From: Brevibacillus massiliensis
Lineage (GTDB): Bacteria; Bacillota; Bacilli; Brevibacillales; Brevibacillaceae
Assembly: GCF_000311785.1 (NCBI RefSeq)
Contig: NZ_HE978537.1
Coordinates: forward strand, 123,788-187,787
Reading direction: 5' to 3'
Length of the DNA stretch: 64,000 bases
Numbering within the stretch: the stretch's first letter is position 1; the number at the start of each line of letters is the position of its first letter. Made by a program: the position numbers and the translations under genes. The notes under the pieces are model-generated. The model was not told the DNA's origin and did no database searches. It saw only the letters and a program-made list of their open reading frames with translations. Shown one piece after another: positions 1 through 64,000 of this stretch.

Positions 1-64
1 GCGCCTCCAGGCTGGCCACGGCGAAGTCCGGAGTTCCCATGAACAATATACGTAAGCCGCTCAA
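1..64 (-). CDS. fmt: Methionyl-tRNA formyltransferase, N-terminal fragment
   Basis: Only the first 21 codons lie in the window; the gene runs off the left edge. They read L-S-G-L-R-I-L-F-M-G-T-P-D-F-A-V, the conserved Fmt opening with the FMGTPDFAV motif of the formyltetrahydrofolate-binding fold. Fmt formylates initiator Met-tRNA. The start is placed at a TTG (64..62) because an AAGGGG ribosome site lies 6-7 bases upstream, inside the end of def. The stop of def is 3 bases before this start, so the two are probably translationally coupled. The pairing makes sense: Fmt adds the formyl group that peptide deformylase later removes. Confidence 0.9.
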   Translation of the reverse strand, partial: MSGLRILFMGTPDFAVASLEA

Positions 65-67
65 CCG

Positions 68-547
68 TTATTCCCCTTCCTCATCCTTGGAAATCGGATA
101 GACGCGATCAGCGATATCGATGAAGAGTACGCCATTGAGATGATCGATTTCGTGCTGGGCGCAGCGGGCGAGCAAATCCTCTGCCTCCATCTCGAACGGA
201 TTGCCGTTGCGATCCTGGCCGCGCAGTTTTACCCACTTGTGGCGGCGCACGTCACCGCGCAGTCCGGGAATGCTGAGGCAGCCTTCCGGATAGTTGTTTT
301 GCTGCTCGCCCTTGTACTCGACTATCTCCGGGTTGACTACTTCGATCAGTCCGTCGCCGCAGTCCATGACGATCGCCCGCTTCAAGATTCCGATCTGGGG
401 AGCGGCAAGGCCTACTCCGTCATTTTCGTACATGGTTTCCGCCATATCGTCCAGCAGCTTGTGGAGATTGGCATTGAACTTGGTCACTTCTTTCGACTTT
501 TCCCGCAGGATCGGATCAGGGTGTTTCACAATTGTCCGAATGGCCAT
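68..547 (-). CDS. def: Peptide deformylase
   Basis: 159 residues, normal for a short bacterial deformylase. It removes the N-formyl group from nascent proteins at the ribosome exit. All three family motifs are present: GVGLAAPQIG at residues 44-53, EGCLS at 88-92, and QHEIDH at 131-136. Metal ligands are therefore Cys90, His132 and His136, with Glu133 as catalytic base. The start ATG follows an AGGAGG-like site in the 13-base gap after priA. It lies between priA and fmt in the conserved Bacillales gene order. The C-terminal tail is acidic and charged, which is common. Confidence 0.97.
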   Translation of the reverse strand: MAIRTIVKHPDPILREKSKEVTKFNANLHKLLDDMAETMYENDGVGLAAPQIGILKRAIVMDCGDGLIEVVNPEIVEYKGEQQNNYPEGCLSIPGLRGDVRRHKWVKLRGQDRNGNPFEMEAEDLLARCAQHEIDHLNGVLFIDIADRVYPISKDEEGE

Positions 548-560
548 CTTTACTTTCCTC

Positions 561-2999
561 CTATATCAACATCTGCGGGTCGACGTCAATGGTCGCCAAC
601 ACCTGATGTTGTTTCATCCAGTCGTCAAAATGAGCGGTCGTCTGCGCCAGCAGCTCAGTCAATTTAGGCTCATCACGATATTTTATCATGAGTTGAAAGC
701 GAAATCTATCTTTGATCCGGGCGATCGACGAGGCTACAGGTCCGAGCAGCACCGTGCTTTGGGCCAATCTCGGACGCAGGTAGTCGGCGTACAACTCTGC
801 CGCGCGAATCACTACCGGCACATCTTCGTGCGAAAACGTGATCAGCACCAGGCGGTAGTATGGTGGGTAACCACTCTGTTTGCGAAGTTTCATTTCCGTC
901 TGAAAAAACGCATCGTAATCGTGCCGGCTGGCGTACTGAATACTGTAGTGTTCCGGAGTGTAGGTCTGGATCACCACATCGCCGGCCAAATCGTGCCTCC
1001 CCGCCCGTCCCCCCACTTGGGTGAGCAGTTGAAACGTCTTTTCCGCCGCCCGAAAATCCGGCAGGTGAAGGGACGTATCGGCGGCGATCACGCCGACCAG
1101 CGTGACCCGGGGGAAATCCAGCCCTTTGGCAATCATCTGCGTCCCCAGCAGAATATCTCCCTGCCCGGTGCGAAACTTGGTCAGCAGGGCTTCATGCGCT
1201 CCTTTTCGGGAAGTCGTATCCACATCCATGCGTATCACGCGAACCCCCGGAAACAATCCTGCCAGCTCCGCCTCGATTTTCTGCGTTCCTGTGCCAAAAA
1301 AGCGAATGTGCGGACTTTGACAGTCCGGGCAGTGGTCCGGCTGGCGGATCGTGTACCCGCAGTAATGGCAGCGGGCCGTATGGTTGGTCCGGTGGTAGGT
1401 GAGCGAGATGTCGCAGTGCGGACAGGAGAGCGTGTAGCCGCAGGACCGGCACATGACGAAGGTGGAAAACCCCCGCCGGTTGAGAAACAAGACGATCTGC
1501 TCCTGTTTTTCAAGCCGCTGGGCAATCATCTGATACAGCGTCCGGCTGAACATCGAGCGATTGTCTGAGCGAAGTTCCTCCCGCATATCGACCACGTGGA
1601 CGGGCGGCAGAGGGTGGCTTCCCACCCTCTCTTTCATGGTAAGCAGATGGTATCGTCCGCGTGACGCCAGCGCGTACGTTTCCAATGCGGGCGTGGCGCT
1701 GCCCAGGATCAGCACGCCACCGGCCTGCCTGGCCCGCCACATCGCCACGTCGCGAGCGTGGTAGCGCGGAGTCTCTTCCTGCTTGTAAGAGCCTTCGTGC
1801 TCTTCGTCGATGACGATCAGCCCCAGCCGCTGGAACGGAGCAAACACCGCCGAGCGGGCCCCGACCACGACCTTGACTTCTTGCCGATGGATTTTGCGCC
1901 ACTCGTCATAGCGCTCCCCGGCAGACAGCGCGCTGTGCAGGACAGCCACCCGATCGCCAAAGCGGGATTTGAACCGCTCTACCATCTGCGGAGTCAGGGA
2001 GATCTCCGGAACGAGGAAAATCGCTTCCTTGCCCTGGCCGAGAGCGTGTTCGATGGCAGCTATGTACACTTCAGTCTTCCCGCTGCCGGTCACCCCATGG
2101 ATGAGAAACGCGCCGAACTTCCCGGCGTCGAGGGTTTCGGTGATCGCCGCGAGACTTTGCTGCTGCAGCGGCGTCAACACGTGCCGAACCGGCCGGGAAA
2201 ACGCTCTGTCGGCGTAAGGGTCGCGCAAAACCTCCTGCTGCCAGATGCCGACCCAGCCCTTTTTCTCCAGGCTCGTCAAAACGGATCGCGACGCGCCGGT
2301 CAGCTCCAGCAGCTCCGACACGGCAAGCGGCTCCCTGCGCTCCGCGAGCAGGGCGAGTATCTGTCGCATCCGCTCGGCCCGCTGCGGCAGCGACCGGACC
2401 GCCTTGTCCAGCTCCCCCTCGGGCAGCAGCAGCTTGGCATAGGCGACACGCTTGCTCGTAACCCTGTCCTTTACATGATACTCCGTCTCTACCCAGCCCG
2501 CCTTGATCCAGCCGGGCAGCAAAGGGTACTCTTCGGGAAATCGCTTTTCCGCTTCTGCAAGCGACATGGTCTTCTGCCGTGACAAATAACCCAGCAGGGC
2601 AAACTGCCGGCTGACCGTCTCAGTCAGCCCTTCTGCCGCGCGCAAATGCTTCTCGGCCTTCCCTTTCAACACAGACGGCAGCATCGCCTGGATGGCCGTA
2701 ATCCACGGACACAGATATTGACGGCTCATCCATTCGGCAAGTTGCAGCAGTTCTTCCGTGAGCGGCGGCCGGTCGTCCATCACCTCGGCGATTTCCCGCA
2801 GCTTTCGGCCCTCGGCTGCACCGGGAGACAGCTCGCCGATGCCGACGATAAAGCCCTGCAGCCTGCGCGGCCCGAACGGTACAATCACCCGGCTGCCCAC
2901 CTCGGCCAAGGGCATGAGCCATTCCGGGATCAGGTAGTCAAACGGGCGGTTGGTGCGGGAGACAGGGACGTCAACGACGACCTGTGCAACCCTGTTCAT
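561..2999 (-). CDS. priA: Primosomal protein N' (replication restart helicase PriA)
   Basis: 812 residues, full length for Firmicute PriA. It recognises stalled forks and reloads the replicative helicase. Visible features: N-terminal DNA-binding region opening with VDVPVSRTNRPFDY, Walker A GVTGSGKT at about 302-309, DEEH box at about 398-401, the GSATPALE motif, and a zinc-binding insert near residues 520-560 with paired cysteines (CRSC, CPHC, CHYC, CPDC). C-terminal helicase motifs (GTQMIAKGLDFP, QVGGRAGR) are intact. Its ATG overlaps the TGA of coaBC by the ATGA arrangement, so it is likely translated by coupling from the upstream gene. Confidence 0.97.
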   Translation of the reverse strand: MNRVAQVVVDVPVSRTNRPFDYLIPEWLMPLAEVGSRVIVPFGPRRLQGFIVGIGELSPGAAEGRKLREIAEVMDDRPPLTEELLQLAEWMSRQYLCPWITAIQAMLPSVLKGKAEKHLRAAEGLTETVSRQFALLGYLSRQKTMSLAEAEKRFPEEYPLLPGWIKAGWVETEYHVKDRVTSKRVAYAKLLLPEGELDKAVRSLPQRAERMRQILALLAERREPLAVSELLELTGASRSVLTSLEKKGWVGIWQQEVLRDPYADRAFSRPVRHVLTPLQQQSLAAITETLDAGKFGAFLIHGVTGSGKTEVYIAAIEHALGQGKEAIFLVPEISLTPQMVERFKSRFGDRVAVLHSALSAGERYDEWRKIHRQEVKVVVGARSAVFAPFQRLGLIVIDEEHEGSYKQEETPRYHARDVAMWRARQAGGVLILGSATPALETYALASRGRYHLLTMKERVGSHPLPPVHVVDMREELRSDNRSMFSRTLYQMIAQRLEKQEQIVLFLNRRGFSTFVMCRSCGYTLSCPHCDISLTYHRTNHTARCHYCGYTIRQPDHCPDCQSPHIRFFGTGTQKIEAELAGLFPGVRVIRMDVDTTSRKGAHEALLTKFRTGQGDILLGTQMIAKGLDFPRVTLVGVIAADTSLHLPDFRAAEKTFQLLTQVGGRAGRHDLAGDVVIQTYTPEHYSIQYASRHDYDAFFQTEMKLRKQSGYPPYYRLVLITFSHEDVPVVIRAAELYADYLRPRLAQSTVLLGPVASSIARIKDRFRFQLMIKYRDEPKLTELLAQTTAHFDDWMKQHQVLATIDVDPQMLI

Positions 3000-4243
3000 G
3001 CGTCTGTCAGGGAATCGCCCGAAATTTTGGCCAGCACGGCATCCAGCAGCTTGTCTGCGACGTCCCGTTTGCTCATGATCGGCAGGGTGACCTTTTCGTT
3101 GTCTTTGGTCAGTATTGTGACGATATTGGTATCCTTGCCCATCCCGGCACCTTCCTCCAATACGTTGTTGGCAACGATCAGGTCAAGATTTTTCCGCTCC
3201 AGCTTCTCTTGGGCGTAGTGCAACAGATCCCGGGTCTCGGCGGCAAATCCGACGACAAACTGCCCGGTTTTGGCCTGTCCCACGGCAGCCAATATATCCG
3301 GGGCCTTCTCCAGCTCGAGGGTCAGCTCGCCGTCCTGCTTCTTCAGCTTGTGAACGCAAGAGGTCTTCGGCCGGTAGTCGGAAACCGCTGCCGCCTTGAT
3401 GACGATATCGCTTTCACCCAGCACAGCAAATACCGCATCGTACATCTCCTGCACCGATTCGACCGGAACGAACACAACCCCCTCCGGACGCGGCAGGGCG
3501 GTCGGTCCGCTGACCAGCACCACCTCGGCACCGCGGTCACGCGCCGCCTCGGCGATGGCGTAGCCCATCTTTCCCGACGAGTGATTGGAGATGTAGCGCA
3601 CCGGATCGATCTTCTCCCGAGTCGGCCCGGCGGTGATGAGAATCCGTTTGCCGGTCAAATCCCGTCTGGCAGTGCCCGCTTGTCCCGTCTCCTCCCGAGC
3701 AAAAAAAGCGGCTGCCGCCTCGAGGATCTCTTCCGGTTCAGCCATTCTGCCTTTGCCGACCCAACCGCAGGCCAAAAGGCCGACGCCCGGCTCGATAAAG
3801 CGGTACCCGTCCTCGGCCAACCGCCGCATGTTCCGCTGGACAGCTGGATGCTCGTACATGTTGACGTTCATCGCCGGGGCGACCATCACCGGGGCCTTCG
3901 TCGCCAGCAGGACCGTTGTCAGCATGTCATCCGCGATGCCGTTCGCCAGCTTGCCGATCAGGTTGGCCGTGGCCGGAGCGACAATGATCAGGTCGGCCCT
4001 GTCGGCCAAATCGATATGGGCGATCACATTCGGGTCTGGTTCGTCAAAAGTATCCGTATGGACGGGCAGGTGGGAAAGCGCCTGGAACGTAAGCGGCCCG
4101 ACAAACTTCCGGGCATTTTCAGTCATGATGACGTGGACGCGGGCTCCCGCCTGTGTCAGCTTGCTGGTCAGCGCCGCAGCTTTATAGGCGGCAATCCCCC
4201 CGGTAACGCCCAAAACGATGGTTTTTCCGGTCAAAGACTGCAT
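2996..4243 (-). CDS. coaBC: Bifunctional phosphopantothenoylcysteine decarboxylase / phosphopantothenate-cysteine ligase
   Basis: About 415 residues. The CoaC half (roughly residues 1-185) is a flavoprotein with VLGVTGGIAAYK, the PAMN motif, and GLLACGWVGKGRM carrying the catalytic cysteine. The CoaB half starts at the ITAGPTREKIDPVR motif and contains the KAAAVSDY lysine motif; it joins cysteine to phosphopantothenate using CTP. Together they carry out two consecutive steps of coenzyme A synthesis. The longest frame begins six codons earlier, but the AGAGGAGA ribosome site lies within those codons and is spaced correctly for the ATG at 4243, so that start is used. Confidence 0.95.
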   Translation of the reverse strand: MQSLTGKTIVLGVTGGIAAYKAAALTSKLTQAGARVHVIMTENARKFVGPLTFQALSHLPVHTDTFDEPDPNVIAHIDLADRADLIIVAPATANLIGKLANGIADDMLTTVLLATKAPVMVAPAMNVNMYEHPAVQRNMRRLAEDGYRFIEPGVGLLACGWVGKGRMAEPEEILEAAAAFFAREETGQAGTARRDLTGKRILITAGPTREKIDPVRYISNHSSGKMGYAIAEAARDRGAEVVLVSGPTALPRPEGVVFVPVESVQEMYDAVFAVLGESDIVIKAAAVSDYRPKTSCVHKLKKQDGELTLELEKAPDILAAVGQAKTGQFVVGFAAETRDLLHYAQEKLERKNLDLIVANNVLEEGAGMGKDTNIVTILTKDNEKVTLPIMSKRDVADKLLDAVLAKISGDSLTDA

Positions 4244-4353
4244 GGCATGTTCTCCTCTCAATCCAGATCTGCTTCATCGCTTTATGTAAGGAAACTTCTG
4301 CTGGAAAAGGCACTTCCTGTTCAGTAAGAAAAAACAACCTGCGGTGAGGTTGT

Positions 4354-4560
4354 TTACTTGCGCGTACTGCTATTCTCGTAGATCAGTTTGTCGGAGATCA
4401 ACTCTTCCAAAGCCTGACCGACGTATTTGCTCGACTTCGGTTTTTCCAGCTGCGTCTGATGGGTCTCTCTTAACCGGCGGGCGCGCTTTGCCGCAACCGT
4501 CACCAGCACGTACTTGCTATCGACCTTTTCCATCAACTTGTCTATCGAAGGATACAGCAT
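4354..4560 (-). CDS. rpoZ: RNA polymerase omega subunit
   Basis: 68 residues. Omega binds the beta-prime subunit and helps RNA polymerase assembly. The sequence opens [17 protein letters not shown], then [13 protein letters not shown], the conserved core that clamps beta-prime. The open frame extends eight codons upstream, but Bacillales omega starts at MLYPSID and an AAGGGGG site lies about 8 bases before this ATG, so the shorter start is chosen. It follows gmk by 5 bases in the usual gmk-rpoZ-coaBC order. Confidence 0.95.
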
Positions 4561-4565
4561 GACTT

Positions 4566-5186
4566 CTAGTCCCCCTTGAGCCATTTGCGATATTTATTGA
4601 TTTGCCGCTCTTTTTTCAGGTGTTCGGCAGTGATGATCGCCTCGATGCTCCGGCAAGCGGATTCGATCCGATCATTGACTACGACGTAATCGTAGTTGTC
4701 CATCATTTCGATCTCTGTGCGGGCAATGCTCATCCTGCTTCTGATCGAGTCTTCCGTTTCGGTGCCGCGTCCGACGATCCGGTTTTGCAGCTCTTGCAGA
4801 TCGGGCGGAGCGAGAAAGAGAAAAATCCCCTGGGGAAACTTCTCCTTGACCTGCATGGCGCCCTGGACTTCGATCTCCAGAATCACATCGCGTCCGCGAG
4901 CCAGCGTTTGTTCGACGAAGCGGCGCGGAGTTCCATAGTAATTGCCGGAGTACTCGGCCCACTCCAACAATTCGTCGCGCTCGATCATGCGGGCAAATTC
5001 GTCTTTGGTCTTAAAAAAGTAATTCACCCCGTCTACTTCGCCCACCCGGGGTGATCGCGTCGTCGCAGATACGGAGTACACCAGATCCGGCATTCTCTTT
5101 CGCAGGGCGGCGCAGACCGTTCCCTTGCCTACCCCCGACGGCCCGGACAGAACCAGGAGAAGGCCATTGTCAATATCCATGCTCAT
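4566..5186 (-). CDS. gmk: Guanylate kinase
   Basis: 206 residues, typical length. It phosphorylates GMP to GDP with ATP. The P-loop GPSGVGKGT is at residues 14-22; the GMP-binding region includes [19 protein letters not shown] and the YSGNYYGT segment; the lid and [10 protein letters not shown] are conserved. It sits directly before rpoZ and after remA. Its nucleotide role and its place beside the omega subunit match the widespread Firmicute and proteobacterial arrangement. Confidence 0.96.
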
Positions 5187-5246
5187 TTGTTCAACTCCCT
5201 ATAAGGCGGTCCAAAAAGGCGGCTCCTCTTCGGACTGATCATCTCT

Positions 5247-5507
5247 TTATTCGTCGGATTCGTCGTCTTTGGCGCCCAGCCGCTGCGCCACGGTCTCAGG
5301 CTGCACAGCCGACAGGATGACGTGATCGCTGTCCGTAATGATTACCGCGCGCGTCCGCCGTCCGTAGGTCGCGTCGACCAGCATGCTGCGGTCGCGAGCC
5401 TCCTGGATAATCCGTTTGATGGGAGCTGACTCCGGACTTACGATAGAAATAATTCGATTCGCGTTTACAATGTTCCCAAAACCGATATTGATCAACTTAA
5501 TGGCCAT
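5247..5507 (-). CDS. remA: Extracellular matrix regulatory protein RemA
   Basis: 86 residues. RemA is a ring-forming DNA-binding protein that activates biofilm matrix and osmoprotection genes in Bacillus. The family core is unmistakable: [14 protein letters not shown] at the start, [17 protein letters not shown], and [13 protein letters not shown]. The open frame begins nine codons earlier, but RemA proteins start at MAIKLI and a GGGGAGG site precedes this ATG. It lies in the standard yicC-remA-gmk order. The C-terminus is acidic (DDESDE). Confidence 0.95.
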
Positions 5508-5530
5508 GCTGACAGCCTCCCCTTCTTTCC

Positions 5531-6418
5531 TCACTCGATGTTTTGAACCTGTTCTCTCATTTTTTCCAGTTCCGTCTTCATCTCGACAGTGAGGCGTTGA
5601 ATAGGTAAGTAATTCGCTTTTGAACCGATCGTATTGGCTTCCCGATTCATTTCCTGCAACAAGAAGTCAAGCTTGCGTCCCACCGCTCCCGTACCCCCGA
5701 GCAGTTCGGAAAACTGCGCACAGTGACTGCCGAGTCTCGTCGTCTCTTCGGAGATATCGACGCGTTCGGCAAAGAGAGCTGCCTCCTGTACGACGCGCTG
5801 CTGATCAAATGGAAAGGCTGTCTCACGAGACAATTCGGAAATGCGCTGCTCCAACCGCTTCACGTACTCGTCTTTGACGAATGGAGCCAATCGCCCAATT
5901 TCCCTGTTCCAATCGGCAATGCGCACCAAGCGCTCCTGCAAGTCACGCTGCAGCTTCTCGCCCTCGGACTGCCTCATGACCACCAGGTCGGCAGTCGCCC
6001 GGGCCACCAGCGGCAGCAGAATCTCCGCCAGTTCCTCCGCTGTCATCTCCATTTCCTGCTCCTGCCTGATGATGCCGGGCAGCCTGAGCAGGTCACTTAC
6101 TTCCAAGGGCTGCTTGAGCGAAAACTTCAGCTGCAATTGACGGGCCATCTGGACGTACTGTTCGGCCAACTCCCAATCAAGCGACAGTCCGCCGGATTGC
6201 CCCGACCGCTTTTCTATGGTAATGACGGCCTCCACGCGGCCGCGGTAGACCTGCTTAGCGATTTGCTGCTTGATTCTATCCTCCAGCACCGCCCAGGTCC
6301 GAGGCATGCGAACGATCACTTCGCCGTAGCGATGGTTGACGGACCGCATCTCCACGGCCAGGTGCATGTCCCCCCGCATTTCCTCTTGTCGGCCGTATCC
6401 TGTCATACTTCTGATCAT
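5531..6418 (-). CDS. yicC: YicC/YloC family endoribonuclease
   Basis: About 295 residues. The N-terminal motif [11 protein letters not shown] and the C-terminal half with [20 protein letters not shown] are the two diagnostic blocks of this family. Characterised members are hexameric RNases that clip small RNAs and other transcripts. It is the first gene of the remA-gmk-rpoZ operon, downstream of a strong promoter at 6468-6497. The start is uncertain: an ATG three codons upstream (6427) is also possible; neither has a strong Shine-Dalgarno site. Confidence 0.92.
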
Positions 6419-6467
6419 GGATTTCACATCCAGAGCCTTGGTAAAAGCCTCTTAAAATCATTATATT

Positions 6468-6497
6468 ATTATAGAAGAGAAAGCTTGCCAGTGTCAA
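6468..6497 (-). promoter_or_regulatory. Sigma-A promoter for yicC-remA-gmk-rpoZ-coaBC-priA-def-fmt
   Basis: On the minus strand TTGACA (6497-6492) and TATAAT (6473-6468) are both perfect hexamers with an 18-base spacer. The promoter lies about 50 bases before yicC and reads away from rqcH. No other promoter of this quality was seen downstream before fmt, so it may drive the whole block. Confidence 0.8.
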
Positions 6498-6595
6498 CTC
6501 GGCCAGCCCGCGCCACAGAAGTGCTTAGCGGGATACCCTCCGGTGTGTTACACTAACAGGAAAACGCGCAGCGTGTCAGATTGAGGTGAACCCAT

Positions 6596-8326
6596 ATGGC
6601 GTTTGACGGAATCGTCACTCGCGCCGTCGTCCACGAACTGCAAAAGCTCGTCGGCGGCCGCATTACCCGCATACATCAACCCCATACAAGCGACATCGTC
6701 CTTACGGTTCGAACGCAGGAGGGCAGCGTCAAGCTGCTCCTGTCCGCCAACCCCACGTACCCACGGCTGCACCTCACCAGCGAGGAGTTCGTCAATCCGC
6801 AGATCGCTCCCATGTTTTGCATGCTGCTGCGAAAGCACTGTGAGGGCGGATGGATCGAAGCGATCAGCCAGGTAGACACCGAGAGGATCGTCCACATAGA
6901 CGTAAAGACCCGCGACGAATTGGGCGACACGGCACACAGGCGTCTGATCGTCGAGATCATGGGGCGCCACAGCAACATCATCCTCGTCGATCCGGCTAGC
7001 GGCACCATCCTCGACGGCATCCACCACGTCACCCATGCCATTAGCCAGTATCGCCAAGTTCTTCCCGGCCGAACCTATACGGCACCGCCGGAACAGCATA
7101 GAAAAAATCCGCTGACGGCGACGGAACAAGACTTTTTGCTGGCGCTGCAGTGGAACGCGGGCAAGCTGGACAGACAGCTCGTCGACGCCTTTAGCGGCAT
7201 CAGCCCGCTCTTGGGCAGGGAAATCGTCTACCGGGCCGGGCTCCCTACACGCGAGGCGCTGTGGCAAGCCTTTTCCGTTCTATTCCGGCGGATCAGACAG
7301 CACGAATACACGCCGATGATCGTGCTGGCAAACGACCGGGCTGCCTTTTCCGTTGCGGAACTGACTCATTTGAGCGGAGAGTCGATCAGCTTTGAGTCGG
7401 TCAGCAGCTGCCTGCAGGCGTTTTACCAGGAAAAAGCCCTGCGGGACACGGTGAAACAGAAAGTGCACGACCTGATCCGGATCGTCACGACGGAAAAGCA
7501 GAAGAATGAAAAGAAGCTGGAAAAACTGCAGCAAACGCTGGACGAAGCCCAGGAAGCGGAACGCTTTCGCCTGTACGGCGAGCTGATTACCGCCAACATG
7601 CACCAAATCAGCCGCGGCGATACCGAACTGGTCGCCGTGAACTGGTACGACGAGGCGGGAGGTACGGTGTCCATCCCCCTCGACCCGCTGAAAACGCCTT
7701 CGGAAAATCTGCAAGCGTACTACAAGCGGTACAACAAAGCAAAGAACAGCGTCCAGATCGTCCAGGAACAGCAGCGGCTGGCCCAGGAAGAGATCACTTA
7801 TCTGGACGGACTGCTGGTCCAACTGGATCACGCCTCGGTCGCGGAAGCCGAGGAGATTCGCGAGGAACTGACGGAACAGGGCTACCTGCGCCATCGCGGC
7901 AAGAGTGGCCCGCGAAAGAAAAAAACGGACCGGCCCGAGCTGGAAACCTACTTCTCGAGCGAAGGCATCCCGATCCTGGTTGGCAAAAACAACAAACAAA
8001 ACGACTACCTCACCAATAAACTGGCCCATGCCCACGATACGTGGCTGCATGCCAAGGATATCCCCGGTTCGCACGTCGTCATCCGCGCCCGCGAGTACTC
8101 GGAAGAGACTCTCCGGGAGGCCGCCAACCTCGCCGCTTATTTCAGCAAGGCCAGGCACGGCAGCCAGGTACCGGTCGACTACACGTTGGTCAAGCACGTA
8201 AAAAAACCGTCCGGGGCCAAACCTGGATTTTGCATCTACGAGCAGCAGCGCACGCTTTACGTCACACCGGATGAAGCCCTGGTAAAAAAACTGCGAATCC
8301 GGCCTGGCGTAAATGTGAGCGAATAG
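6596..8326 (+). CDS. rqcH: Rqc2 homolog RqcH (NFACT family ribosome quality control factor)
   Basis: 576 residues, normal length for Bacillus RqcH (YloA). RqcH binds obstructed 50S subunits with tRNA-Ala and directs C-terminal alanine tailing of stalled peptides. Seen here: an N-terminal NFACT-N domain opening MAFDGIVTRAVVHEL, the LIVEIMGRHSNIILVD stretch, a helix-hairpin-helix region, a charged coiled-coil middle near residues 290-430, and a C-terminal NFACT-R domain with TWLHAKDIPGSHVVI near residue 480. A TTGAGGTGA site precedes the ATG. It is divergent from yicC, as in related genomes. Older annotations call this fibronectin-binding protein. Confidence 0.94.
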   Translation: MAFDGIVTRAVVHELQKLVGGRITRIHQPHTSDIVLTVRTQEGSVKLLLSANPTYPRLHLTSEEFVNPQIAPMFCMLLRKHCEGGWIEAISQVDTERIVHIDVKTRDELGDTAHRRLIVEIMGRHSNIILVDPASGTILDGIHHVTHAISQYRQVLPGRTYTAPPEQHRKNPLTATEQDFLLALQWNAGKLDRQLVDAFSGISPLLGREIVYRAGLPTREALWQAFSVLFRRIRQHEYTPMIVLANDRAAFSVAELTHLSGESISFESVSSCLQAFYQEKALRDTVKQKVHDLIRIVTTEKQKNEKKLEKLQQTLDEAQEAERFRLYGELITANMHQISRGDTELVAVNWYDEAGGTVSIPLDPLKTPSENLQAYYKRYNKAKNSVQIVQEQQRLAQEEITYLDGLLVQLDHASVAEAEEIREELTEQGYLRHRGKSGPRKKKTDRPELETYFSSEGIPILVGKNNKQNDYLTNKLAHAHDTWLHAKDIPGSHVVIRAREYSEETLREAANLAAYFSKARHGSQVPVDYTLVKHVKKPSGAKPGFCIYEQQRTLYVTPDEALVKKLRIRPGVNVSE

Positions 8327-8396
8327 GTGGACCGAGGAAGTCCATACTAAGATTGGAGAAAAGGGAAGCTCAAGACCGACTAAAGGAGATTGGTCA

Positions 8397-8792
8397 ATGA
8401 ACGTGATTGGAATCGTGCAAACAGACCTCAATGAATTCAACATATTGTTTGAAGCAGAGCGAAAGCACCGCCGCGGGCAGGATGATGATCATCAGCAGGA
8501 TGACCAGGACAGCGGACAGGATGACGGCGGCGATTCCTCCGGGATTGAAGATCTCTTCGGGCTCGGCGGCAGCGGCCAAAACCAGAACGGCGGCGACGGC
8601 GGGCAGGGAGCGCAGGAGATGACGGTCCGGATCAAAGGGGTGCCGGAAGGGCAAAAAGCCACCTTTTTGCAGATGTATCAGATCATCCAGGACGCTAAAC
8701 AGATCACGGATCTGGAAAAGCAGCTGACGATCGTCAGCCGGGGCGATAACAACAACGACCAGCAGCAGCAGGGACAGGATCAAAAGCACTGA
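8397..8792 (+). CDS. Hypothetical protein with Gln/Asp/Gly-rich low-complexity segments
   Basis: 131 residues, no family recognised. Residues 1-22 are ordered (MNVIGIVQTDLNEFNILFEA), residues 23-73 are a hydrophilic Gln/Asp/Gly/Ser tract, residues 74-115 look folded (MTVRIKGVPEGQKATFLQMY, then a helix), and the end is again Asn/Gln-rich. An AAGGAG site lies 8 bases before the ATG. It has no signal peptide or membrane segment. It follows rqcH by 70 bases on the same strand with no clear terminator between, so it may be cotranscribed. Function unknown. Confidence 0.6.
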   Translation: MNVIGIVQTDLNEFNILFEAERKHRRGQDDDHQQDDQDSGQDDGGDSSGIEDLFGLGGSGQNQNGGDGGQGAQEMTVRIKGVPEGQKATFLQMYQIIQDAKQITDLEKQLTIVSRGDNNNDQQQQGQDQKH

Positions 8793-8843
8793 GCTTGCCC
8801 GATTGACAGGAGCCGGATTTCCCCAAGGAGAACCGACTTCTTT

Positions 8844-8939
8844 TTGCTTGGCACAAAGACGCCTCACTATCAGCTTACCAGGCGCTTTCTGGAAAACCGG
8901 AAAGCCATGCTTGACGAATTATTTCACGATCCGACTTAA
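8844..8939 (+). CDS. Possible small protein, 31 residues
   Basis: A short open frame ending in TAA (8937-8939) encodes a basic, plausibly helical peptide with HYQLTRRFLENRKAMLDELF. The proposed start is a TTG at 8844; an AAGGAGAA site lies about 13 bases upstream, slightly far. The frame is open further upstream without an ATG. Amino-acid composition looks protein-like, but I do not recognise a family and it could be a gene remnant. The remaining sequence between 8793 and 9038 shows nothing else. Confidence 0.25.
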   Translation: MLGTKTPHYQLTRRFLENRKAMLDELFHDPT

Positions 8940-9038
8940 AGACCACAAGCAAGAAACCGGACCTCCTGGGCTTGAGCAGGATTGAAAAACCGGGTGCGGT
9001 GTACAGAAATCAAACGGTGCTGCCCTTGGCCAGATGCT

Positions 9039-9386
9039 TCATTTCACATCGACGACAAAAGGGACGGTGATGACTTCTCCGTTATGTTGAAACTGTCCCC
9101 ATATCTTGTAGGTGCCGCTTCGCGGAAACGCTGTCGCGAACTGTGCCAGCGGTCCGGTTGTCTGCTCGTTTTGCGGGTGAACATGCAGGTACTGCTCCGC
9201 ATCGGCCGATAAGATCACCACGTGGCCGACAGCACCCAAATAAGGTTCCAGGTCGTCGATGCCCCGCTTGGTCCTGGCGTCGCGAATCGAAAACGTCAGC
9301 GTAACGTCGTCTTTCGCTTAAGGATCATTCTCTGCTGCATGGCTGATCACTCCATTCGTATTTCCCGGTGGATTTGTGACGGACGT
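9039..9386 (-). pseudogene. Remnant of a secreted copper-associated (YtkA/FixH-like) protein
   Basis: The intact 3' part encodes a beta-sandwich-like domain with HVHP followed by GTYKIWGQFQHNGEVITVP and the ending VPFVVDVK, as in secreted proteins found beside copper genes. Reading upstream in the same frame, a TAA at 9320-9318 interrupts the coding sequence; coding-like codons continue beyond it (NGVISHAAENDP, stop, AKDDVTLTFSIRDA) until another stop at 9389-9387. There is no good start codon in the intact part; a TTG at 9239 would only give 66 residues. It lies downstream of csoR on the same strand but after a terminator. Family placement is inferred from the HVHP/WGQFQH pattern and copper context. 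Confidence 0.6.
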
Positions 9387-9457
9387 TTATCCGCTGCGGT
9401 CAAAGCCGCGCCATCGCCCTCCTTTTTACTATAGCCCTGTACCCTATTTTATATCCA

Positions 9458-9485
9458 AAAGAAAAAAGCAGCATTCCTGCTGCTT
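9458..9485 (-). terminator. Rho-independent terminator of csoR
   Basis: On the minus strand an 8-base stem AAGCAGCA/TGCTGCTT with a four-base loop is followed by a T-rich run (TTTTTTC). It lies 18 bases after the csoR stop. Confidence 0.85.
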
Positions 9486-9502
9486 CCCCCTCTATATGAT
9501 CG

Positions 9503-9853
9503 TTATCTGATCAATTTATTCATCGTTGTCATCAGTTCTGTCAACACGTCCGTATCGCCTTCCTGGATCCGCTCGATGACGCAGCTTTTCAAATGATGCT
9601 CCAGCAAGAGCTTCCCAACGCCGTTTAAGGCTGATTGAACGGAGGCGATTTGATTCAATACGTCGTCACAATAGGTGTCCTTTTCAATGAGTCCTTTGAT
9701 GCCGCGCACCTGGCCTTCAATTCGATTCAAGCGGTTGATCAAACTGTTTTTCACTTTATCCGAATGATGGCTCTTCCGGACGGGCTCTTCGTTTGAGCAG
9801 CAGCCCGCTTCCTGATCCATCGCTTGATCCGGCATCTCCATTTCTACGCTCAT
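9503..9853 (-). CDS. csoR: Copper-sensing transcriptional repressor CsoR
   Basis: 116 residues. CsoR is a four-helix DNA-binding repressor released by Cu(I). The core NSLINRLNRIEGQVRGIKGLI is the family signature, and the Cu(I) ligand set Cys-x-His-x-Cys is present as YCDD at about residue 62 and HHLKSC at about 86-91. The N-terminus carries an extra 30 residues with Met/Glu/Asp and a CC pair and HH, longer than B. subtilis CsoR and possibly metal-binding. An AGGAGG site precedes the ATG. Its own promoter contains a G-tract operator, implying autoregulation. copZ lies far away at 52.5 kb; no copA is in the window. Confidence 0.92.
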   Translation of the reverse strand: MSVEMEMPDQAMDQEAGCCSNEEPVRKSHHSDKVKNSLINRLNRIEGQVRGIKGLIEKDTYCDDVLNQIASVQSALNGVGKLLLEHHLKSCVIERIQEGDTDVLTELMTTMNKLIR

Positions 9854-9875
9854 GCGGCTCGCCTCCTTTTCTTTT

Positions 9876-9905
9876 ATTATACGATACTCCCACCCCCTAT
9901 TTCAA
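9876..9905 (-). promoter_or_regulatory. csoR promoter with CsoR-type operator in the spacer
   Basis: Minus strand: -35 TTGAAA (9905-9900) and -10 TATAAT (9881-9876), 18-base spacer. The spacer contains ATAGGGGGTGGGAGTAT, a G-rich pseudopalindrome flanked by ATA/TAT like known CsoR boxes. Placement between the hexamers suits direct repression. Confidence 0.7.
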
Positions 9906-9926
9906 TTCTGTCCCCTGACGTCTGGC

Positions 9927-10166
9927 TTACCTGTCCCTGAGAAGTCCCGCGTCTGGAGCGATTTCTTTCGTTTTCGAGACAAGCTCACGAAGCATGTGTA
10001 CTCCTTCCCTTGTTTTGTCTTCGTCGGAAGAGATCAGCGTCACGATCTGATCGATTCTTTTCTTGTCTTCTTGCGGTTTGACTGGAAATCCATCTGCCGT
10101 CGCTACTGCCTTTTTCTCATTGATACAGGATTCCTCATTCCTGGCAAACAAGACTTGATTCAACAT
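9927..10166 (-). CDS. Hypothetical short protein
   Basis: 79 residues from ATG 10166. The C-terminal 55 residues are charged and helix-forming (KKRIDQIVTLISSDEDKTRE, then MLRELVSKTKEIAPDAG) and look like real protein, but I recognise no family. The start is uncertain; codons upstream of about residue 20 overlap, in another frame, the DUF5063 remnant and may be noncoding. It could be the 3' piece of a larger decayed gene. It precedes csoR on the same strand. Confidence 0.35.
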   Translation of the reverse strand: MLNQVLFARNEESCINEKKAVATADGFPVKPQEDKKRIDQIVTLISSDEDKTREGVHMLRELVSKTKEIAPDAGLLRDR

Positions 10167-10341
10167 GGTTCGAAGACAGCACCCACTTCCATCCCTGCCT
10201 GTTTTGCAATACGGAATGCAAAGCGCGCAGGGCGTCCACCGCGTGACTGCCCCAGTGGGCGTAGAAATGGAAACGCCAGTGCCATACAGCCTCTGCCTTT
10301 TCATCCCAATAACACTCGTATTGACCAACCGTCCAAGAGGA
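10135..10341 (-). pseudogene. C-terminal remnant of a DUF5063 protein
   Basis: Immediately after the TGA of the ATPase gene, in the same frame, 68 codons read SSWTVGQYECYWDEKAEA, then VWHWRFHFYAHWGSHAVDALRALH, ending at a TGA. The W-x-F-x-x-HWG-x-H-x-DALRALH pattern is the C-terminal signature of DUF5063 proteins. No start codon or ribosome site is available and the N-terminal two-thirds of the family are absent, so this is a leftover joined to the ATPase by deletion. Family name is from memory of the motif. Confidence 0.55.
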
Positions 10342-11082
10342 TCAGTTCTCTTCATCGCGAAACAAATCCGCTAAAAACTTCTCCGTCCTGTTCAAAAATC
10401 CTTTGGTTATCTGGTAATGCTCCGTGTCTTCGTACCTAACGCTTTCAATGCCGTCGGAATCAAAACTGAAAATCTTTGCGTCTGGATAACCCAGAAGAAT
10501 GGGCGAGTGGGTCGCGATGATGAATTGGGCATTCCCGCCGTTCACCAGTTGATGAATCAACCGCAAAAAGGCGAGCTGACGTGCAGGTGACAGCGCCGCC
10601 TCCGGTTCGTCCAACAGGTAGATCCCCTTGCCGCCAAATCGGTTTAAAAACAGCGATAAAAAGGACTCTCCATGGGACTGCTCGTGCAACGACCTTCCGC
10701 CGTACCCCCGATAGTTGAAAGAGGGGTCATCCTTGGCAAGCCGGTCGAGATAAGTGGCAAAATGATAAAAGCTTTCAGCCCGTAAAAAGAACCCCTGCGT
10801 GATTTTTGGCAGCCAAGAAAGGCGAATGTATTCTCCCAATGCGGCTTGCGAAGAATCCACGTTGTAGTAGTTGTTTTTTCCGCCGCCTGCTGTATGAAAT
10901 CCGCATTGATAGGCAATCGCCTCCAGTAATGTAGACTTTCCAGAGCCGTTTTCCCCTACAAAAAAGGTTACTCCATTCACGAAATCCAATGTATCCAAAC
11001 CTCTTATGGCCGGAATGGAAAACGGATAGGTTTCTTCATCTGTGATTTTATCTTTCAGAAGAGTCACGCTTCGCAAAAACAA
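10342..11082 (-). CDS. AAA family ATPase (ABC-like, RecF/SMC-type fold)
   Basis: 246 residues from TTG 11082. Walker A GENGSGKST lies early, the signature-like LHEQSHGES follows, Walker B is GIYLLDEPEAALS, and the H-loop is ATHSP. Single-domain ATPases of this kind are common in Firmicutes and poorly characterised; several act in defence or stress. The longest frame starts 27 codons upstream, but those residues are not conserved in type and a GGGAGG site is 9 bases before TTG 11082, followed by LFLRSVTLLKD, the usual opening. It stands alone; its former downstream neighbour is the DUF5063 remnant. Confidence 0.8.
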   Translation of the reverse strand: MFLRSVTLLKDKITDEETYPFSIPAIRGLDTLDFVNGVTFFVGENGSGKSTLLEAIAYQCGFHTAGGGKNNYYNVDSSQAALGEYIRLSWLPKITQGFFLRAESFYHFATYLDRLAKDDPSFNYRGYGGRSLHEQSHGESFLSLFLNRFGGKGIYLLDEPEAALSPARQLAFLRLIHQLVNGGNAQFIIATHSPILLGYPDAKIFSFDSDGIESVRYEDTEHYQITKGFLNRTEKFLADLFRDEEN

Positions 11083-11192
11083 ATGAGCCACCCTCCCATC
11101 GAAAAACCTGTTTGACTCTCGTCTACGCACTCCATCATACCAGGCAGAAAAACGAAGGGGCAACTGCCTTCACAGCTGCCTCTTCCTCTGAG

Positions 11193-13997
11193 CTATTTTT
11201 GTTTGCGCTTCTTCGCTTCCAACAGGCGGTTGAACGCCTCCGCGCTTCTTTCGGTGGACACAGTCTGTTTTGTCTCCTGCCTGCCGGGCTGCTCATCCTT
11301 TTGTGCTTGCAATCGGTTGGCGTTCCCCCCGCTGTTCACGGAAGCTGCGGAAGACAGTTTGCCGTTTTCCCCGGGAGACAGAGGCGGGGCTGAGACCGGA
11401 GCGGAGACCGCACTCCCGGCTTTCTCCACCCGCAGGAAGCGAAACGTCCTTTGCCACCACTGCTCGGGGAGCTGCAAACGCCGGGCGGCAACATCAAGCG
11501 GCCAGAGGATGGCCGAGAGTACCAGCAGCAGTTCGGCAATCGGTTGACGGTCCCACTTTTTCGGAAGTTTTCCGCTGAAGACGGCTGCCGGATCGGTAAT
11601 CAGCGACCCGTCTGCAGCCCGGACAAGCTCTTGCAGCCGCTCCTCGCCATCCTGCCTGATTCCGTATTCGGGGGAAAACGGAATCGCTAGTCCGGCCGTC
11701 TGGCTGGAGGCGATCTTCCCGCCTTGCTTCTTCATCACTTGGAGCAGATAGGTTCCCGGATCGGCGGCTGCAAACTCTCCCTGCAGCTTGCCGGGTGCGA
11801 TCGGCTTTAACGGAACCTTCTCCCGCTCCAGCTTGTGATTCACGACGACCGCGTCCATCTCCTGCGGCATTTCATCCCCTTGCGGGAGGGTAACGGTGAC
11901 AATGCCGCGAGACCCTTCCTGCCTCGTCTCGGTTCGCCATTCCCCACTTGCGATCTGCGGAAACGTCCAGCCTACGATGTCGTTCCACAGCGGGCTGCTG
12001 CCTGCCCAGGTAATCCAGTCAGGCGCCCATTTTCCCTCCAGATCGCTCGTCCAGGCCACCGTGCGCCCCAGCCCGTACTGCCACCTGGCCAGGATCGGAT
12101 CGGAATCGGCGCTGACCAACACCTGATCGGCCGTCTGCTTGACCGTCGTCGCTACATAGGCGTGGATCGGCGGAACTCCCGACCGCAGCACCTGCCAGTC
12201 GCGGCCGCCGGCAAGCGCGGGAAACTGCGGCTTTTCCACGATGAACGTCTTGCTGGCCAGCGCAGTCTCTTTGCTGAAGATCTGCGGTATCGTGGAAGGG
12301 TCATTGGCGAAGTAAAACCGCCCCTTGCCCATCGTGGCGATGTCTTCGAGCAGATAGGTGTCAGCGTCGTCGCCAACTGCCACGGTAGACACCGTGATTC
12401 CATCTTTGGCCATTCGCCCCAGCAGGCCTTCGTAGTCGTCATCCCGGCCGGATTGGCCGTCTGTCAGCAGGATCACGTGCTTTCGCTGCGTCGGCAGGGC
12501 TTTCACCTGCTCATAAGCGGTCTCGAGTGCCGGGAAGATGTCGGTCCCGCCGTCTGCGTAGATTTTGCCGATTTGCTCCTGAATCTTTGGCAGATCGATT
12601 ACTGGTTCAGGCTGAAGCACCACCCACGGCTCGCCGTCAAAGGCGACGACGCCGATCTGATCCTTCTCATTCAACATCTCTGTCGAGCGGATGGCGGCTT
12701 CCTTGGCCAATTCCATTTTGTTGTAACCACCCATCCCGGCATCCATGCTGCCTGATTTGTCAATCACGAGGACCAGGCCCAGCGAGGGCAGTTTTTCTTT
12801 GCCCCGCAGGTCCATGTAGACAGGCAGCGCCTCCTCGACCGGCGTCTTGAACCAGCTGCCGAGACCGAAGCTGTCCGCCCCTCCCGTCATGACCAGGCCG
12901 ATGCCCAAATCTGACACAGCCGTGCGAAGCCGGACCATGTCCTGTTCCTTTACCTGGGGCGCGGCTACATCAGCCAGGACGATCGAAGCGTACGCTTTAT
13001 ACCCGTCCAATTCCTGCGGCAGCAGCGCCGGCTCCTTGACATCGACACGCATGCCGCCCGCTTCCAGCGCGCTCGCCAGGTTTTTGGCCGCACCGGGATG
13101 GCCTTCGATCACCAGTACCCGGGCAGCCCCGGCAACCTGGGTGAAAGCGTACGCCTGGTTGTTGGCCGAAACCGTATCGCTCTCCGGAAGGATCTCCGCC
13201 CGGTAGCGCTGAAAGCCTTCGCTCCCTGCCCGCTGGGAAAACAGGAAGTGGTTTTGCCCTTTTTCAATCGCTACCTGCTGAACGCCGATTTGCTGATTTC
13301 CCGCGTACAGGCGGAGCAGCGCCCGTGTGGCCACTGTACTCTCGATGTCCACTTTGATCTGGAATTCTTCCCCCAGGTAGAGCTGGTCGGGAATGCGGAC
13401 AGCCGACAGCACGACCTCGTCGCCGGGCGGCTGCTGCAAAGAGACGGCTTCAAAGGCAATCCCCCGCGATTTGGCCAGCGCAAGCTCTGCCGCTGCGTCG
13501 CCATGAGTGGCGAGCCCGTCAGAGAGCAGGACGATTTTGCCCCGAGCGCTGCTCGGGATCATCCCCGCTGCCAGCCGGATTCCTTCCGCCAGGTTGGTCG
13601 CATGTGCCCCTACTTCCACACCGAGTGACGTCAATTCGCTTCTCGTCGTCAGCGGCTGCTCCACTCCAGCCGTCTGCCCCACGGCGACAATGCCGTACTG
13701 GTCTACCGCTTGTTTGTGTGCGACTGCTTCGCGCAAAAAAGGAACCAGCCTGCTGTCGTCCCTCATCGAAGCGGAGCGGTCGACGACAAAGACAACGGTC
13801 TCAGCCTTGACCGGATAGAGCAGCTCTGTGCCCGCCAAAGCCAGGATCAGGCAGACAAAAACAAGCGAGCGAATTGACGCGATGAACAGCCGCCGCTGTT
13901 TTTGCATGTTCTTCTGCCCGCGCCACCACCAGATCACCGCAACTAGGGCCAAAAGCAGCAGCAGCAGGTACAGCGGCCGTAAAAAACTAATACTCAC
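11193..13997 (-). CDS. Large membrane protein with two VWA-like regions and a glutamine-amidotransferase-like domain
   Basis: 934 residues from GTG 13997, which has GGAGGG 9 bases upstream and overlaps the preceding stop by 11 bases. Two membrane helices lie near residues 5-25 and 38-58. A first VWA-like region starts VVFVVDRSASM; a second complete VWA domain near residues 390-560 has VLVIDKSGSMD and the later T/D MIDAS positions (DGGTDIFPAL, ILLTDGQSGRDDD). Between them is a GATase1-like fold (VLVIEGHPGAAKNLASAL to GLVMTGGADSFG). A helix near residue 800 returns to the membrane and the C-terminal tail is charged. Last gene of the MoxR/VWA/ABC operon. Likely MIDAS metal-binding assembly factor; client unknown. 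Confidence 0.85.
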   Translation of the reverse strand: MSISFLRPLYLLLLLLALVAVIWWWRGQKNMQKQRRLFIASIRSLVFVCLILALAGTELLYPVKAETVVFVVDRSASMRDDSRLVPFLREAVAHKQAVDQYGIVAVGQTAGVEQPLTTRSELTSLGVEVGAHATNLAEGIRLAAGMIPSSARGKIVLLSDGLATHGDAAAELALAKSRGIAFEAVSLQQPPGDEVVLSAVRIPDQLYLGEEFQIKVDIESTVATRALLRLYAGNQQIGVQQVAIEKGQNHFLFSQRAGSEGFQRYRAEILPESDTVSANNQAYAFTQVAGAARVLVIEGHPGAAKNLASALEAGGMRVDVKEPALLPQELDGYKAYASIVLADVAAPQVKEQDMVRLRTAVSDLGIGLVMTGGADSFGLGSWFKTPVEEALPVYMDLRGKEKLPSLGLVLVIDKSGSMDAGMGGYNKMELAKEAAIRSTEMLNEKDQIGVVAFDGEPWVVLQPEPVIDLPKIQEQIGKIYADGGTDIFPALETAYEQVKALPTQRKHVILLTDGQSGRDDDYEGLLGRMAKDGITVSTVAVGDDADTYLLEDIATMGKGRFYFANDPSTIPQIFSKETALASKTFIVEKPQFPALAGGRDWQVLRSGVPPIHAYVATTVKQTADQVLVSADSDPILARWQYGLGRTVAWTSDLEGKWAPDWITWAGSSPLWNDIVGWTFPQIASGEWRTETRQEGSRGIVTVTLPQGDEMPQEMDAVVVNHKLEREKVPLKPIAPGKLQGEFAAADPGTYLLQVMKKQGGKIASSQTAGLAIPFSPEYGIRQDGEERLQELVRAADGSLITDPAAVFSGKLPKKWDRQPIAELLLVLSAILWPLDVAARRLQLPEQWWQRTFRFLRVEKAGSAVSAPVSAPPLSPGENGKLSSAASVNSGGNANRLQAQKDEQPGRQETKQTVSTERSAEAFNRLLEAKKRKQK

Positions 13998-15846
13998 GTT
14001 GGTACACCCTCCATTCCGCAAAAACGATGATGAGGGCGAGAAGGACAAGCCAGAACGTCAGATCCTGGTAACTGCCGGCTGCTTGCGGCGCCTGCCCGCT
14101 TTGTTCCGCCTGGCCTTGCCCCGCTGCAACGTGCATCCTCCGCGGGGCGATCTGAGATTCCGCTTCCCTCATCTGTACCGAAAAGTACCGCGTCAACTTC
14201 CCTTCGCCCTGCTGCTCCTCCAGCCGGTAGAGCCCCAGCTGCTCCGGTACGGCGTAAACAAATGAGGTTCCCTGTACGGACAGCACCTCAGACGTGCCGT
14301 CCGGCAGCGTCAGCACTCTTTTCACAGCCCCGGGAGTGAGGGGGATTTCCAGAGGCTCTCCGGGATAACCGCTGCCGATCGGCATGGACTGCAGCGGCGA
14401 CAGCCACGTCAGTACATTTTGCATGAAAATGGGGAAGGCGGGACGCAGCACAAGATCGGATTGGTGCAGGTCAAAGGCGACGATGACCACCCTTCTGCCG
14501 TCTATCGTTCCAGCCAGCACAGCGTCGTCTTCGCCCGTGCGGATCAGTCCGCGCATCCCGGCCATCTCTCCCAATCGGGCGATGCTGTCCACGTGAACCT
14601 GGCTCCAGTCGACGTGCTGCAGCAGAGGGCACGCTTGGTCAGGAACGTCCCAGCCGCTGGCAACCTGGATCTTTCCTTTATATGGAAGCCAATTTACCGC
14701 CCGGTCGGGATTGATCAGCAGCACGTTGCCCTCGGGCAGCTTATCCGGGACTACACCGTCAAACACCCAGATGTCGGCAGGATTTGCCGCAGCTGCTTCA
14801 ACGGTGTTCAGCTGTTCCACGTCAAACCTGCCGCCGATCTTCAGCACCTCGTGCAAAAACCGGTTTCCCGCGGGAGACACGAGCGCGGCCCTGCCTTTTT
14901 CCGCGAGGTAGGGGACGCTCCACAGCTCGTTGTCTTCGGCCAGACCGTCCTGTTCGACGTCGATCACAGCGCGGTAGGCGGCGCTTGCGGGCAGGCTGTG
15001 AAAGACGGCGGTATGACTCCCGTGCGGAGCTAATTCAAACGGAGCTGCATCAAGGAGGCGCTGCTTCACATCGTAAATCGCCACTTTGCCCTTTTTCCCC
15101 TTCGCGCCGTAATTGTCGATGCGCAGCAGCCCGTCTACCCCTTCTGCCGTTTTCTGGGTGGCAAACGTCCCGACGGCGACATTTTCTGCCGCAGTACCCG
15201 CCTGGACAAAGCGGAAAGAGCTGAGGTTGCTGGCGTCCGATTCGGCGGCTGGTATCTCCTCCCCTCCGCCGTCGCCAAACCAGATGATCCCGCTGTCCGG
15301 TTCTGCAGAAGCGATCGCCTTTGCCAAAGACAAGGCAGCCCGGCTGTCAGATGTACCCGGGCGGACGGTGACCATATCGAGCGCACCCTGCAGGGCAGTC
15401 TGATCGACGCTGTCGGATAGGAGCACTTTCGGCACTTTGCCCGCTTCGATCAGGGTAATGGATTGATCGGGGCCCAGCTTTTCGATTATTTTTTTCGCTT
15501 CCTGCTTGGCCGACTCAAAGCGGGGCACCTCCCCTTCCCGGGTGAGCATGCTTCCAGATGAATCCAGCACGAGTACCGTATGCCGGGCGATGGCCCCGTC
15601 AGTCGGCCACGCCGGCTGCAGCAGTGCCAAGACGATCAGCAGCGCGGCCAGGAGCTGCAGGAACAAAAGCAGGTTTTGCCGCAGCTTCTGAAACGGGCGG
15701 CTGACCTCGAGCTCGGTGAGCATTTGCTGCCACAAAAGGATACTGGCTACCTCTCGGTTTTCATACTTCCGCTTCAGGAGGTACAGCAGCAGAATGGCAG
15801 GGATAATCAAAGCAAAGCCAAGGTAGTGCGGCGTAAGCCACTGCAC
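13987..15846 (-). CDS. BatA-type membrane VWA protein
   Basis: 619 residues from GTG 15846 after GGAGGAG. The N-terminus is the BatA/aerotolerance region: a helix (FALIIPAILLLYLLKRKYEN), then SILLWQQML and a second helix (LLLFLQLLAALLIVLALLQP). A VWA domain follows with VLVLDSSGSML near residue 90. The middle is extracytoplasmic and beta-rich with a GATase-like stretch, and a third helix near residue 595 precedes a short WRVYQREY tail. Upstream is DUF58, downstream the large VWA protein, whose start overlaps this stop. Domains of this set are partners of MoxR ATPases. Confidence 0.87.
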   Translation of the reverse strand: MQWLTPHYLGFALIIPAILLLYLLKRKYENREVASILLWQQMLTELEVSRPFQKLRQNLLLFLQLLAALLIVLALLQPAWPTDGAIARHTVLVLDSSGSMLTREGEVPRFESAKQEAKKIIEKLGPDQSITLIEAGKVPKVLLSDSVDQTALQGALDMVTVRPGTSDSRAALSLAKAIASAEPDSGIIWFGDGGGEEIPAAESDASNLSSFRFVQAGTAAENVAVGTFATQKTAEGVDGLLRIDNYGAKGKKGKVAIYDVKQRLLDAAPFELAPHGSHTAVFHSLPASAAYRAVIDVEQDGLAEDNELWSVPYLAEKGRAALVSPAGNRFLHEVLKIGGRFDVEQLNTVEAAAANPADIWVFDGVVPDKLPEGNVLLINPDRAVNWLPYKGKIQVASGWDVPDQACPLLQHVDWSQVHVDSIARLGEMAGMRGLIRTGEDDAVLAGTIDGRRVVIVAFDLHQSDLVLRPAFPIFMQNVLTWLSPLQSMPIGSGYPGEPLEIPLTPGAVKRVLTLPDGTSEVLSVQGTSFVYAVPEQLGLYRLEEQQGEGKLTRYFSVQMREAESQIAPRRMHVAAGQGQAEQSGQAPQAAGSYQDLTFWLVLLALIIVFAEWRVYQREY

Positions 15847-15862
15847 GCTTGTTCTCCTCCCT

Positions 15863-16750
15863 TCAGCGAATCAACCCGGACTGCCGGAACAGGTGAAGCA
15901 CGACCTGTTCGACCGGCAGTTCCGGTTCCACGTTAAAGTAATGCATGCCGCGCCGGTGCGCGTATGCGGCCAACTTCGCCTGAAACGCCGCTACCGCCCG
16001 GTGGTACTCAGCCAGCAGCACAGGGGTAAACGAGATCTCCCTTTGCTCTTGGGTCTCGCTGTCGATCAGTCTAAGTCCGCCTTCGTAGCCAGGGCGGCGC
16101 TCCTCACTGGTCAACAGCTGGACCAGTGCCACCTCCTGCCTGGCCGCCTGAACAAAGCCAATTCCCTGCTCGTATCCGGCCGGAAAGAGAAAATCCGACA
16201 GGACGATGGAGATGCCCGGCTTTCCCTGCACGGCATGGCCCGAACGCAGCGCTTCATTGAGATTCCCTGCGCCCATCGGTTCCAGCGAAGCCAACAATTG
16301 AAACAGCTGATGCACTCCTCCCTTGCCGTGCAAGGATAAGAGCGATGCCTGGACGCGATCCGTAAACGCGTAGACGGAGACGTAGTCCAGGTGATGCAGG
16401 GAGAGGTAGCCGAGGGCAGCCGCCAGTTGAACCGCCCGCTGAAACTTGCTCGGTTCCCCGTACGTCATCGACTTGCTGCAATCGATATAGAGGGAGATAT
16501 GCACCTCCTGCTCATCGAGGAATTTTTTGACAAACAGCTTGCCGGAGCGGGCATAGGCGTTCCAATCGAGCTGCCGCAAGTCATCTCCCGGCGCATAAAC
16601 GCGGTAATCGGCGAATTCGAGTGAACTACCCGTGTTGCGGGAACGCCGCTTGCCTGCATGCGTGCCGCGCATTGCCCGCTTGGTCGCGAGCCGCAGGCGT
16701 TCCAGACGATGCAAAAACGACGGATCCAGGATGGTTCCTTCCGCCATCAT
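15863..16750 (-). CDS. DUF58 domain protein (MoxR partner)
   Basis: 295 residues. The DUF58 signature is seen near residues 35-75: GSSLEFADYRVYAPGDDLR, then QLDWNAYARSGKLFVK. A degenerate VWA-like domain follows (SLYIDCSKSM with DCSKS in the MIDAS position; SIVLSDFLFPAG). No membrane segment is evident, so it is cytosolic. Its ATGATG start overlaps the moxR stop, indicating coupling. DUF58 proteins sit beside MoxR in most bacteria and are presumed adaptors; the exact role is not established. Confidence 0.92.
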   Translation of the reverse strand: MMAEGTILDPSFLHRLERLRLATKRAMRGTHAGKRRSRNTGSSLEFADYRVYAPGDDLRQLDWNAYARSGKLFVKKFLDEQEVHISLYIDCSKSMTYGEPSKFQRAVQLAAALGYLSLHHLDYVSVYAFTDRVQASLLSLHGKGGVHQLFQLLASLEPMGAGNLNEALRSGHAVQGKPGISIVLSDFLFPAGYEQGIGFVQAARQEVALVQLLTSEERRPGYEGGLRLIDSETQEQREISFTPVLLAEYHRAVAAFQAKLAAYAHRRGMHYFNVEPELPVEQVVLHLFRQSGLIR

Positions 16751-17730
16751 GCAGGTCTCTCCAGGGATGCCAAAACCTCGCGGATGATCTGGTCGGGATG
16801 GATGCCTAAGGCTTCTCCCTCAAAATTCAAGAAAATGCGGTGACGCAGTGCCGGCAGTGCGGCAGCGTCAATATCCTCGTAGGCGAGATTGAACCGCCCG
16901 GCCATGAAGGCGCGCACCTTGCCAGCGGCGATGATCGCCTGCACCCCGCGCGGACCCGCTCCGGCTTTGACGTACTTTTGCACCGATTCGACGGCCCCTT
17001 CCTTGGGATGGGTGGCGAGGAGCAGCCTTACTGCGTAGGACAGCACTTCCTCGGCGACGAGAATCTCCCGGGTCCACCGTTGAATGCTCTCGATCTGCGA
17101 TCCGTCAGCCACTTTCTCTACGGAATTGGCGAAGACGCCTGTCGTGCGCAAAACGATTTCGCGCAGTTCTTCCTCAGTCGGGAACGGCACGTCGATCTTC
17201 AAGAGAAACCTGTCCAACTGCGCCTCCGGCAGCGGGTATGTCCCCTCTTGCTCCAATGGATTTTGCGTCGCCAGGACGAAAAACGGCCGGGGCAGTGGAC
17301 GGGTAGCGCCGCCTGCGGACACCGTGCCTTCCTGCATCGCCTCCAGCAGCGCGCTTTGGGTTTTCGGCGTCGCGCGGTTAATTTCGTCGGCGAGCACGAC
17401 ATGGGCAAACACAGGGCCTGGTTGAAACTGAAAATGCTGCCTGCCCGCCTCATCCACCTGTAAAATGCTCGTCCCGGTAATATCAGTCGGCATCAGGTCG
17501 GGAGTAAACTGGATCCGTTGAAACGTGAGTTCAAACGCCTCGGCCAGCGTCTTGACCAGCAGGGTTTTCCCCAGTCCCGGCACCCCTTCCAGGAGGACGT
17601 GGCCGCCGGAGAAGACGGCCCACATCATCTGTTCGATCACGTCACGCTGTCCGACCATGACTTTGCCGATCTCCTGCCTGACCTGGCCGATTTGCTCCAG
17701 GTAGACCTCCAGCTGCTGTGCATTAACCAT
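16747..17730 (-). CDS. MoxR family AAA+ ATPase
   Basis: 327 residues, typical. Walker A GVPGLGKTLLV at about residues 49-59, Walker B VVLADEINRATPKTQSALLE, sensor region VLATQNPLEQEGTYPLPEAQ followed by LDRF, and a C-terminal lid with GAGPRGVQAI and RHRIFLNFEGEA. MoxR enzymes act as chaperone-like ATPases that insert metals or mature complexes with VWA partners; three candidates follow it directly. AGGAG precedes the ATG. Upstream the 130-bp inverted-repeat element separates it from the coiled-coil gene. Confidence 0.95.
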   Translation of the reverse strand: MVNAQQLEVYLEQIGQVRQEIGKVMVGQRDVIEQMMWAVFSGGHVLLEGVPGLGKTLLVKTLAEAFELTFQRIQFTPDLMPTDITGTSILQVDEAGRQHFQFQPGPVFAHVVLADEINRATPKTQSALLEAMQEGTVSAGGATRPLPRPFFVLATQNPLEQEGTYPLPEAQLDRFLLKIDVPFPTEEELREIVLRTTGVFANSVEKVADGSQIESIQRWTREILVAEEVLSYAVRLLLATHPKEGAVESVQKYVKAGAGPRGVQAIIAAGKVRAFMAGRFNLAYEDIDAAALPALRHRIFLNFEGEALGIHPDQIIREVLASLERPA

Positions 17731-17771
17731 GTTTTTTGGCTCCTATCTGTAAGATTTATCTTATTTTCGCA

Positions 17772-17901
17772 GAAGACTCCCACCTCGATAGGTGGTGAGA
17801 TGAATGCGTTTTTTTACTTTTTGGCCACTTTTCAGAACATACGTTTCCTTTCCGTGGTGAATCCCCCACCTCTAAGCGAAGCGAAGGCGGCGGGAGACTT
17901 C
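17772..17901. repeat. 130-bp element with imperfect terminal inverted repeats and end hairpins
   Basis: The left end reads GAAGACTCCCACC and the right end, reversed, GAAGTCTCCCGCC (11 of 13 identical). Each end continues into a hairpin: CACCT/AGGTG on the left and CCACCT...AGGCGG on the right. The interior is AT-rich with T-runs and has no coding capacity. The composition and subterminal hairpins recall IS200/IS605-derived nonautonomous elements, but no transposase is nearby. The right end overlaps the stop codon of the preceding gene. Confidence 0.55.
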
Positions 17902-19585
17902 AAGGCTCGATTCGTTGAAAGTAGTCTCTTACCATTTCCTTGTAATCCTCGGGAATTTGCTGCCGCTCCAGGCTCTCCCGGGTAAACTGCTCGTACTGGC
18001 GGTAGACCTCCTCATACGGCCGGACCACGCCGGCGCTGACTTGCGTCGTCCCGCTCGCCCGCGTCTCGCTGTCTCCTTCGCCGAGCGGGCCCCCGACTGT
18101 CTCCGTCGGACCGCCCTCGCCCGAGATTCGCTCGGCAGGCACGCTGACTAGTTCATGGCTGCCGCTGCCCAGACCGGCACCGCCGCCTTTGCCTGATCCC
18201 GAACCTCCCGAACCGGAACCCGCCCCCTGGCCGCCACTGCCTCCGCCGCCAGGTTGATGGCCGCTGCCGGAACCTCCTCCGCCCGCACCTTGGCCTGCCT
18301 GGTTGCCGCTGCCCTGACCGCTCCCTTGCGCCTGGGAGCCACCCGTACCCGCAGACTGTCCGGCAGGGGCGGAACTCGCTTGACCGCTGCCTGATCCGGC
18401 AGCAGCCGACGCTGATCCGGCGGTGCCTGCGAATACCATTTGCGTTTGCTGCACGCCGGTCAGGGATTGCGATACCTGGGCCAGCATCGAATTCGTCTGC
18501 GCGGCCAGCTGCATCGCCTGCAAAAAACCGCTCTGCAGCTGATTTACCGCACCGGCAATATTGCCGCTCTGCAGGGCTGTCCCTGACTGTCGGAGCTGTT
18601 CCGCTATTTTGAAGGCTTCAGGGGAATTGGCGGCGCTGGCTGCTTGCGAGAGCTGCTCGGCCACCTCCTGGAGATAAGCGGCAAGCTCCGCCCGCTCATC
18701 CTCGGTAAGTTCTGCCAGCTCCCGCTCCATGCTGCGAAAAGCCGCTTCGATCGCGGCCTGATCCAGCTTCTCCATTGCTCTAGCAGCCTCCCTCGTCTGT
18801 TCCTGCTGGGCCAGCTGCCGCTGCAGCTGTTCCAGCGAATCCTGGATCTGCTGCTCATCTGCCTGCATTTTTTCCAGCATCTTCGCTGCCGACTGCAGGG
18901 CATTCGCCTGCTTCTCCGGATTGTCCGCCGTTTTCAGCTCGTTTTCCACCTGTTGAAAAACCTCGTCAAGCTTCGCTTTTTGCGCTACATTCAACTGGTC
19001 GTTACCTGCTGCGTCCTGTTTCGCAGCATCGATTTGCTCTACTGCTTTGGCTGCCTGCTCCGCCAGCTTCAACCGCTCCCGCACCGCCTCGTCCATCGGG
19101 TTGGCGGCAACCGTGAGCAGCAGCCAAACCGGCAGCAGGGTCCCCAGCACATAGAGCTGTTTGCCCGGGATGCGCCAGATCCGGATGGCTGCCAGCACCT
19201 GCGGAAGCGCCCTTTGCAGCCTGTCCTCGGCATCGGAGCGCTGCAGCTCGGCCAGCGGCGACGGGTGATCCCGCTGGGCAAAAGCGGTCAGCACCCGCTC
19301 CGACAGTCCCTGCCGGTCGGCAAACGACGCCGCTGCTCTCAAGTCAGGCGGACGGCAGCAGACGTAAAGCAGGCCGCCAAGCAGCGCCGCCAGCACGAAA
19401 GATACGGCGATTTCTTTTCCATACAACGTAACCGGCAGCATTCTTGTGACGAGCAGCAGCAGAACTCCCGCCGCCAGTCCCGCTGCGAGAAAACGGCAGA
19501 GAGTGCCGATCAGCTGCTGCCAAAACAGACGTTTGCGGATCGCCGCGAGCAGGGCGGACAACCTGTCTTTCCGCTGTACAAACAC
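17900..19585 (-). CDS. Membrane-anchored coiled-coil protein with Gly/Ser-rich region
   Basis: 561 residues from GTG 19585 with AAGGAG upstream. Two N-terminal helices (about residues 28-75) and one near 145-162 anchor it. Residues 165-370 are an Ala/Gln/Glu/Leu-rich coiled-coil region with repeated Q-L-Q patterns. Residues about 400-490 are almost only Gly, Ser, Ala and Gln, a flexible linker. The C-terminal 40 residues are again ordered (YEEVYRQYEQFTRESLERQQ). The layout resembles DUF4175-like membrane proteins, which also sit beside MoxR operons, but I am not certain of the family. It lies between the ABC permease and MoxR; a scaffold role is inference. Confidence 0.75.
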   Translation of the reverse strand: MFVQRKDRLSALLAAIRKRLFWQQLIGTLCRFLAAGLAAGVLLLLVTRMLPVTLYGKEIAVSFVLAALLGGLLYVCCRPPDLRAAASFADRQGLSERVLTAFAQRDHPSPLAELQRSDAEDRLQRALPQVLAAIRIWRIPGKQLYVLGTLLPVWLLLTVAANPMDEAVRERLKLAEQAAKAVEQIDAAKQDAAGNDQLNVAQKAKLDEVFQQVENELKTADNPEKQANALQSAAKMLEKMQADEQQIQDSLEQLQRQLAQQEQTREAARAMEKLDQAAIEAAFRSMERELAELTEDERAELAAYLQEVAEQLSQAASAANSPEAFKIAEQLRQSGTALQSGNIAGAVNQLQSGFLQAMQLAAQTNSMLAQVSQSLTGVQQTQMVFAGTAGSASAAAGSGSGQASSAPAGQSAGTGGSQAQGSGQGSGNQAGQGAGGGGSGSGHQPGGGGSGGQGAGSGSGGSGSGKGGGAGLGSGSHELVSVPAERISGEGGPTETVGGPLGEGDSETRASGTTQVSAGVVRPYEEVYRQYEQFTRESLERQQIPEDYKEMVRDYFQRIEP

Positions 19586-19599
19586 TCCGGCCTCACTCC

Positions 19600-20487
19600 T
19601 TATCTCCTGCCCAACCGCGGCCTGACAGGCTTGATCAGATAGATTGCGAGGATGATCGCGACTGCCGCCAGCACGGCAAAGAAGGCAAAGTAAATCCAGT
19701 AGGGGTCCATCGGCAGCGGGACGACGTTCCCGGCTGGGGTCCTGCTGACTGTCTGCGGAAGCGGCCCCACCTCGAAGACGCGCAGGATGGCCGCCAGAGG
19801 ATTCAGGCTCATGAGCAGGTCAGGCCACATCGGAAAGGGCTGCGCCGCTGCCGTGATGCCTGCCAGGCTCCGCTGCCGCTCGATCACCATCCGGATGAAT
19901 TCGGCAGCCATGAAGGTTCCGGCCGTATAGGCAAACAGGAGGGCATAGGTGACCACGGTAGAGACCCCCGTGCGCTTGAAGATGGTCGAACTGAGCACGC
20001 CGACGCTGCCAATCCCGAGCATCGTGATCAGGTAGAGGGCAAACACTTCAATGAGCTGCAACGGAGATACGCCCCCGAACAGCACCACGACCGCGTACAG
20101 CGGAAGCGAGGCCAAGACCAGGTAGGTCATAAAGCTGAGCGATGACAGCCATTTGCCAATGATCAGCTTGGTTGCCGTCAGATTGGTCGTGAGCAGCACG
20201 CTTAGCGTCTGACGTTCGCGCTCGCCGCTGATCACGCCCGAGGTAAGCCCCGGCGTAAACATGCAGATCATCGCAAGCTGCAGGACGGACAGAAACAGAA
20301 AGATGTCCCGCGTCCCGTTCGGATCGAACCGCTGATTCCAGCCGGTCCGCAGGTAGATAAAGGCGAAAGCAATCCCGCCCAGCACCAGCAGGTACAAGGA
20401 GATGATCAGCGCGGACCGGTTGGAGCGCATCCTCACTTTCAGTTCGTTGAGCAAAACGGGGTTTCTCATTTGCCTGACGAGGTTCAT
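19600..20487 (-). CDS. ABC-2 type transporter permease
   Basis: 295 residues with six predicted membrane helices (near residues 27-47, 65-85, 112-135, 143-167, 175-195, 262-288). The loop GVISGERERQTLSVLLTTNLTA is the conserved ABC-2 coupling region. Its ATG overlaps the TGA of the ATPase gene (ATGA) and AAGGAG lies before it. It likely forms the membrane half of an exporter or mechanotransmission-type complex with the upstream ATPase. Substrate is unknown. Confidence 0.9.
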   Translation of the reverse strand: MNLVRQMRNPVLLNELKVRMRSNRSALIISLYLLVLGGIAFAFIYLRTGWNQRFDPNGTRDIFLFLSVLQLAMICMFTPGLTSGVISGERERQTLSVLLTTNLTATKLIIGKWLSSLSFMTYLVLASLPLYAVVVLFGGVSPLQLIEVFALYLITMLGIGSVGVLSSTIFKRTGVSTVVTYALLFAYTAGTFMAAEFIRMVIERQRSLAGITAAAQPFPMWPDLLMSLNPLAAILRVFEVGPLPQTVSRTPAGNVVPLPMDPYWIYFAFFAVLAAVAIILAIYLIKPVRPRLGRR

Positions 20488-21410
20488 GACCCTACTCCTT
20501 TCGTTATCTCCAAGAATATTTCTTCCAGGTTTCCTTCCGCCTCGCCAAAAGACGCCAATGGCAGGCCGGCCTCGACCAGCCGCTGCAGCAGTTCAACCTG
20601 TTCGTCGTCCGTTCCGGTAAAGCCGGCGACCAGCGTGTTCCCCTCTCTGGTCACGCTGGTGAGCAGCGGCATCTGGCGCAAGAGCCGGGCCGCTTCATCC
20701 CAGCGGTCGAGCAAACGGAGTTTCAGCAGCTTTTGCCCCTGCATCCGGGCGTTGATCTCTTCCACGCTGCCGGTGGCAACCATTTCTCCCCCTTCGATCA
20801 CGCCGATGACGTCGCACATCTCTGCCAGCTCCGGAAGAATGTGGGAGCTGATGAGAATCGTCTTGCCCATCTCTCTGAGCTCCTTCAAGATTTCCCGCAG
20901 CTCGATCCGGGCGCGGGGATCCAGACCTGAGGCCGGTTCGTCGAGGATCAGCACTTCCGGGTTGTGCACCAGGCTGCGGGCGAGGCCCAGGCGCTGTTTC
21001 ATCCCTCTCGAGAGGGAATCGACGTACGCGTCCCGCTTGTGGCTCAAACTGACCAATTCCAGCAGCTTGGGGATGATCTCCCGCCGTTCGGCAGCCGGTA
21101 TATCGTAATTAGAGGCGTAAAAATCCAGGTACTCGTCAGCAGTCACGTTGTCGTATACCCCGAAGAAGTCGGGCATGTACCCGATCAGCTTGCGCACCTC
21201 CCGCGGCTGCTTGACCACGTCAAACCCTCCGACGTACGCCTTGCCGCTGGTCGGTTCCAGCAGGGTGGCGAGAATCAGCATCGTCGTCGACTTTCCCGCA
21301 CCGTTTGGGCCGACGAAACCAAACACCTGACCCTTGCCGATTTCCAGGGAGAGCCCTTTCAACGCCTCCATTTTTCCGTATTGTTTTCGCAGATTTTCTA
21401 TCTGGATCAT
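20484..21410 (-). CDS. ABC transporter ATP-binding protein
   Basis: About 308 residues. It begins MIQIENLRKQYGKMEALKGL; Walker A GPNGAGKST, Q-loop region at MPDFFGVYDNVT, signature LSRGMKQRLG, Walker B VLILDEPASGLD and H-loop ISSHIL are intact. The C-terminal 80 residues resemble the regulatory tail of ABC-2 ATPases. The open frame starts 16 codons upstream, but the domain starts at this ATG, one base after the preceding stop. It pairs with the permease that overlaps its end. It is most like ATPases of the GldA/YhaQ kind. Confidence 0.92.
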   Translation of the reverse strand: MIQIENLRKQYGKMEALKGLSLEIGKGQVFGFVGPNGAGKSTTMLILATLLEPTSGKAYVGGFDVVKQPREVRKLIGYMPDFFGVYDNVTADEYLDFYASNYDIPAAERREIIPKLLELVSLSHKRDAYVDSLSRGMKQRLGLARSLVHNPEVLILDEPASGLDPRARIELREILKELREMGKTILISSHILPELAEMCDVIGVIEGGEMVATGSVEEINARMQGQKLLKLRLLDRWDEAARLLRQMPLLTSVTREGNTLVAGFTGTDDEQVELLQRLVEAGLPLASFGEAEGNLEEIFLEITKGVGS

Positions 21411-21411
21411 G

Positions 21412-23775
21412 TTACTTTGCCACCCATCCTTCAACGCTGATTTCCGGCAGCCCGACATGCCTGTCTTCTTCGTACTTGTGAGAAAGCGTCAACCGCAGTT
21501 TTCCGGCGGGCGAGACGTACTGTTTCAGCTTGTCGCCCGACAGCGTATTATTTTCAAACGCATCGGAAAACGGGTCAAAAGCATTCGTTTTCCAGTTATA
21601 CACTTTTTTGTCAAAGCTCGTTCGATCTTCTGACCACGTGTACAGGTACACCTTTGTCACATCGATCGGCTGCTTCTCTTTTTGGATGTCAAATTCAAAC
21701 GTGATCTCCCCCGGTCCCATGTAATAACCGTTTCCGCTGTCATAGCTGCGGGGCGGGCTTGCGGTCATCACGGGAGTAAACGTTCCCGCCGGGTAAAAGA
21801 CGTAGCCGTCAGGCGATGGCTTCACATCAAGGCTGGAGCTGATCAAAGCCAAGTCCGCCTGCTTTGTGCGCTTTCCGCTGATTTCCACGTCGGCAACCGG
21901 CTGCTCCGTCCAGCCGATCACTTTAACCGGCGTTCGCCAAAAACTGGTTCCTCTGCCTTCGTCAAGCATGCCGAGCATGCTGAATTCCCGGGTGTCGTCA
22001 AACCGCTTTTGCTGCTGCATCTCCGACGGCAGCAGCCCCTTTCTCGCCTGGTAGCTGTCCCGGTTGGGCTGGGTCATCACCTCAAAATTCATTTCGACAT
22101 CGGCGGAGGCTCCGACAGCCAGTGTGCCAAGATCCTGAACATTGCGTCCATTCAGAAGCTTCACATCGCGCAGCGGGTAGCTGGTTTTGTTGGTCACGGT
22201 TCCGACCAGCTTGCCGTCGCGGTACACGAGGTCGGATTCGATCCGCCCCGCATCCTCTATCATTTTTTTGGCAAACCCGCTCTTGATCGACCAGTAACTT
22301 GCGTCGTGAAACTGAATGCTGCCTTGCTGGGGAGCTACGTTGATCCGGGTGGTCCCGGACGGCATCCCCCTGTAGTACCAGCGATTTGGCAGAATCATTT
22401 CTCCATCCTTGGCCCGCATCTCGTAATCGCCGCCGGACGGAACGAAGATAGCCGTTGCGATTGCCGCATCTGCCTGCCCCGTGCCGGTCAGCTCCAGATA
22501 GCTGACATTATGCACCATGACATCTGTGCCGCGCTGCGCGATCCCGTAGAGAAAAATCCCCAGGCACATGGCGATCGCCGCCGCCGGCCCCACGCCCCAC
22601 AAGTAGCTTCGCCGTTTTTTTCCGCGAAAGAGCAGGAAGAGCACCGGACCGGCAAGCAGGATATAGCCGGCGAAAAACAGGCTCAGAAAAGTCAGGTTCG
22701 GCGCTTTCAGCCCCGGAATGTTTTCAGCCGCATCGATCAGCTGATAGGGATTCCCATACTGGTCAAACTTCGCATGGTTCAGTGTCTGACCAAACGCCTT
22801 TGCTAGCAGTTCCGCCCACAATTCACTGTTGCCCGGCCAACTGGCCATGGGCTCTTCTGCCAGATCGTAAGCGGCGTATAACACCTTGCCCTTGTTTGCT
22901 TTCGCGATGGCGAACAAGGGAATGCTTCCTTCCTGATAGAGGACTTCGCCCGCTTTCACCGTTCCCCTGCTCACGGTAAAGGGTCGTTCCAGCGAGATCG
23001 GTTTGTTGTGCTTGCCGGACACCAGACTTGCCAGTGACCCTACTTCCGCCGTCCCGTCGACGCTGACCGGCGAGAGCTCCTGCAGCTCACTGCCTGTTTT
23101 GCCCCAGTAGGCTCCACCTGCCAAAACGAGCATTCCTCCCCGGTTGGTCCAGTCTCTGATCGCCTGTACCTGCTCCGCATTGAGGCTGCCTGTGGAGAAG
23201 TTGTTCAAGACCAGCACGTCCATCATCTGCAGCGGCAAAACGTCGTTTGGAATATCCTCCGCCTGCAGCCAGACCGGCCGAACGGGGCGGGAGAACGAAC
23301 TTTTCGGCAGCGCTGCCAAAAAGTTGGCCGTATCAGGCTGGGAAGCGAGTACGCCGATAAAAACAGTATCCGGGTTAAACCGGCTCCCTGCGACAACACC
23401 TTTGGCCACCTCCGTTTTGCCTTGCATCAACCGAATGGAAGAGGTCCGCTGGACATTGCCCGGAATCATCATCGTCACTTTTTTCGTCGAGCCTTTTCCG
23501 ATGGAGATGGGCTGGTAGTATACCGCGTTGCCGGAATCATCGTTGTCTGCGGTGTAGACGAGCTCTCCCTCGATATCTGCACCATTGTTGGTGACCGTAA
23601 TCTGCAGCGGGATGAGCTCCGCCTCTTTGTATTCGCCCCCGAAACCGGCGCTCACTTGCAGCGATACGGCATTTTCTGCGTGAGCAGGCGGCGGCAAGAC
23701 CATTTGCCATCCGGCTGCGAGCAGCAGACACGTACAAAAACAGAAAATCAATTGCTTTATTTTGACGACATTCAT
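21412..23775 (-). CDS. Secreted/membrane protein with GATase-like domain, first gene of the MoxR/VWA/ABC operon
   Basis: 787 residues. A signal peptide is clear: basic start, hydrophobic core (LIFCFCTCLLLAAGWQMVL) and AHA-type cleavage site near residue 33. The first domain is beta-rich; residues about 125-330 look like a GATase1/ThuA-like fold (VLASQPDTANFLAALP, DVLVLNNFSTGSL, RDWTNRGGMLVLAGGAYWG). Two membrane helices lie near 368-388 and 395-415, followed by an extracytoplasmic region of about 370 residues. No catalytic Cys-His pair was found, so the fold is probably structural. The gene has GGAGGG before ATG and precedes the ABC ATPase by one base. Confidence 0.75.
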   Translation of the reverse strand: MNVVKIKQLIFCFCTCLLLAAGWQMVLPPPAHAENAVSLQVSAGFGGEYKEAELIPLQITVTNNGADIEGELVYTADNDDSGNAVYYQPISIGKGSTKKVTMMIPGNVQRTSSIRLMQGKTEVAKGVVAGSRFNPDTVFIGVLASQPDTANFLAALPKSSFSRPVRPVWLQAEDIPNDVLPLQMMDVLVLNNFSTGSLNAEQVQAIRDWTNRGGMLVLAGGAYWGKTGSELQELSPVSVDGTAEVGSLASLVSGKHNKPISLERPFTVSRGTVKAGEVLYQEGSIPLFAIAKANKGKVLYAAYDLAEEPMASWPGNSELWAELLAKAFGQTLNHAKFDQYGNPYQLIDAAENIPGLKAPNLTFLSLFFAGYILLAGPVLFLLFRGKKRRSYLWGVGPAAAIAMCLGIFLYGIAQRGTDVMVHNVSYLELTGTGQADAAIATAIFVPSGGDYEMRAKDGEMILPNRWYYRGMPSGTTRINVAPQQGSIQFHDASYWSIKSGFAKKMIEDAGRIESDLVYRDGKLVGTVTNKTSYPLRDVKLLNGRNVQDLGTLAVGASADVEMNFEVMTQPNRDSYQARKGLLPSEMQQQKRFDDTREFSMLGMLDEGRGTSFWRTPVKVIGWTEQPVADVEISGKRTKQADLALISSSLDVKPSPDGYVFYPAGTFTPVMTASPPRSYDSGNGYYMGPGEITFEFDIQKEKQPIDVTKVYLYTWSEDRTSFDKKVYNWKTNAFDPFSDAFENNTLSGDKLKQYVSPAGKLRLTLSHKYEEDRHVGLPEISVEGWVAK

Positions 23776-23845
23776 CTACGGCACCCTCCGCTATGTATTG
23801 TACTTTTCAAGAGGTATGACGCAGCTTGCCGCCAAAAAGATACAG

Positions 23846-23880
23846 GAAAAAAGAAAAACACCGGGAATGGCGCCCCGGCG
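23846..23880 (-). terminator. Rho-independent terminator after the DUF2512 gene
   Basis: Minus strand CGCCGGGG...CCCGGTG hairpin followed by TTTTTCTTTTTT. It separates the DUF2512 gene from the large operon downstream. Confidence 0.8.
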
Positions 23881-23892
23881 TCCGCGTTTACC

Positions 23893-24249
23893 CTACGTCT
23901 TATCCTTCTCCACCCGGCCGGTCTGGACAAGCCAGATGTGCTGCAGATGCTCCAACACGCCGATTGCCAACGCCGTGATCAGCGCCGCAGCCAATGTGAC
24001 ACGGGCGCCGATGAAGACGAACTGGCTGAGGTAGATAAGCAGAGCCCCAATGACAAAATCCATGGCGGTACTGAGCCAGATCGTATCCCGCCTCAAGATC
24101 ATCACCTCGGTAACATAACCGACCACAGCGAACAACAGACCGACCAGTACATCCTGGTACATGGACGGATAGTACATGCCCGGGAGCACGATATCTGCCA
24201 AAAACACTGTAATCAGCGCCACGACCAATTTCACGACAAAACCGCTCAT
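23893..24249 (-). CDS. DUF2512 family membrane protein
   Basis: 118 residues from ATG 24249, with GGAGGTG 7 bases upstream; the open frame extends further but the extra residues are not membrane-like. Four hydrophobic segments span most of the chain (VVKLVVALITVFLADIVLPG, DVLVGLLFAVVGYVTEVMIL, AMDFVIGALLIYLSQFVF, VTLAAALITALAIGVLEHL). The family is typified by B. subtilis YndM; its function is unknown. It is a single-gene unit ended by its own terminator. Confidence 0.8.
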   Translation of the reverse strand: MSGFVVKLVVALITVFLADIVLPGMYYPSMYQDVLVGLLFAVVGYVTEVMILRRDTIWLSTAMDFVIGALLIYLSQFVFIGARVTLAAALITALAIGVLEHLQHIWLVQTGRVEKDKT

Positions 24250-24429
24250 GACTGCACCTCCAACTTCGTGATACGCTAAGCTTTTGCTAAACAGGGCCGT
24301 TCGTATACTTGCCGTGCGCGGCCAGCTGCAGATTTTTTTCATCGACCGGTAAGATTATTGCAGAAGTTGTCGTTCTACTAAGTGAGCGTGCAAAAAGGAA
24401 TCCGTTGCTGCGCAGCACGCCTTTTTGAA

Positions 24430-25110
24430 GGAGGAGAAAAACACGCTGGATTGCCATTCACGAATGACGCAGGGGGGAAAAAAGCCGCAGAACAGGGATT
24501 GATCACCAAGGCAGAGAAAAAGGTGACCGATCAGGGGATCACGCTCACCGTCACAGAGGTGCTTGCCGAGCGTAACCAATCTGCAGTTCCAAACCGAACT
24601 GACAGCCGAGTGGGAACAAAAAATGAAGGCGTTATGGGAAAAAGCGGCCCAACCACCGGTCGCGGGCGACAGACAGGTCATCCTCCCTCCCAATATGAGC
24701 GAGGAGAAGAAGCAGCAGATTTTGCAGGAAATGGCCAAACAGCCGGCCAGCCAGGAGTACCTGGGCAATACGATTACGGCGCAGAACTTCCGGATGAAAA
24801 CCGATTCCACAGAGGAGAAATTGAGCGACTGGACGCTTATCAGCCGGCAGCCCTGATCGAAATGGAAGGAAAACTGGCGAAAGATACTGTCAAGCTGGAA
24901 GAGTGGAGGGTAAAAGATAGCCAAGGCAACGTCTTCAAACCAGGAGTTGCTTTAAACTACAAACGAGATCAGGACGGCAGCGTCAGCTTCCACGGCTGGC
25001 TGTGGGTCGAAACGGCGGAGAAGCCGACAGAATTGACACTGGCGTTCTCCTGCCTGCAAAAAGAGCATAGCGATGTAAAGTGGAGCGTTCCGATTAACCT
25101 GAAAAAATAA
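24430..25110 (+). pseudogene. Frameshifted remnant of a DUF4179/DUF5643-type protein
   Basis: Coding-like sequence moves between frames. Frame A gives KKVTDQGITLTVTEVL, which is typical of DUF4179 proteins; at about 24565 the signal passes to a second frame (LQFQTELTAEWEQKMKALWE ... LGNTITAQNF) and near 24830 returns to frame A (LEEWRVKDSQGNVFKPG, then FHGWLWVETAEKPTELTL) until TAA. The N-terminal anti-sigma and membrane portion is missing. An AGGAGG site at about 24429 has no suitable start. Two indels plus truncation mean it is not functional. In family members the protein regulates an ECF sigma factor; none is nearby. Confidence 0.65.
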
Positions 25111-25120
25111 GCATGGACAG

Positions 25121-25155
25121 CGAAACCGCCGCAGTTCAAATGTTGCGGCGGTTTG
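25121..25155. terminator. Bidirectional terminator between convergent genes
   Basis: Stem AAACCGCCGCA / TTGCGGCGGTTT with a nine-base loop. It lies between the decayed gene on the plus strand and the hypothetical gene on the minus strand. Confidence 0.75.
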
Positions 25156-25192
25156 TCCGTCCGGGTGCGAATCCACCGTATTCTGGAACACT

Positions 25193-25516
25193 TCACGTGT
25201 CACGATCCTGTGTTTTCACGCTGCTCAGAATCTCCGCGGCCCACTGCTTGAATATTGGAAGAGCTGTTTCCACATCGGGGCAGCGCTCCTCCGCTTCACA
25301 AATATAGTCCGGAAAACGGGTAATGCGGTTTTTTCGCAAACACACGCCCATTTCCTCGCACTTGATCTCCAAAAAAGTGTGAACGGGATCGTCCAGCCCG
25401 TATTTGTTTTCCAAAAACTCGTAAGTGCGCACCCACTCCAGAACCCGGATTTCGTTTGGTTTCAGGTCCATGGCCTGTTCCAGCGACATGACCGTCTCAT
25501 TCCCATAGTAATGCAT
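25193..25516 (-). CDS. Hypothetical cytosolic protein
   Basis: 107 residues from ATG 25516 with AAAGGAG 8 bases upstream. It contains MSLEQAMDLKPNEIRVLEWV, VHTFLEIKCEEMGVCLRKNR and several cysteines, and has no membrane or signal sequence. Composition is that of a small helical protein. I do not recognise a family. It lies downstream of the structured RNA and its terminator, so it needs its own promoter or read-through. Confidence 0.65.
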   Translation of the reverse strand: MHYYGNETVMSLEQAMDLKPNEIRVLEWVRTYEFLENKYGLDDPVHTFLEIKCEEMGVCLRKNRITRFPDYICEAEERCPDVETALPIFKQWAAEILSSVKTQDRDT

Positions 25517-25547
25517 GGCTGCAGCTCCTTTTTTTGTATGAAATGGC

Positions 25548-25582
25548 AAAAAGCCCAGGATCCTTTTCAAGGCCCCGGGCTT
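25548..25582 (-). terminator. Rho-independent terminator of the RNA gene
   Basis: Minus strand AAGCCCGGGGCCTT gaaa AGGATCCTGGGCTT followed by TTT. It lies upstream of the ribosome site of the 25193-25516 gene and can only end transcripts arriving from the RNA region. Confidence 0.8.
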
Positions 25583-25780
25583 CCTTGTCTATGTACAAGG
25601 CCCCCGCTCTGCCGTCCGACCTCATGTTTCTTTAACCTGCACTGACAGGTGGGTGACCCGTCCACGCTTCTGCCTTCCCATGCGTCCGCAAACGGAGGTG
25701 GGCCTGACATACACGTGAAGTTCTGTCTCCCTAGAAACACTCAAGGTTAAAAACATAAGCTGCCGAACGTACATCGCAGG
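25583..25780 (-). ncRNA. Structured RNA candidate resembling 6S RNA
   Basis: This 300-base gap has no open frame. On the minus strand it can fold into one long irregular rod: CTTATGTTTTTAACCT near the 5' end pairs with AGGTTAA..GAAACATGAG near the 3' end; inward are GACAG/CTGTC and TTCACG/CGTGGA pairings and a terminal CTCCG-TTTG-CGGA hairpin. Length near 200 bases, single rod with an open bubble and an adjacent strong terminator match 6S RNA, which inhibits sigma-A RNA polymerase. Identity is inferred from shape, not from a remembered sequence; another small RNA is possible. End points are approximate; no clear promoter was assigned. Confidence 0.45.
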
Positions 25781-25821
25781 ATCGTATCGCACTGATCAGC
25801 TAAACAGCTGTTTGCATACCG

Positions 25822-26229
25822 CTAATTTGATAATCCTATACTACCACAGGATTCAACCATGCTCAACGAGAAATCTTTTCTGTTTGCCTCAATCCTGCCG
25901 TGAAGACCGGCCAGACTCAACGTCCAGCCGCCTTCCGCAGCTTCATAAATCATCTCTGTTCCTTCCTCAAGCGATTGAATCGAAATTCTTTCATCGTTTC
26001 CATGCATTCGCTCCAAGGTTTCGCTGTCAAGGGGATAAGGATAGATGCCGTAGACAGGAACACCTCTGTCCCGCCAGGCAGATCCGTCTGTCCCCGCTTC
26101 GAACAGGGCCGGGACTACCTCTGCTTTGGGCCAAACCTGCTTGCTGCTTTCCTCCAGCGCCCGGTAGAGTTCCGTATCAGGCGCCGATTTCTCAGCGCCG
26201 ACGGTAACGTTATTTTTTATCCGGTATGA
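25822..26229 (-). pseudogene. C-terminal remnant of an M20 family peptidase
   Basis: One continuous frame reads AEKSAPDTELYRALEESSKQ, then VPALFEAGTDGSAWRDRGVP, VYGIYPYPLDSETLERMHGN and DERISIQSLEEGTEMIYEAA. These are the last 100 residues of M20 zinc peptidases (the GTDG and R-x-HGNDER motifs). The N-terminal catalytic part with the zinc ligands is absent, and the frame runs back into the end of the CoA-transferase gene. It is therefore a 3' remnant left by a deletion. Confidence 0.75.
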
Positions 26230-27379
26230 TTCCCAATGAGGAGTACTTCCTCAGCTCTGAATCGCCAATCCCCAATTTGTTTCGCAGCACATCATGCGTA
26301 TCCGCTCCGCTGCCCCCTGCAGATAACGCGGTCTCCGCCATCCTGCCTTGAACGCTTTGCGGCGGAGTCTGAACTGGCGGCTCGTCATAAGCCGAAGCGG
26401 CGAAGCGCCTGCTCTGGACGTACATGCTCCTCGCCCAGGTATCCGCTTCTTCCACTGCCGTCAAGCAGCAGTCAACCTCCATCCCGAACTCATTCCACTC
26501 CGCCTGCGTCCGGGTTAAAAAGAGCCCTTTCATCTCCTCGTACAATTCCGGAGCTTCTTCGACCCGCAATCCGCCGTACGGTTCCCAGTCTTCCCGTCCG
26601 ACCGCAGAACAAAAATTCAACCAGAACTTTTCCTCCAATGCCGCTAACGCCACAAAGCGTCCATCTGCTGCTTCATACACGTTGTAATTGACGCGCGGGC
26701 ACGGAAAGCCGGTCTCCCTGCTCTCCCGCCCCCGCTGACCCGGCCACTCCGGCAGAACGCGCAGCGCAAGCCACGATGCCAGTACGTCTACCAATGCGAT
26801 ATCGAGGTAAGCCCCCTTTTCGCTCCGTTCTTTTTGGACGAGAGCCGCGCAGATTTGTTCAGCCGCAAACAATCCTCCAGCCAGTTCGGCAAGCGGGATT
26901 TCCGCCACCACCGGCCGGCCGTCAACATCCCGGTTTACCCCCAAAAATCCGCTTACCGCCTGATAGTTGAGATCGTGTCCGCCCAATTGGCCCATGGTCC
27001 CGGTCTGGCCAAACCCCGTTATCGAGCAGTAGATCAACTCCGGCTTTGCCTCGCGAAGAGCGGCGTAGTCCAAACCGAGATGGGAGACGACGCCCGGCCG
27101 GAAGCCTTCGATCACGACATCGGCTTCGGCAGCCAGGGCAAAGGCCAAATCGCATCCTTCCGGCGCCCGCAGGTTGAGCAAAACGCTTTTCTTCCTGCCG
27201 ATCTTATCGGGGAACAAGGCCTGGACCTCGGGGGCAAAAATGCCTGTTTCAACATGGCGGACAGGGTCTCCAAACGACTCTACCTTGATGACTTCCGCTC
27301 CCATCCCGGCGAGCCTGATGCCGCAGTAATCGCCTGGCAAATGACGGGTAAAATCAATAACAGTAATGCCCGTGAGCAA
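26210..27379 (-). CDS. CaiB/BaiF family (class III) CoA-transferase
   Basis: 389 residues, normal for the family. It opens LTGITVIDFTRHLPGDYCGIRLAGMGAEVIKVE; DVVIEGFRPG and the substrate-binding loop FGQTGTMGQLGGHDLNYQ are clear. The catalytic aspartate is expected in the YLDIALVDVLASW segment near residue 195. These enzymes move CoA between carboxylic acids. The start is TTG 27379, with AAGGAGG 7 bases upstream. Substrate cannot be told, and no beta-oxidation neighbour is present. The 3' end overlaps the M20 remnant by 20 bases. Confidence 0.88.
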   Translation of the reverse strand: MLTGITVIDFTRHLPGDYCGIRLAGMGAEVIKVESFGDPVRHVETGIFAPEVQALFPDKIGRKKSVLLNLRAPEGCDLAFALAAEADVVIEGFRPGVVSHLGLDYAALREAKPELIYCSITGFGQTGTMGQLGGHDLNYQAVSGFLGVNRDVDGRPVVAEIPLAELAGGLFAAEQICAALVQKERSEKGAYLDIALVDVLASWLALRVLPEWPGQRGRESRETGFPCPRVNYNVYEAADGRFVALAALEEKFWLNFCSAVGREDWEPYGGLRVEEAPELYEEMKGLFLTRTQAEWNEFGMEVDCCLTAVEEADTWARSMYVQSRRFAASAYDEPPVQTPPQSVQGRMAETALSAGGSGADTHDVLRNKLGIGDSELRKYSSLGIIPDKK

Positions 27380-27494
27380 GATGATCCCTCCTTCGTAGAA
27401 GAGATGCCATTTGCCAGCTTATTCGCCACTCGGACGAAAAATCCTCTTTCTATTCGGAAAATTTGCACTCCCTGCGGTCAGGACGCCGGTTTCG

Positions 27495-27848
27495 CTATTT
27501 CAGAAAGCGGATGGTGAACGGATAGCGGTAATTCACCCCCTCATTGGCTTTGACTGCCGCTATGATCGCAATGATGATCCACGCCAACAGCAGCAAAAGC
27601 AGCAGCGGAACTCCGATCAGGACGATCACGAGCAAAGAGAAGACGAGACCGTATATGCTAAAGCTGATGTTAAAATTAACCGCTTCCCTCCCCTGTTGAT
27701 CGACAAAGCCCCCTTCCTCCCGCTTGATCAGCCAGACCACCAGGGGGCCCAAGATGTGGCCGAGAGGAATAATACAGCCAATAAATGCCGCCAGATGGCA
27801 GATCGTCGCCCAAAGCCGTTCTTCCTTTGACGGAATGCTGGTGTTCAT
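27495..27848 (-). CDS. DUF4870 family membrane protein
   Basis: 117 residues from ATG 27848 (GGGAGGAG upstream). It begins KEERLWATICHLAAFIGCII; three hydrophobic segments follow, with the family motif FVDQQGREAVNFNISFSIYG between the first and second. The end is NYRYPFTIRFLK, as in DUF4870. Function is unknown. It is likely a single transcription unit. Confidence 0.85.
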   Translation of the reverse strand: MNTSIPSKEERLWATICHLAAFIGCIIPLGHILGPLVVWLIKREEGGFVDQQGREAVNFNISFSIYGLVFSLLVIVLIGVPLLLLLLLAWIIIAIIAAVKANEGVNYRYPFTIRFLK

Positions 27849-27925
27849 GAGGCTCCTCCCTCCCTTCTGTATCGTATGCATGTGCCATGACCACTTTACC
27901 AGATTGCTGGGCATTTGAAAAAGGC

Positions 27926-27950
27926 AAAAAGCGCCTTGGCGGCGCTTTTT
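27926..27950. terminator. Bidirectional terminator
   Basis: AAAAAGCGCC-TTGG-CGGCGCTTTTT forms a near-perfect stem with A- and T-runs at both ends. It lies just downstream of the Cys/His-rich gene on the minus strand. Confidence 0.85.
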
Positions 27951-27956
27951 GTTCCC

Positions 27957-28211
27957 CTAGCTGTCCCAGCCTCTCCAACCGTCCCGCATCCATCCGTCGT
28001 GCCAACCGCCCATGTGGCGGCTGCCCCACATCGATGAACCGGAGGACGAATCATAGTAATGGCCGTGACCGTAACCGTGCCCGCCTTTATGATAGGTGTG
28101 GCACTTCGTCTTGTAGTAAGGCGTGTAGCAGCAATGCTTCTTGTAGTACTTTTTCTTACAGCACTTTCTGCATTTGGTGTGACAATGTGACTTTCCGCAT
28201 CCACAACTCAT
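27957..28211 (-). CDS. Small Cys/His/Tyr/Gly-rich protein, possibly spore-coat or metal-binding
   Basis: 84 residues from ATG 28211 (GGGGGTGAGG upstream). The first half is basic and carries nine cysteines and many His, Lys and Tyr in close spacing (SCGCGKSHCHTKCRKCC, KKHCCYTPYYKTKCHTY). The second half is Gly/His then Ser/Gly and Trp-rich (HGYGHGHYYDS, GWHDGWMRDGWRGW). No signal peptide. Such composition is seen in cross-linked spore coat proteins and in metal-binding peptides. No family recognised. It has its own terminator. Confidence 0.65.
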   Translation of the reverse strand: MSCGCGKSHCHTKCRKCCKKKYYKKHCCYTPYYKTKCHTYHKGGHGYGHGHYYDSSSGSSMWGSRHMGGWHDGWMRDGWRGWDS

Positions 28212-28402
28212 TAACCTCACCCCCTTGAACTGATACAGTTACAAGGTATGATGAAGGTGCCGCTGACGAATGGTACATCAGGCTATCCCGAGGAAAATCA
28301 GCTTTTGCCCCCCCCTGTTCACGCTTGTGACCGGCGCAGTGGATGAGCAGCCGCACCCCGGGGATACTACGGAAATAACCGTTGAGAGCGAGGTGAGAAC
28401 TG

Positions 28403-28573
28403 ATGGGGGAACCAACCCGCTTTAAGGCTGGCGACAAATCTCCGAAAAACGCCGTCTACCGGGAGATCGGTGAGACCGGGGCAAATGTGGAGGATTCCAT
28501 GATCATTGAGTTGGGAAAGGGAGATACCTTTCCGGCTACCCGCAATAAAAACCGCGTTTGGACCTATAAGTAA
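28403..28573 (+). CDS. yjzC: YjzC family protein
   Basis: 56 residues, too short for most gene callers. The sequence MGEPTRFKAGDKSPKNAVYR then EIGETGANVEDS and FPATRNKNRVWTYK matches the YjzC pattern (GxKxPxNxxYxEIGETG ... FPxTxNxNRxWTY). AGGTGAG lies 7-8 bases before the ATG. YjzC is a small conserved Bacillales protein of unknown function. It stands alone between two minus-strand genes. Confidence 0.85.
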   Translation: MGEPTRFKAGDKSPKNAVYREIGETGANVEDSMIIELGKGDTFPATRNKNRVWTYK

Positions 28574-28583
28574 CCAAACGCGA

Positions 28584-28616
28584 AAAAAAGCGCCAAGAGC
28601 TCGTCGGCTTGGCGCA
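28584..28616 (-). terminator. Terminator of the 72-residue protein gene
   Basis: Minus strand GCGCCAAG...CTTGGCGC with an eight-to-ten-base loop and TTTTTTT. In the plus direction the stem is preceded by A-run, so it may also end the yjzC transcript. Confidence 0.8.
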
Positions 28617-28626
28617 CATTCTCCCT

Positions 28627-28845
28627 TCAATCTTCATCCTCGTCGTACTTTACGTAGGTAATGGTCACACCGAGGCTTCTCAGCAAATCCAGAACGGCTC
28701 GGTTCAGCCGTTCGTCAGCGAGCAGCCCGATGCTCTCGACCAATTCCAGCTCTTCCAGTTCCCCCGATTTTGCGTCTTCAATCAACTCCAGAATTTCCGT
28801 CATGTTTTGCTGCTCCAATATGGAGAGGATTTCCTCTGTCGTCAC
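28627..28845 (-). CDS. Hypothetical acidic protein
   Basis: 72 residues from GTG 28845. Strongly acidic and helical: TTEEILSILEQQNMTEILEL then LLADERLNRAVLDLLRSLGV and TYVKYDEDED. The end resembles the last helix and strand of sigma-70 region 1.1 (D-x-x-x-L-L-x-x-L-G-V), but there is no other sigma feature. No family is assigned with confidence. The gene is divergent from the DUF309 gene. Confidence 0.6.
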   Translation of the reverse strand: MTTEEILSILEQQNMTEILELIEDAKSGELEELELVESIGLLADERLNRAVLDLLRSLGVTITYVKYDEDED

Positions 28846-28922
28846 GTCTTTTCCCTGCCTTTTCTGCGTGTAATCCTGTATAATTATATCCTATCAGATC
28901 ACAAAGGGGTTCACGTAAAAAA

Positions 28923-29447
28923 ATGATGAAGTATCCCGACGCCTACATCCGTTACCTTGTCCATTTCCACGGTGACCGCGACTATTTTGAATGCCATGAA
29001 ATCCTCGAAGAGTATTGGAAAGAGCTGGGGAAGCCGCAGGATCCCGTCTGGGTCGGCCTGATCCAACTCGCCGTTGCCTTGTACCATCAGCGGCGGGGAA
29101 ATTTCGCCGGCGGCATGAAGATGATGGCCAGCGCCATTCGTAACTTGGAGACCACGCGTGCAAGCGTTCGTCAGTTGGGACTAGATGATCGAAAACTGCT
29201 CGCTTTACTTCGCCAGCGGTTGGCCGGACTTGAACAAAACCAACCGTACACCAGCTTGAATCTGCCGTTTTCAGATGAGCAGCTGCTTCTCGCCTGCTCG
29301 GACCTCTGCCGGCAAAACGGCATGACATTTGGCCAGCCGAGCGATGAATCGAATCGTTTTCTACTGCACAAACACACCCTGCGGGATCGCAGCGGCGTCA
29401 TCAGCGAGCGGCTGAACAGCTTGAAAAACAAACATGGACAGTCTTAA
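28923..29447 (+). CDS. DUF309 domain protein (YpuF-like)
   Basis: 174 residues. The family motif is clear at residues 19-33: DYFECHEILEEYWKE, then VGLIQLAVALYHQRRGNFAGG, the conserved helical bundle core. The C-terminal 80 residues are less conserved and specific to this protein. DUF309 proteins are small helical proteins of unknown function. Two ATG codons in a row are possible starts; AAAGGGG is about 13 bases upstream. Its stop overlaps the stop of the convergent CPBP gene. Confidence 0.85.
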   Translation: MMKYPDAYIRYLVHFHGDRDYFECHEILEEYWKELGKPQDPVWVGLIQLAVALYHQRRGNFAGGMKMMASAIRNLETTRASVRQLGLDDRKLLALLRQRLAGLEQNQPYTSLNLPFSDEQLLLACSDLCRQNGMTFGQPSDESNRFLLHKHTLRDRSGVISERLNSLKNKHGQS

Positions 29448-30115
29448 AAAATCCACCTGACCAGCGCTGTCATCAGTCCCAGATCGGCCAGCATGTGACT
29501 GAACCAGCTCGCGTAAATCGACTGGTAACGAAGCCCAAGCCAACCCCAGAAGGTACCCGCTGCAAACACCAAACAGGTAATCGCGATTCCCCAGGCCCAG
29601 CCAAACAGGCAGACGCCCAAAATCAAGTGATAGATGGAAAAGAACAGACTGGTCAGCAGAAGGGACCGCATGGGGGGCATGCTGATCAGCAAGCGCTCAA
29701 GGACAAACCCCCGCCAAAACCATTCTTCCAACAGCGAGTTGACGATCGTGATATAGCCGGCAAACAGCCAAATAAACCGTGGGGAAAGTCCCCAGCTTAT
29801 CAGCATCTGCCGGATCGAAAGTGCGTCAACTTCCGCTGTCAGCAGCAGCCGGGTTCCGATGAGCACGGCGGCAAATAACAGAATTCCGCTGGAAATCCCC
29901 AGCCAAAGCCCTCTTGCGCGTTTCCTCCACTCGCGCCGCCAGGCTCGCTGCCAAATTTCCTGCAGCCTGCCCTCCCGCCATCCGTGAAACAGAGGAATCC
30001 CGAGGCAGACGAGCAGATGAAATCCGACAAACGTAACCACCAGGCTGTGCCGGTAGACAAGTCCGTAAAAGATCGTCAACGTGGCAAAGAAGCCGTAGCA
30101 GATGATGTACAACAC
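29444..30115 (-). CDS. CPBP family intramembrane glutamic protease
   Basis: 223 residues with about six hydrophobic segments. The three CPBP (Abi/CAAX) motifs are present: EEWFWRGFV near residue 137 (EExxxR), FFSIYHLILG with the first conserved His near 159, and SIYASWFSHMLADLG with the last His near 210. These proteases cleave prenylated or other membrane proteins or serve in bacteriocin immunity. Start is GTG 30115 or the next TTG; AGGAGG lies 20 bases upstream, so the start is uncertain. Confidence 0.85.
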   Translation of the reverse strand: MLYIICYGFFATLTIFYGLVYRHSLVVTFVGFHLLVCLGIPLFHGWREGRLQEIWQRAWRREWRKRARGLWLGISSGILLFAAVLIGTRLLLTAEVDALSIRQMLISWGLSPRFIWLFAGYITIVNSLLEEWFWRGFVLERLLISMPPMRSLLLTSLFFSIYHLILGVCLFGWAWGIAITCLVFAAGTFWGWLGLRYQSIYASWFSHMLADLGLMTALVRWIF

Positions 30116-30308
30116 AGATTGTTTTGCTGTTGGCCGCCTCCTCTCCCCCTTTACTCGCCCCGTATATTGTTTCTCTTTCCCATCAGATACATTCGTTTCC
30201 AGACGCTCGCAAAATTCGTCAAGCTGTAATATTTTTATTGGAGGAATTGGAGGGGATTGTGTAAACTATAGATATGATGAAATGAAATGGTGTGGAGGGA
30301 TTTTTCCC

Positions 30309-30778
30309 ATGGATCATCTCTTATCGCCTGCTGTAATCGGTTTGGCTGTTGGCCTCTGCATGGCCATGTTCGTGATGGTAGTTCGCCTGCGTGCCGCCAA
30401 AAAGCCGGTTTCGATGAAAAAAATCATCATCCCTCCGATCGCGATGTCGACGGGGTTTGCGATGTTTTTTTCCCGGGAACGGTGTCTCCGCTCCCCTATG
30501 ACATCATCGCTTTTTTCACCGGCACCTTGCTGTCCATCCCGCTGATCCTCTCCTCCAAGTTTGAGGTGAAGGGAAACGAAATTTACCTGAAGAGATCCAG
30601 GGCGTTTATCGCCATTCTGTTATTTCTCGTTGTGATCCGATCCGGCATCAAACTGTGGATTGGCGATTCGATTTCGGCGATGCAATCCGCCGGCCTGTTT
30701 TTCATTTTGGCCTTTGGCATGATTTTGACGTGGCGAATCGCGATGCTGATCAAGTATCGGCAGTTGGCTAAAAATTAA
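30309..30778 (+). pseudogene. ccdC: CcdC family membrane protein interrupted by a frameshift
   Basis: From ATG 30309 (GGAGGG upstream) the frame gives a first membrane helix and KKPVSMKKIIIPPIAMSTGF, the CcdC signature. At a run of seven T (about 30464-30470) the coding signal moves to the -1 frame: FFPGTVSPLPYDIIAFFTGT, ILSSKFEVKGNEIYLKRSRA, and AFGMILTWRIAMLIKYRQLA. Adding one T would join both halves into a normal 157-residue protein. It may be a true inactivation, a sequencing error, or slippage at the homopolymer. B. subtilis CcdC lies in the cytochrome c maturation locus; its function is not settled. Confidence 0.8.
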
Positions 30779-30795
30779 AGTTTGACCCACAAGAA

Positions 30796-30831
30796 GCATC
30801 TGCAGCTATCCGGCGCTGCAGATGTTTTTTT
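30796..30831 (+). terminator. Terminator after ccdC
   Basis: Stem GCATCTGCAG / CTGCAGATG with loop and TTTTTTT, 18 bases after the ccdC stop. Confidence 0.85.
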
Positions 30832-30835
30832 CTGT

Positions 30836-30910
30836 GAAAAACGTCTTGACGTTTTTCATAAAACATAGATGTCACCGCTTGCGGTCAACAAAACGGTCAT
30901 GACCGTTTTG
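30836..30910. repeat. Three consecutive palindromes upstream of doxX
   Basis: GAAAAACGTC-TT-GACGTTTTTC (30836-30857), ACCGC-TT-GCGGT (about 30874-30885) and CAAAACGGTCATGACCGTTTTG (30889-30910). The first and last are perfect over 20 to 22 bases. They lie between the ccdC terminator and the doxX promoter and contain no gene. Confidence 0.75.
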
Positions 30911-30967
30911 TTACTTGACAAAAGTAAGTAACATGCGGATAATACTAATAAAAAGTAAGTTACATTA
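30911..30967 (+). promoter_or_regulatory. doxX promoter with TTACTT/AAGTAA operators
   Basis: TTGACA (30915-30920) and GATAAT (30939-30944) with an 18-base spacer. TTACTT-GACAA-AAGTAA is an inverted repeat covering the -35 box, and a second related site GTAAGTTAC lies at about 30954-30962 near the transcription start. This arrangement resembles control of the DoxX-like catD gene by MarR/DUF24 (HxlR) repressors YodB/CatR in B. subtilis. The regulator gene is not in the window. Confidence 0.6.
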
Positions 30968-30989
30968 ATTTAATAACCAGGAGGTTACC

Positions 30990-31379
30990 ATGATAAATCT
31001 CGGTCTTTTCCTCATTCGTCTCGTCGTAGGTCTTACATTTATGGGACATGGCGCTCAAAAGCTGTTTGGCATGTTTGGCGGTTACGGCCTGAAAGGAACC
31101 GGCCAGTGGCTGGAATCGATCGGGATCAAACCGGGCACGACAATGGCTTTGCTGGCCGGTTTGAGCGAGCTCGTCGGAGGAGCGCTGTTCGCCGCCGGGT
31201 TTTTAACGCCTGTCGGAGCGTTCCTGATCGTCGTCACGATGCTGGTCGCTATTTTCACAGTCCATGGCAAAAACGGTTATTGGGCTACGGCCAACGGGTT
31301 TGAGTACAATCTCATCCTGCTTGCCGTGGCAGTCGGAGTTGCCCTGACCGGCCCTGGTGCCTACGCGATTGGCGGATAA
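30990..31379 (+). CDS. DoxX family membrane protein
   Basis: 129 residues, four hydrophobic segments. It begins INLGLFLIRLVVGLTFMGHG and contains AQKLFGMFGGYGLKGTGQWL and the Gly-rich GLSELVGGALFAAGFLTPVGA, the standard DoxX layout. Homologues include B. subtilis CatD, induced by catechol and thiol-reactive quinones. AGGAGG lies 7 bases before the ATG. The operator-like repeats upstream suggest thiol- or quinone-stress regulation; this is inference. Confidence 0.9.
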   Translation: MINLGLFLIRLVVGLTFMGHGAQKLFGMFGGYGLKGTGQWLESIGIKPGTTMALLAGLSELVGGALFAAGFLTPVGAFLIVVTMLVAIFTVHGKNGYWATANGFEYNLILLAVAVGVALTGPGAYAIGG

Positions 31380-31393
31380 GCACGCAAAAACGG

Positions 31394-31436
31394 CAATCCC
31401 CTACAAACTCGCCTAGGCGAGCGTGCAGGGGATTGT
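31394..31436. terminator. Bidirectional terminator between doxX and the pyr operon
   Basis: AATCCCCT ... AGGGGATT closes a hairpin with an inner ACTCGCC/GGCGAGC stem. TTGTTTAATT follows on the plus strand; on the minus strand GCCGTTTTTG follows. It abuts the pyrE stop codon. Confidence 0.8.
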
Positions 31437-32090
31437 TTAATTGGCAGGATAAAACGTATGCGGAGCCTGTTTCCACGCTCCGAGCATCTGCTCCTGTTTC
31501 GCGTCGATCACACCTTGTTCCCGTGCCGCTTCCAACAGAGCCGTATAGTTGGACAGGGTGTGCATCGGGATGCCAGCTTCGGCAAACAGCGCCTCTGCCG
31601 ACGGGAACTGGTAGGAGAAAATCGCAGCTACACCGAGCACGCTGCCCCCCTCCGCCTGTACCGCCTGCGCCGCTTTTAATGAACTGCCGCCGGTGGAGAT
31701 CAAGTCTTCGATCACGACGACTTGTTGGTTCGGACGAAGCACGCCTTCAATCTGGTTTTGCCGCCCGTGCCCCTTGGCCTTGTCCCGGACGTAGATCATC
31801 GGCAATTCCAGACGCTCCGCTACCCATGCGGCATGGGGAATCCCTGCCGTAGCCGTACCCGCTATAACCTCTGCACCGGGAAACCGCTCCTGAATCATTC
31901 GGACAAACGCATCGGCGATTTGTTTGCGAACGGCAGGGTAGGACATCGTCACCCGGTTGTCGCAGTAGATCGGCGACTTGATTCCCGACGTCCAGGTAAA
32001 CGGCTGATCGGGACGCAGATGGACTGCGCCAATTTGCAGCAGACTGCTCGCTATTTGCTTTGCCACCTGGGTTGTTTCCATCTGATTCAT
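31437..32090 (-). CDS. pyrE: Orotate phosphoribosyltransferase
   Basis: 217 residues from ATG 32090 (GGAGGGG upstream). It joins orotate to PRPP to form OMP. The PRPP loop [17 protein letters not shown] is intact near residue 120, and [14 protein letters not shown] is the conserved orotate-site opening. Its ATG overlaps the pyrF stop in an ATGA arrangement. Last gene of the pyr operon. The open frame extends 15 codons upstream into pyrF but those are not conserved. Confidence 0.96.
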
Positions 32091-32824
32091 CTGTGTTCCC
32101 CTCCCCCTTTTATCGATTGCACCATGGCCTGCCATGCGGCCAACGGTTCTTTTGCCTGCGTGATCGCCCGGCCGACGACAATAAAATCGCTGCCTCGGCC
32201 AAAGGCGTCGGCGGGAGTGGTCACCCGCGTCTGATCCCCGCGATCCCCACCGGCGGGGCGGATGCCCGGCGTGACGGTGTAGAAGGCGGCACCGGCAGCT
32301 TGCTTGATCAGCGGCACTTCCAGCGGCGAGGCTACGACGCCGTCCAGGCCGGCTCGTTTCGCCAGCGCGGCGTAGTGAACGACTGCGGCTTCCAGCTCAC
32401 CGGGGATGCCAAGCTCCTGATTCATCACCTGCTGGCTGGTGCTGGTCAGCATCGTCACGCCGATCAAAAGCGGCCGGGCGCCGCCGGGCACCCCTGCTTC
32501 CAAGCCTTCACGCGCCGCCTCCATCATCGCCGTACCGCCGGCGACGTGGACGTTGACCATGTCAGCCCCAAGGCGCGCAAGACTTTTCATCGCCCCTTTG
32601 GCCGTGTTGGGGATGTCGTGCACCTTTAAATCGACGAAGACCTTGAGGCCTCGCTCCTTCAACTGGCTGACGATGCCGGGGCCGGCAGCGTAGAAGAGCT
32701 CCATGCCTACCTTCACGTAGCGCACTTCCTCTCCCAATTGGGCCAAACAGCGCTCGATCTCCTCGCCGGACGAAAAATCGAGCGCGAGGATGATCCGGTC
32801 GCGGATGTCATCGGACAATGCCAT
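32087..32824 (-). CDS. pyrF: Orotidine 5'-phosphate decarboxylase
   Basis: 245 residues. It converts OMP to UMP. The catalytic motif [14 protein letters not shown] is at about residues 63-76 with the Asp-x-Lys-x-x-Asp set; LALDFS at the start and [21 protein letters not shown] with VVGRAIT at the phosphate site complete the barrel. It lies 15 bases after carB, where most Bacillales have pyrK and pyrD between the two. Confidence 0.97.
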
Positions 32825-32839
32825 CCCTTCATTCCTCCT

Positions 32840-35800
32840 TTACTGGGCGACGACGGCCCTGCCGATGCGCTGCTGCGGCATCGCTTCCGTGGAAAAGGTA
32901 ATCGTCTCCAGGACGTGCAGCAGCGCTGTGGCGGTATCGAGTGACGTGAGACAGACGGCCCCGTTCTCTACTGCTTCGCGGCGGATGCGGAAGCCGTCCC
33001 GCTCCGGCGCCTTGCCCCGCGTCAGCGTGTTGAGGACGATGTTGGCCTCACCCGTGCGGATGACGTCCAGCAGGTTTGGCGTGCCTTCCGACAGTTTTTG
33101 CACCCGGGTCACAGCCAGACCGGCCTGCTTGAGGCAATCGGCCGTACCTTCTGTCGCCATCAATTTGAAGCCGAGCTGATGGAAGCGTTTGACAATTTCC
33201 AGCGCTTCCGCTTTGTCCTTGTCCGCTACCGTGACCAGCAGTGTTCCGTGCGTGGGAATGTTCATGCCTGCCGCCAGCAGCCCTTTGTACAGCGCCTTGG
33301 CCAGTGTCTGCTCGCGCCCCATCACTTCCCCGGTCGATTTCATCTCCGGCCCCAGCGTGATATCCACCCGGCGCAGTTTGGTAAAGGAGAAGACCGGAAC
33401 CTTGACGGAGACCATCTGTTCTTCCGGATGGTACCCCGGCTCAAAGCCCTGCTCGATGATCGAATGTCCGAGGATCGCCTTGGTTGCGATGTTGGCCATC
33501 GGGATGCCGGTGACTTTGGACAAGAACGGCACTGTACGCGAAGAGCGCGGATTGACTTCGATTACATATGGGCGATTTTGGTAGATGACGAACTGGATGT
33601 TGAGCAGCCCCTTGATTTGCAGCGCCCGTGCCAGTTTGGTCGTCATTTCGATCAATTCCCGCTTAATCTCTGCGGAAAGCGACTGCGGCGGGTAGACGGC
33701 GATCGAGTCCCCGGAGTGAACCCCGGCCCGTTCGATGTGTTCCATGATGCCTGGGATCAGCACGTGTTCGCCGTCGCAAATCGCGTCTACTTCCGCTTCC
33801 GTTCCAAGCATGTAGCGGTCGATCAGCACCGGATGGTCCGGATTTACCTTGACCGCCTGCTCCATGTAGGCGGTCAATTCCGCTTGGTTGTAGACGATCT
33901 CCATCGCCCGTCCGCCCAGCACATAGGACGGGCGGACCAATACCGGGAAGCCGATCGACTCCGCTGCCCCGATGGCTTCCGCAACGGACGTGACGGTTTT
34001 GCCCGGCGGCTGTGCCAGGTCAAGTTTGCGCAGCAGTGCTTCGAACTTCTCGCGGTTCTCGGCGGCGTCGATATTTTCCAGGCTGGTGCCGAGGATGCGC
34101 ACGCCTCTGGCGGCAAGCTTGTCAGCCAGATTGATCGCCGTCTGACCGCCAAACTGGACGATGACGCCTTCCGGTTTTTCCTGATCGATGATGTTCATCA
34201 CGTCTTCGATGTAGAGCGGTTCGAAGTACAGGCGGTCTGAGGTGTTGAAGTCGGTCGAGACCGTTTCCGGGTTGTTGTTGATAATGATCGCCTCGTAGCC
34301 GGCCTCTTTCAAAGCCCACACGGCGTGAACGGTGGCGTAGTCGAACTCGATCCCCTGCCCGATCCGGATCGGGCCGGAACCGAGCACGATGACCCGCTTT
34401 TTGTTCGTCCAGGTCCGCTCGTCCTCCTGCTCGTAGGCGGAGTAATAGTAAGGCGTGGCCGCTTCGAACTCGGCGGCGCAGGTATCGACCATCTTGAACA
34501 CGGGGATGATTCCGCCTGACTTTCGCAGCTGGCGGACTTCTTCTTCGCTGCGTCCCGCCAGCTCGCCAATTTTCCGATCGGTAAAGCCAAGCCGCTTTGC
34601 CCTGCGCAGCAGCTCAAGGTCCAGCTCGCGTTCGCGCAGTTCTGTTTCAAAAGCGACAATACGGGCAAACTTGTGCAGGAAAAAGAGGTCGATCTTGGTC
34701 AAGTCGTGAATTTCACCGATGCCGATCCCGCGGCGCAGCGCTTCCGCGATCAGGAAGAGCCGCTCGTCATCCGCTGTCCGCAGCCGCTGGCGCAGGTCTG
34801 CTTCGGCAATCTTGTCCGCCCCCTTCAATTCGAGGTGGTAACAGCCGATCTCCAGCGAACGGATCGCTTTCATGATCGATTCCTCGAACGTGCGGCCGAT
34901 GGCCATCACTTCACCGGTCGCCTTCATCTGGGTGCCGAGCTTGCGGTTTGCCGACTGGAATTTGTCGAACGGCCAGCGCGGAATTTTGCTGACGACGTAG
35001 TCGATGGTCGGCTCAAAGCAGGCGTAAGTCTGTCCGGTGACGGGATTTTTCAACTCATCGAGGGTGTAGCCGATGGCGATTTTCGCCGCCATTTTGGCGA
35101 TCGGATAGCCGGTCGCCTTGGAAGCGAGCGCCGATGAGCGGCTGACCCGCGGGTTTACTTCAATGACATAGTACTGGAAGCTGTGAGGATCCAGCGCATA
35201 CTGAACGTTGCAGCCGCCTTCGATGCCGAGCGCGCGGATGATTCTCAGGGCCGAGGAGCGCAGCATTTGGTACTCGCGATCGGCCAGCGTCTGGCTGGGG
35301 GCGACGACGATGCTGTCTCCGGTGTGGACCCCGACCGGGTCGATGTTTTCCATGTTGCAGACGACGATGCAGTTGTCGCTGGCGTCACGCATGACTTCGT
35401 ACTCGATCTCTTTCATCCCGGCGATGCTCTGTTCGATCAGGCATTGGCTGATCGGCGAATACTTCAGGCCGCTGGCGACGATTTCGCGCAGGCTCTCCTC
35501 GCTGTCGCAGATACCGCCGCCAGTTCCGCCCAAGGTGTACGCCGGGCGGACGATCAGAGGATAGCCGATCTCATCCGCGAACGCCACCGCTTCTTCTACT
35601 GTGGAGACGATCACCGACTCCGGAACCGGTTCGCCCAGTTCTTTCATCAAGGCGCGAAACAACTCCCGGTCTTCCGCCCGCTTGATCGAGTCGAGATTGG
35701 TGCCGAGCAGCTTCACGTTCTCGGCCTCCAGCACACCCGCCTCAGCCAGGGCGACAGCCATGTTGAGCCCAGTCTGTCCGCCCAGGGTAGGCAAGAGCCC

Positions 35801-36052
35801 GTCCGGCTTTTCCTGCCGGATCACGCGGGCGACAAACTCCGGTGTAATCGGTTCGATGTAGACCTTGTCGGCCATGTTGGTATCGGTCATGATCGTGGCC
35901 GGGTTGGAGTTGATCAGCACCACTTCCAGCCCTTCTTCTTTTAAAGCCTGGCACGCTTGCGTTCCGGCGTAGTCAAATTCTGCAGCCTGTCCGATGACGA
36001 TCGGGCCTGAGCCGATGACGAGGATTTTTTTCATGTTATCTAGCTTTGGCAT
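32840..36052 (-). CDS. carB: Carbamoyl-phosphate synthase, large subunit
   Basis: About 1070 residues, full length. It makes carbamoyl phosphate from bicarbonate, ATP and ammonia supplied by CarA. Both ATP-grasp halves are visible, each starting with a dinucleotide-like motif ([20 protein letters not shown] and [20 protein letters not shown]), and the C-terminal allosteric MGS domain begins near residue 930. The start is MPKLDN at 36052 with AAGGAGG 9 bases upstream; a longer frame of 49 extra codons lies inside carA and is rejected. The start overlaps the end of carA by 17 bases. Confidence 0.97.
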
Positions 36053-37133
36053 AGGTTTTTTCCTCCTTCGCGCGAGCGACCATTTCCAAAAACTGGTCAA
36101 ACAAGTATCCCGAATCGTATGGACCTGGAGCCGCTTCCGGATGGTACTGGACAGAAAATGCCTGTTTCCCGGGATGGCGCAGCCCTTCGATCGTTCCATC
36201 GTTTAAGGCGACATGCGTCACTTCCAGTCCCGTTCCTTGAATCGACTCGGCAGCTACCGCATAGCCGTGGTTTTGCGCCGTGATGTAGGTGCGTCCCGTA
36301 GCCAGCTCTTTTACGGGGTGGTTGCCGCCGCGGTGGCCGAACTTCATTTTGGTCGTGTCTGCACCGGAGGCGAGCGCCAGCAGTTGATGCCCCAAACAGA
36401 TGCCGAACAGGGGAAACTCGCCGAGCAGCTGCCGGATCGTCTCGATCGATTGCGGCACGTCTTTGGGATCGCCAGGGCCGTTGGACAAGAGGATGCCGTC
36501 CGGCTGAATCCGGCGTATCTCTTCAGCTGTCACGTCGTACGGAGTGACGACGACGTCGCAGCCGCGTTTGGTCAGTTCGCGCAGGATGCCGTGTTTGGCA
36601 CCGTAATCGATCAGCACGATCCGCTCTCCCGCTCCCGGGCAGCTAAACACGCTTTTGGTCGAAACCCGCGAGACCTGGTCGGTGATGAGCGGGGTGGACG
36701 CCAGCTCTGCTGCCAGTTCCTGTGCCGGTGTGTCACTCGTCGTGATCATCCCCCGCAGCGTGCCGTAATGGCGGATCTTGCGGGTCAGCATCCGCGTATC
36801 GACGCCGCTGATGCCGGGGATGTCATACGCCTTCAGCAGTTGGTCCAGCGTCTGCGCACTGCGCCAGTTGCTCGGCTGTTCGCAGTGCTCGCGAACGACA
36901 AAGCCGTGGATAAACGGGCGAACTGCCTCAAAGTCGTCCCGGTTGATTCCGTAATTGCCGATCAAGGGGTAGGTCATGACGACGAGTTGTCCGCAGAAGG
37001 ACGGGTCAGACAGCACTTCCTGATATCCGGTCATCCCGGTCGTGAACACGACCTCGCCGCGTCTGTCTCCGACTGCTCCAAACGCTTCCCCGATGCACTC
37101 CGTTCCGTCTTCCAAGATCAATCTGGCTCTCAT
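36036..37133 (-). CDS. carA: Carbamoyl-phosphate synthase, small subunit
   Basis: 365 residues from ATG 37133 (GAGGAGT upstream). The N-terminal part has [18 protein letters not shown] and [20 protein letters not shown]. The glutaminase domain has the nucleophile in [15 protein letters not shown] and the His/Glu pair in [11 protein letters not shown]. It releases ammonia from glutamine and passes it to CarB. It is between pyrC (5-base gap) and carB (overlap). Confidence 0.96.
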
Positions 37134-37138
37134 GCGGC

Positions 37139-38431
37139 TCACTCCTCTTCCTTCTCCTGTTGGTAAACTACCTTGCCGTCGACGATCGTCAGCACCGGCC
37201 AGCCTTTGCACCGCCACCCGGCAAACGGCGTATTCCGTCCTTTGCTGGCAAAGCGGGCAGGGTCAATCTCGCGTTCCGACTCCAGATCGATGACTGTCAG
37301 ATCGGCCAGTTCGCCTTCCGCCAGTTTTCCGTAAGGCAGGCCGAAGATCTCTGCGGGCTTGACGGTCAGCTTCGCCACCAGCTCGGCCAGGGTCAATTCG
37401 CCTGTCAGCACCAGATGGGTGTAGAGCAGCGGAAACGCAGTCTCCAATCCCACGATACCAAACGGCGCACGCTCCAAACCCCTGGCCTTTTCCTCTTCCG
37501 TATGCGGCGCGTGGTCTGTCGCAATAATGTCAATCGTGCCATCCTTCAATCCGGCCAGGAGGGCGGCCCGGTCTTCCTTCGAACGGAGCGGCGGATTCAT
37601 CTTCCAACGGGCATCGAGATCGTCCGGAATGTCTTCCTCGCACAAGAGCAGATGGTGCGGGCTGACTTCTGCAGTGACATTCACTCCTGCCCGTTTGCCG
37701 TCACGCACCAGCCGCACCGACTCCTTCGCGCTGATGTGGCAGACGTGGTAGTGGACACCTGTCTGTTCCGCGAGCAGAATATCGCGTCCGACGTGGATGG
37801 ACTCCGATTCGGACGGGATGCCGGGGAGTCCGTGGCGGGCCGCCGTAATGCCATCGTGCAGGGCAGCGCCGGGTGTAAGCAGGTCGTCGTCCTCGCAGTG
37901 AGCGACGATGGACAGCCCATGCTCCCTGGCCTGCTTCATCGCTGTTTTCATCATCGCGCTCGACTGTACCCCGACACCGTCATCGGTCAGGGCGAAGATG
38001 CCTGCGGCTTTGAGTGCAGCGAAATCAGTCAGCTCTTGGCCAAGCTGCCGCCGCGTGATCGCCCCGTAAGGCAGCACACGGGCCTTTCCGGCTGCGCTCG
38101 CCTTGTCGAGAATGCTGCGCACGATCTCCACGCTGTCAATCACCGGACGGGTGTTGGGCATGCAGGCGACGGTCGTAAACCCGCCGCGGACTGCCGCGCT
38201 TGCACCTGTCTCAATCGTTTCTTTGGCTTCAAAACCCGGTTCCCGCAGGTGAACATGTACATCGATCAAGCCGGCGGAAAGAAACTTGCCGGAGAGCTCA
38301 ATTACCTCGTGACCCCCGCTGTCGAGTGCTTCTGCTATCTTGGCTATCCGGTTTTGTTCGATCAAAACATCTCGTTTCACCAATTCTCCCGCTTCGTTTA
38401 AAACCCTACCGTTTCTAAGGACGATGCCCAT
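37139..38431 (-). CDS. pyrC: Dihydroorotase
   Basis: 430 residues, class I type. Zinc-site motif DVHVHLREPGFEAKE near residues 57-71, the ATDHAPHTEEEK motif near 303 with the catalytic Asp, and HCEDDDLL and HVCHISAKE with further ligands. It closes carbamoyl aspartate to dihydroorotate. The ATG has GGAGG 9 bases upstream and overlaps the pyrB coding end by 34 bases. Confidence 0.96.
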   Translation of the reverse strand: MGIVLRNGRVLNEAGELVKRDVLIEQNRIAKIAEALDSGGHEVIELSGKFLSAGLIDVHVHLREPGFEAKETIETGASAAVRGGFTTVACMPNTRPVIDSVEIVRSILDKASAAGKARVLPYGAITRRQLGQELTDFAALKAAGIFALTDDGVGVQSSAMMKTAMKQAREHGLSIVAHCEDDDLLTPGAALHDGITAARHGLPGIPSESESIHVGRDILLAEQTGVHYHVCHISAKESVRLVRDGKRAGVNVTAEVSPHHLLLCEEDIPDDLDARWKMNPPLRSKEDRAALLAGLKDGTIDIIATDHAPHTEEEKARGLERAPFGIVGLETAFPLLYTHLVLTGELTLAELVAKLTVKPAEIFGLPYGKLAEGELADLTVIDLESEREIDPARFASKGRNTPFAGWRCKGWPVLTIVDGKVVYQQEKEEE

Positions 38432-39342
38432 GTTCCGATTCCTCCGTTCATCAAGTCTTCCAGTACTGCCATCCGTGCTGCGACGCCGTTCGCTACCTGG
38501 GTAAAGATCAGCGAGCGGTCGGAGTCGACCAAGTCGGCGTGGATCTCCACTCCGCGGTTAAACGGGCCAGGGTGCATGATCACAGCTCCCGGTTTCATCA
38601 GCCGGGCCCGCTCCAAAGTCAAGCCATACGCCTGGTGATACGCTTCCGCAGAGGAGAACAGCGCTTCTGCATGCCGCTCCAGCTGCACCCGCAGCATCAT
38701 GACGACGTCGGCCGTGCGGATCGCTTCATCGATATCAGTCACACTGACGCCGGACGGCAGCTCTTCCTTTGGCCGCAGCATCGCCGGCGGGCCTGCCAGG
38801 AGCAGCTTGGCTCCCAATTTGGGCAGAGCGTGCAGGTGCGAGCCGACAACGCGGCTGTGGCGCAGATCGCCGATGATCGCCACGGTCTGGCCGGCGATTT
38901 TGCCAAAGTGCTGTTTGATCGTCAGCAGATCCAAGAGACACTGGGTCGGATGTTCGTTCGTTCCGTCACCGGCATTAACCAGGTGCAGCTGGACGTTCTC
39001 GGCCAGTTTTTGCAGCAGGCCGTTTTCACTGGTGCGGATCACCGCCGCCTCTACGCCCATCGTCTCCAGCATGCGGAGCGTGTCGAGGATGGTTTCCCCC
39101 TTGGTCGTCGAGGACGACTCCGCTGCGAAGTTAAGCACGTGCGCCCCCAGCCGCTTTTGCGCTACCTCAAAGGAAAAACGCGTCCGCGTGCTCGGCTCAA
39201 AGAAGAGGTTGGCGACGAAGCGGCCAGCGAGCAGGCCGCTTCTTTCTTCCGGCCGCTTGGCCCAGTATTCCGCCCGCTCCAACAGCGCCTCCAGATGCCC
39301 GGCGGCAAGCTCCCTGATTCCCGTCAAATGCTGTACTCTCAT
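38398..39342 (-). CDS. pyrB: Aspartate carbamoyltransferase, catalytic chain
   Basis: 314 residues from ATG 39342 (GGGAGG 9 bases upstream; an in-frame GTG at 39351 overlaps the ribosome site and is rejected). The carbamoyl-phosphate motif FFEPSTRTRFSFE, AESSSTTKGETILDT and HPTQCLLDL are conserved. The end HPGPFNRGVEI is typical. It commits carbamoyl phosphate to pyrimidines. No pyrI follows, as usual in Gram-positive bacteria. Confidence 0.97.
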   Translation of the reverse strand: MRVQHLTGIRELAAGHLEALLERAEYWAKRPEERSGLLAGRFVANLFFEPSTRTRFSFEVAQKRLGAHVLNFAAESSSTTKGETILDTLRMLETMGVEAAVIRTSENGLLQKLAENVQLHLVNAGDGTNEHPTQCLLDLLTIKQHFGKIAGQTVAIIGDLRHSRVVGSHLHALPKLGAKLLLAGPPAMLRPKEELPSGVSVTDIDEAIRTADVVMMLRVQLERHAEALFSSAEAYHQAYGLTLERARLMKPGAVIMHPGPFNRGVEIHADLVDSDRSLIFTQVANGVAARMAVLEDLMNGGIGTWASSLETVGF

Positions 39343-39390
39343 GTTTCGCACCCTCCCGTTTGTCGCATGTAAAAAAACTCCGGAAATTTG

Positions 39391-40737
39391 CTACTCTCCC
39401 GCACTCTTTCCCATCGCCGCTTCCTTGCCCGGCAGCACCGCATGCAGCACGATGCCGAGGAAGGTGGAGAAGGCGACGTTGTCGATCGTCAGGTTGGACA
39501 AGAACGACTGCCAGATGGTGGCGTCGGCAAAGCTGATCTTGTATCCGCCGATCCCTGTGACGAGAATGGCGGCAGTGATAATCATGTTCCGCTTATTGGC
39601 AAAGTCTACTTTGTTCTCGACGTACATCCTGAGGCCCTGGGCCGCGATCAGACCGAACAGCACGATCGAGACACCGCCCAGGACAGGCGTCGGGATGGTC
39701 ATCAAAAGGGCGCTGATCTTCCCGATGAAGGAGAACAGGATAGCAAACACGGCAGCCAGGCCGATGACATTGCGGCTGAACACGCGGGTAATCGCCAGGA
39801 CGCCGATGTTTTCGCCGTAAGTAGTGCTGGGCGGGCCGCCGAGAAAAGCCGCGATGGAGGTGGAGACACCGTCACCCAAGAGGCTGCGGTGCAGTCCCGG
39901 ATCCTTCATCAAGTCCCGGTTCAGGATGCGACCGGTGACGAGCAGGTGGCCCAGGTGTTCGGCCAGGGTGACAAAGGCGACCGGCGCGATGACCAGGGCG
40001 GTAATCCAGGCACCCGGGGTCCTCATCGTTTCGACCATCAGGCCTACGTGCAGATGCTGCGAGAACATCTCTGCCGGGCTGATCAGCCATTTCGCGCCCG
40101 CCACTTGCGCCCAGTCGACGATTTCCGGGTGGCGCAGCAGGCTGTACACGTACCCGGCGATAATGCCGATCAGAATCGGGATGAGGGCAAAAAATCCGCG
40201 CAGCACCACTGCCGCGAGTATGGTCACGATCAAGGTGACGAAGGAAACCTCCATCGAAGTAAGCGAGAACACCGACTTGTCGTCCACCTTGATGTTGGTG
40301 GCCATGTCGACGGCGACGCCGGAGAGGCTCAGGCCGATGACGACGATGACCGAGGCGATCACCACCGGAGGCAGCAGCTTGTTCAGCCAGTTGACCCCGC
40401 TCCTCGCGACGATCGCCGCCACGATCATGTAGACGATACCGGAGAGGAAGCATCCGAGCAGTGCCATGCCTACCCCATGTGTTGCGCTGACTGTCATGAT
40501 GGGACCGATAAAGGCGAAGGAAGAGCCCAGGTAGTTGGGAATCTTGCCTTTGGTAATGAACAAGAACAAGAGGGTCCCGATTCCGCTTGCGATCAGGGCC
40601 GCCGATACGTCCAGCCCGGTCAGGATCGGCACCAGGACGGTCGAGCCGAACATCGCAAACAAGTGCTGGATACTGAGTGGAAACAACCGTGTCAGTGCAG
40701 GTGTCTCGTGAACGTCGATAAAATCTTTTTGCTTCAT
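39391..40737 (-). CDS. pyrP: Uracil permease (NCS2 family)
   Basis: 448 residues from ATG 40737 (GAAGGGG upstream). About 12-14 hydrophobic segments; ALTRLFPLSIQHLFAMFGST is the conserved opening, and GGPPSTTYGENIGVLAITRV is the NCS2 signature near residue 280. It imports uracil. It is separated from pyrR by a PyrR-binding attenuator, giving independent sensing of uridine nucleotides. The longer frame upstream covers the attenuator and is not coding. Confidence 0.95.
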   Translation of the reverse strand: MKQKDFIDVHETPALTRLFPLSIQHLFAMFGSTVLVPILTGLDVSAALIASGIGTLLFLFITKGKIPNYLGSSFAFIGPIMTVSATHGVGMALLGCFLSGIVYMIVAAIVARSGVNWLNKLLPPVVIASVIVVIGLSLSGVAVDMATNIKVDDKSVFSLTSMEVSFVTLIVTILAAVVLRGFFALIPILIGIIAGYVYSLLRHPEIVDWAQVAGAKWLISPAEMFSQHLHVGLMVETMRTPGAWITALVIAPVAFVTLAEHLGHLLVTGRILNRDLMKDPGLHRSLLGDGVSTSIAAFLGGPPSTTYGENIGVLAITRVFSRNVIGLAAVFAILFSFIGKISALLMTIPTPVLGGVSIVLFGLIAAQGLRMYVENKVDFANKRNMIITAAILVTGIGGYKISFADATIWQSFLSNLTIDNVAFSTFLGIVLHAVLPGKEAAMGKSAGE

Positions 40738-40781
40738 CTTTTTCCCCTTCTTTCTATCTGACTTGCCTCTCTCTTGCCCAG

Positions 40782-40903
40782 AAAAAAACCTCTTTACCCG
40801 GAGGCAAAGAGGCAGACACTTTCTCACAGCATACCTGACACCTGTCGTCATACGCTATGTGGGAACCCTCTTGCCGACCTCACGGGATCAGCGTTAAAGA
40901 GGC
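40782..40903 (-). promoter_or_regulatory. PyrR-dependent attenuator between pyrR and pyrP
   Basis: Minus-strand RNA has a PyrR binding hairpin at 40903-40866 (TTTAACGCTGATCCCGTGAG then GTCGGCAAGAGG) matching the consensus around TCCnGnGAGG. A terminator follows at 40812-40782: CCTCTTTG...TAAAGAGG then TTTTTTT. PyrR with UMP would favour the terminator. Confidence 0.85.
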
Positions 40904-40907
40904 GTAT

Positions 40908-41616
<709 letters not shown>

Positions 41617-41631
41617 CTTATGTCATCTACG

Positions 41632-41660
41632 ATTATGTCATGAATCGACATCGGAGTCAA
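41632..41660 (-). promoter_or_regulatory. pyr operon promoter
   Basis: Minus strand TTGACT (41660-41655), 17-base spacer, CATAAT (41637-41632). It is 15-20 bases before the PyrR leader and the -35 box overlaps the stop codon of the upstream gene. Confidence 0.75.
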
Positions 41661-42577
41661 CCCGTCATTTTCGTTTCTTTTTGCCAGTACACCGCGATCC
41701 ACTTCGGCAGGTAATTGCCGTAAAAGCCGCTGTCACCGGCAAGGTGGCGCAGCAGTTCCGTCTCCTGCCTGCTGCCCGCCGATGTAACGTAGAGCGAGCC
41801 GTGTTCAGCCCCGTCCATCCGGACGAAGAGCAGCTGCCTGCCATCGGGTGAAACCGCCGGATAGTAGTCAGCCGTCTTGGCGGAGCCTTGCGTCACCGGC
41901 TGTTCTTTCCCGTCGGACCCGCGCTCCCATATCCGCTGCCCCGGCACCATCACTTCCTCCGGGTTGTATTTGCCAAGCCATGCGGTGCTGCCCTTTCCGC
42001 GGGTGAAGTAGAGCTTGCCGGCGTCTGGATTCGACCAGACCGGCCAGGAATCGACAAACCCTGTTAGGCCTGCCTCGATCACCTTGAAGTCGGACGCAGT
42101 GACAACAGCCAGGGATTTATTGTCAGTCGCCTCTCTGCCCCTTCCCTTGATCACAGCCAGCTTGCTGCTGTCGGGCGACCAGGCAAACCATTCGGGGTAG
42201 CCCAAACCGCCGCTCACCGCTTCCGCTCTTGCCGGCTGCTGCATGTCGAGCAAGTAGATTCCTACCCCGTCGGCTGCGATCGACGCAGAGTTTGGCCTGA
42301 CAAAAAAGGCGGCGTAGCGTCCGTCCGGCGAAACCGTAATGCCGTCTGCCTGGAATTGCTCAAAGTACGTCTCCGCATTCGCTGTCTGCTTCTCGCCGAT
42401 TTGATAGGTTTCCAGCAGCTTTCCGGTCAGATCCGTTTTCATGATCCGGATCGGCGCCTCCTTGTCGGCAGCGGTGGACACCAGCAAGCTTTGGCCGTCC
42501 GGCATCCAGGAAACCTCGCGCAGCTCCCTGTCGCCCAGCGGGTGAGTGGTGGTTGCATTTTCCAGGAGACCAATCAA
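41657..42577 (-). pseudogene. TolB-like beta-propeller (PD40) protein, N-terminally truncated
   Basis: About 300 codons with repeated propeller blades: REVSWMPDGQSLLVST, DGITVSPDGRYAAFF, EWFAWSPDSSKLAVI, YYPAVSPDGRQLLFVRM. The C-terminus is complete. Upstream the frame runs into the rluD terminator and then rluD itself; no ribosome site or signal peptide is found, though such proteins are normally secreted. In-frame TTG 42577 overlaps the terminator. I judge it as a truncated gene, but an unconventional start cannot be excluded. It is followed directly by the pyr promoter. Confidence 0.6.
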
Positions 42578-42605
42578 AAAAAACACGCCGAGAAATCCCG
42601 GCGTA
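42575..42605 (-). terminator. Terminator after rluD
   Basis: Minus strand ACGCCGGGATTTCTCGGCGT followed by GTTTTTTTT, 3 bases after the rluD stop. Confidence 0.85.
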
Positions 42606-42608
42606 TCG

Positions 42609-43538
42609 TTAGAGCTGGCGCAAATAAGCGAGCAGATCGCTGAGCTCATCTGGCAGCGGCGCATCAAATTCAAGATATTCTTTTGTTCGCGGATGGACAA
42701 ATCCAAGCGTTTTGGCATGGAGCGCTTGTCCTTCTATCTCTAGCCGATCTTTTTGCCCGTATTTCGGATCCCCTACCAACGGATAACCAATGTACTTCAT
42801 ATGTACGCGAATTTGATGCGTCCGCCCCGTTTCCAGTTTACATTCCACCAAAGTGTACCCTTTAAACCGCTCCAGCACGACAAAGTGAGTGACGGCCGGT
42901 TTGCTGTTCTCAAAGACGACGGCCATTTGCTGCCGGTTTTTCGGGTCGCGCCCGATCGGGGCGTCGATCGTCCCCATTTCGTGGGGAATCACGCCGTGGA
43001 CAATCGCCACGTACTTGCGGTTTACCGTATGCTCTTTCAGCTGTTCGGCCAGACCGAGGTGAGCCTTGTCGTTCTTCGCCACCACCAGCAAACCCGAGGT
43101 ATCCTTGTCAATGCGGTGGACGATGCCCGGCCGCAGCACTCCGTTAATCCCGGACAAGTCGCGGCAGTGATACAGCAGGCCGTTTACCATGGTGCCGCTG
43201 TAGTGCCCCGGCGCGGGATGCACCACCAGGCCGCGGGGCTTGTTGACCACAATCAGGTCGGCGTCTTCGTAGACGATGTCCAGCGGGATCGCCTCCGGCT
43301 TGATGTCGAGCTCCTTCGGCGGCGGAACGCGCAGGGTAACCTCGTCTTCCGCGGCCAGCTTGTAGTTGTTTTTGACCGGCTGACCATTTACCGTTACGCG
43401 CTCTTCCTTGATCCAGGTCTGAACCTGGGAGCGGGACCAGTCCTGATCCTGCATGGCGATGAACTTGTCGATCCGCTCTCCTTGATCTGCCGGATCGACT
43501 GTCCAATCGTATCGTTCAAAGGGTGTTGTTTCGTTCAT
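42609..43538 (-). CDS. RluA/RluD family 23S rRNA pseudouridine synthase
   Basis: 309 residues from ATG 43538 with AAGGAG upstream. An S4 RNA-binding domain lies at about 15-75 (GERIDKFIAMQDQDWSRSQV). The catalytic motif HRIDKDTSGLLVVAKN near residue 136 holds the essential Asp, and GRTHQIRVHM is conserved. It corresponds to B. subtilis YlyB, always next to lspA. It probably modifies uridines in 23S rRNA; exact site is inferred from homology. Confidence 0.95.
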   Translation of the reverse strand: MNETTPFERYDWTVDPADQGERIDKFIAMQDQDWSRSQVQTWIKEERVTVNGQPVKNNYKLAAEDEVTLRVPPPKELDIKPEAIPLDIVYEDADLIVVNKPRGLVVHPAPGHYSGTMVNGLLYHCRDLSGINGVLRPGIVHRIDKDTSGLLVVAKNDKAHLGLAEQLKEHTVNRKYVAIVHGVIPHEMGTIDAPIGRDPKNRQQMAVVFENSKPAVTHFVVLERFKGYTLVECKLETGRTHQIRVHMKYIGYPLVGDPKYGQKDRLEIEGQALHAKTLGFVHPRTKEYLEFDAPLPDELSDLLAYLRQL

Positions 43539-43575
43539 CTCGTACTCCTTGTCGCGTTTCTTCGTTAGCATGCCC

Positions 43576-44028
43576 TTACCGTCGGTTCCGCCGCGATTCC
43601 GTGAGAACATCCCACAGAAGCAGGACGACCCCGATGGTAATGGCCGAATCGGCGACGTTAAATATCGGGAAGTTGATCAGCGTGAAGTCGAGAAAGTCAA
43701 CCACCTGTCCCGTGCTGACCCGGTCGATAAAATTGCCGATCGCTCCGCCCAGGACTAGCGCGAGGCCAAGCGACGTGACCGGCAGTTTGCGGCCGATTCG
43801 GTAGAGTGTGACAATAATCCCCGCTACGACGACGAGGGTAATCACCACAAACAGCCAGCGCTGGTTTTGCAAAATCCCGAACGCCGCTCCCATATTGCGA
43901 TGGGAAGTCAAGTGAAACACGCCGGGGATGAGCGGAATTGATTCGCCGAGAGCCATCTTTTTCACAACCGCGTACTTCGTTGCCTGGTCCAATGCAATGA
44001 CGATGAGTGCTATCACATAGTAGAGCAC
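43576..44028 (-). CDS. lspA: Lipoprotein signal peptidase
   Basis: 150 residues, four membrane helices. It cleaves prolipoprotein signal peptides after lipidation. Motifs: DQATKY near residue 14, HRNMGAAFGIL near 43, GGAIGNFIDR with the first catalytic Asp near 103, and FNVADSAI with the second near 123. The start is GTG 44028 with GGAGGAG upstream. It heads lspA-rluD, upstream of the pyr operon as in B. subtilis. Confidence 0.97.
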   Translation of the reverse strand: MLYYVIALIVIALDQATKYAVVKKMALGESIPLIPGVFHLTSHRNMGAAFGILQNQRWLFVVITLVVVAGIIVTLYRIGRKLPVTSLGLALVLGGAIGNFIDRVSTGQVVDFLDFTLINFPIFNVADSAITIGVVLLLWDVLTESRRNRR

Positions 44029-44113
44029 GCAAGCTCCTCCTTACCATAACGCAGATAGACACACGAATTGTACCATAGCCCACCTGGCGTGGCAACCAAA
44101 CCCATGGCGCCGC

Positions 44114-44323
44114 TTACCATGTCTTGTTCGATTGATTTGACTTTGTGTAGCGCCGGCTGACCAAAGAAATGATCGGCGTGCCAATGATCGTCGGAAGGAA
44201 CCACAGCCACAGGGAAGGAGTGAATCCTTTTCTTTTCTTCACCCCTGCGGCCAGCGCGCCTGCAGCCAGACAAATACTGCCGGCTGTGATGTGCAGCACA
44301 AGCATCATGTCAAATAAACTCAC
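44114..44323 (-). CDS. Small membrane protein (DUF2306-like)
   Basis: 69 residues from GTG 44323 with GGAGGAGAG upstream. Two hydrophobic segments: MMLVLHITAGSICLAAGALA and SLWLWFLPTIIGTPIISLV. The opening LHITAGSICLAAG resembles the N-terminus of DUF2306 membrane proteins, which are normally twice as long; this may be a truncated version. No function known. Confidence 0.55.
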   Translation of the reverse strand: MSLFDMMLVLHITAGSICLAAGALAAGVKKRKGFTPSLWLWFLPTIIGTPIISLVSRRYTKSNQSNKTW

Positions 44324-44378
44324 CCGCAGCTCTCCTCCTTTATCGTTGGTCAAGAATCCCGCTTGCCAACCGGGTGGC

Positions 44379-44885
44379 TCAGGGATTTGGCGGAGTCGGC
44401 ACCGCAGGTTCGCTCTCGCCGCCCAAGCGCTTCCTCGCCGTCTCCTTGCGGCCGAGTGCCGGCACACGGCTGGTGGCCTTGGCGAAACCGAAGGGAGGCA
44501 TGTTGCTGTACAGGCATTCATACCGTCCCGCTTCGACGAGATACGTCTCGTGGTAGATCCCTACCGTCCCGTCCGTGCCGACGGATTGGTTGAACCTTTT
44601 CCACGCTTCAAGATGCAGTCCGCCCCGGGCGTATGTCTCCAACTGCTCAAACGACTTCCAATACTGGACCATCATGGTCCCCCGCCACATGAGAAAGTAT
44701 TCCGCCCCGAGAAAGCCGCTCTCCGGATGCTGATACAGTTCGCGCATCATCGGCGCCATCGCCTGAAACACAGGCAGCCACTTGTGAACGGCGAAGAGGC
44801 GGTTGATCCGCATGCCGATGAGAAACACGACAAACGGCTCGTCATACTGTGCGGTAAACCGTCCGGCGACCACTTTTTCCGTCAT
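44379..44885 (-). CDS. DUF4188 domain protein (monooxygenase-like)
   Basis: 168 residues from ATG 44885 with AAAGGAGG upstream. [20 protein letters not shown] is the family signature, and [15 protein letters not shown] is the conserved second block, giving a dimeric alpha-beta barrel. It lies 17 bases after a TetR gene and is surely co-regulated with it. Catalytic function is not established. The C-terminal 30 residues are basic and Pro-rich, likely disordered. Confidence 0.88.
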
Positions 44886-44902
44886 CAGATTTCCTCCTTT
44901 AT

Positions 44903-45505
44903 TTATAGGCGTTGCGGCTGGGTCAGTACCCCTTCCGTAAACCTGAATATCCTCTGCTTGCACTGCCCGGTGACAGAGAGGGAACTTTCGATGAGCACTC
45001 CCAGGTAGAACGTAACCAAAAGAGAACCGGCCTCCTGTGCAGGCAGCGCAGCAGGAATCGCTCCGCCTGCCTTCCCCACCTCAATCCACGTCTCACAGAT
45101 CTCCCGCCATTTGGCGTGGAAGTCGGACAATACCTTGGCGATTTCCGGATTGTCCTGCCGGCTGACCAGATAGAGCAGCACCTTGCGAAACACCTGTGTC
45201 TCTTCGGTGATGAGCCGCATAAATCCGTCGACGATGACATGCAGCGGGCTGTGCAGATCTCCGCATGCCGCCCGGGAGACCGCTTCCCGAAAACGCCGGT
45301 CAATCTCTTCGATACGCGCTTGCAGGATAAGCCCGAACAACTCGTCTTTGCTTCTGACGTAGTGGTAGATGCCTCCCATCGACACACCCGCCCGTTTGAC
45401 GATGTCACGGATCGTCGTCGATTGACAGCCTTTTTCGGCCACGAGCTGCTCTGTCGTCTCCCTGAGAGTCTGAAGTGTCGTCTTGCTGGTAAGGTCGCTT
45501 GTCAC
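44903..45505 (-). CDS. TetR/AcrR family transcriptional regulator
   Basis: 200 residues from GTG 45505. The DNA-binding helix-turn-helix is clear: [20 protein letters not shown] then [17 protein letters not shown]. The C-terminal helical domain is the ligand-binding part. The open frame reaches back across the promoter and operator, so the GTG start is preferred, though its ribosome site (GGGGATG) is weak. It controls its own operon with DUF4188 through the inverted repeat at 45540-45585. Confidence 0.9.
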
Positions 45506-45539
45506 GCAATCATCCCCATCCTGGCTTTTCTCACAGAAA

Positions 45540-45590
45540 AACCGAACATCGTTCTGTTCAAAGCATAACAGAACGATGTTCGGTTGTAAA
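45540..45590. promoter_or_regulatory. TetR operator and promoter
   Basis: AACCGAACATCGTTCTGTT (45540-45558) and its exact inverse (45567-45585) are separated by 8 bases. Each 19-base arm itself contains GAACATCGTTC, a small palindrome, so two TetR dimers could bind. On the minus strand TTTACA (45590-45585) and TATGCT (45567-45562), spacer 17, overlap it. The site can control both strands. Confidence 0.85.
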
Positions 45591-45638
45591 GATGAATCCC
45601 GGATGTGATATGATGTGGAGCAAAGGAGCGTGAAGAAG

Positions 45639-45860
45639 TTGGAGGACAAACAGTTTTACTACATCGTGACATGGGACGAGGCCGCTTATATGACCAAGGC
45701 CTTGCACGCCATGGAGATACCGCATACGATTGAGTCCCCCGGCAACAAGCTGGAGATCAATGAAGGAGAACTCGCGATTGTCTTCCCGAACGTGCCGATG
45801 CAAAAGTACGTGGAAATCAGAGAACTGTTTGGCTTTGACGGGATGCGCTATCCCCACTGA
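45639..45860 (+). CDS. Hypothetical protein
   Basis: 73 residues from TTG 45639 (AGGAG 10 bases upstream; GTG 45615 and 45630 are alternatives). It reads LEDKQFYYIVTWDEAAYMTK, ALHAMEIPHTIESPGNKLEI and IVFPNVPMQKYVEIRELFGF. It looks like a small alpha-beta protein, without signal sequence. It is divergent from the TetR gene across the operator, so TetR may also control it. No family recognised. Confidence 0.6.
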   Translation: MEDKQFYYIVTWDEAAYMTKALHAMEIPHTIESPGNKLEINEGELAIVFPNVPMQKYVEIRELFGFDGMRYPH

Positions 45861-45908
45861 TCCGGGGCCGCCAAAGACAGACTCCGGTCGGCCCTGGAGT
45901 TCAGCAGT

Positions 45909-47330
45909 TCAATATCCTGCGCGCCAATCTTCCACGGCCTCGCATAGATCCGCAAAAGCTTCCCGATTAGCCGCTTCGCAGTATATGCGCAGCAGCGGCT
46001 CCGTGCCGGATGGGCGGATTAGCATCCAATGCCCTTGTTCGAGCAGCAGCTTCACTCCGTCACACTCTACCGCCTCCTTTACCCTGTATGGCCCAACCTG
46101 CCGAGGCGGTGTCTGCAGGAAGCTTTTCATCCTCGCCGCCTGCCCGTCAAGCCTGACGTCCAGGCGCGTGCTGTACAGTCTGCCAACCTCGTCATGCAAA
46201 TCCGAGAGCATCTGTTCAAGGCTTTTTCGCTCCCAAGCGCACATCTCCGCGACCAACAGATTGAGCAAAATGCCATCCTTCTCGGGAATATGGCCGCTGA
46301 CACTTCCGCCGCCGCTCTCCTCGGCACCAATCAATACGTCCCCCTGCAGCATTTCTGCGCCGATGTACTTGAAACCGACCGGCGTCTCCGTCACCCCCAG
46401 ACCGTATTTTCCGGCGATTCGATCGATCAGGTGGGTTGTAGCTACGGTCCGCACCACCCGCCCGACCTGTCCGCGGTTCTTCACCAGGTGGCGGGTCAAA
46501 AGCGACAGGATTTGATTGGCGGAAACGTACTTCCCGGTATGGTCGACGACGCCGAAACGATCGGCGTCACCGTCGGTAGCCAACCCGAGGTCAGCGCGCT
46601 GTCTGACCACCTCTTCAGCCAGGCCCTTCAGCCGCCGCTCTGTCGGTTCAGGCAGATCGCCGCCAAAGAGCGGATCGGCATTGCTGCGTATAGCGGTTAC
46701 TTCTGCTCCTGCCTCGGCCAGCATCCGGCTGACGTATCCGATTCCTGCGCCGTGCATCGGATCGACGACAACGCGAAGACCCGCTTGTTTGATCACGTCG
46801 AAGTGAATCATCCGGCGGAGATGAGCCTCGTAGTGCGGCCGCAGATAGATATGGCGCATCAGTCTGCGGGCGATCGCCTCCTCCTTGCTGATCAGCTTCA
46901 CCTGGCCTGTCTCCTGAATCTCTCGGATCAATGCTTCGATCCGCTCGGTAATCTCGGGATTAGCCGGGCCGGCGTAATCGGGGATGTACTTGATCCCGTT
47001 GTACTCAGGGGGGTTGTGGCTGGCGGTGACAACGACAGCCCCGCTGGCGGCGAAGTTCTTTACGCCAAAAGCGACCACCGGTGTGGGCGTCGCTTCATTT
47101 ACAATGTACGTCTTGATCTCGTTCGCCGTCAGGGTGCGAACGACCTCCTCGGCAAACGACCGCCCCATGAAACGCGTGTCGTAACCGACAATAATCCCCT
47201 GCTCCTGCTGCCCCTTTTCCACGGTTAATGCAGCGATCGCCTGTGCGGCAATGCGGACGTTTTCGACCGTGAACCCATCGGCGAACACTGCCCGCCATCC
47301 ATCTGTGCCAAATGTGATCCGTCGGCTCAT
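45909..47330 (-). CDS. Phosphoglucomutase/phosphomannomutase family protein
   Basis: 473 residues from ATG 47330 (GGGAGG upstream). All four domain motifs are present: the phosphoserine loop TASHNPPEYNGIKY, metal loop DGDADRFGVVD, sugar-specific loop GAEESGGGSVSGH and phosphate loop RPSGTEPLLRIY. It interconverts hexose 1- and 6-phosphates; GEESGGxS-like loop suggests glucose/mannose rather than glucosamine. Shorter than classic PgcA. No sugar-nucleotide gene adjoins it. Confidence 0.92.
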   Translation of the reverse strand: MSRRITFGTDGWRAVFADGFTVENVRIAAQAIAALTVEKGQQEQGIIVGYDTRFMGRSFAEEVVRTLTANEIKTYIVNEATPTPVVAFGVKNFAASGAVVVTASHNPPEYNGIKYIPDYAGPANPEITERIEALIREIQETGQVKLISKEEAIARRLMRHIYLRPHYEAHLRRMIHFDVIKQAGLRVVVDPMHGAGIGYVSRMLAEAGAEVTAIRSNADPLFGGDLPEPTERRLKGLAEEVVRQRADLGLATDGDADRFGVVDHTGKYVSANQILSLLTRHLVKNRGQVGRVVRTVATTHLIDRIAGKYGLGVTETPVGFKYIGAEMLQGDVLIGAEESGGGSVSGHIPEKDGILLNLLVAEMCAWERKSLEQMLSDLHDEVGRLYSTRLDVRLDGQAARMKSFLQTPPRQVGPYRVKEAVECDGVKLLLEQGHWMLIRPSGTEPLLRIYCEAANREAFADLCEAVEDWRAGY

Positions 47331-47365
47331 GCCTGTTCCTCCCTCGTCGCTTTTCAAGGTTTTTC

Positions 47366-47818
47366 CTATGTCGTTGCAGCTTGTTTCCCTGCAGCGGGCA
47401 GGTTGCGGCTTCCCCTCGGCCGCGACCACGCGGAAGGCTGGCTGCGGGGAGCGGCTGCCGGCTCAGAGCGCAGGATCGGACAAAATCGCTCGCCGTGGAA
47501 CAGACCAAAATCGGCGATGTACGTGTGCCCAGGCACAACGTCTGGTATGTACCATGAGCTCGCCTCTTGATCGACGATGATATCGCGGCTGTTGCGGACG
47601 CTGGCTCCGTCAAAGCAGCGGCCGGTCACATCGTACAGCCGAATCCCTTTTTTGATCAGAACGCTGTCCGCCTGCAAATAGGACGCGACCATGCGCATCC
47701 GGGACCTGGCGATGTCCCAGCAGACGTAAAGGACCGTCGGGCTGTGGGGTTTGCATTCGATCGCATTTTCACCGCGAAACGACGGCAGTTTCCCGTCCGA
47801 ATGGGTCAGCTCTTTCAT
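47366..47818 (-). CDS. DUF4912 domain protein
   Basis: 150 residues from ATG 47818 (GGGGG upstream). Conserved core: TVLYVCWDIARSRMRMVASY, LYDVTGRCFDGASVRNSRDI, SSWYIPDVVPGHTYIADFGL, as in DUF4912 (SH3-like beta domain). The last 40 residues are Pro/Ala/Arg/Ser-rich and disordered. Function unknown. It precedes the phosphomutase gene and may be cotranscribed (35-base gap). Confidence 0.85.
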   Translation of the reverse strand: MKELTHSDGKLPSFRGENAIECKPHSPTVLYVCWDIARSRMRMVASYLQADSVLIKKGIRLYDVTGRCFDGASVRNSRDIIVDQEASSWYIPDVVPGHTYIADFGLFHGERFCPILRSEPAAAPRSQPSAWSRPRGSRNLPAAGKQAATT

Positions 47819-48052
47819 GAAATTTCCCCCTTTCCGCGAAGGCATGGCTTGCAAAGTAGTGCTGCTTGAATCATCGTATGCCTTATGTTCGAAAAGAAGT
47901 ATAGCCGATTTGGCAAAGAAAGGCTGTCGAACGCTGGGCATATATCCCTTCTTCTTTTGTCGAGACAAATGTTTTTTTGAAACGGCTAAAAGCTGCAACT
48001 TTTTGACAGGATAATCGTTAGACATACTGGGACTGAAAAGGAGGATGAAAGA

Positions 48053-48367
48053 ATGATTTTGACGACAACCAACAATATCGAAGGAAGGCCAATCAGGGAG
48101 TACCTCGGGCTGGTCAACGGCGAGGCGATCATGGGGGCAAATATCGTGCGGGACCTCTTCGCTTCGATTACCGACATCGTAGGGGGACGTTCCGGCGCGT
48201 ACGAAACCAAGCTGGCCGAAGCGCGGGACATTGCCACGAAAGAGATGATGGACCGGGCGAGGCAAAAAGGAGCGAACGCCATCGTCGGAATTGACGTCGA
48301 CTACGAAGTGATCCGCGAAGGCATGCTGATGGTAGCAGTCAGCGGCACGGCGGTACGAACCGAATAA
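48053..48367 (+). CDS. YbjQ family (UPF0145) heavy-metal-binding domain protein
   Basis: 104 residues. It opens [20 protein letters not shown], then [20 protein letters not shown] and [16 protein letters not shown], and ends [16 protein letters not shown]; this is the whole UPF0145 pattern, a pentameric fold. Function is not known despite the name. AAAGGAGG precedes the ATG. Its own terminator follows. Upstream, 47819-48052 is noncoding and presumably carries its promoter. Confidence 0.93.
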
Positions 48368-48381
48368 TCTGCGAACTGCCT

Positions 48382-48430
48382 GGCACCGCCACTGGCTTCC
48401 GGCATGAACGGACCGCTGGCGGTGCCTTTT
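48382..48430 (+). terminator. Terminator after the YbjQ family gene
   Basis: GGCACCGCCA / TGGCGGTGCC stem with a 25-base loop and TTTT. Confidence 0.8.
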
Positions 48431-48524
48431 GCAAATGAATCAACTCAGGCATTCTATCCTTTTTTGATCATACACCTATGTTGAGGGATTACCCCGATGC
48501 CATCAGCGGGAAAGGATGATGCCG

Positions 48525-49181
48525 ATGCGGTTCAAAGCTGCCAGTTGGAGCTCCGTCTATCCTGAACAGATCTTTTCCAATGGACCTGCCAGCATGGAAG
48601 CGGCATTAACGTTTGACGATGGTCCCGATCAAACCTGGACACCGCAAATCCTGGACATCCTCTCCGCTTACCGGGTAAAAGCTACCTTCATGTGCGTCGG
48701 AACCCAAATCCGCTCCCATCCCCACGTATTGAAACGCATCTTTGCCGAAGGCCACATCATCGGCAACCACAGCTGGAGCCACCCTGATTTGACAAAGATT
48801 TCGCCGGATCAGGTCCGAGAACAGGTCGAGCAGACGTCAGCGGAAATCTACCGCCTGACAGGAGCAAGACCCTGTCTGTTCCGCCCTCCCTACGGAGAGC
48901 TTAATCCGGAGGTTATCCAAATCCTCGCCTCGCTGGACCAGAAGATCATCCTCTGGAGCGTAGACAGCCGGGACTGGACGGGAATATCCGGAAGGCAGGT
49001 TGCCGCCACTGTGCTGCGCGAAACAGCACCGGGAGGAATCATCTTGCAGCACTGCTTCGGCGGCCGGAGGGGCTTGGCGAATACCGTTCGGGCACTGCCG
49101 CAGATCATTGTGCGTCTGCGGGAGCAGGGGTACCGTTTCAGATCGGTTTCCGGTCTGTTGAACGTGTCACCGTACCAATGA
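48525..49181 (+). CDS. Polysaccharide deacetylase (NodB domain)
   Basis: 218 residues. The five NodB motifs are present: TFDDGPD (catalytic Asp), HSWSHPDL (zinc His pair), RPPYGE, DSRDW and IILQH. It removes N-acetyl groups from chitin-like or peptidoglycan sugars. No signal peptide is visible with the start at 48525, chosen for AAAGG 9 bases upstream; ATG 48516 is an alternative. The protein may be cytosolic, leave by a nonclassical route, or be spore-associated. Confidence 0.9.
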   Translation: MRFKAASWSSVYPEQIFSNGPASMEAALTFDDGPDQTWTPQILDILSAYRVKATFMCVGTQIRSHPHVLKRIFAEGHIIGNHSWSHPDLTKISPDQVREQVEQTSAEIYRLTGARPCLFRPPYGELNPEVIQILASLDQKIILWSVDSRDWTGISGRQVAATVLRETAPGGIILQHCFGGRRGLANTVRALPQIIVRLREQGYRFRSVSGLLNVSPYQ

Positions 49182-49190
49182 TAGAGAAAA

Positions 49191-49220
49191 GAACCCACGG
49201 GTATGATCCGTGGGTTTTGG
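49191..49220. terminator. Bidirectional terminator
   Basis: AACCCACGG-gtatgat-CCGTGGGTT with T-rich flank; shared by the convergent deacetylase and DUF2167 genes. Confidence 0.8.
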
Positions 49221-49221
49221 T

Positions 49222-50175
49222 TTACAGCCGGGTCGTATTCTCATTTGATTCCGCCGCGGTATTTTCCGCTTCGGTCGGCGCTTCCGCCAAAGCTGCGACG
49301 TCAGCCTGTTTGCGTTTTTTTCTTCTGATGAAATTCCAGATGGCCACAGGAATGGCGATGATCAAAAACCAGGCCTTTTTCAGAACAACGAGGAGCAAGG
49401 CCAACAGTCCCGCCTTTTTCGCTACCGCGAGGCCGGCCCCGCCCAGGATCAGGCCGGTCAGTCCATACTCCGCCATCTTGTCTGTGCCGGGGTCGAAATC
49501 TTCATATTTTTCTCCCGATTTAAAGCTGAAGCCAGGCAGCACCTTTTCCGTAAACGTCGCTTTGTCCTTGGCCAGGCTGGTTGGGTCGGAGATCAGCGTT
49601 GCCGACACAAAGCCTTTCCGGGACAGCAGGCGAACGTTGTAATTGATGATTTTTTCGCCCCGTCCATTGTGGCCGAGCAGCGACCAAGTCAAGTTGTGCG
49701 TTTTTTCATCGTAGTGCGGCTCCAAATCCCAGCCGTCCACGTAAAGCTTTTGTGAGTCGGGCAGGTTTTCATTGTGCTCCTCTGTTCCCTGTTTGTAACT
49801 TTCCAACAGGTCATCGGCATTGATCGATTCCTTTTCATCGTCTTTTATGTACCCGGAATTCTCGTACTCGAAGAGAATCACCCAATTTTCCTCAGGATTC
49901 ATCGGAAAAACCGAACCAATTTCGTTGCCGGAGATGACGCTGTTGGATTCGCTCATCATTTTCTTGGTATCCTCCGCGCCTAGAAACGCGTGATCCGGAT
50001 CCAGCTTGAGTTCTGCCAACTGGTCGCCCATATCGACAGTGGTTCCACCCTCAATCCAGTTGTAATCATCCTGGCTGCCCTCTCCTTCCGCCAAGGCAGT
50101 AGCCGGAATACATGCCGCCCAAACGGCGATGGCGAGGATAAGGGAAAGAGATTCCCATAATTTCACATGCCTCAT
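49222..50175 (-). CDS. DUF2167 family membrane protein
   Basis: 317 residues from ATG 50175 (AGGAG 8 bases upstream). A signal peptide with AlaXAla site (ATALAEG) ends near residue 30. The DUF2167 region (residues 60-240) has NWVILFEYENSGYIKDDEKE, LYVDGWDLEPHYDEKTHNLT and INYNVRLLSRKGFVSATLI. Two C-terminal helices (near 245-290) anchor it, then a basic RRKKRKQ patch and acidic tail face the cytosol. Function unknown. It has a dedicated promoter. Confidence 0.88.
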   Translation of the reverse strand: MRHVKLWESLSLILAIAVWAACIPATALAEGEGSQDDYNWIEGGTTVDMGDQLAELKLDPDHAFLGAEDTKKMMSESNSVISGNEIGSVFPMNPEENWVILFEYENSGYIKDDEKESINADDLLESYKQGTEEHNENLPDSQKLYVDGWDLEPHYDEKTHNLTWSLLGHNGRGEKIINYNVRLLSRKGFVSATLISDPTSLAKDKATFTEKVLPGFSFKSGEKYEDFDPGTDKMAEYGLTGLILGGAGLAVAKKAGLLALLLVVLKKAWFLIIAIPVAIWNFIRRKKRKQADVAALAEAPTEAENTAAESNENTTRL

Positions 50176-50215
50176 TGATTCCACTCCTAAAATTTCCAAA
50201 TTAAAAACAGTTTCT

Positions 50216-50245
50216 ATTTTAGAAGTGGTACTAATTGTATGTCAA
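50216..50245 (-). promoter_or_regulatory. Promoter of the DUF2167 gene
   Basis: Minus strand TTGACA (50245-50240), 18-base spacer, TAAAAT (50221-50216), about 40 bases before the start codon. Confidence 0.7.
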
Positions 50246-50444
50246 GGTTTTTTTTATCAATTTACCCAAACATTTCCGAAAACGATTCCCCATCCCCTCA
50301 TTCCCGTTCCTGTCCCGTTTTTTTCTGGTGCTTGCGGCCAAAGTTGTGATACGATTTCGACTGAGCACCCTCTGGCCCATCGCTTTTGGGGAGATTCGCT
50401 TCTGGCGGGGGACGCATTACACTGAACCTACAAGGAGTCTTGTC

Positions 50445-52376
50445 ATGAAAGTAATCATCGCGGAAAAGCCTGACCAGGCTGCAAAACTTGCCAGCCCATT
50501 CACACATAAGAAGCGGCAGGGATACATCGAGATACAGCCTCATCCGCTCTTTCCCAAGGGCGCGCTCGTCACCTGGGCGGTCGGCCATGTCTGTGAACTG
50601 GTGCCCCCGGAAAAGTACAATCCGGCCTGGAAAAAGTGGAGCATCCAGACTCTGCCGATCATCCCCGAGCAGTTTCGCTATCAGGTCATGCGCTCCAAAT
50701 CCAAGCAGTTCTCCGTGATCAAACAACTGCTGACCCGCTCCGACGTCACAGAGATTATTCACGCCGGCGACGCCGGGCGCGAGGGCGAGCTGATCATCCG
50801 CACCATCGTCAACCTGTGCGGGGTAAAAAAACCGATGAAGCGGCTCTGGATCTCCTCGCTTACCGAAAAAGCGATCAGCGAAGGCTTCGCCTCTCTCCTG
50901 TCCGAAGCGGATACGCGAAACCTGTATTATGAAGCCTACAGCCGCGCTTGTGCAGACTGGCTCGTCGGAATGAACGCTTCCCGCATCTACACCCTCCTCT
51001 TGCAGGAAAAAGGGATTTCCGACGTCTTCTCCGCCGGGCGCGTGCAGACCCCCACGCTGGCGCTCGTCGTCAAACGGGAAAAAGAAATTGCCCGCTTCAA
51101 GCCTGAGCCGTTCTGGGAAGTGGTCGCCACATTCCACATCGACGGAAAGGAGTACGAAGGTACCTGGCAAAAAGAGGGGGAATCACGCCTGAACAATGAA
51201 GAGCTGGCGCAAAAAATCGCCGCCTTCTGCCAGGGAAAACCCGCCCAGGTCAAGGAAATCGCCAAAGAGCGAAAAGAGTACCAGCCGCCCTATCTCTTCA
51301 ATCTGTCCGGACTTCAGGCGGCAGCCAACAAACTGTACAAATTCTCTCCCAAGAAGACCCTTGACCTGGCCCAGCAATTGTATCTAACGGGAGTTTTGTC
51401 CTACCCGCGTTCCGACTCCAGCTTCGTGACGCCAGGAGAGGCGCAGACTTTTCCCAGCATCTTGCGAAAAATCGGGCAAATCCCTACGTACAAAGACCTA
51501 TTCCCGACTCCGGTCGGCTTGATCATGCACAATAAACGGTTTGTCAACGAGAAAAAGGTGACAGACCACTACGCCATCATCCCAACCGAACAGGTTCCAG
51601 ACATCACGAAGCTGTCCGCAGATGAACAAAAGCTCTACGATCTGGTCGTACGCCGGCTGATCGCCGCCCATTACGACTCAGCCATTTTTGACTACACGAC
51701 GATTACCACTGTCGTAGACGGCCGGGCGGAATTCATCAGCAAAGGCAGGGAGCAAATCCGGGAGGGTTGGCGCAAGGTGCTGTTTTCCGAGGACAGAGAT
51801 GAGGAAGCTGGCGCCATTCTGCCAGAGGTGGCACAAGGGGCCGCCGGCAAGGTAAAGCGAGTCAAGGTAAAAGCGGGCAAAACCCAGCCGCCCAAACGCT
51901 ACACGGAAGGGCAGCTGATCACGCTGATGAAGACAGCCGGCAAGCACCTGGATAATGAAGAGCTGGAAAAGGTGCTGATGAAAACGGAAGGGCTGGGAAC
52001 TGAAGCCACGCGCGCCGGAATAATCGGAACGCTCAAAGACAGAAAGTACATCGAAGTGAAGCGAAATCAGGTCTTCGCCACAGCCAAAGGCATGCTCCTG
52101 ATCGAAGCCATCGGGGATAAAATCCTCGCCTCCCCGGAGATGACCGCCCGCTGGGAACAGCGCCTGAGTGAGATCGGGCAGGGAACCGCATCGGCACAGG
52201 CGTTTATGGAGCAGGTGAAAAAGCTCTCGCAAAAGCTGGTCCAGGATGCCGCACAGCAGGCCAAAGATTGGAATTTTGCCGAAATCGACATCGATTCCAT
52301 CCCCAAAAGGGTGCCGCGGCAAAAAAAGCGAACGGCAAAGGCTCGCAAACGAACAAGCGGCCGATCAACAAAATGA
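50445..52376 (+). CDS. topB: DNA topoisomerase III
   Basis: 643 residues from ATG 50445 (AAGGAG upstream); the longer open frame begins in noncoding sequence. Toprim motifs IIAEKPDQAAKLA and HAGDAGREGELI, the active-site tyrosine in LSYPRSDSSFV near residue 320, and GTEATRAGIIGTL near 520 identify a type IA enzyme of the TopB kind. It decatenates and relaxes negatively supercoiled DNA. It lacks C-terminal zinc fingers and ends in a Lys/Arg-rich tail; it is somewhat shorter than B. subtilis TopB. Confidence 0.96.
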   Translation: MKVIIAEKPDQAAKLASPFTHKKRQGYIEIQPHPLFPKGALVTWAVGHVCELVPPEKYNPAWKKWSIQTLPIIPEQFRYQVMRSKSKQFSVIKQLLTRSDVTEIIHAGDAGREGELIIRTIVNLCGVKKPMKRLWISSLTEKAISEGFASLLSEADTRNLYYEAYSRACADWLVGMNASRIYTLLLQEKGISDVFSAGRVQTPTLALVVKREKEIARFKPEPFWEVVATFHIDGKEYEGTWQKEGESRLNNEELAQKIAAFCQGKPAQVKEIAKERKEYQPPYLFNLSGLQAAANKLYKFSPKKTLDLAQQLYLTGVLSYPRSDSSFVTPGEAQTFPSILRKIGQIPTYKDLFPTPVGLIMHNKRFVNEKKVTDHYAIIPTEQVPDITKLSADEQKLYDLVVRRLIAAHYDSAIFDYTTITTVVDGRAEFISKGREQIREGWRKVLFSEDRDEEAGAILPEVAQGAAGKVKRVKVKAGKTQPPKRYTEGQLITLMKTAGKHLDNEELEKVLMKTEGLGTEATRAGIIGTLKDRKYIEVKRNQVFATAKGMLLIEAIGDKILASPEMTARWEQRLSEIGQGTASAQAFMEQVKKLSQKLVQDAAQQAKDWNFAEIDIDSIPKRVPRQKKRTAKARKRTSGRSTK

Positions 52377-52492
52377 GTAGAAGGCCCCCCCTCTACTCGA
52401 ATCATGTACCTTATCCTACCAATTGATCAGGAATATGTAAATGAATCTTTGCGACTATGACCAAACGACCACTTCAAAAGGCCTCGAGGCAG

Positions 52493-52532
52493 ACAAAGAG
52501 GGCTGTGCGTCCGGGTGACGCCACAGCCCTCT
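52493..52532 (-). terminator. Terminator after copZ
   Basis: AGAGGGCTGTG / CACAGCCCTCT stem with a loop of about 14 bases, followed on the minus strand by TTTGTCT. Confidence 0.75.
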
Positions 52533-52551
52533 TCACGGTTTCCCGCGTTCT

Positions 52552-52758
52552 TCAAACTACATCGTATCCCTGTTCTTCAACGGTTTCCTTGACTTCGTCG
52601 AGCGATACAGCAGATTCGTCAAAGGATACCATCACCTGGCCTGCCGCCAGATCCACCTTCGCCTGGCCGACTCCCGCCACTTTGTTCAACGCTCCCTCAA
52701 TGCTGGTGACGCAGTGATTGCACGACATTCCTCTCACATCCAAAGTAACAGTTTTCAT
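52552..52758 (-). CDS. copZ: Copper chaperone CopZ
   Basis: 68 residues from ATG 52758 (AAGGAAGGGGG upstream). It carries Cu(I) to a P-type ATPase. The fold and metal motif are typical: TLDVRGMSCNHCVTSIEGAL with MxCxxC, and the ending EEQGYDVV. No copA gene is adjacent, unlike the usual copZA pair, and csoR is 43 kb away in the window. The frame extends upstream but the extra codons are not conserved. Confidence 0.93.
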   Translation of the reverse strand: MKTVTLDVRGMSCNHCVTSIEGALNKVAGVGQAKVDLAAGQVMVSFDESAVSLDEVKETVEEQGYDVV

Positions 52759-52816
52759 CGCAAGTCCCCCTTCCTTTATCCTGGATTCTACCCAAAAGGC
52801 TTGCAGCACCGCAGCT

Positions 52817-53665
52817 TTATTTTTTCTGCGGCATGTACGCTTCCAGGTACTCATCCAGGGTAATCCCCTGCCGTGTCACCTCCTGGGCGACCTTCACCCC
52901 GACGTAGCGGATATGCCAAGGCTCATAGGCGTACCCGGTAATCTCTTCCTTGCCCTTGGGATAGCGGATGATAAAACCGTACTCGGGAGCGTGCTGTGCC
53001 AACCATTTTCCCTCAGGCGTATCGCCGAATTCCTCCTCCAGGCCGAATTTCGCGCTTCGGCTGGATACGTCGATCGCAAGTCCTGTTTGGTGCTCACTGT
53101 GCCCCGGGATGGCGCTCACCCGATTTGCTGCTTCCACCCCTTGGGTTTTTACGTTTTGGTTATAGACCGCTACTTGGGTGGCGTATGAACGGTAGCCCGA
53201 GATGCCGTACAGCTCCATCCCGTCCCGCTTCGCTCCGGCAAACAAGCGTTCCAGCGCCTCTGCCGCTTCCTTGCGAAGGTACTTTTTGGGCAAATCTTCC
53301 TTAAAGGGGAACGGCACGTTTGGAATCACCAGATCTGCAGGGGCGTAATCCTCAGGCAGCGGGACGCTCTTGTTTACCAGTACCGTGATGCTGCCGGCTT
53401 CGGCCGGTTGGGGAGCATCTGCGGGGGCCGGAGCAGGAGTTTCCTCCGCTTTGTTCCCCGCTTGCGGCCCTGGTGTTTCTACAGACATGCCGCCAGTTGA
53501 ACCATTCGGGCTATGCTCACCTGTGGATTGGGTCACTTCCCGGTCAGCGGGTTTTGCTTCAAACAGCTTGGTGAACGCAATATTTCCCTTCATGAGAAAA
53601 GCTGCGACGATCAATCCGGCCGGAACCACGCCAAGCCAGAGTCTTCCCGATCTTTTTCTGCGCAT
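52817..53665 (-). CDS. D-alanyl-D-alanine carboxypeptidase (VanY/LdcB family)
   Basis: 282 residues. A membrane anchor near residues 9-25 follows a basic start; residues 40-90 are a Pro/Ala/Glu/Thr-rich linker. The zinc peptidase domain has GISGYRSYATQVAVYN, SEHQTGLAIDV (His and Asp ligands) and EPWHIRYVG (last His). It trims D-Ala from peptidoglycan stems outside the membrane. No van regulators are near, so it is a housekeeping wall hydrolase. Confidence 0.93.
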   Translation of the reverse strand: MRRKRSGRLWLGVVPAGLIVAAFLMKGNIAFTKLFEAKPADREVTQSTGEHSPNGSTGGMSVETPGPQAGNKAEETPAPAPADAPQPAEAGSITVLVNKSVPLPEDYAPADLVIPNVPFPFKEDLPKKYLRKEAAEALERLFAGAKRDGMELYGISGYRSYATQVAVYNQNVKTQGVEAANRVSAIPGHSEHQTGLAIDVSSRSAKFGLEEEFGDTPEGKWLAQHAPEYGFIIRYPKGKEEITGYAYEPWHIRYVGVKVAQEVTRQGITLDEYLEAYMPQKK

Positions 53666-53749
53666 CCGACACCCACCCTATCGCGATACTTTGTTTCTCC
53701 TCAATTATAAGGCGAGATGGCGGGATCGCAAGAAAAAAAGTGGGCACAG

Positions 53750-54073
53750 TCAGGGCAGCTCTACTTCCATCTCCAGCAAGGCAGAACTTAGGCTCTTGCC
53801 GTGCATGTCCATGGCCAAAGAGGTCGTCACCCCTCCCAACAGCGCACCTGAACAGACGAATTGAAGGGCGGAAATATGCGGAAGCTCGTAGCGAACCACC
53901 TTTCCCGCCACGATGTTTTGCAAATGCGCTGCCACTCTCTCTGCCGTCACTTTCTCGCACAGGAGCGGATAGGTTTGTTCATCATACGGGATCAAGGACA
54001 GGATCAACGTGTTTCCCTTGTCTCCAGCCCTGCTGTGGGCCAGCTTGTACAGCTTTGTTCGCATCTGTTTCAC
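53750..54073 (-). CDS. AtuA-related C-terminal (ferredoxin-fold) domain protein
   Basis: 107 residues. LYKLAHSRAGDKGNTLILSL is the family signature; HISALQFVCSGALLGGVTTS and a C-terminal LEMEVELP follow. In many bacteria this domain is fused to, or encoded next to, the DUF1446 AtuA protein used in acyclic terpene and branched acyl-CoA breakdown. It overlaps the end of the truncated atuA-like gene (ATGA). Its partner is broken, so it may be useless or act alone. Confidence 0.85.
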   Translation of the reverse strand: MKQMRTKLYKLAHSRAGDKGNTLILSLIPYDEQTYPLLCEKVTAERVAAHLQNIVAGKVVRYELPHISALQFVCSGALLGGVTTSLAMDMHGKSLSSALLEMEVELP

Positions 54074-54888
54074 TCCAAAACGGTTACGTGAGTTGTAACT
54101 TTATTTCTCGGTATTAACGTAGACACAATCCCGATCAGCTCATTGACGTACTTCCTGGCTCCTCCTCCGCCGGCCGGACCATTGGTGTACAGCGCTTCCA
54201 CTTCTTCGCCGATCAGCTCGGCCAGCTCGCGGGTCGGCACTTTTCCCGCCACCCGCAGCCGGACTTCATAGGGTTTGGCATCCGGCCAAAAGCTCTGCCG
54301 GTGTACGGAGGTGCTGCCGATATAATCCACTCTCAGGTCCCCGCAGCGATGCTGTACCCGCTCTCGCACGATCTCGCCTGCCAACCTCGCCCGGGCCACC
54401 GCATTGGAGCCGGCGTAGGAAATTTCCCCCTCGCCGAGAAAGCCTGCCTGGTAGCCGATGCTTACCTTGAGCGCTTGCGGCCTTCGTCTCCCCCGACCGT
54501 TTGACACCTCTATCTGATCACTCCCTGCCTCCCTCAGACAGACCGCGGTAAAATCGGCCACGACATCAGGCGTCACGTAGCCGGTCGGGTCTGTCACTTC
54601 GTAGAGAAGCTGTTCTTTGACGGTCGCCAGGCTGATCAGTCCGCCGGTTCCCGCCACTTTGCCGATCACCGCCCTTCCCGTGGAATTGATGTCGGCGTAG
54701 GGAAAGCCAATGTTTGCAAGGTCGGGCACGTCCTTTATGCCCGGATCGGCGAAGTAGCCTCCGCAGATTTGTCCGGCACATTCCAGCAGGTGTCCGACGA
54801 CGGTCCCCTGCGCGATCCGGTCGGCGTCCTCCAGGGACCAGCCGTAGTGGTAGACCATCGGGGCCAGAAAGAGCGACGGGTCAGCCAC
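54070..54888 (-). pseudogene. AtuA-like (DUF1446) protein, N-terminally truncated
   Basis: 272 codons from GTG 54888, starting at VADPSLFLAPMVYHYGWSLE, which is about residue 175 of full-length DUF1446 proteins (about 450 residues). The rest is well kept: IGFPYADINSTGRAVIGKVA, SISLATVKEQ-like and TNGPAGGGGARKYVNELIGI. Upstream the frame (PQSSRGER) shows no family similarity and enters the promoter region of the divergent pfpI-like gene. A GGGGGAG site does lie close to the GTG, so a short product may still be made. Best explained by a deletion. Confidence 0.75.
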
Positions 54889-54997
54889 TCGCTCCCCCCG
54901 GGAACTTTGCGGCGGATAAAACGACGGGCACTTACCATAATATAGATGAATCTTGTGCTGAAACCCAGTTTATCGATCATCCAACAGGAGGTGCCCG

Positions 54998-55678
54998 TTG
55001 TTCATGTCAAATAACAAACGCATTTTGATGGTGGTAACCAATCATACCAGGATCACAGACGATCACAAAACAGGCTTGTGGCTGGAGGAATTCGCTGTTC
55101 CCTACAATGTGTTTCGCTCGAAGGGCTATGACGTCAAGGTGGTGAGCATCAGCGGCGGAGAAGTGGCACTCGACCCCAACAGCATACCTGACGAAGCAAA
55201 CGCCGAGTGGAGAGAAGCGGAAGCCGAGCTGAAACATACGGCAGCGCTGAGCAAAGAAGACGCGAACGGTTTCGACGCAATCTTTCTGCCCGGCGGTCAC
55301 GGCACGATGTTCGATTTTCCGGACAGTGAGACCTTGCAATATGTACTGCAGCAATTTGCCGAACAGGGAAAAGTGATTGGAGCGGTATGCCATGGCCCGG
55401 CCGGTCTGGTAAACGCAACCTACAAGGACGGCACTCCGTTGGTAAAAGAAAAAAAGATCACCTCCTTCACCGACGAGGAAGAAAGGGAGATGCAGCTCGA
55501 TCAGCATATGCCGTTCCTGCTGGAATCCAAGTTGAGGGAAAAGGGTGGAATCTTTGTCTCCGGAGAAAAGTGGACCGACTTCTCGATTCGGGATGGCGAT
55601 TTGGTCACAGGCCAAAATCCGATGTCAAGCAGAAGCACTGCCGAAAAGGTGATCGAAGCGATTGAAAACCCCCAGTGA
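54998..55678 (+). CDS. DJ-1/PfpI family protein (Hsp31-like)
   Basis: 226 residues. RILMVVTNHTRITDDHKTGLW opens it; DAIFLPGGHGTMFDFPD and the nucleophile elbow VIGAVCHGPAGLVNA with Cys and His identify the class I GATase-like fold of Hsp31/YDR533C. Proteins of this group act as glyoxalase III, deglycase or chaperone. The TTG 54998 start has AGGAGG 6 bases upstream; ATG 55004 is the alternative. It is followed with overlap by an aldehyde dehydrogenase, so both may detoxify carbonyl compounds. Confidence 0.9.
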   Translation: MFMSNNKRILMVVTNHTRITDDHKTGLWLEEFAVPYNVFRSKGYDVKVVSISGGEVALDPNSIPDEANAEWREAEAELKHTAALSKEDANGFDAIFLPGGHGTMFDFPDSETLQYVLQQFAEQGKVIGAVCHGPAGLVNATYKDGTPLVKEKKITSFTDEEEREMQLDQHMPFLLESKLREKGGIFVSGEKWTDFSIRDGDLVTGQNPMSSRSTAEKVIEAIENPQ

Positions 55679-55703
55679 ACCTGAACACACGAGAGGATTG
55701 GAT

Positions 55704-57170
55704 GTGAGCAAGATGTCGGCATTTGCCAAGTGGAATCTGCAGTTTATCGGCGGTCAATGGAGGGAAGGCCGCAGCCAGACGGTTTACACGGACCAAAACC
55801 CTTACAATGAGAGCACCTTGGTTCAAATCCGTTTGGCCAGCGCAGAAGACGTGGATCAAGCCTACCGGGCGGCGAAAGAAGCCCAACAAGAATGGGAGGC
55901 GGTCAATGCCTATCAAAAGGTAGCCGTAATGGAAAAAGCTGCGGAATTACTGAAGGAAAGACGGGAGGAAATCATCCGCATCCTCATCGAAGAAAACGGG
56001 GCCTCCCATCTGAAAGCCAATATCGAAGCAGATGCCGCAATGGGCATTCTGAAGGAAGCGGCCACTTTCCCGCTGCGGATGCAGGGCAAGATCATGCCGT
56101 CCGTCATCCCCGGAAAGGAAAACCGCATCTACCATAAACCTGCAGGTGTCGCAGGCATCATCAGTCCCTTTAATTTCCCGTTCCACCTGACCATGCGTTC
56201 CCTGGCGCCTGCTTTGGCTGCGGGCAATGGAGTGGTGTTGAAGCCCGACCAGCAGACGATGATTTCAGGCGGATTGTTCCTGGGCAAGCTTTTTGACGAT
56301 GCCGGAATTCCCAAAGGGCTGTTAAATGTCACCGTCTGCAGAAGCGCTGAAATTGGCGATGCGTTCGTAGAGCATCCGATCCCGCGCATCATCTCCTTTA
56401 CCGGCTCGACTCCGGTCGGCCGCCACATCGGAGAACTGTGCGGCAAACATCTCAAGCGGGTGGCATTGGAGCTTGGCGGCAACAATGTGATGCTCGTGCT
56501 CAAAGACGCGGATATAGAAAGGGCAGCCGGTTCTGCGGCGTTTGGGAAATTCCTGAACAGCGGGCAGATCTGCATGTCGCTCAATCGGATCATCGTTGAA
56601 CGTCCGGCCTATGAGGGGTTTGTCAAGGCCTTCGTGGAAAGAGCGTCCCGGCTGAAATACGGAGACCCGAGAGACAAGGATGTCGTGGTGGGGCCATTGA
56701 TCAATCACAGACAGGTGGAACGCATCCAAAAATTAATCGACCAAAGCCTGGCGGCGGGAGCGCAATACGCCCTGCAGGGTAAGGTGGAAGGCAATGTCTT
56801 TGCCCCGACGATCCTGACCCACGTCACCAATGATATGCCAATCGCCCAGGAAGAGATCTTCGGTCCGGCTGTCGGCGTCATCGTCGTAGACAGCGAGGAA
56901 GAAGCCATTCGCGTGGCCAATGACAGTGAATACGGATTGAGCGGGGCCGTTCACGCGGGTTCTATCGAGCACGGCGTAGAAGTAGCGAAGCAGATCGAAA
57001 CCGGGATGATTCATGTAAACGACCAGGGAGTCAATGACGAACCGATCGTCGCTTTTGGCGGCGAAAAGGCTTCCGGTCTGGGACGCTACGGCGGGGAATG
57101 GGCGCTCCATGAATTTACCACGGTGAAGTGGATCTCGGTCCAATTACAGCCGCGGGAATACCCGTTTTAG
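55704..57170 (+). CDS. Aldehyde dehydrogenase family protein
   Basis: 488 residues from GTG 55704 (GAGAGG upstream); the frame is open 14 codons further, overlapping the previous gene, and ATG 55713 is another option. Catalytic Glu lies in ALELGGNN and Cys in NSGQICMS; the NAD site has SFTGSTPVGRHI and GIISPFNFPFHLT. It oxidises aldehydes to acids, most like benzaldehyde/vanillin or general YfmT-type enzymes. It lies directly behind the PfpI gene and before a strong terminator. Confidence 0.93.
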   Translation: MSKMSAFAKWNLQFIGGQWREGRSQTVYTDQNPYNESTLVQIRLASAEDVDQAYRAAKEAQQEWEAVNAYQKVAVMEKAAELLKERREEIIRILIEENGASHLKANIEADAAMGILKEAATFPLRMQGKIMPSVIPGKENRIYHKPAGVAGIISPFNFPFHLTMRSLAPALAAGNGVVLKPDQQTMISGGLFLGKLFDDAGIPKGLLNVTVCRSAEIGDAFVEHPIPRIISFTGSTPVGRHIGELCGKHLKRVALELGGNNVMLVLKDADIERAAGSAAFGKFLNSGQICMSLNRIIVERPAYEGFVKAFVERASRLKYGDPRDKDVVVGPLINHRQVERIQKLIDQSLAAGAQYALQGKVEGNVFAPTILTHVTNDMPIAQEEIFGPAVGVIVVDSEEEAIRVANDSEYGLSGAVHAGSIEHGVEVAKQIETGMIHVNDQGVNDEPIVAFGGEKASGLGRYGGEWALHEFTTVKWISVQLQPREYPF

Positions 57171-57178
57171 CGGAGATG

Positions 57179-57226
57179 AACTCCCCTCCGGACGCATTTC
57201 ACCTGTGCCTGAGGGGAAGTTTTTTC
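57179..57226. terminator. Terminator after the aldehyde dehydrogenase gene
   Basis: AACTCCCCTC / GAGGGGAAGTT with a 20-base loop and TTTTTT. It also separates the convergent amidohydrolase gene. Confidence 0.8.
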
Positions 57227-57233
57227 CGCCTGC

Positions 57234-58835
57234 CTACCGACGCTCGTAGACGATCTCTCCGTCGATCATCGTCAGCTCTACACGCAGATCCTTGATATCC
57301 TCTGTGGGTATGTCGAGAATCCTGTCGTCCAGCACAACCAGATCAGCCAGCTTTCCCGTTTCGATGCTTCCTTTCAGATCTTCCTCAAAACTCGCGTAGG
57401 CCCCGTTCCAGGTGTACAGCTTAATCGCCTCCATCACGCTGATCCGCTGATTCGCCCCTACCTCCACGCCCGCCCGGCTTTTCCGGTTGACCGACGCGTG
57501 AATGCCAAGGAGCGGGTTGAAGTCGGTGACAGGACAGTCGGAGCCGCCCGCCGCGATAATCCCCTGGTCGAAGTAATCGCGGGCCGGAAACATGTGATGG
57601 ACCCGCTCGCCGATATTTTTGATGTACCCATCGCCGAATTCGTAGAAAAACGGCGGGTTCGGGATCGGGATCACCCCGAGCCGCTTCATCCGCTCCACCA
57701 GATCCGGCATCGCAACGCCGGCGTGTTCAATCCGGTGGCGGTGGTTTTGGCGCGGATGCTTTTCCAGCGCGGTCTCGATGCAGTTCAACATCATTTCAAT
57801 CGCCCTGTCTCCCTGGGCATGGGCGGTAATCTGGAAGCCCTGGGCATGCGCTTCGCCCAAGATCGCGTTCAGCTCCTCTTGCGAAAAGTAGAGAATCCCG
57901 CAGTCGTCCGGTTTGCTTGTATACGGCTGCCGCATGGCCATCGTCGGCACGGAGCTGGCTCCGTCAGTAAAGACCTTTGCCGGGCCGATCCTGAACCTTT
58001 CATCGCCCAGTCCGGTCACGATGCCCGCGTCCAGCATTTTTCGGACGACGTCCTCGCAGCGGTTCAGCGCGGCAGCCATCGCGTAAATCCTCACTTTTAC
58101 GTCTCCCGCCCGGACGGCCTGCTGCATCGCCCTGATGTTGTGCGGGCCATACCCCCCGGCGTCGTGGACGCTGGTGATCCCGGCAGCGACAAAGTCGGCT
58201 GATGCGAGCGACAGCCCCCGGATGAGCTCGGCTTCGTTGTACCCTGCCGCTTCAAACATCTGCATATGGGCGGTTTCCACGAGCACTCCGTTCAACCGTC
58301 CCTGCTCATCGCGATCCAGCCTCCCCCCGGCAGGGTCAGGCGTCCGCTCGTCAAATCCGGCCAGCTCCAGCGCCAGGCTGTTGACGATGGAGTGGTGGGC
58401 ACAGGTTCGCATGACAAAGATCGGGTGCTCCCGGGAAATCTCGTCCAGTTCCCACCTCGTCGGGAAGCGGCCCTCGGCGATTTTGCTTTCGTTAAAACCC
58501 GAGGCCCTCACCCACTCTCCTGTTGGCGTCTGTGCCGCTTTTTCTTGTAAGGCCTGAAACAGATCGTCCAGGGTTTCCATCCCGGGCGCTTTGCAATCGA
58601 CCCCCAGTTTATTCGTACCGTGCAACGTAATGTGCAGATGGGAGTCGATAAAACCGGGCAGCAGGCTTTTCCCCTGCAAATGGACCACCCGGGTATGCTC
58701 GCCAATCAAAGCTTCCACCTCTTGATTGGTGCCCACTGCGACGATCCGGTTGCCGGTTACCGCCACCGCCTCGGCAATCCGGCTGCTGCCATCCACTGTT
58801 ACCACTTGCCCATCAAGAAACACAACGTCGGCCAT
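57234..58835 (-). CDS. YtcJ-like amidohydrolase
   Basis: 533 residues. LLPGFIDSHLHITLHGTNKL holds the first metal HxH; HRIEHAGVAMPDLVERMKRL and GSDCPVTDFNPLLGIHASVN give the later ligands. The lysine of binuclear members is replaced as in the YtcJ group. Substrates of such enzymes vary and cannot be named. AGGAG precedes the ATG. It is a single-gene unit divergent from the SLH-GH18 gene; the 185-base gap shows no other feature. Confidence 0.9.
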   Translation of the reverse strand: MADVVFLDGQVVTVDGSSRIAEAVAVTGNRIVAVGTNQEVEALIGEHTRVVHLQGKSLLPGFIDSHLHITLHGTNKLGVDCKAPGMETLDDLFQALQEKAAQTPTGEWVRASGFNESKIAEGRFPTRWELDEISREHPIFVMRTCAHHSIVNSLALELAGFDERTPDPAGGRLDRDEQGRLNGVLVETAHMQMFEAAGYNEAELIRGLSLASADFVAAGITSVHDAGGYGPHNIRAMQQAVRAGDVKVRIYAMAAALNRCEDVVRKMLDAGIVTGLGDERFRIGPAKVFTDGASSVPTMAMRQPYTSKPDDCGILYFSQEELNAILGEAHAQGFQITAHAQGDRAIEMMLNCIETALEKHPRQNHRHRIEHAGVAMPDLVERMKRLGVIPIPNPPFFYEFGDGYIKNIGERVHHMFPARDYFDQGIIAAGGSDCPVTDFNPLLGIHASVNRKSRAGVEVGANQRISVMEAIKLYTWNGAYASFEEDLKGSIETGKLADLVVLDDRILDIPTEDIKDLRVELTMIDGEIVYERR

Positions 58836-59020
58836 GACAACTCCTCCTTTTCCCCCATTTTACTTTATTTTTGGTACTGTATTCCGCCTTTTCTGTCTTT
58901 TCGCCGCCTGTCCACCCCGACGTCAAGCGCCCAAGTTTTTTGAATTTGCATTTCATTCGTAGAAAAAAGAGCGGCAATCCGTTACGATAAGGTGAGACGA
59001 AGCATAAGGGAGAGAGAAAC

Positions 59021-60637
59021 ATGTGGAAAAAGACCGTGCTGCTTTGCGCCATCCTGCTGTTTGCCTGGATGGGACAAGCTTTTGCCTACGACGCCCGGCT
59101 GACGCCGTTTAAAGACGTCGCACAGAACGACTGGGCGAAGGACAGAATCTACATGCTGTCCGCCTTGAACATCATTTCCGGATATGAAGACCAGACGTTT
59201 CGACCGGGCGACGCAGTGACCCGCGAGGCGTTCATCACCATGCTGGTAAAATCGCTGTCGCCAGCCGGCAATGACGGCAATGCGGGACCGTCGTTTTCAG
59301 ACGTTGACACAGGCAGATGGTCATACCCGTACATAAAGCGCGCCTACGACAAAGGCTTGATCGGCTTCATGGCAAAAGACCAGGCCCTCCGGCCGGCAAG
59401 CAATATCACCAGGCAGGAAGTAGCGATGCTCGTCGGCTCTTACTTGTTCCGGCAGCTGTCGGCTGAGCAGCAAGCGCAGTGGCTGGAAACCGGCTGGAAG
59501 GCCGAACAGGCAGCCCGGCATTTTTCCGACGCGAACGGGATTTCAGCAGAGTACGCTCCGTACGTTTACTACGCTTCCCATCAAGGGATCATGATCGGAG
59601 ACGACAAGGGAACGTTTCGTCCCGGCTCTTCCTTGACCCGGCGGGAAGCGGCCGCCATCCTGTACGCCGCGATCGATCAAGGCATCAAAAACGCGAAGCT
59701 GACCGGCACCGGCTTTTACGCCATCCGCTCGTACCAGAGCATCGACAAAATGAACCTCCTGTCCAACGTCATCTTCGGCTGGTCCCATCTTGAATACAGT
59801 GGAGCAGGCAATGGCCGTTTAAGTACGGTTTCGACCGAATACTCGGTCCCCGAGGGCTGGGAAACGGTTATCGAGGCGGCAAATCGCAGCAATGTTTTCA
59901 AACAACTGATGGTTTACGCAGACAATCAAAACGGCACGCTCAGCAAGTTTCTCGGCGATCAGCCGGCCCGCCAGATGTTCATCCAGACGGCGCAGGCGGC
60001 AATGGCAGACGAAAAGTACGGCTTTACGGGGATTGCCCTCGATTTTGAAGGTCTGACGGATGCAACAGACAAGGACAATTACACATCCTTTATCCAACAG
60101 CTGAAAGCCAATCTCGGAGGTAAAACCCTGACTGTAGCCGTCCCGCCGACGTTCTACTACAAGGGGTACGACCTTTTAGCCATCGGGCAGACAGCAGATC
60201 AAGTCATTTTGATGGCCTACGATTTCACGCACAAGGAAAGCAGCCTGCCCTCCGCTCCGCTGCCTTTGGTAGCGGAATCGATCCGCATTGCGCTCGGCGA
60301 CATCCCCCGGGAAAAACTGGTGCTGGGGATTTCCAAACAGGCGAACCAATGGATTCAGACAGCCAGCGAAGTCTCCCTGCAGTATCCTTCGGTCGACCTG
60401 GTTGAGCAGCGTTTGCAGATGCCGAACACTGCGGCGCAGTTTTCTGTTCCCTACTTCCTGGAGCGGATCACGTTTGCCGACGAGCGCGGCAAGCATGAGC
60501 TTTGGTACGAAAACGCCGAAAGCATCGAGAAAAAGCTCTGGATCGCCAAGTACTACGGGCTCCACGGCGTCTCCCTGTGGTACATGGGCAGCTTCACACA
60601 GGGCGACTGGAGCGTCATTCAAGCGAACATCCGGTAA
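59021..60637 (+). CDS. S-layer homology and glycoside hydrolase family 18 surface protein
   Basis: 538 residues. Signal peptide ends near residue 22 (GQAFA). Three SLH repeats follow: DVAQNDWAKDRIYMLSALNI, FSDVDTGRWSYPYIKRAYDK and ANGISAEYAPYVYYASHQGI, each with a conserved FRPGDAVTREAF-like end; they bind pyruvylated cell-wall polymer. Residues 230-538 are a GH18 barrel with the catalytic Glu in GIALDFEGLT. It belongs to the YaaH/YdhD-like group acting on cortex or cell-wall glycans. A terminator follows. Confidence 0.92.
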   Translation: MWKKTVLLCAILLFAWMGQAFAYDARLTPFKDVAQNDWAKDRIYMLSALNIISGYEDQTFRPGDAVTREAFITMLVKSLSPAGNDGNAGPSFSDVDTGRWSYPYIKRAYDKGLIGFMAKDQALRPASNITRQEVAMLVGSYLFRQLSAEQQAQWLETGWKAEQAARHFSDANGISAEYAPYVYYASHQGIMIGDDKGTFRPGSSLTRREAAAILYAAIDQGIKNAKLTGTGFYAIRSYQSIDKMNLLSNVIFGWSHLEYSGAGNGRLSTVSTEYSVPEGWETVIEAANRSNVFKQLMVYADNQNGTLSKFLGDQPARQMFIQTAQAAMADEKYGFTGIALDFEGLTDATDKDNYTSFIQQLKANLGGKTLTVAVPPTFYYKGYDLLAIGQTADQVILMAYDFTHKESSLPSAPLPLVAESIRIALGDIPREKLVLGISKQANQWIQTASEVSLQYPSVDLVEQRLQMPNTAAQFSVPYFLERITFADERGKHELWYENAESIEKKLWIAKYYGLHGVSLWYMGSFTQGDWSVIQANIR

Positions 60638-60662
60638 AAAAGGCGGACATCCCGCCTTTTTA
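60637..60662 (+). terminator. Terminator after the SLH-GH18 gene
   Basis: AAAAAGGCGG-ACAT-CCCGCCTTTTTATTC, directly at the stop codon; the symmetric A- and T-runs could also end pxpC. Confidence 0.85.
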
Positions 60663-60675
60663 TTCTTTCTCTCGG

Positions 60676-61650
60676 CTAACGCAGCAAGTCCTGTACCGCC
60701 AAGAGCCGCTTTTTCTTTTGCAGTCTCGCGGCAATCGCCTGATCGACGGTTACAGCGAGAAAGCGGGTGGTCGCATGCGGCCTGGACTGGGCGATCAAGT
60801 CGAGATCGGCGTTGATCGCCGTGCCGATCGTGACGTAACCTCCGCCCGTCGTGGCGTCGCGCAGAAGCAGGATCAACTCTTCTTCATTCGTCACCATGAT
60901 CGCACCGACGGGGTAGACGATGTCGACCGCATTGGACGAATTGCTGCCGGTGCCAAACGGCGGATCGAGCGGCTTGAACGCCACTCTGGCGCCTGTGTAG
61001 CGGTACGCCACATTGTTTGATTCGAGGCCGACCCGCCATTCGGAATCCAAAAACGCTTTTATTCCCTCATCGCTCAGCCGGTAACTGGAGATGCCCATCA
61101 CCACGCGAATATCGGCAGAAGCGGGAAACTCAGGAATGAACTCATCCGGGATCCGCTTGCCGACGTGATGGAACACGCCGGGCAGCGGCTCTCCGATCGG
61201 CACGTCATCCCCGGCCACAAGCTTCCTCCCCTTGAAGCCGCCGAGATGGCTCAGCGTGTACGTGGATTTGCAGCCGAGCACATCGGGCACCTGGATGCCG
61301 CCGGACACGCACAGATAGGTCTTTACTCCCCGCGATGCCGCCTTGAAGCTGATGATATCCCCTTCCTGCACGCTGATCGTCTCCCACATCGGAGCAGGCT
61401 GCCCATTGTGCAAGACCTCGACGGGCGCACCCGTAATGGCAATGACCGTCTTCTTCCTCACCTCGATCTTCGGCCCGAGCATGGTGATCTCCAATGCGGC
61501 GTAATCATGCGGATTCCCCAGCAGGATGTTCCCCAGCAGATAGGAGTACTTGTCTGCAGCCCCGGAGGGAGGCACCCCGAGGTGGTAGTACTCTTTTCTT
61601 CCCAGATCCTGCACCAGTGTTTGCAGGCCTCCGTCGATGATCGTCAACAT
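60676..61650 (-). CDS. pxpC: 5-Oxoprolinase subunit PxpC / biotin-dependent carboxyltransferase-like protein
   Basis: 324 residues. GLQTLVQDLGRKEYYHLGVP begins the family; PPSGAADKYSYLLGNILLGN, AGAPVEVLHNG-like ITGAPVEVLH, and CVSGGIQVPDVLGCKSTYTL follow. With PxpA and PxpB it hydrolyses 5-oxoproline to glutamate using ATP. GGAGG lies before the ATG. It is downstream of the frameshifted pxpB; pxpA is not in the window. Confidence 0.9.
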   Translation of the reverse strand: MLTIIDGGLQTLVQDLGRKEYYHLGVPPSGAADKYSYLLGNILLGNPHDYAALEITMLGPKIEVRKKTVIAITGAPVEVLHNGQPAPMWETISVQEGDIISFKAASRGVKTYLCVSGGIQVPDVLGCKSTYTLSHLGGFKGRKLVAGDDVPIGEPLPGVFHHVGKRIPDEFIPEFPASADIRVVMGISSYRLSDEGIKAFLDSEWRVGLESNNVAYRYTGARVAFKPLDPPFGTGSNSSNAVDIVYPVGAIMVTNEEELILLLRDATTGGGYVTIGTAINADLDLIAQSRPHATTRFLAVTVDQAIAARLQKKKRLLAVQDLLR

Positions 61651-61651
61651 G

Positions 61652-62519
61652 CTAAAAATCCTCCATTAGCTGCTTGATGTACGCTCTTCTTTTGGCAAAG
61701 TACTCTTCCGGAGAAAAATCGACGTATTTGATCCGATACCTGTAGGTTCCCGCTTCCACTTCGCGGACAATCTGCTGATACTCCCGTTCGCCTATCGGCC
61801 GATGTTTCCAGATATCCCCAGGACGCGCCAGAAAGAAGGTGTCTTTCAGATCTTCCAAGCGCCGCTCCTGATCGAATACGGGAACGGCGGACATGCCGAT
61901 CAACTGATAGCTGCCGGGAGCAGACAGCGGGTAGATCACCGTAAACGCCCCGCCGAGGCCCACCGCCCGGCCGGGGGTATCGGTGCGCGGGCTGGCGTAT
62001 TTGGGGGTCTGAATGATCTTTTCCTTCTCCATCCCGAGCGGGTACTCCCAGGCCGTGCCGGGAATAAAGCCCATCATCGTAATCAGATAGGGACAGGACG
62101 AATGAGCTTCGATAAACCGCTCTTTATCCGTAAATCCGTTCAGCTTCATCACCAGTTCAAAATTGCTGATCTCCTCCCGGGTAAAATTGCGCTCGTGAAA
62201 CCGACGCCCGTATTCTCTGGTCAGCGGGTCGTCGTACCAGATGGGAATATCTACGATGAGAGGGATTGCTCTTGGTGATGTTGATCTCCTTTAAGTACTC
62301 CAGCAGATCGTTGGCCGAGATCACCTCCGGGTCAAACCGCACCAGATAGTAGGCATTGGAAGGACAAATGTCCAGGATTCCGGGAATTTGCCGCCTGCGC
62401 AGTTCATTGGTGATCGCCAGCGCCTTGAAATTGCTCTCCTCACTCATATCCCGGGAAATTTCGGCGTAGATGTATTCGTCTCCGCCAAAGTCAAACCTCG
62501 TTTCCGGCAGGGTAAACAA
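61652..62519 (-). pseudogene. pxpB: 5-Oxoprolinase subunit PxpB (KipI-like), frameshifted
   Basis: From TTG 62519 (GGGGGAG upstream) the frame reads to PEVISANDLLEYLKEINITK then SNPS; near 62263 coding shifts +1 and continues IVDIPIWYDDPLTREYGRRF, HERNFTREEISNFELVMKLN and PYLITMMGFIPGTAWEYPLG to the stop. Removing one base in TCTCAT restores a normal protein of about 288 residues. The mutation may be real or a sequencing error. The gene sits between a sigma-54 activator (19-base gap) and pxpC (1-base gap). Confidence 0.8.
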
Positions 62520-62538
62520 AGAGACTCCCCCTTATACC

Positions 62539-64000
62539 TTAGTACAGCAGTTTTTGCATGCGCCGGCTGACGGTAGCGGGACTCACACCCAGCACCTCTG
62601 CCACCTTGTAGGCTGTGCCGTACTTTTTCAACGCCATGCTGATCAACTGGCTTTCCACCTCTTCCACCGCTTCCTTCAGCGGCATGATTTCCTGGACCAG
62701 CGGCTTTTTCTCCCGGTCGCGGGCAAGCCCGCCGTACAGGTTGGACAAAACATCTTCCTGGGAAATGACGTCTGCTCTCGTCGTCACCATCAGGCGTTCG
62801 ATGACGTTTTGCAATTCCCGGATATTCCCCGGCCAATCGTAGCCTTCCAGGACCTCCAGGGCTTCCCTGGTCAGACGCTTATCCAATTTGTGCAGTTCGT
62901 TAAATTGCTGCAAAAAATGAATCGACAAGGGGACGATATCCAGCCTCCTCGCCCGAAGCGGCGGGATTTCCAGGGGAATGACGTGCAGGCGGTAGTACAG
63001 GTCTTCGCGAAACTTCTGCTGGGCCACCAGCTGCTTGATATTCTGGTTGGTGGCGGCAATCACGCGCACATCGACCGACACTGTTTTCACGCCGCCCACC
63101 CGCATGACTTCCCGCTCCTGCAGCACCCTGAGCAGCTTCACCTGCATGTTGTAAGGCAATTCGGTCACCTCGTCCAAAAAAATGCTGCCCCTGTGGGCCA
63201 ACTCGAACAGCCCCGGCTTTCCCCTCTGGTCGGCTCCGGTAAAGGCGCCCTTTTCATACCCGAACAGCTCGCTCTCCATCAGGTTTTCCGGTATGGCGCC
63301 GCAGTTCACCCGGATAAAAGGTTCGTTTTTGCGCGGACTGTACTCGTGGATGGCCTGTGCGAACACTTCTTTCCCGACGCCCGATTCGCCGATTAAAAGC
63401 ACGGTGGAGTCCACGCGGGAGATGTGCTTCAGCTCGTCCACCAGCCGTTCCATCACCTGCGAACGAAAGACCAGCTTCCGCTGGATATCCTGTCTGGTCA
63501 ACAGCTCATCCAACTCCTGCTTGTACTCTTTTGACTTTCGTTTGGCCAGCTCCAGTTCCGCCCGCAGCTCGTTGATTTCCGTTATATCCCGGGACAGGAT
63601 CACGACCTTCTCAACCCTGTCCTCGTGAAAAACGGGCGTAGCGACTGACCAGATCTTCCGGCCGCTCCTCGACTCCTGGATCATCGAAAGCTTTTTCTTC
63701 TGGACCAGGCACAAATCGACGATGTTTGGCTGAAAGATGCCGTCTTTCTCTAACTGGTGGACGTCTTTTCCCACCAATTCTTCCGGGCTGTCTTCCTGCC
63801 AGAATTCCTGCAAAAAGGTTCCTGCCATGCGGACGATTTCTCCCAGATGGTTGACGACGATGATCTGTTCGTTTGCCGAAGAATAGATCACCTGCAGGTC
63901 GTCATTCAGATTGCGGACCATCTCCAGTTCCTTGACGGCTTCCTCGTGCTGCTCCCGCGGCGAGAAAATATGGACAATCCCGATGATCTTGCCGTTCTCG
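62539..64000 (-). CDS. Sigma-54-dependent transcriptional activator with PAS domain (5' end outside window)
   Basis: At least 486 residues; the frame is open to the right edge (preceded by IIGIVHIFSPREQHEEAVKE), so the N-terminus is missing. A PAS domain (VIYSSANEQIIVVNHLGEIV ... ITEINELRAELELAK) leads to the AAA+ domain: Walker A GESGVGKEVFA, the sigma-54 contact GAFTGA in GYEKGAFTGADQ, Walker B GSIFLDEVTEL and the arginine region. The C-terminus is a Fis-type helix-turn-helix (YKVAEVLGVSPATVSRRMQK). It precedes pxpB-pxpC and probably activates them or a nearby catabolic operon from a sigma-54 promoter, which I did not find. Confidence 0.93.
   Translation of the reverse strand, partial: ENGKIIGIVHIFSPREQHEEAVKELEMVRNLNDDLQVIYSSANEQIIVVNHLGEIVRMAGTFLQEFWQEDSPEELVGKDVHQLEKDGIFQPNIVDLCLVQKKKLSMIQESRSGRKIWSVATPVFHEDRVEKVVILSRDITEINELRAELELAKRKSKEYKQELDELLTRQDIQRKLVFRSQVMERLVDELKHISRVDSTVLLIGESGVGKEVFAQAIHEYSPRKNEPFIRVNCGAIPENLMESELFGYEKGAFTGADQRGKPGLFELAHRGSIFLDEVTELPYNMQVKLLRVLQEREVMRVGGVKTVSVDVRVIAATNQNIKQLVAQQKFREDLYYRLHVIPLEIPPLRARRLDIVPLSIHFLQQFNELHKLDKRLTREALEVLEGYDWPGNIRELQNVIERLMVTTRADVISQEDVLSNLYGGLARDREKKPLVQEIMPLKEAVEEVESQLISMALKKYGTAYKVAEVLGVSPATVSRRMQKLLY

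Follow-up and report, generated by a model that had tools for sequence, protein, structure and literature searches.

A 6S RNA gene with a predicted promoter and terminator, from a separate paralogous clade of the Brevibacillaceae

Bacterial RNA polymerase is parked by 6S RNA, a small RNA that imitates an open promoter. In Bacillus subtilis 6S-1 is the major RNA, and its gene, bsrA, we take to adjoin aspS. The available part of PMC8414754 places rarA close to bsrA and describes a hairpin opposite the 5′ central bulge, both in 6S-1 and in the 6S RNA of lactic acid bacteria. For the second paralog, 6S-2 (bsrB), the text accessible from PMC7726162 reports that its lack in B. subtilis seems to be without effect on stationary-phase growth and sporulation, and describes its function as unclear. 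Searches on 6S RNA in Paenibacillus, Brevibacillus and the Brevibacillaceae, judged by title, gave nothing on the topic.

Here we describe a gap on the minus strand of a 64,000-nucleotide stretch of the Brevibacillus massiliensis genome (the window). Very probably (roughly 0.96), this gap holds a 6S RNA gene that is functional and is equipped with a sigma-A-type promoter and an intrinsic terminator of its own; it would be the second of the two paralogs in this Brevibacillaceae genome. This reading is based on an end-to-end match to RF00013, a fold confined to one strand, covariation, membership of a separate clade, the promoter and terminator, and the presence of two 6S genes in the genome.

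Identity and fold of the RNA

Scanned against Rfam, the whole window yielded two matches that exceed the cut-off, 6S RNA (RF00013, SsrS) and an unrelated PyrR binding site (RF00515, 41497-41617, minus strand, 68.2 bits). The 6S match runs on the minus strand from 25785 to 25597 and covers the full length of the model (positions 1-187 of 187), with 68.6 bits against a gathering score of 46.4 and an E-value of 1.9e-11 over the window. A permissive Rfam scan of 25300-26000 gave no better RNA family, and none but RF00013 reached the cut-off. The preliminary description had proposed a 6S RNA candidate here, to be checked against Rfam, and the match, on the same strand and at the same place, bears this out. 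Its range of 25548-25780 does contain the rod and the terminator, but the RNA start given by Rfam (25785) falls a few bases outside it and the promoter (25866-25838) further out.

Membership of RF00013 is indicated by the covariance-model score over the full length, by a rod with two helical arms around a central bulge together with covariation, and by a free-standing transcription unit with a predicted promoter and terminator. Length, central bulge, conserved ends and a free-standing gene with its own terminator are all as in the family, and no trait beyond the family's range was found in the window copy. Judged by its sequence, the gap is a genuine but ordinary 6S RNA gene of a kind already known; the gain is its annotation and a clean confirmation of the first reading.

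The minus strand of 25548-25780 folds at −100.2 kcal/mol, against −76.0 ± 4.8 for shuffled sequences (z −5.00; 0 of 200 as good), whereas nothing stands out on the plus strand (z −0.70; 52 of 200 as good). The long imperfect minus-strand hairpin noticed earlier thus stands, as does the 15-base helix, which is found where 25759-25744 (CTTATGTTTTTAACCT, the 5′ arm below the central bulge) pairs with 25638-25621 (AGGTTAAAGAAACATGAG, the 3′ arm). Opposite the 5′ central bulge a small hairpin, ACCTGTCAGTGCAGGT, could form at 25650-25635. Since it shares bases with the 3′ arm, the hairpin and the helix may be alternative states. Both the general fold and this possible hairpin resemble those of B. 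subtilis 6S-1.

Of the 59 copies in the tree described below, covariation was assessed on 24, the rows that make up the clade of the window copy. Their consensus has 46 pairs, and 97.2% of cells are paired compared with 43-47% in slid controls. Changes on both sides occur in 11 of the 46 pairs (41 cells), so that the covariation among aligned homologues on which the earlier proposal depended is present. None of 500 shuffles reached any of the five covariation measures, a count that is not to be read as a probability because shuffles ignore relatedness. Most of the signal comes from helix 6 of the apical arm (6 of 6 pairs). Variation is almost absent from the closing helix and two further helices, which count as neutral; most pairs of helices 1, 5 and 8 are invariant and so prove nothing. 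Taken over the alignment, the covariation supports the predicted fold.

Predicted transcription unit and gene neighbourhood

Alignment with relatives points to a sigma-A promoter with the −35 hexamer TTGAGC at 25866-25861 and the −10 hexamer TAGTAT at 25843-25838, separated by a spacer of 17 bases that ends in the extended motif TGTGG. A TTG/TTT hexamer, a spacer of 15-18 bases and a TRTG-extended −10 are found in 23 of the 24 clade members, the exception being G035. By consensus the predicted promoter is weak, with 8 of 12 bases. A generic promoter and terminator scan missed both sites of the 6S gene on the minus strand; its threshold of at least 9 of 12 consensus bases accounts for the missing promoter. 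The promoter was recovered through the clade alignment and a dedicated site script, and the terminator through folding and the same script.

Transcription would start about 7 bases after the −10, giving a predicted 5′ leader at 25831-25786 that may be removed or retained. The distance from the −10 to CCTGCG is 57 bases, the longest in the clade (13-50 in the other 23), which likely means either a longer precursor that is then trimmed or a second start. Between the 6S RNA and the terminator the fold contains a short hairpin, CCTTGTACATAGACAAGG (25600-25583), which showed no conservation in the alignment of relatives. The terminator itself, AAGCCCGGGGCC...CCTGGGCTTTTT, is a stem-loop followed by a T run at 25582-25548. 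A terminator-like site is present in 23 of the 24 clade members (not in G004), compared with 3 of the 24 control stretches from upstream and 11 of the 72 resampled sequences. The terminator is followed by a ribosome-site-like AAAAAAAGGAGCTG at 25535-25522 and by an ATG at 25516, and the earlier observation of a strong terminator ahead of the next gene's ribosome site therefore holds.

The gene beginning at that ATG (25193-25516, minus strand) encodes 107 residues and is separate from the 6S unit. Relatives of it occur in 18 of the 22 other genomes of the family and in 0 of the 16 from other families; no Pfam family was found for it. Among the seven loci of relatives that were scanned, five (L063, L064, L066-L068) have the homologue of this gene near tRNA genes.

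Gene names in the neighbourhoods were assigned by reading the sequences, and the ORF families F0, F1, F2 and F11, apparent antisense frames of real genes, were not used. A CoA-transferase gene (26213-27391, upstream), a small gene (28630-28845) and a DUF309 gene (28884-29444) are near the 6S gene in relatives too, and on this evidence the neighbourhood is inherited. An NFACT-domain gene (RqcH-like) starts about 0.85-1.7 kb downstream of 6S in relatives, whereas here it is found at 6989-8296 on the plus strand, ~17 kb away and in the same relative orientation, so that the intervening DNA has been gained or rearranged. A C-terminal fragment of an M20-family peptidase (25822-26206, minus strand), which has neither a start nor the N-terminal part, separates the CoA-transferase gene from 6S; in several relatives its place is taken by an enoyl-CoA hydratase-like gene.

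Two paralogs and the apparent loss of the aspS-linked copy in five genomes

The genome has two 6S genes, the window copy at 68.6 bits and another, C2, at 73.4 bits. The other copy (L001) is flanked by aspS and a thiF-like gene, an arrangement shared with most relatives, and it is thus this copy, not the one in the window, that occupies the bsrA-type locus. Like bsrB, the window copy is a second paralog at a separate locus. All 39 genomes of the set searched gave at least one 6S match; besides the window genome itself, the set comprises 22 further members of its family and 16 genomes from other families. In a tree with 59 copies, the window copy falls within a 24-member clade (23 of 23 typed family genomes and G035; support 100/98), separate from the copies at the aspS locus; the deeper branching is poorly settled, with long branches. 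The end branch of the window copy is short (0.032), and the copy shares 78-91% identity with the clade's other 22 family members. Tree and neighbours together establish, at the level of sequence, that it belongs to a paralogous clade of its own in which the neighbourhood is conserved.

While these observations fit a functional gene, the weak consensus promoter, the 57-base leader distance, the lower Rfam score and the many invariant pairs count against it. Could the window copy be a decaying, silent duplicate of the aspS-linked gene? Its score below that of the other copy, its long leader and the broken M20-peptidase remnant just upstream would fit such a history. Against this, every typed family genome has a copy of the same clade, promoter and terminator are retained, the end branch is short and the identity to the other family members of the clade 78-91%, and five genomes carry the window type only, so that we regard decay as very improbable. 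Even less credible, and close to negligible, is a cis-acting leader, a riboswitch or attenuator of the 107-residue gene instead of a free small RNA. The shared strand and the position of the terminator just upstream of that gene's ribosome site are what such a leader would have, but RF00013 is matched end to end and in relatives the homologue of the gene is on other contigs or far from 6S matches. This reading was rejected because the gene is unlinked to 6S in relatives.

Returning to a functional second paralog, 34 of 39 family genomes have two 6S matches and five (G001, G003, G011, G012 and G014) have one; 16 of the 39 (G039-G054), with two matches each, were not typed into clades and are left out of the clade counts. 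In all five one-copy genomes the tree assigns the sole copy to the window type. Their aspS genes were found (loci L129-L133), and the loci around them gave no 6S match at E ≤ 1. The gap from aspS to the thiF-like gene is ~70 bases in G001 and G011, too small for a 6S gene, and about 280-320 bases in G003, G012 and G014, which may hold a divergent or decayed copy. As the five belong to two genera that also hold two-copy members, at least two losses are implied.

It is conceivable, at slightly less than even odds, that in the Brevibacillaceae the 6S-2-like paralog, present in every typed genome, is indispensable, with the aspS-linked copy lost at least twice and five species living on the window type alone. 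If true, this would reverse the B. subtilis picture of a major 6S-1 and a 6S-2 without a clear role. The loss pattern is mildly unexpected given the dispensable-looking 6S-2 of unclear role in the accessible part of PMC7726162, and it is of some interest that here it is the second paralog that has always been kept. Species with the second type only would allow its unclear role to be tested without the first. A wider search on 6S paralogs had nothing on this point by title, among the matches listed.

Presumed template box and product RNA

The presumed template box, aligned with that of 6S-1, is the 3′ part of the 5′ arm, UUUUUAACCU and the next bases, and we infer that this region would be used as the product-RNA template. 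In the window clade the box reads TAACCTT in 21 of 24 copies (exceptions L020, L031 and L043); the pattern search gave no match in L006, L028 and L031, the last being read by eye from the alignment. All 18 family copies at the aspS locus read TTTTGAGCCACAA.

The known 6S mechanism most likely applies. By analogy with established 6S biology, the rod with its open central bulge would mimic a melted promoter and, in stationary phase, bind the housekeeping RNA polymerase holoenzyme; on outgrowth the polymerase would use the box near UUUUUAACCUU as template for a short product RNA, and the 6S RNA would be released. The product RNA is probably about AAGGUUAAAAAC. The available part of PMC8414754 places GG at product-RNA positions 5/6 or 4/5, which would have it start on U or C, whereas a start on A puts GG at 3/4; the start may be at any of the three.

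The central-bulge box of the window copy differs from that of 6S-1: UUUUUAACCUUGAG is not the complement of the B. subtilis 6S-1 product RNA, GUUCGGUCAAAACUA, as given in the portion of PMC12005410 at hand. The complement of L003, the aspS-linked copy of a genome of the same class, fits that product RNA exactly. The second, non-aspS copy of L003's genome, L060, has GTTTTAACCTTT, similar to the window clade. The 6S-2 product RNA of B. subtilis presumably starts AAAGGUUAAAAC. The window box resembles GUUUUAACCUUU of L060, a similarity confined to the box. The tree does not join L060 with the window clade and no shared neighbours of the two were found, so the window copy is a possible rather than an established ortholog of bsrB; the likeness of the boxes suggests that the product RNA would be 6S-2-like.
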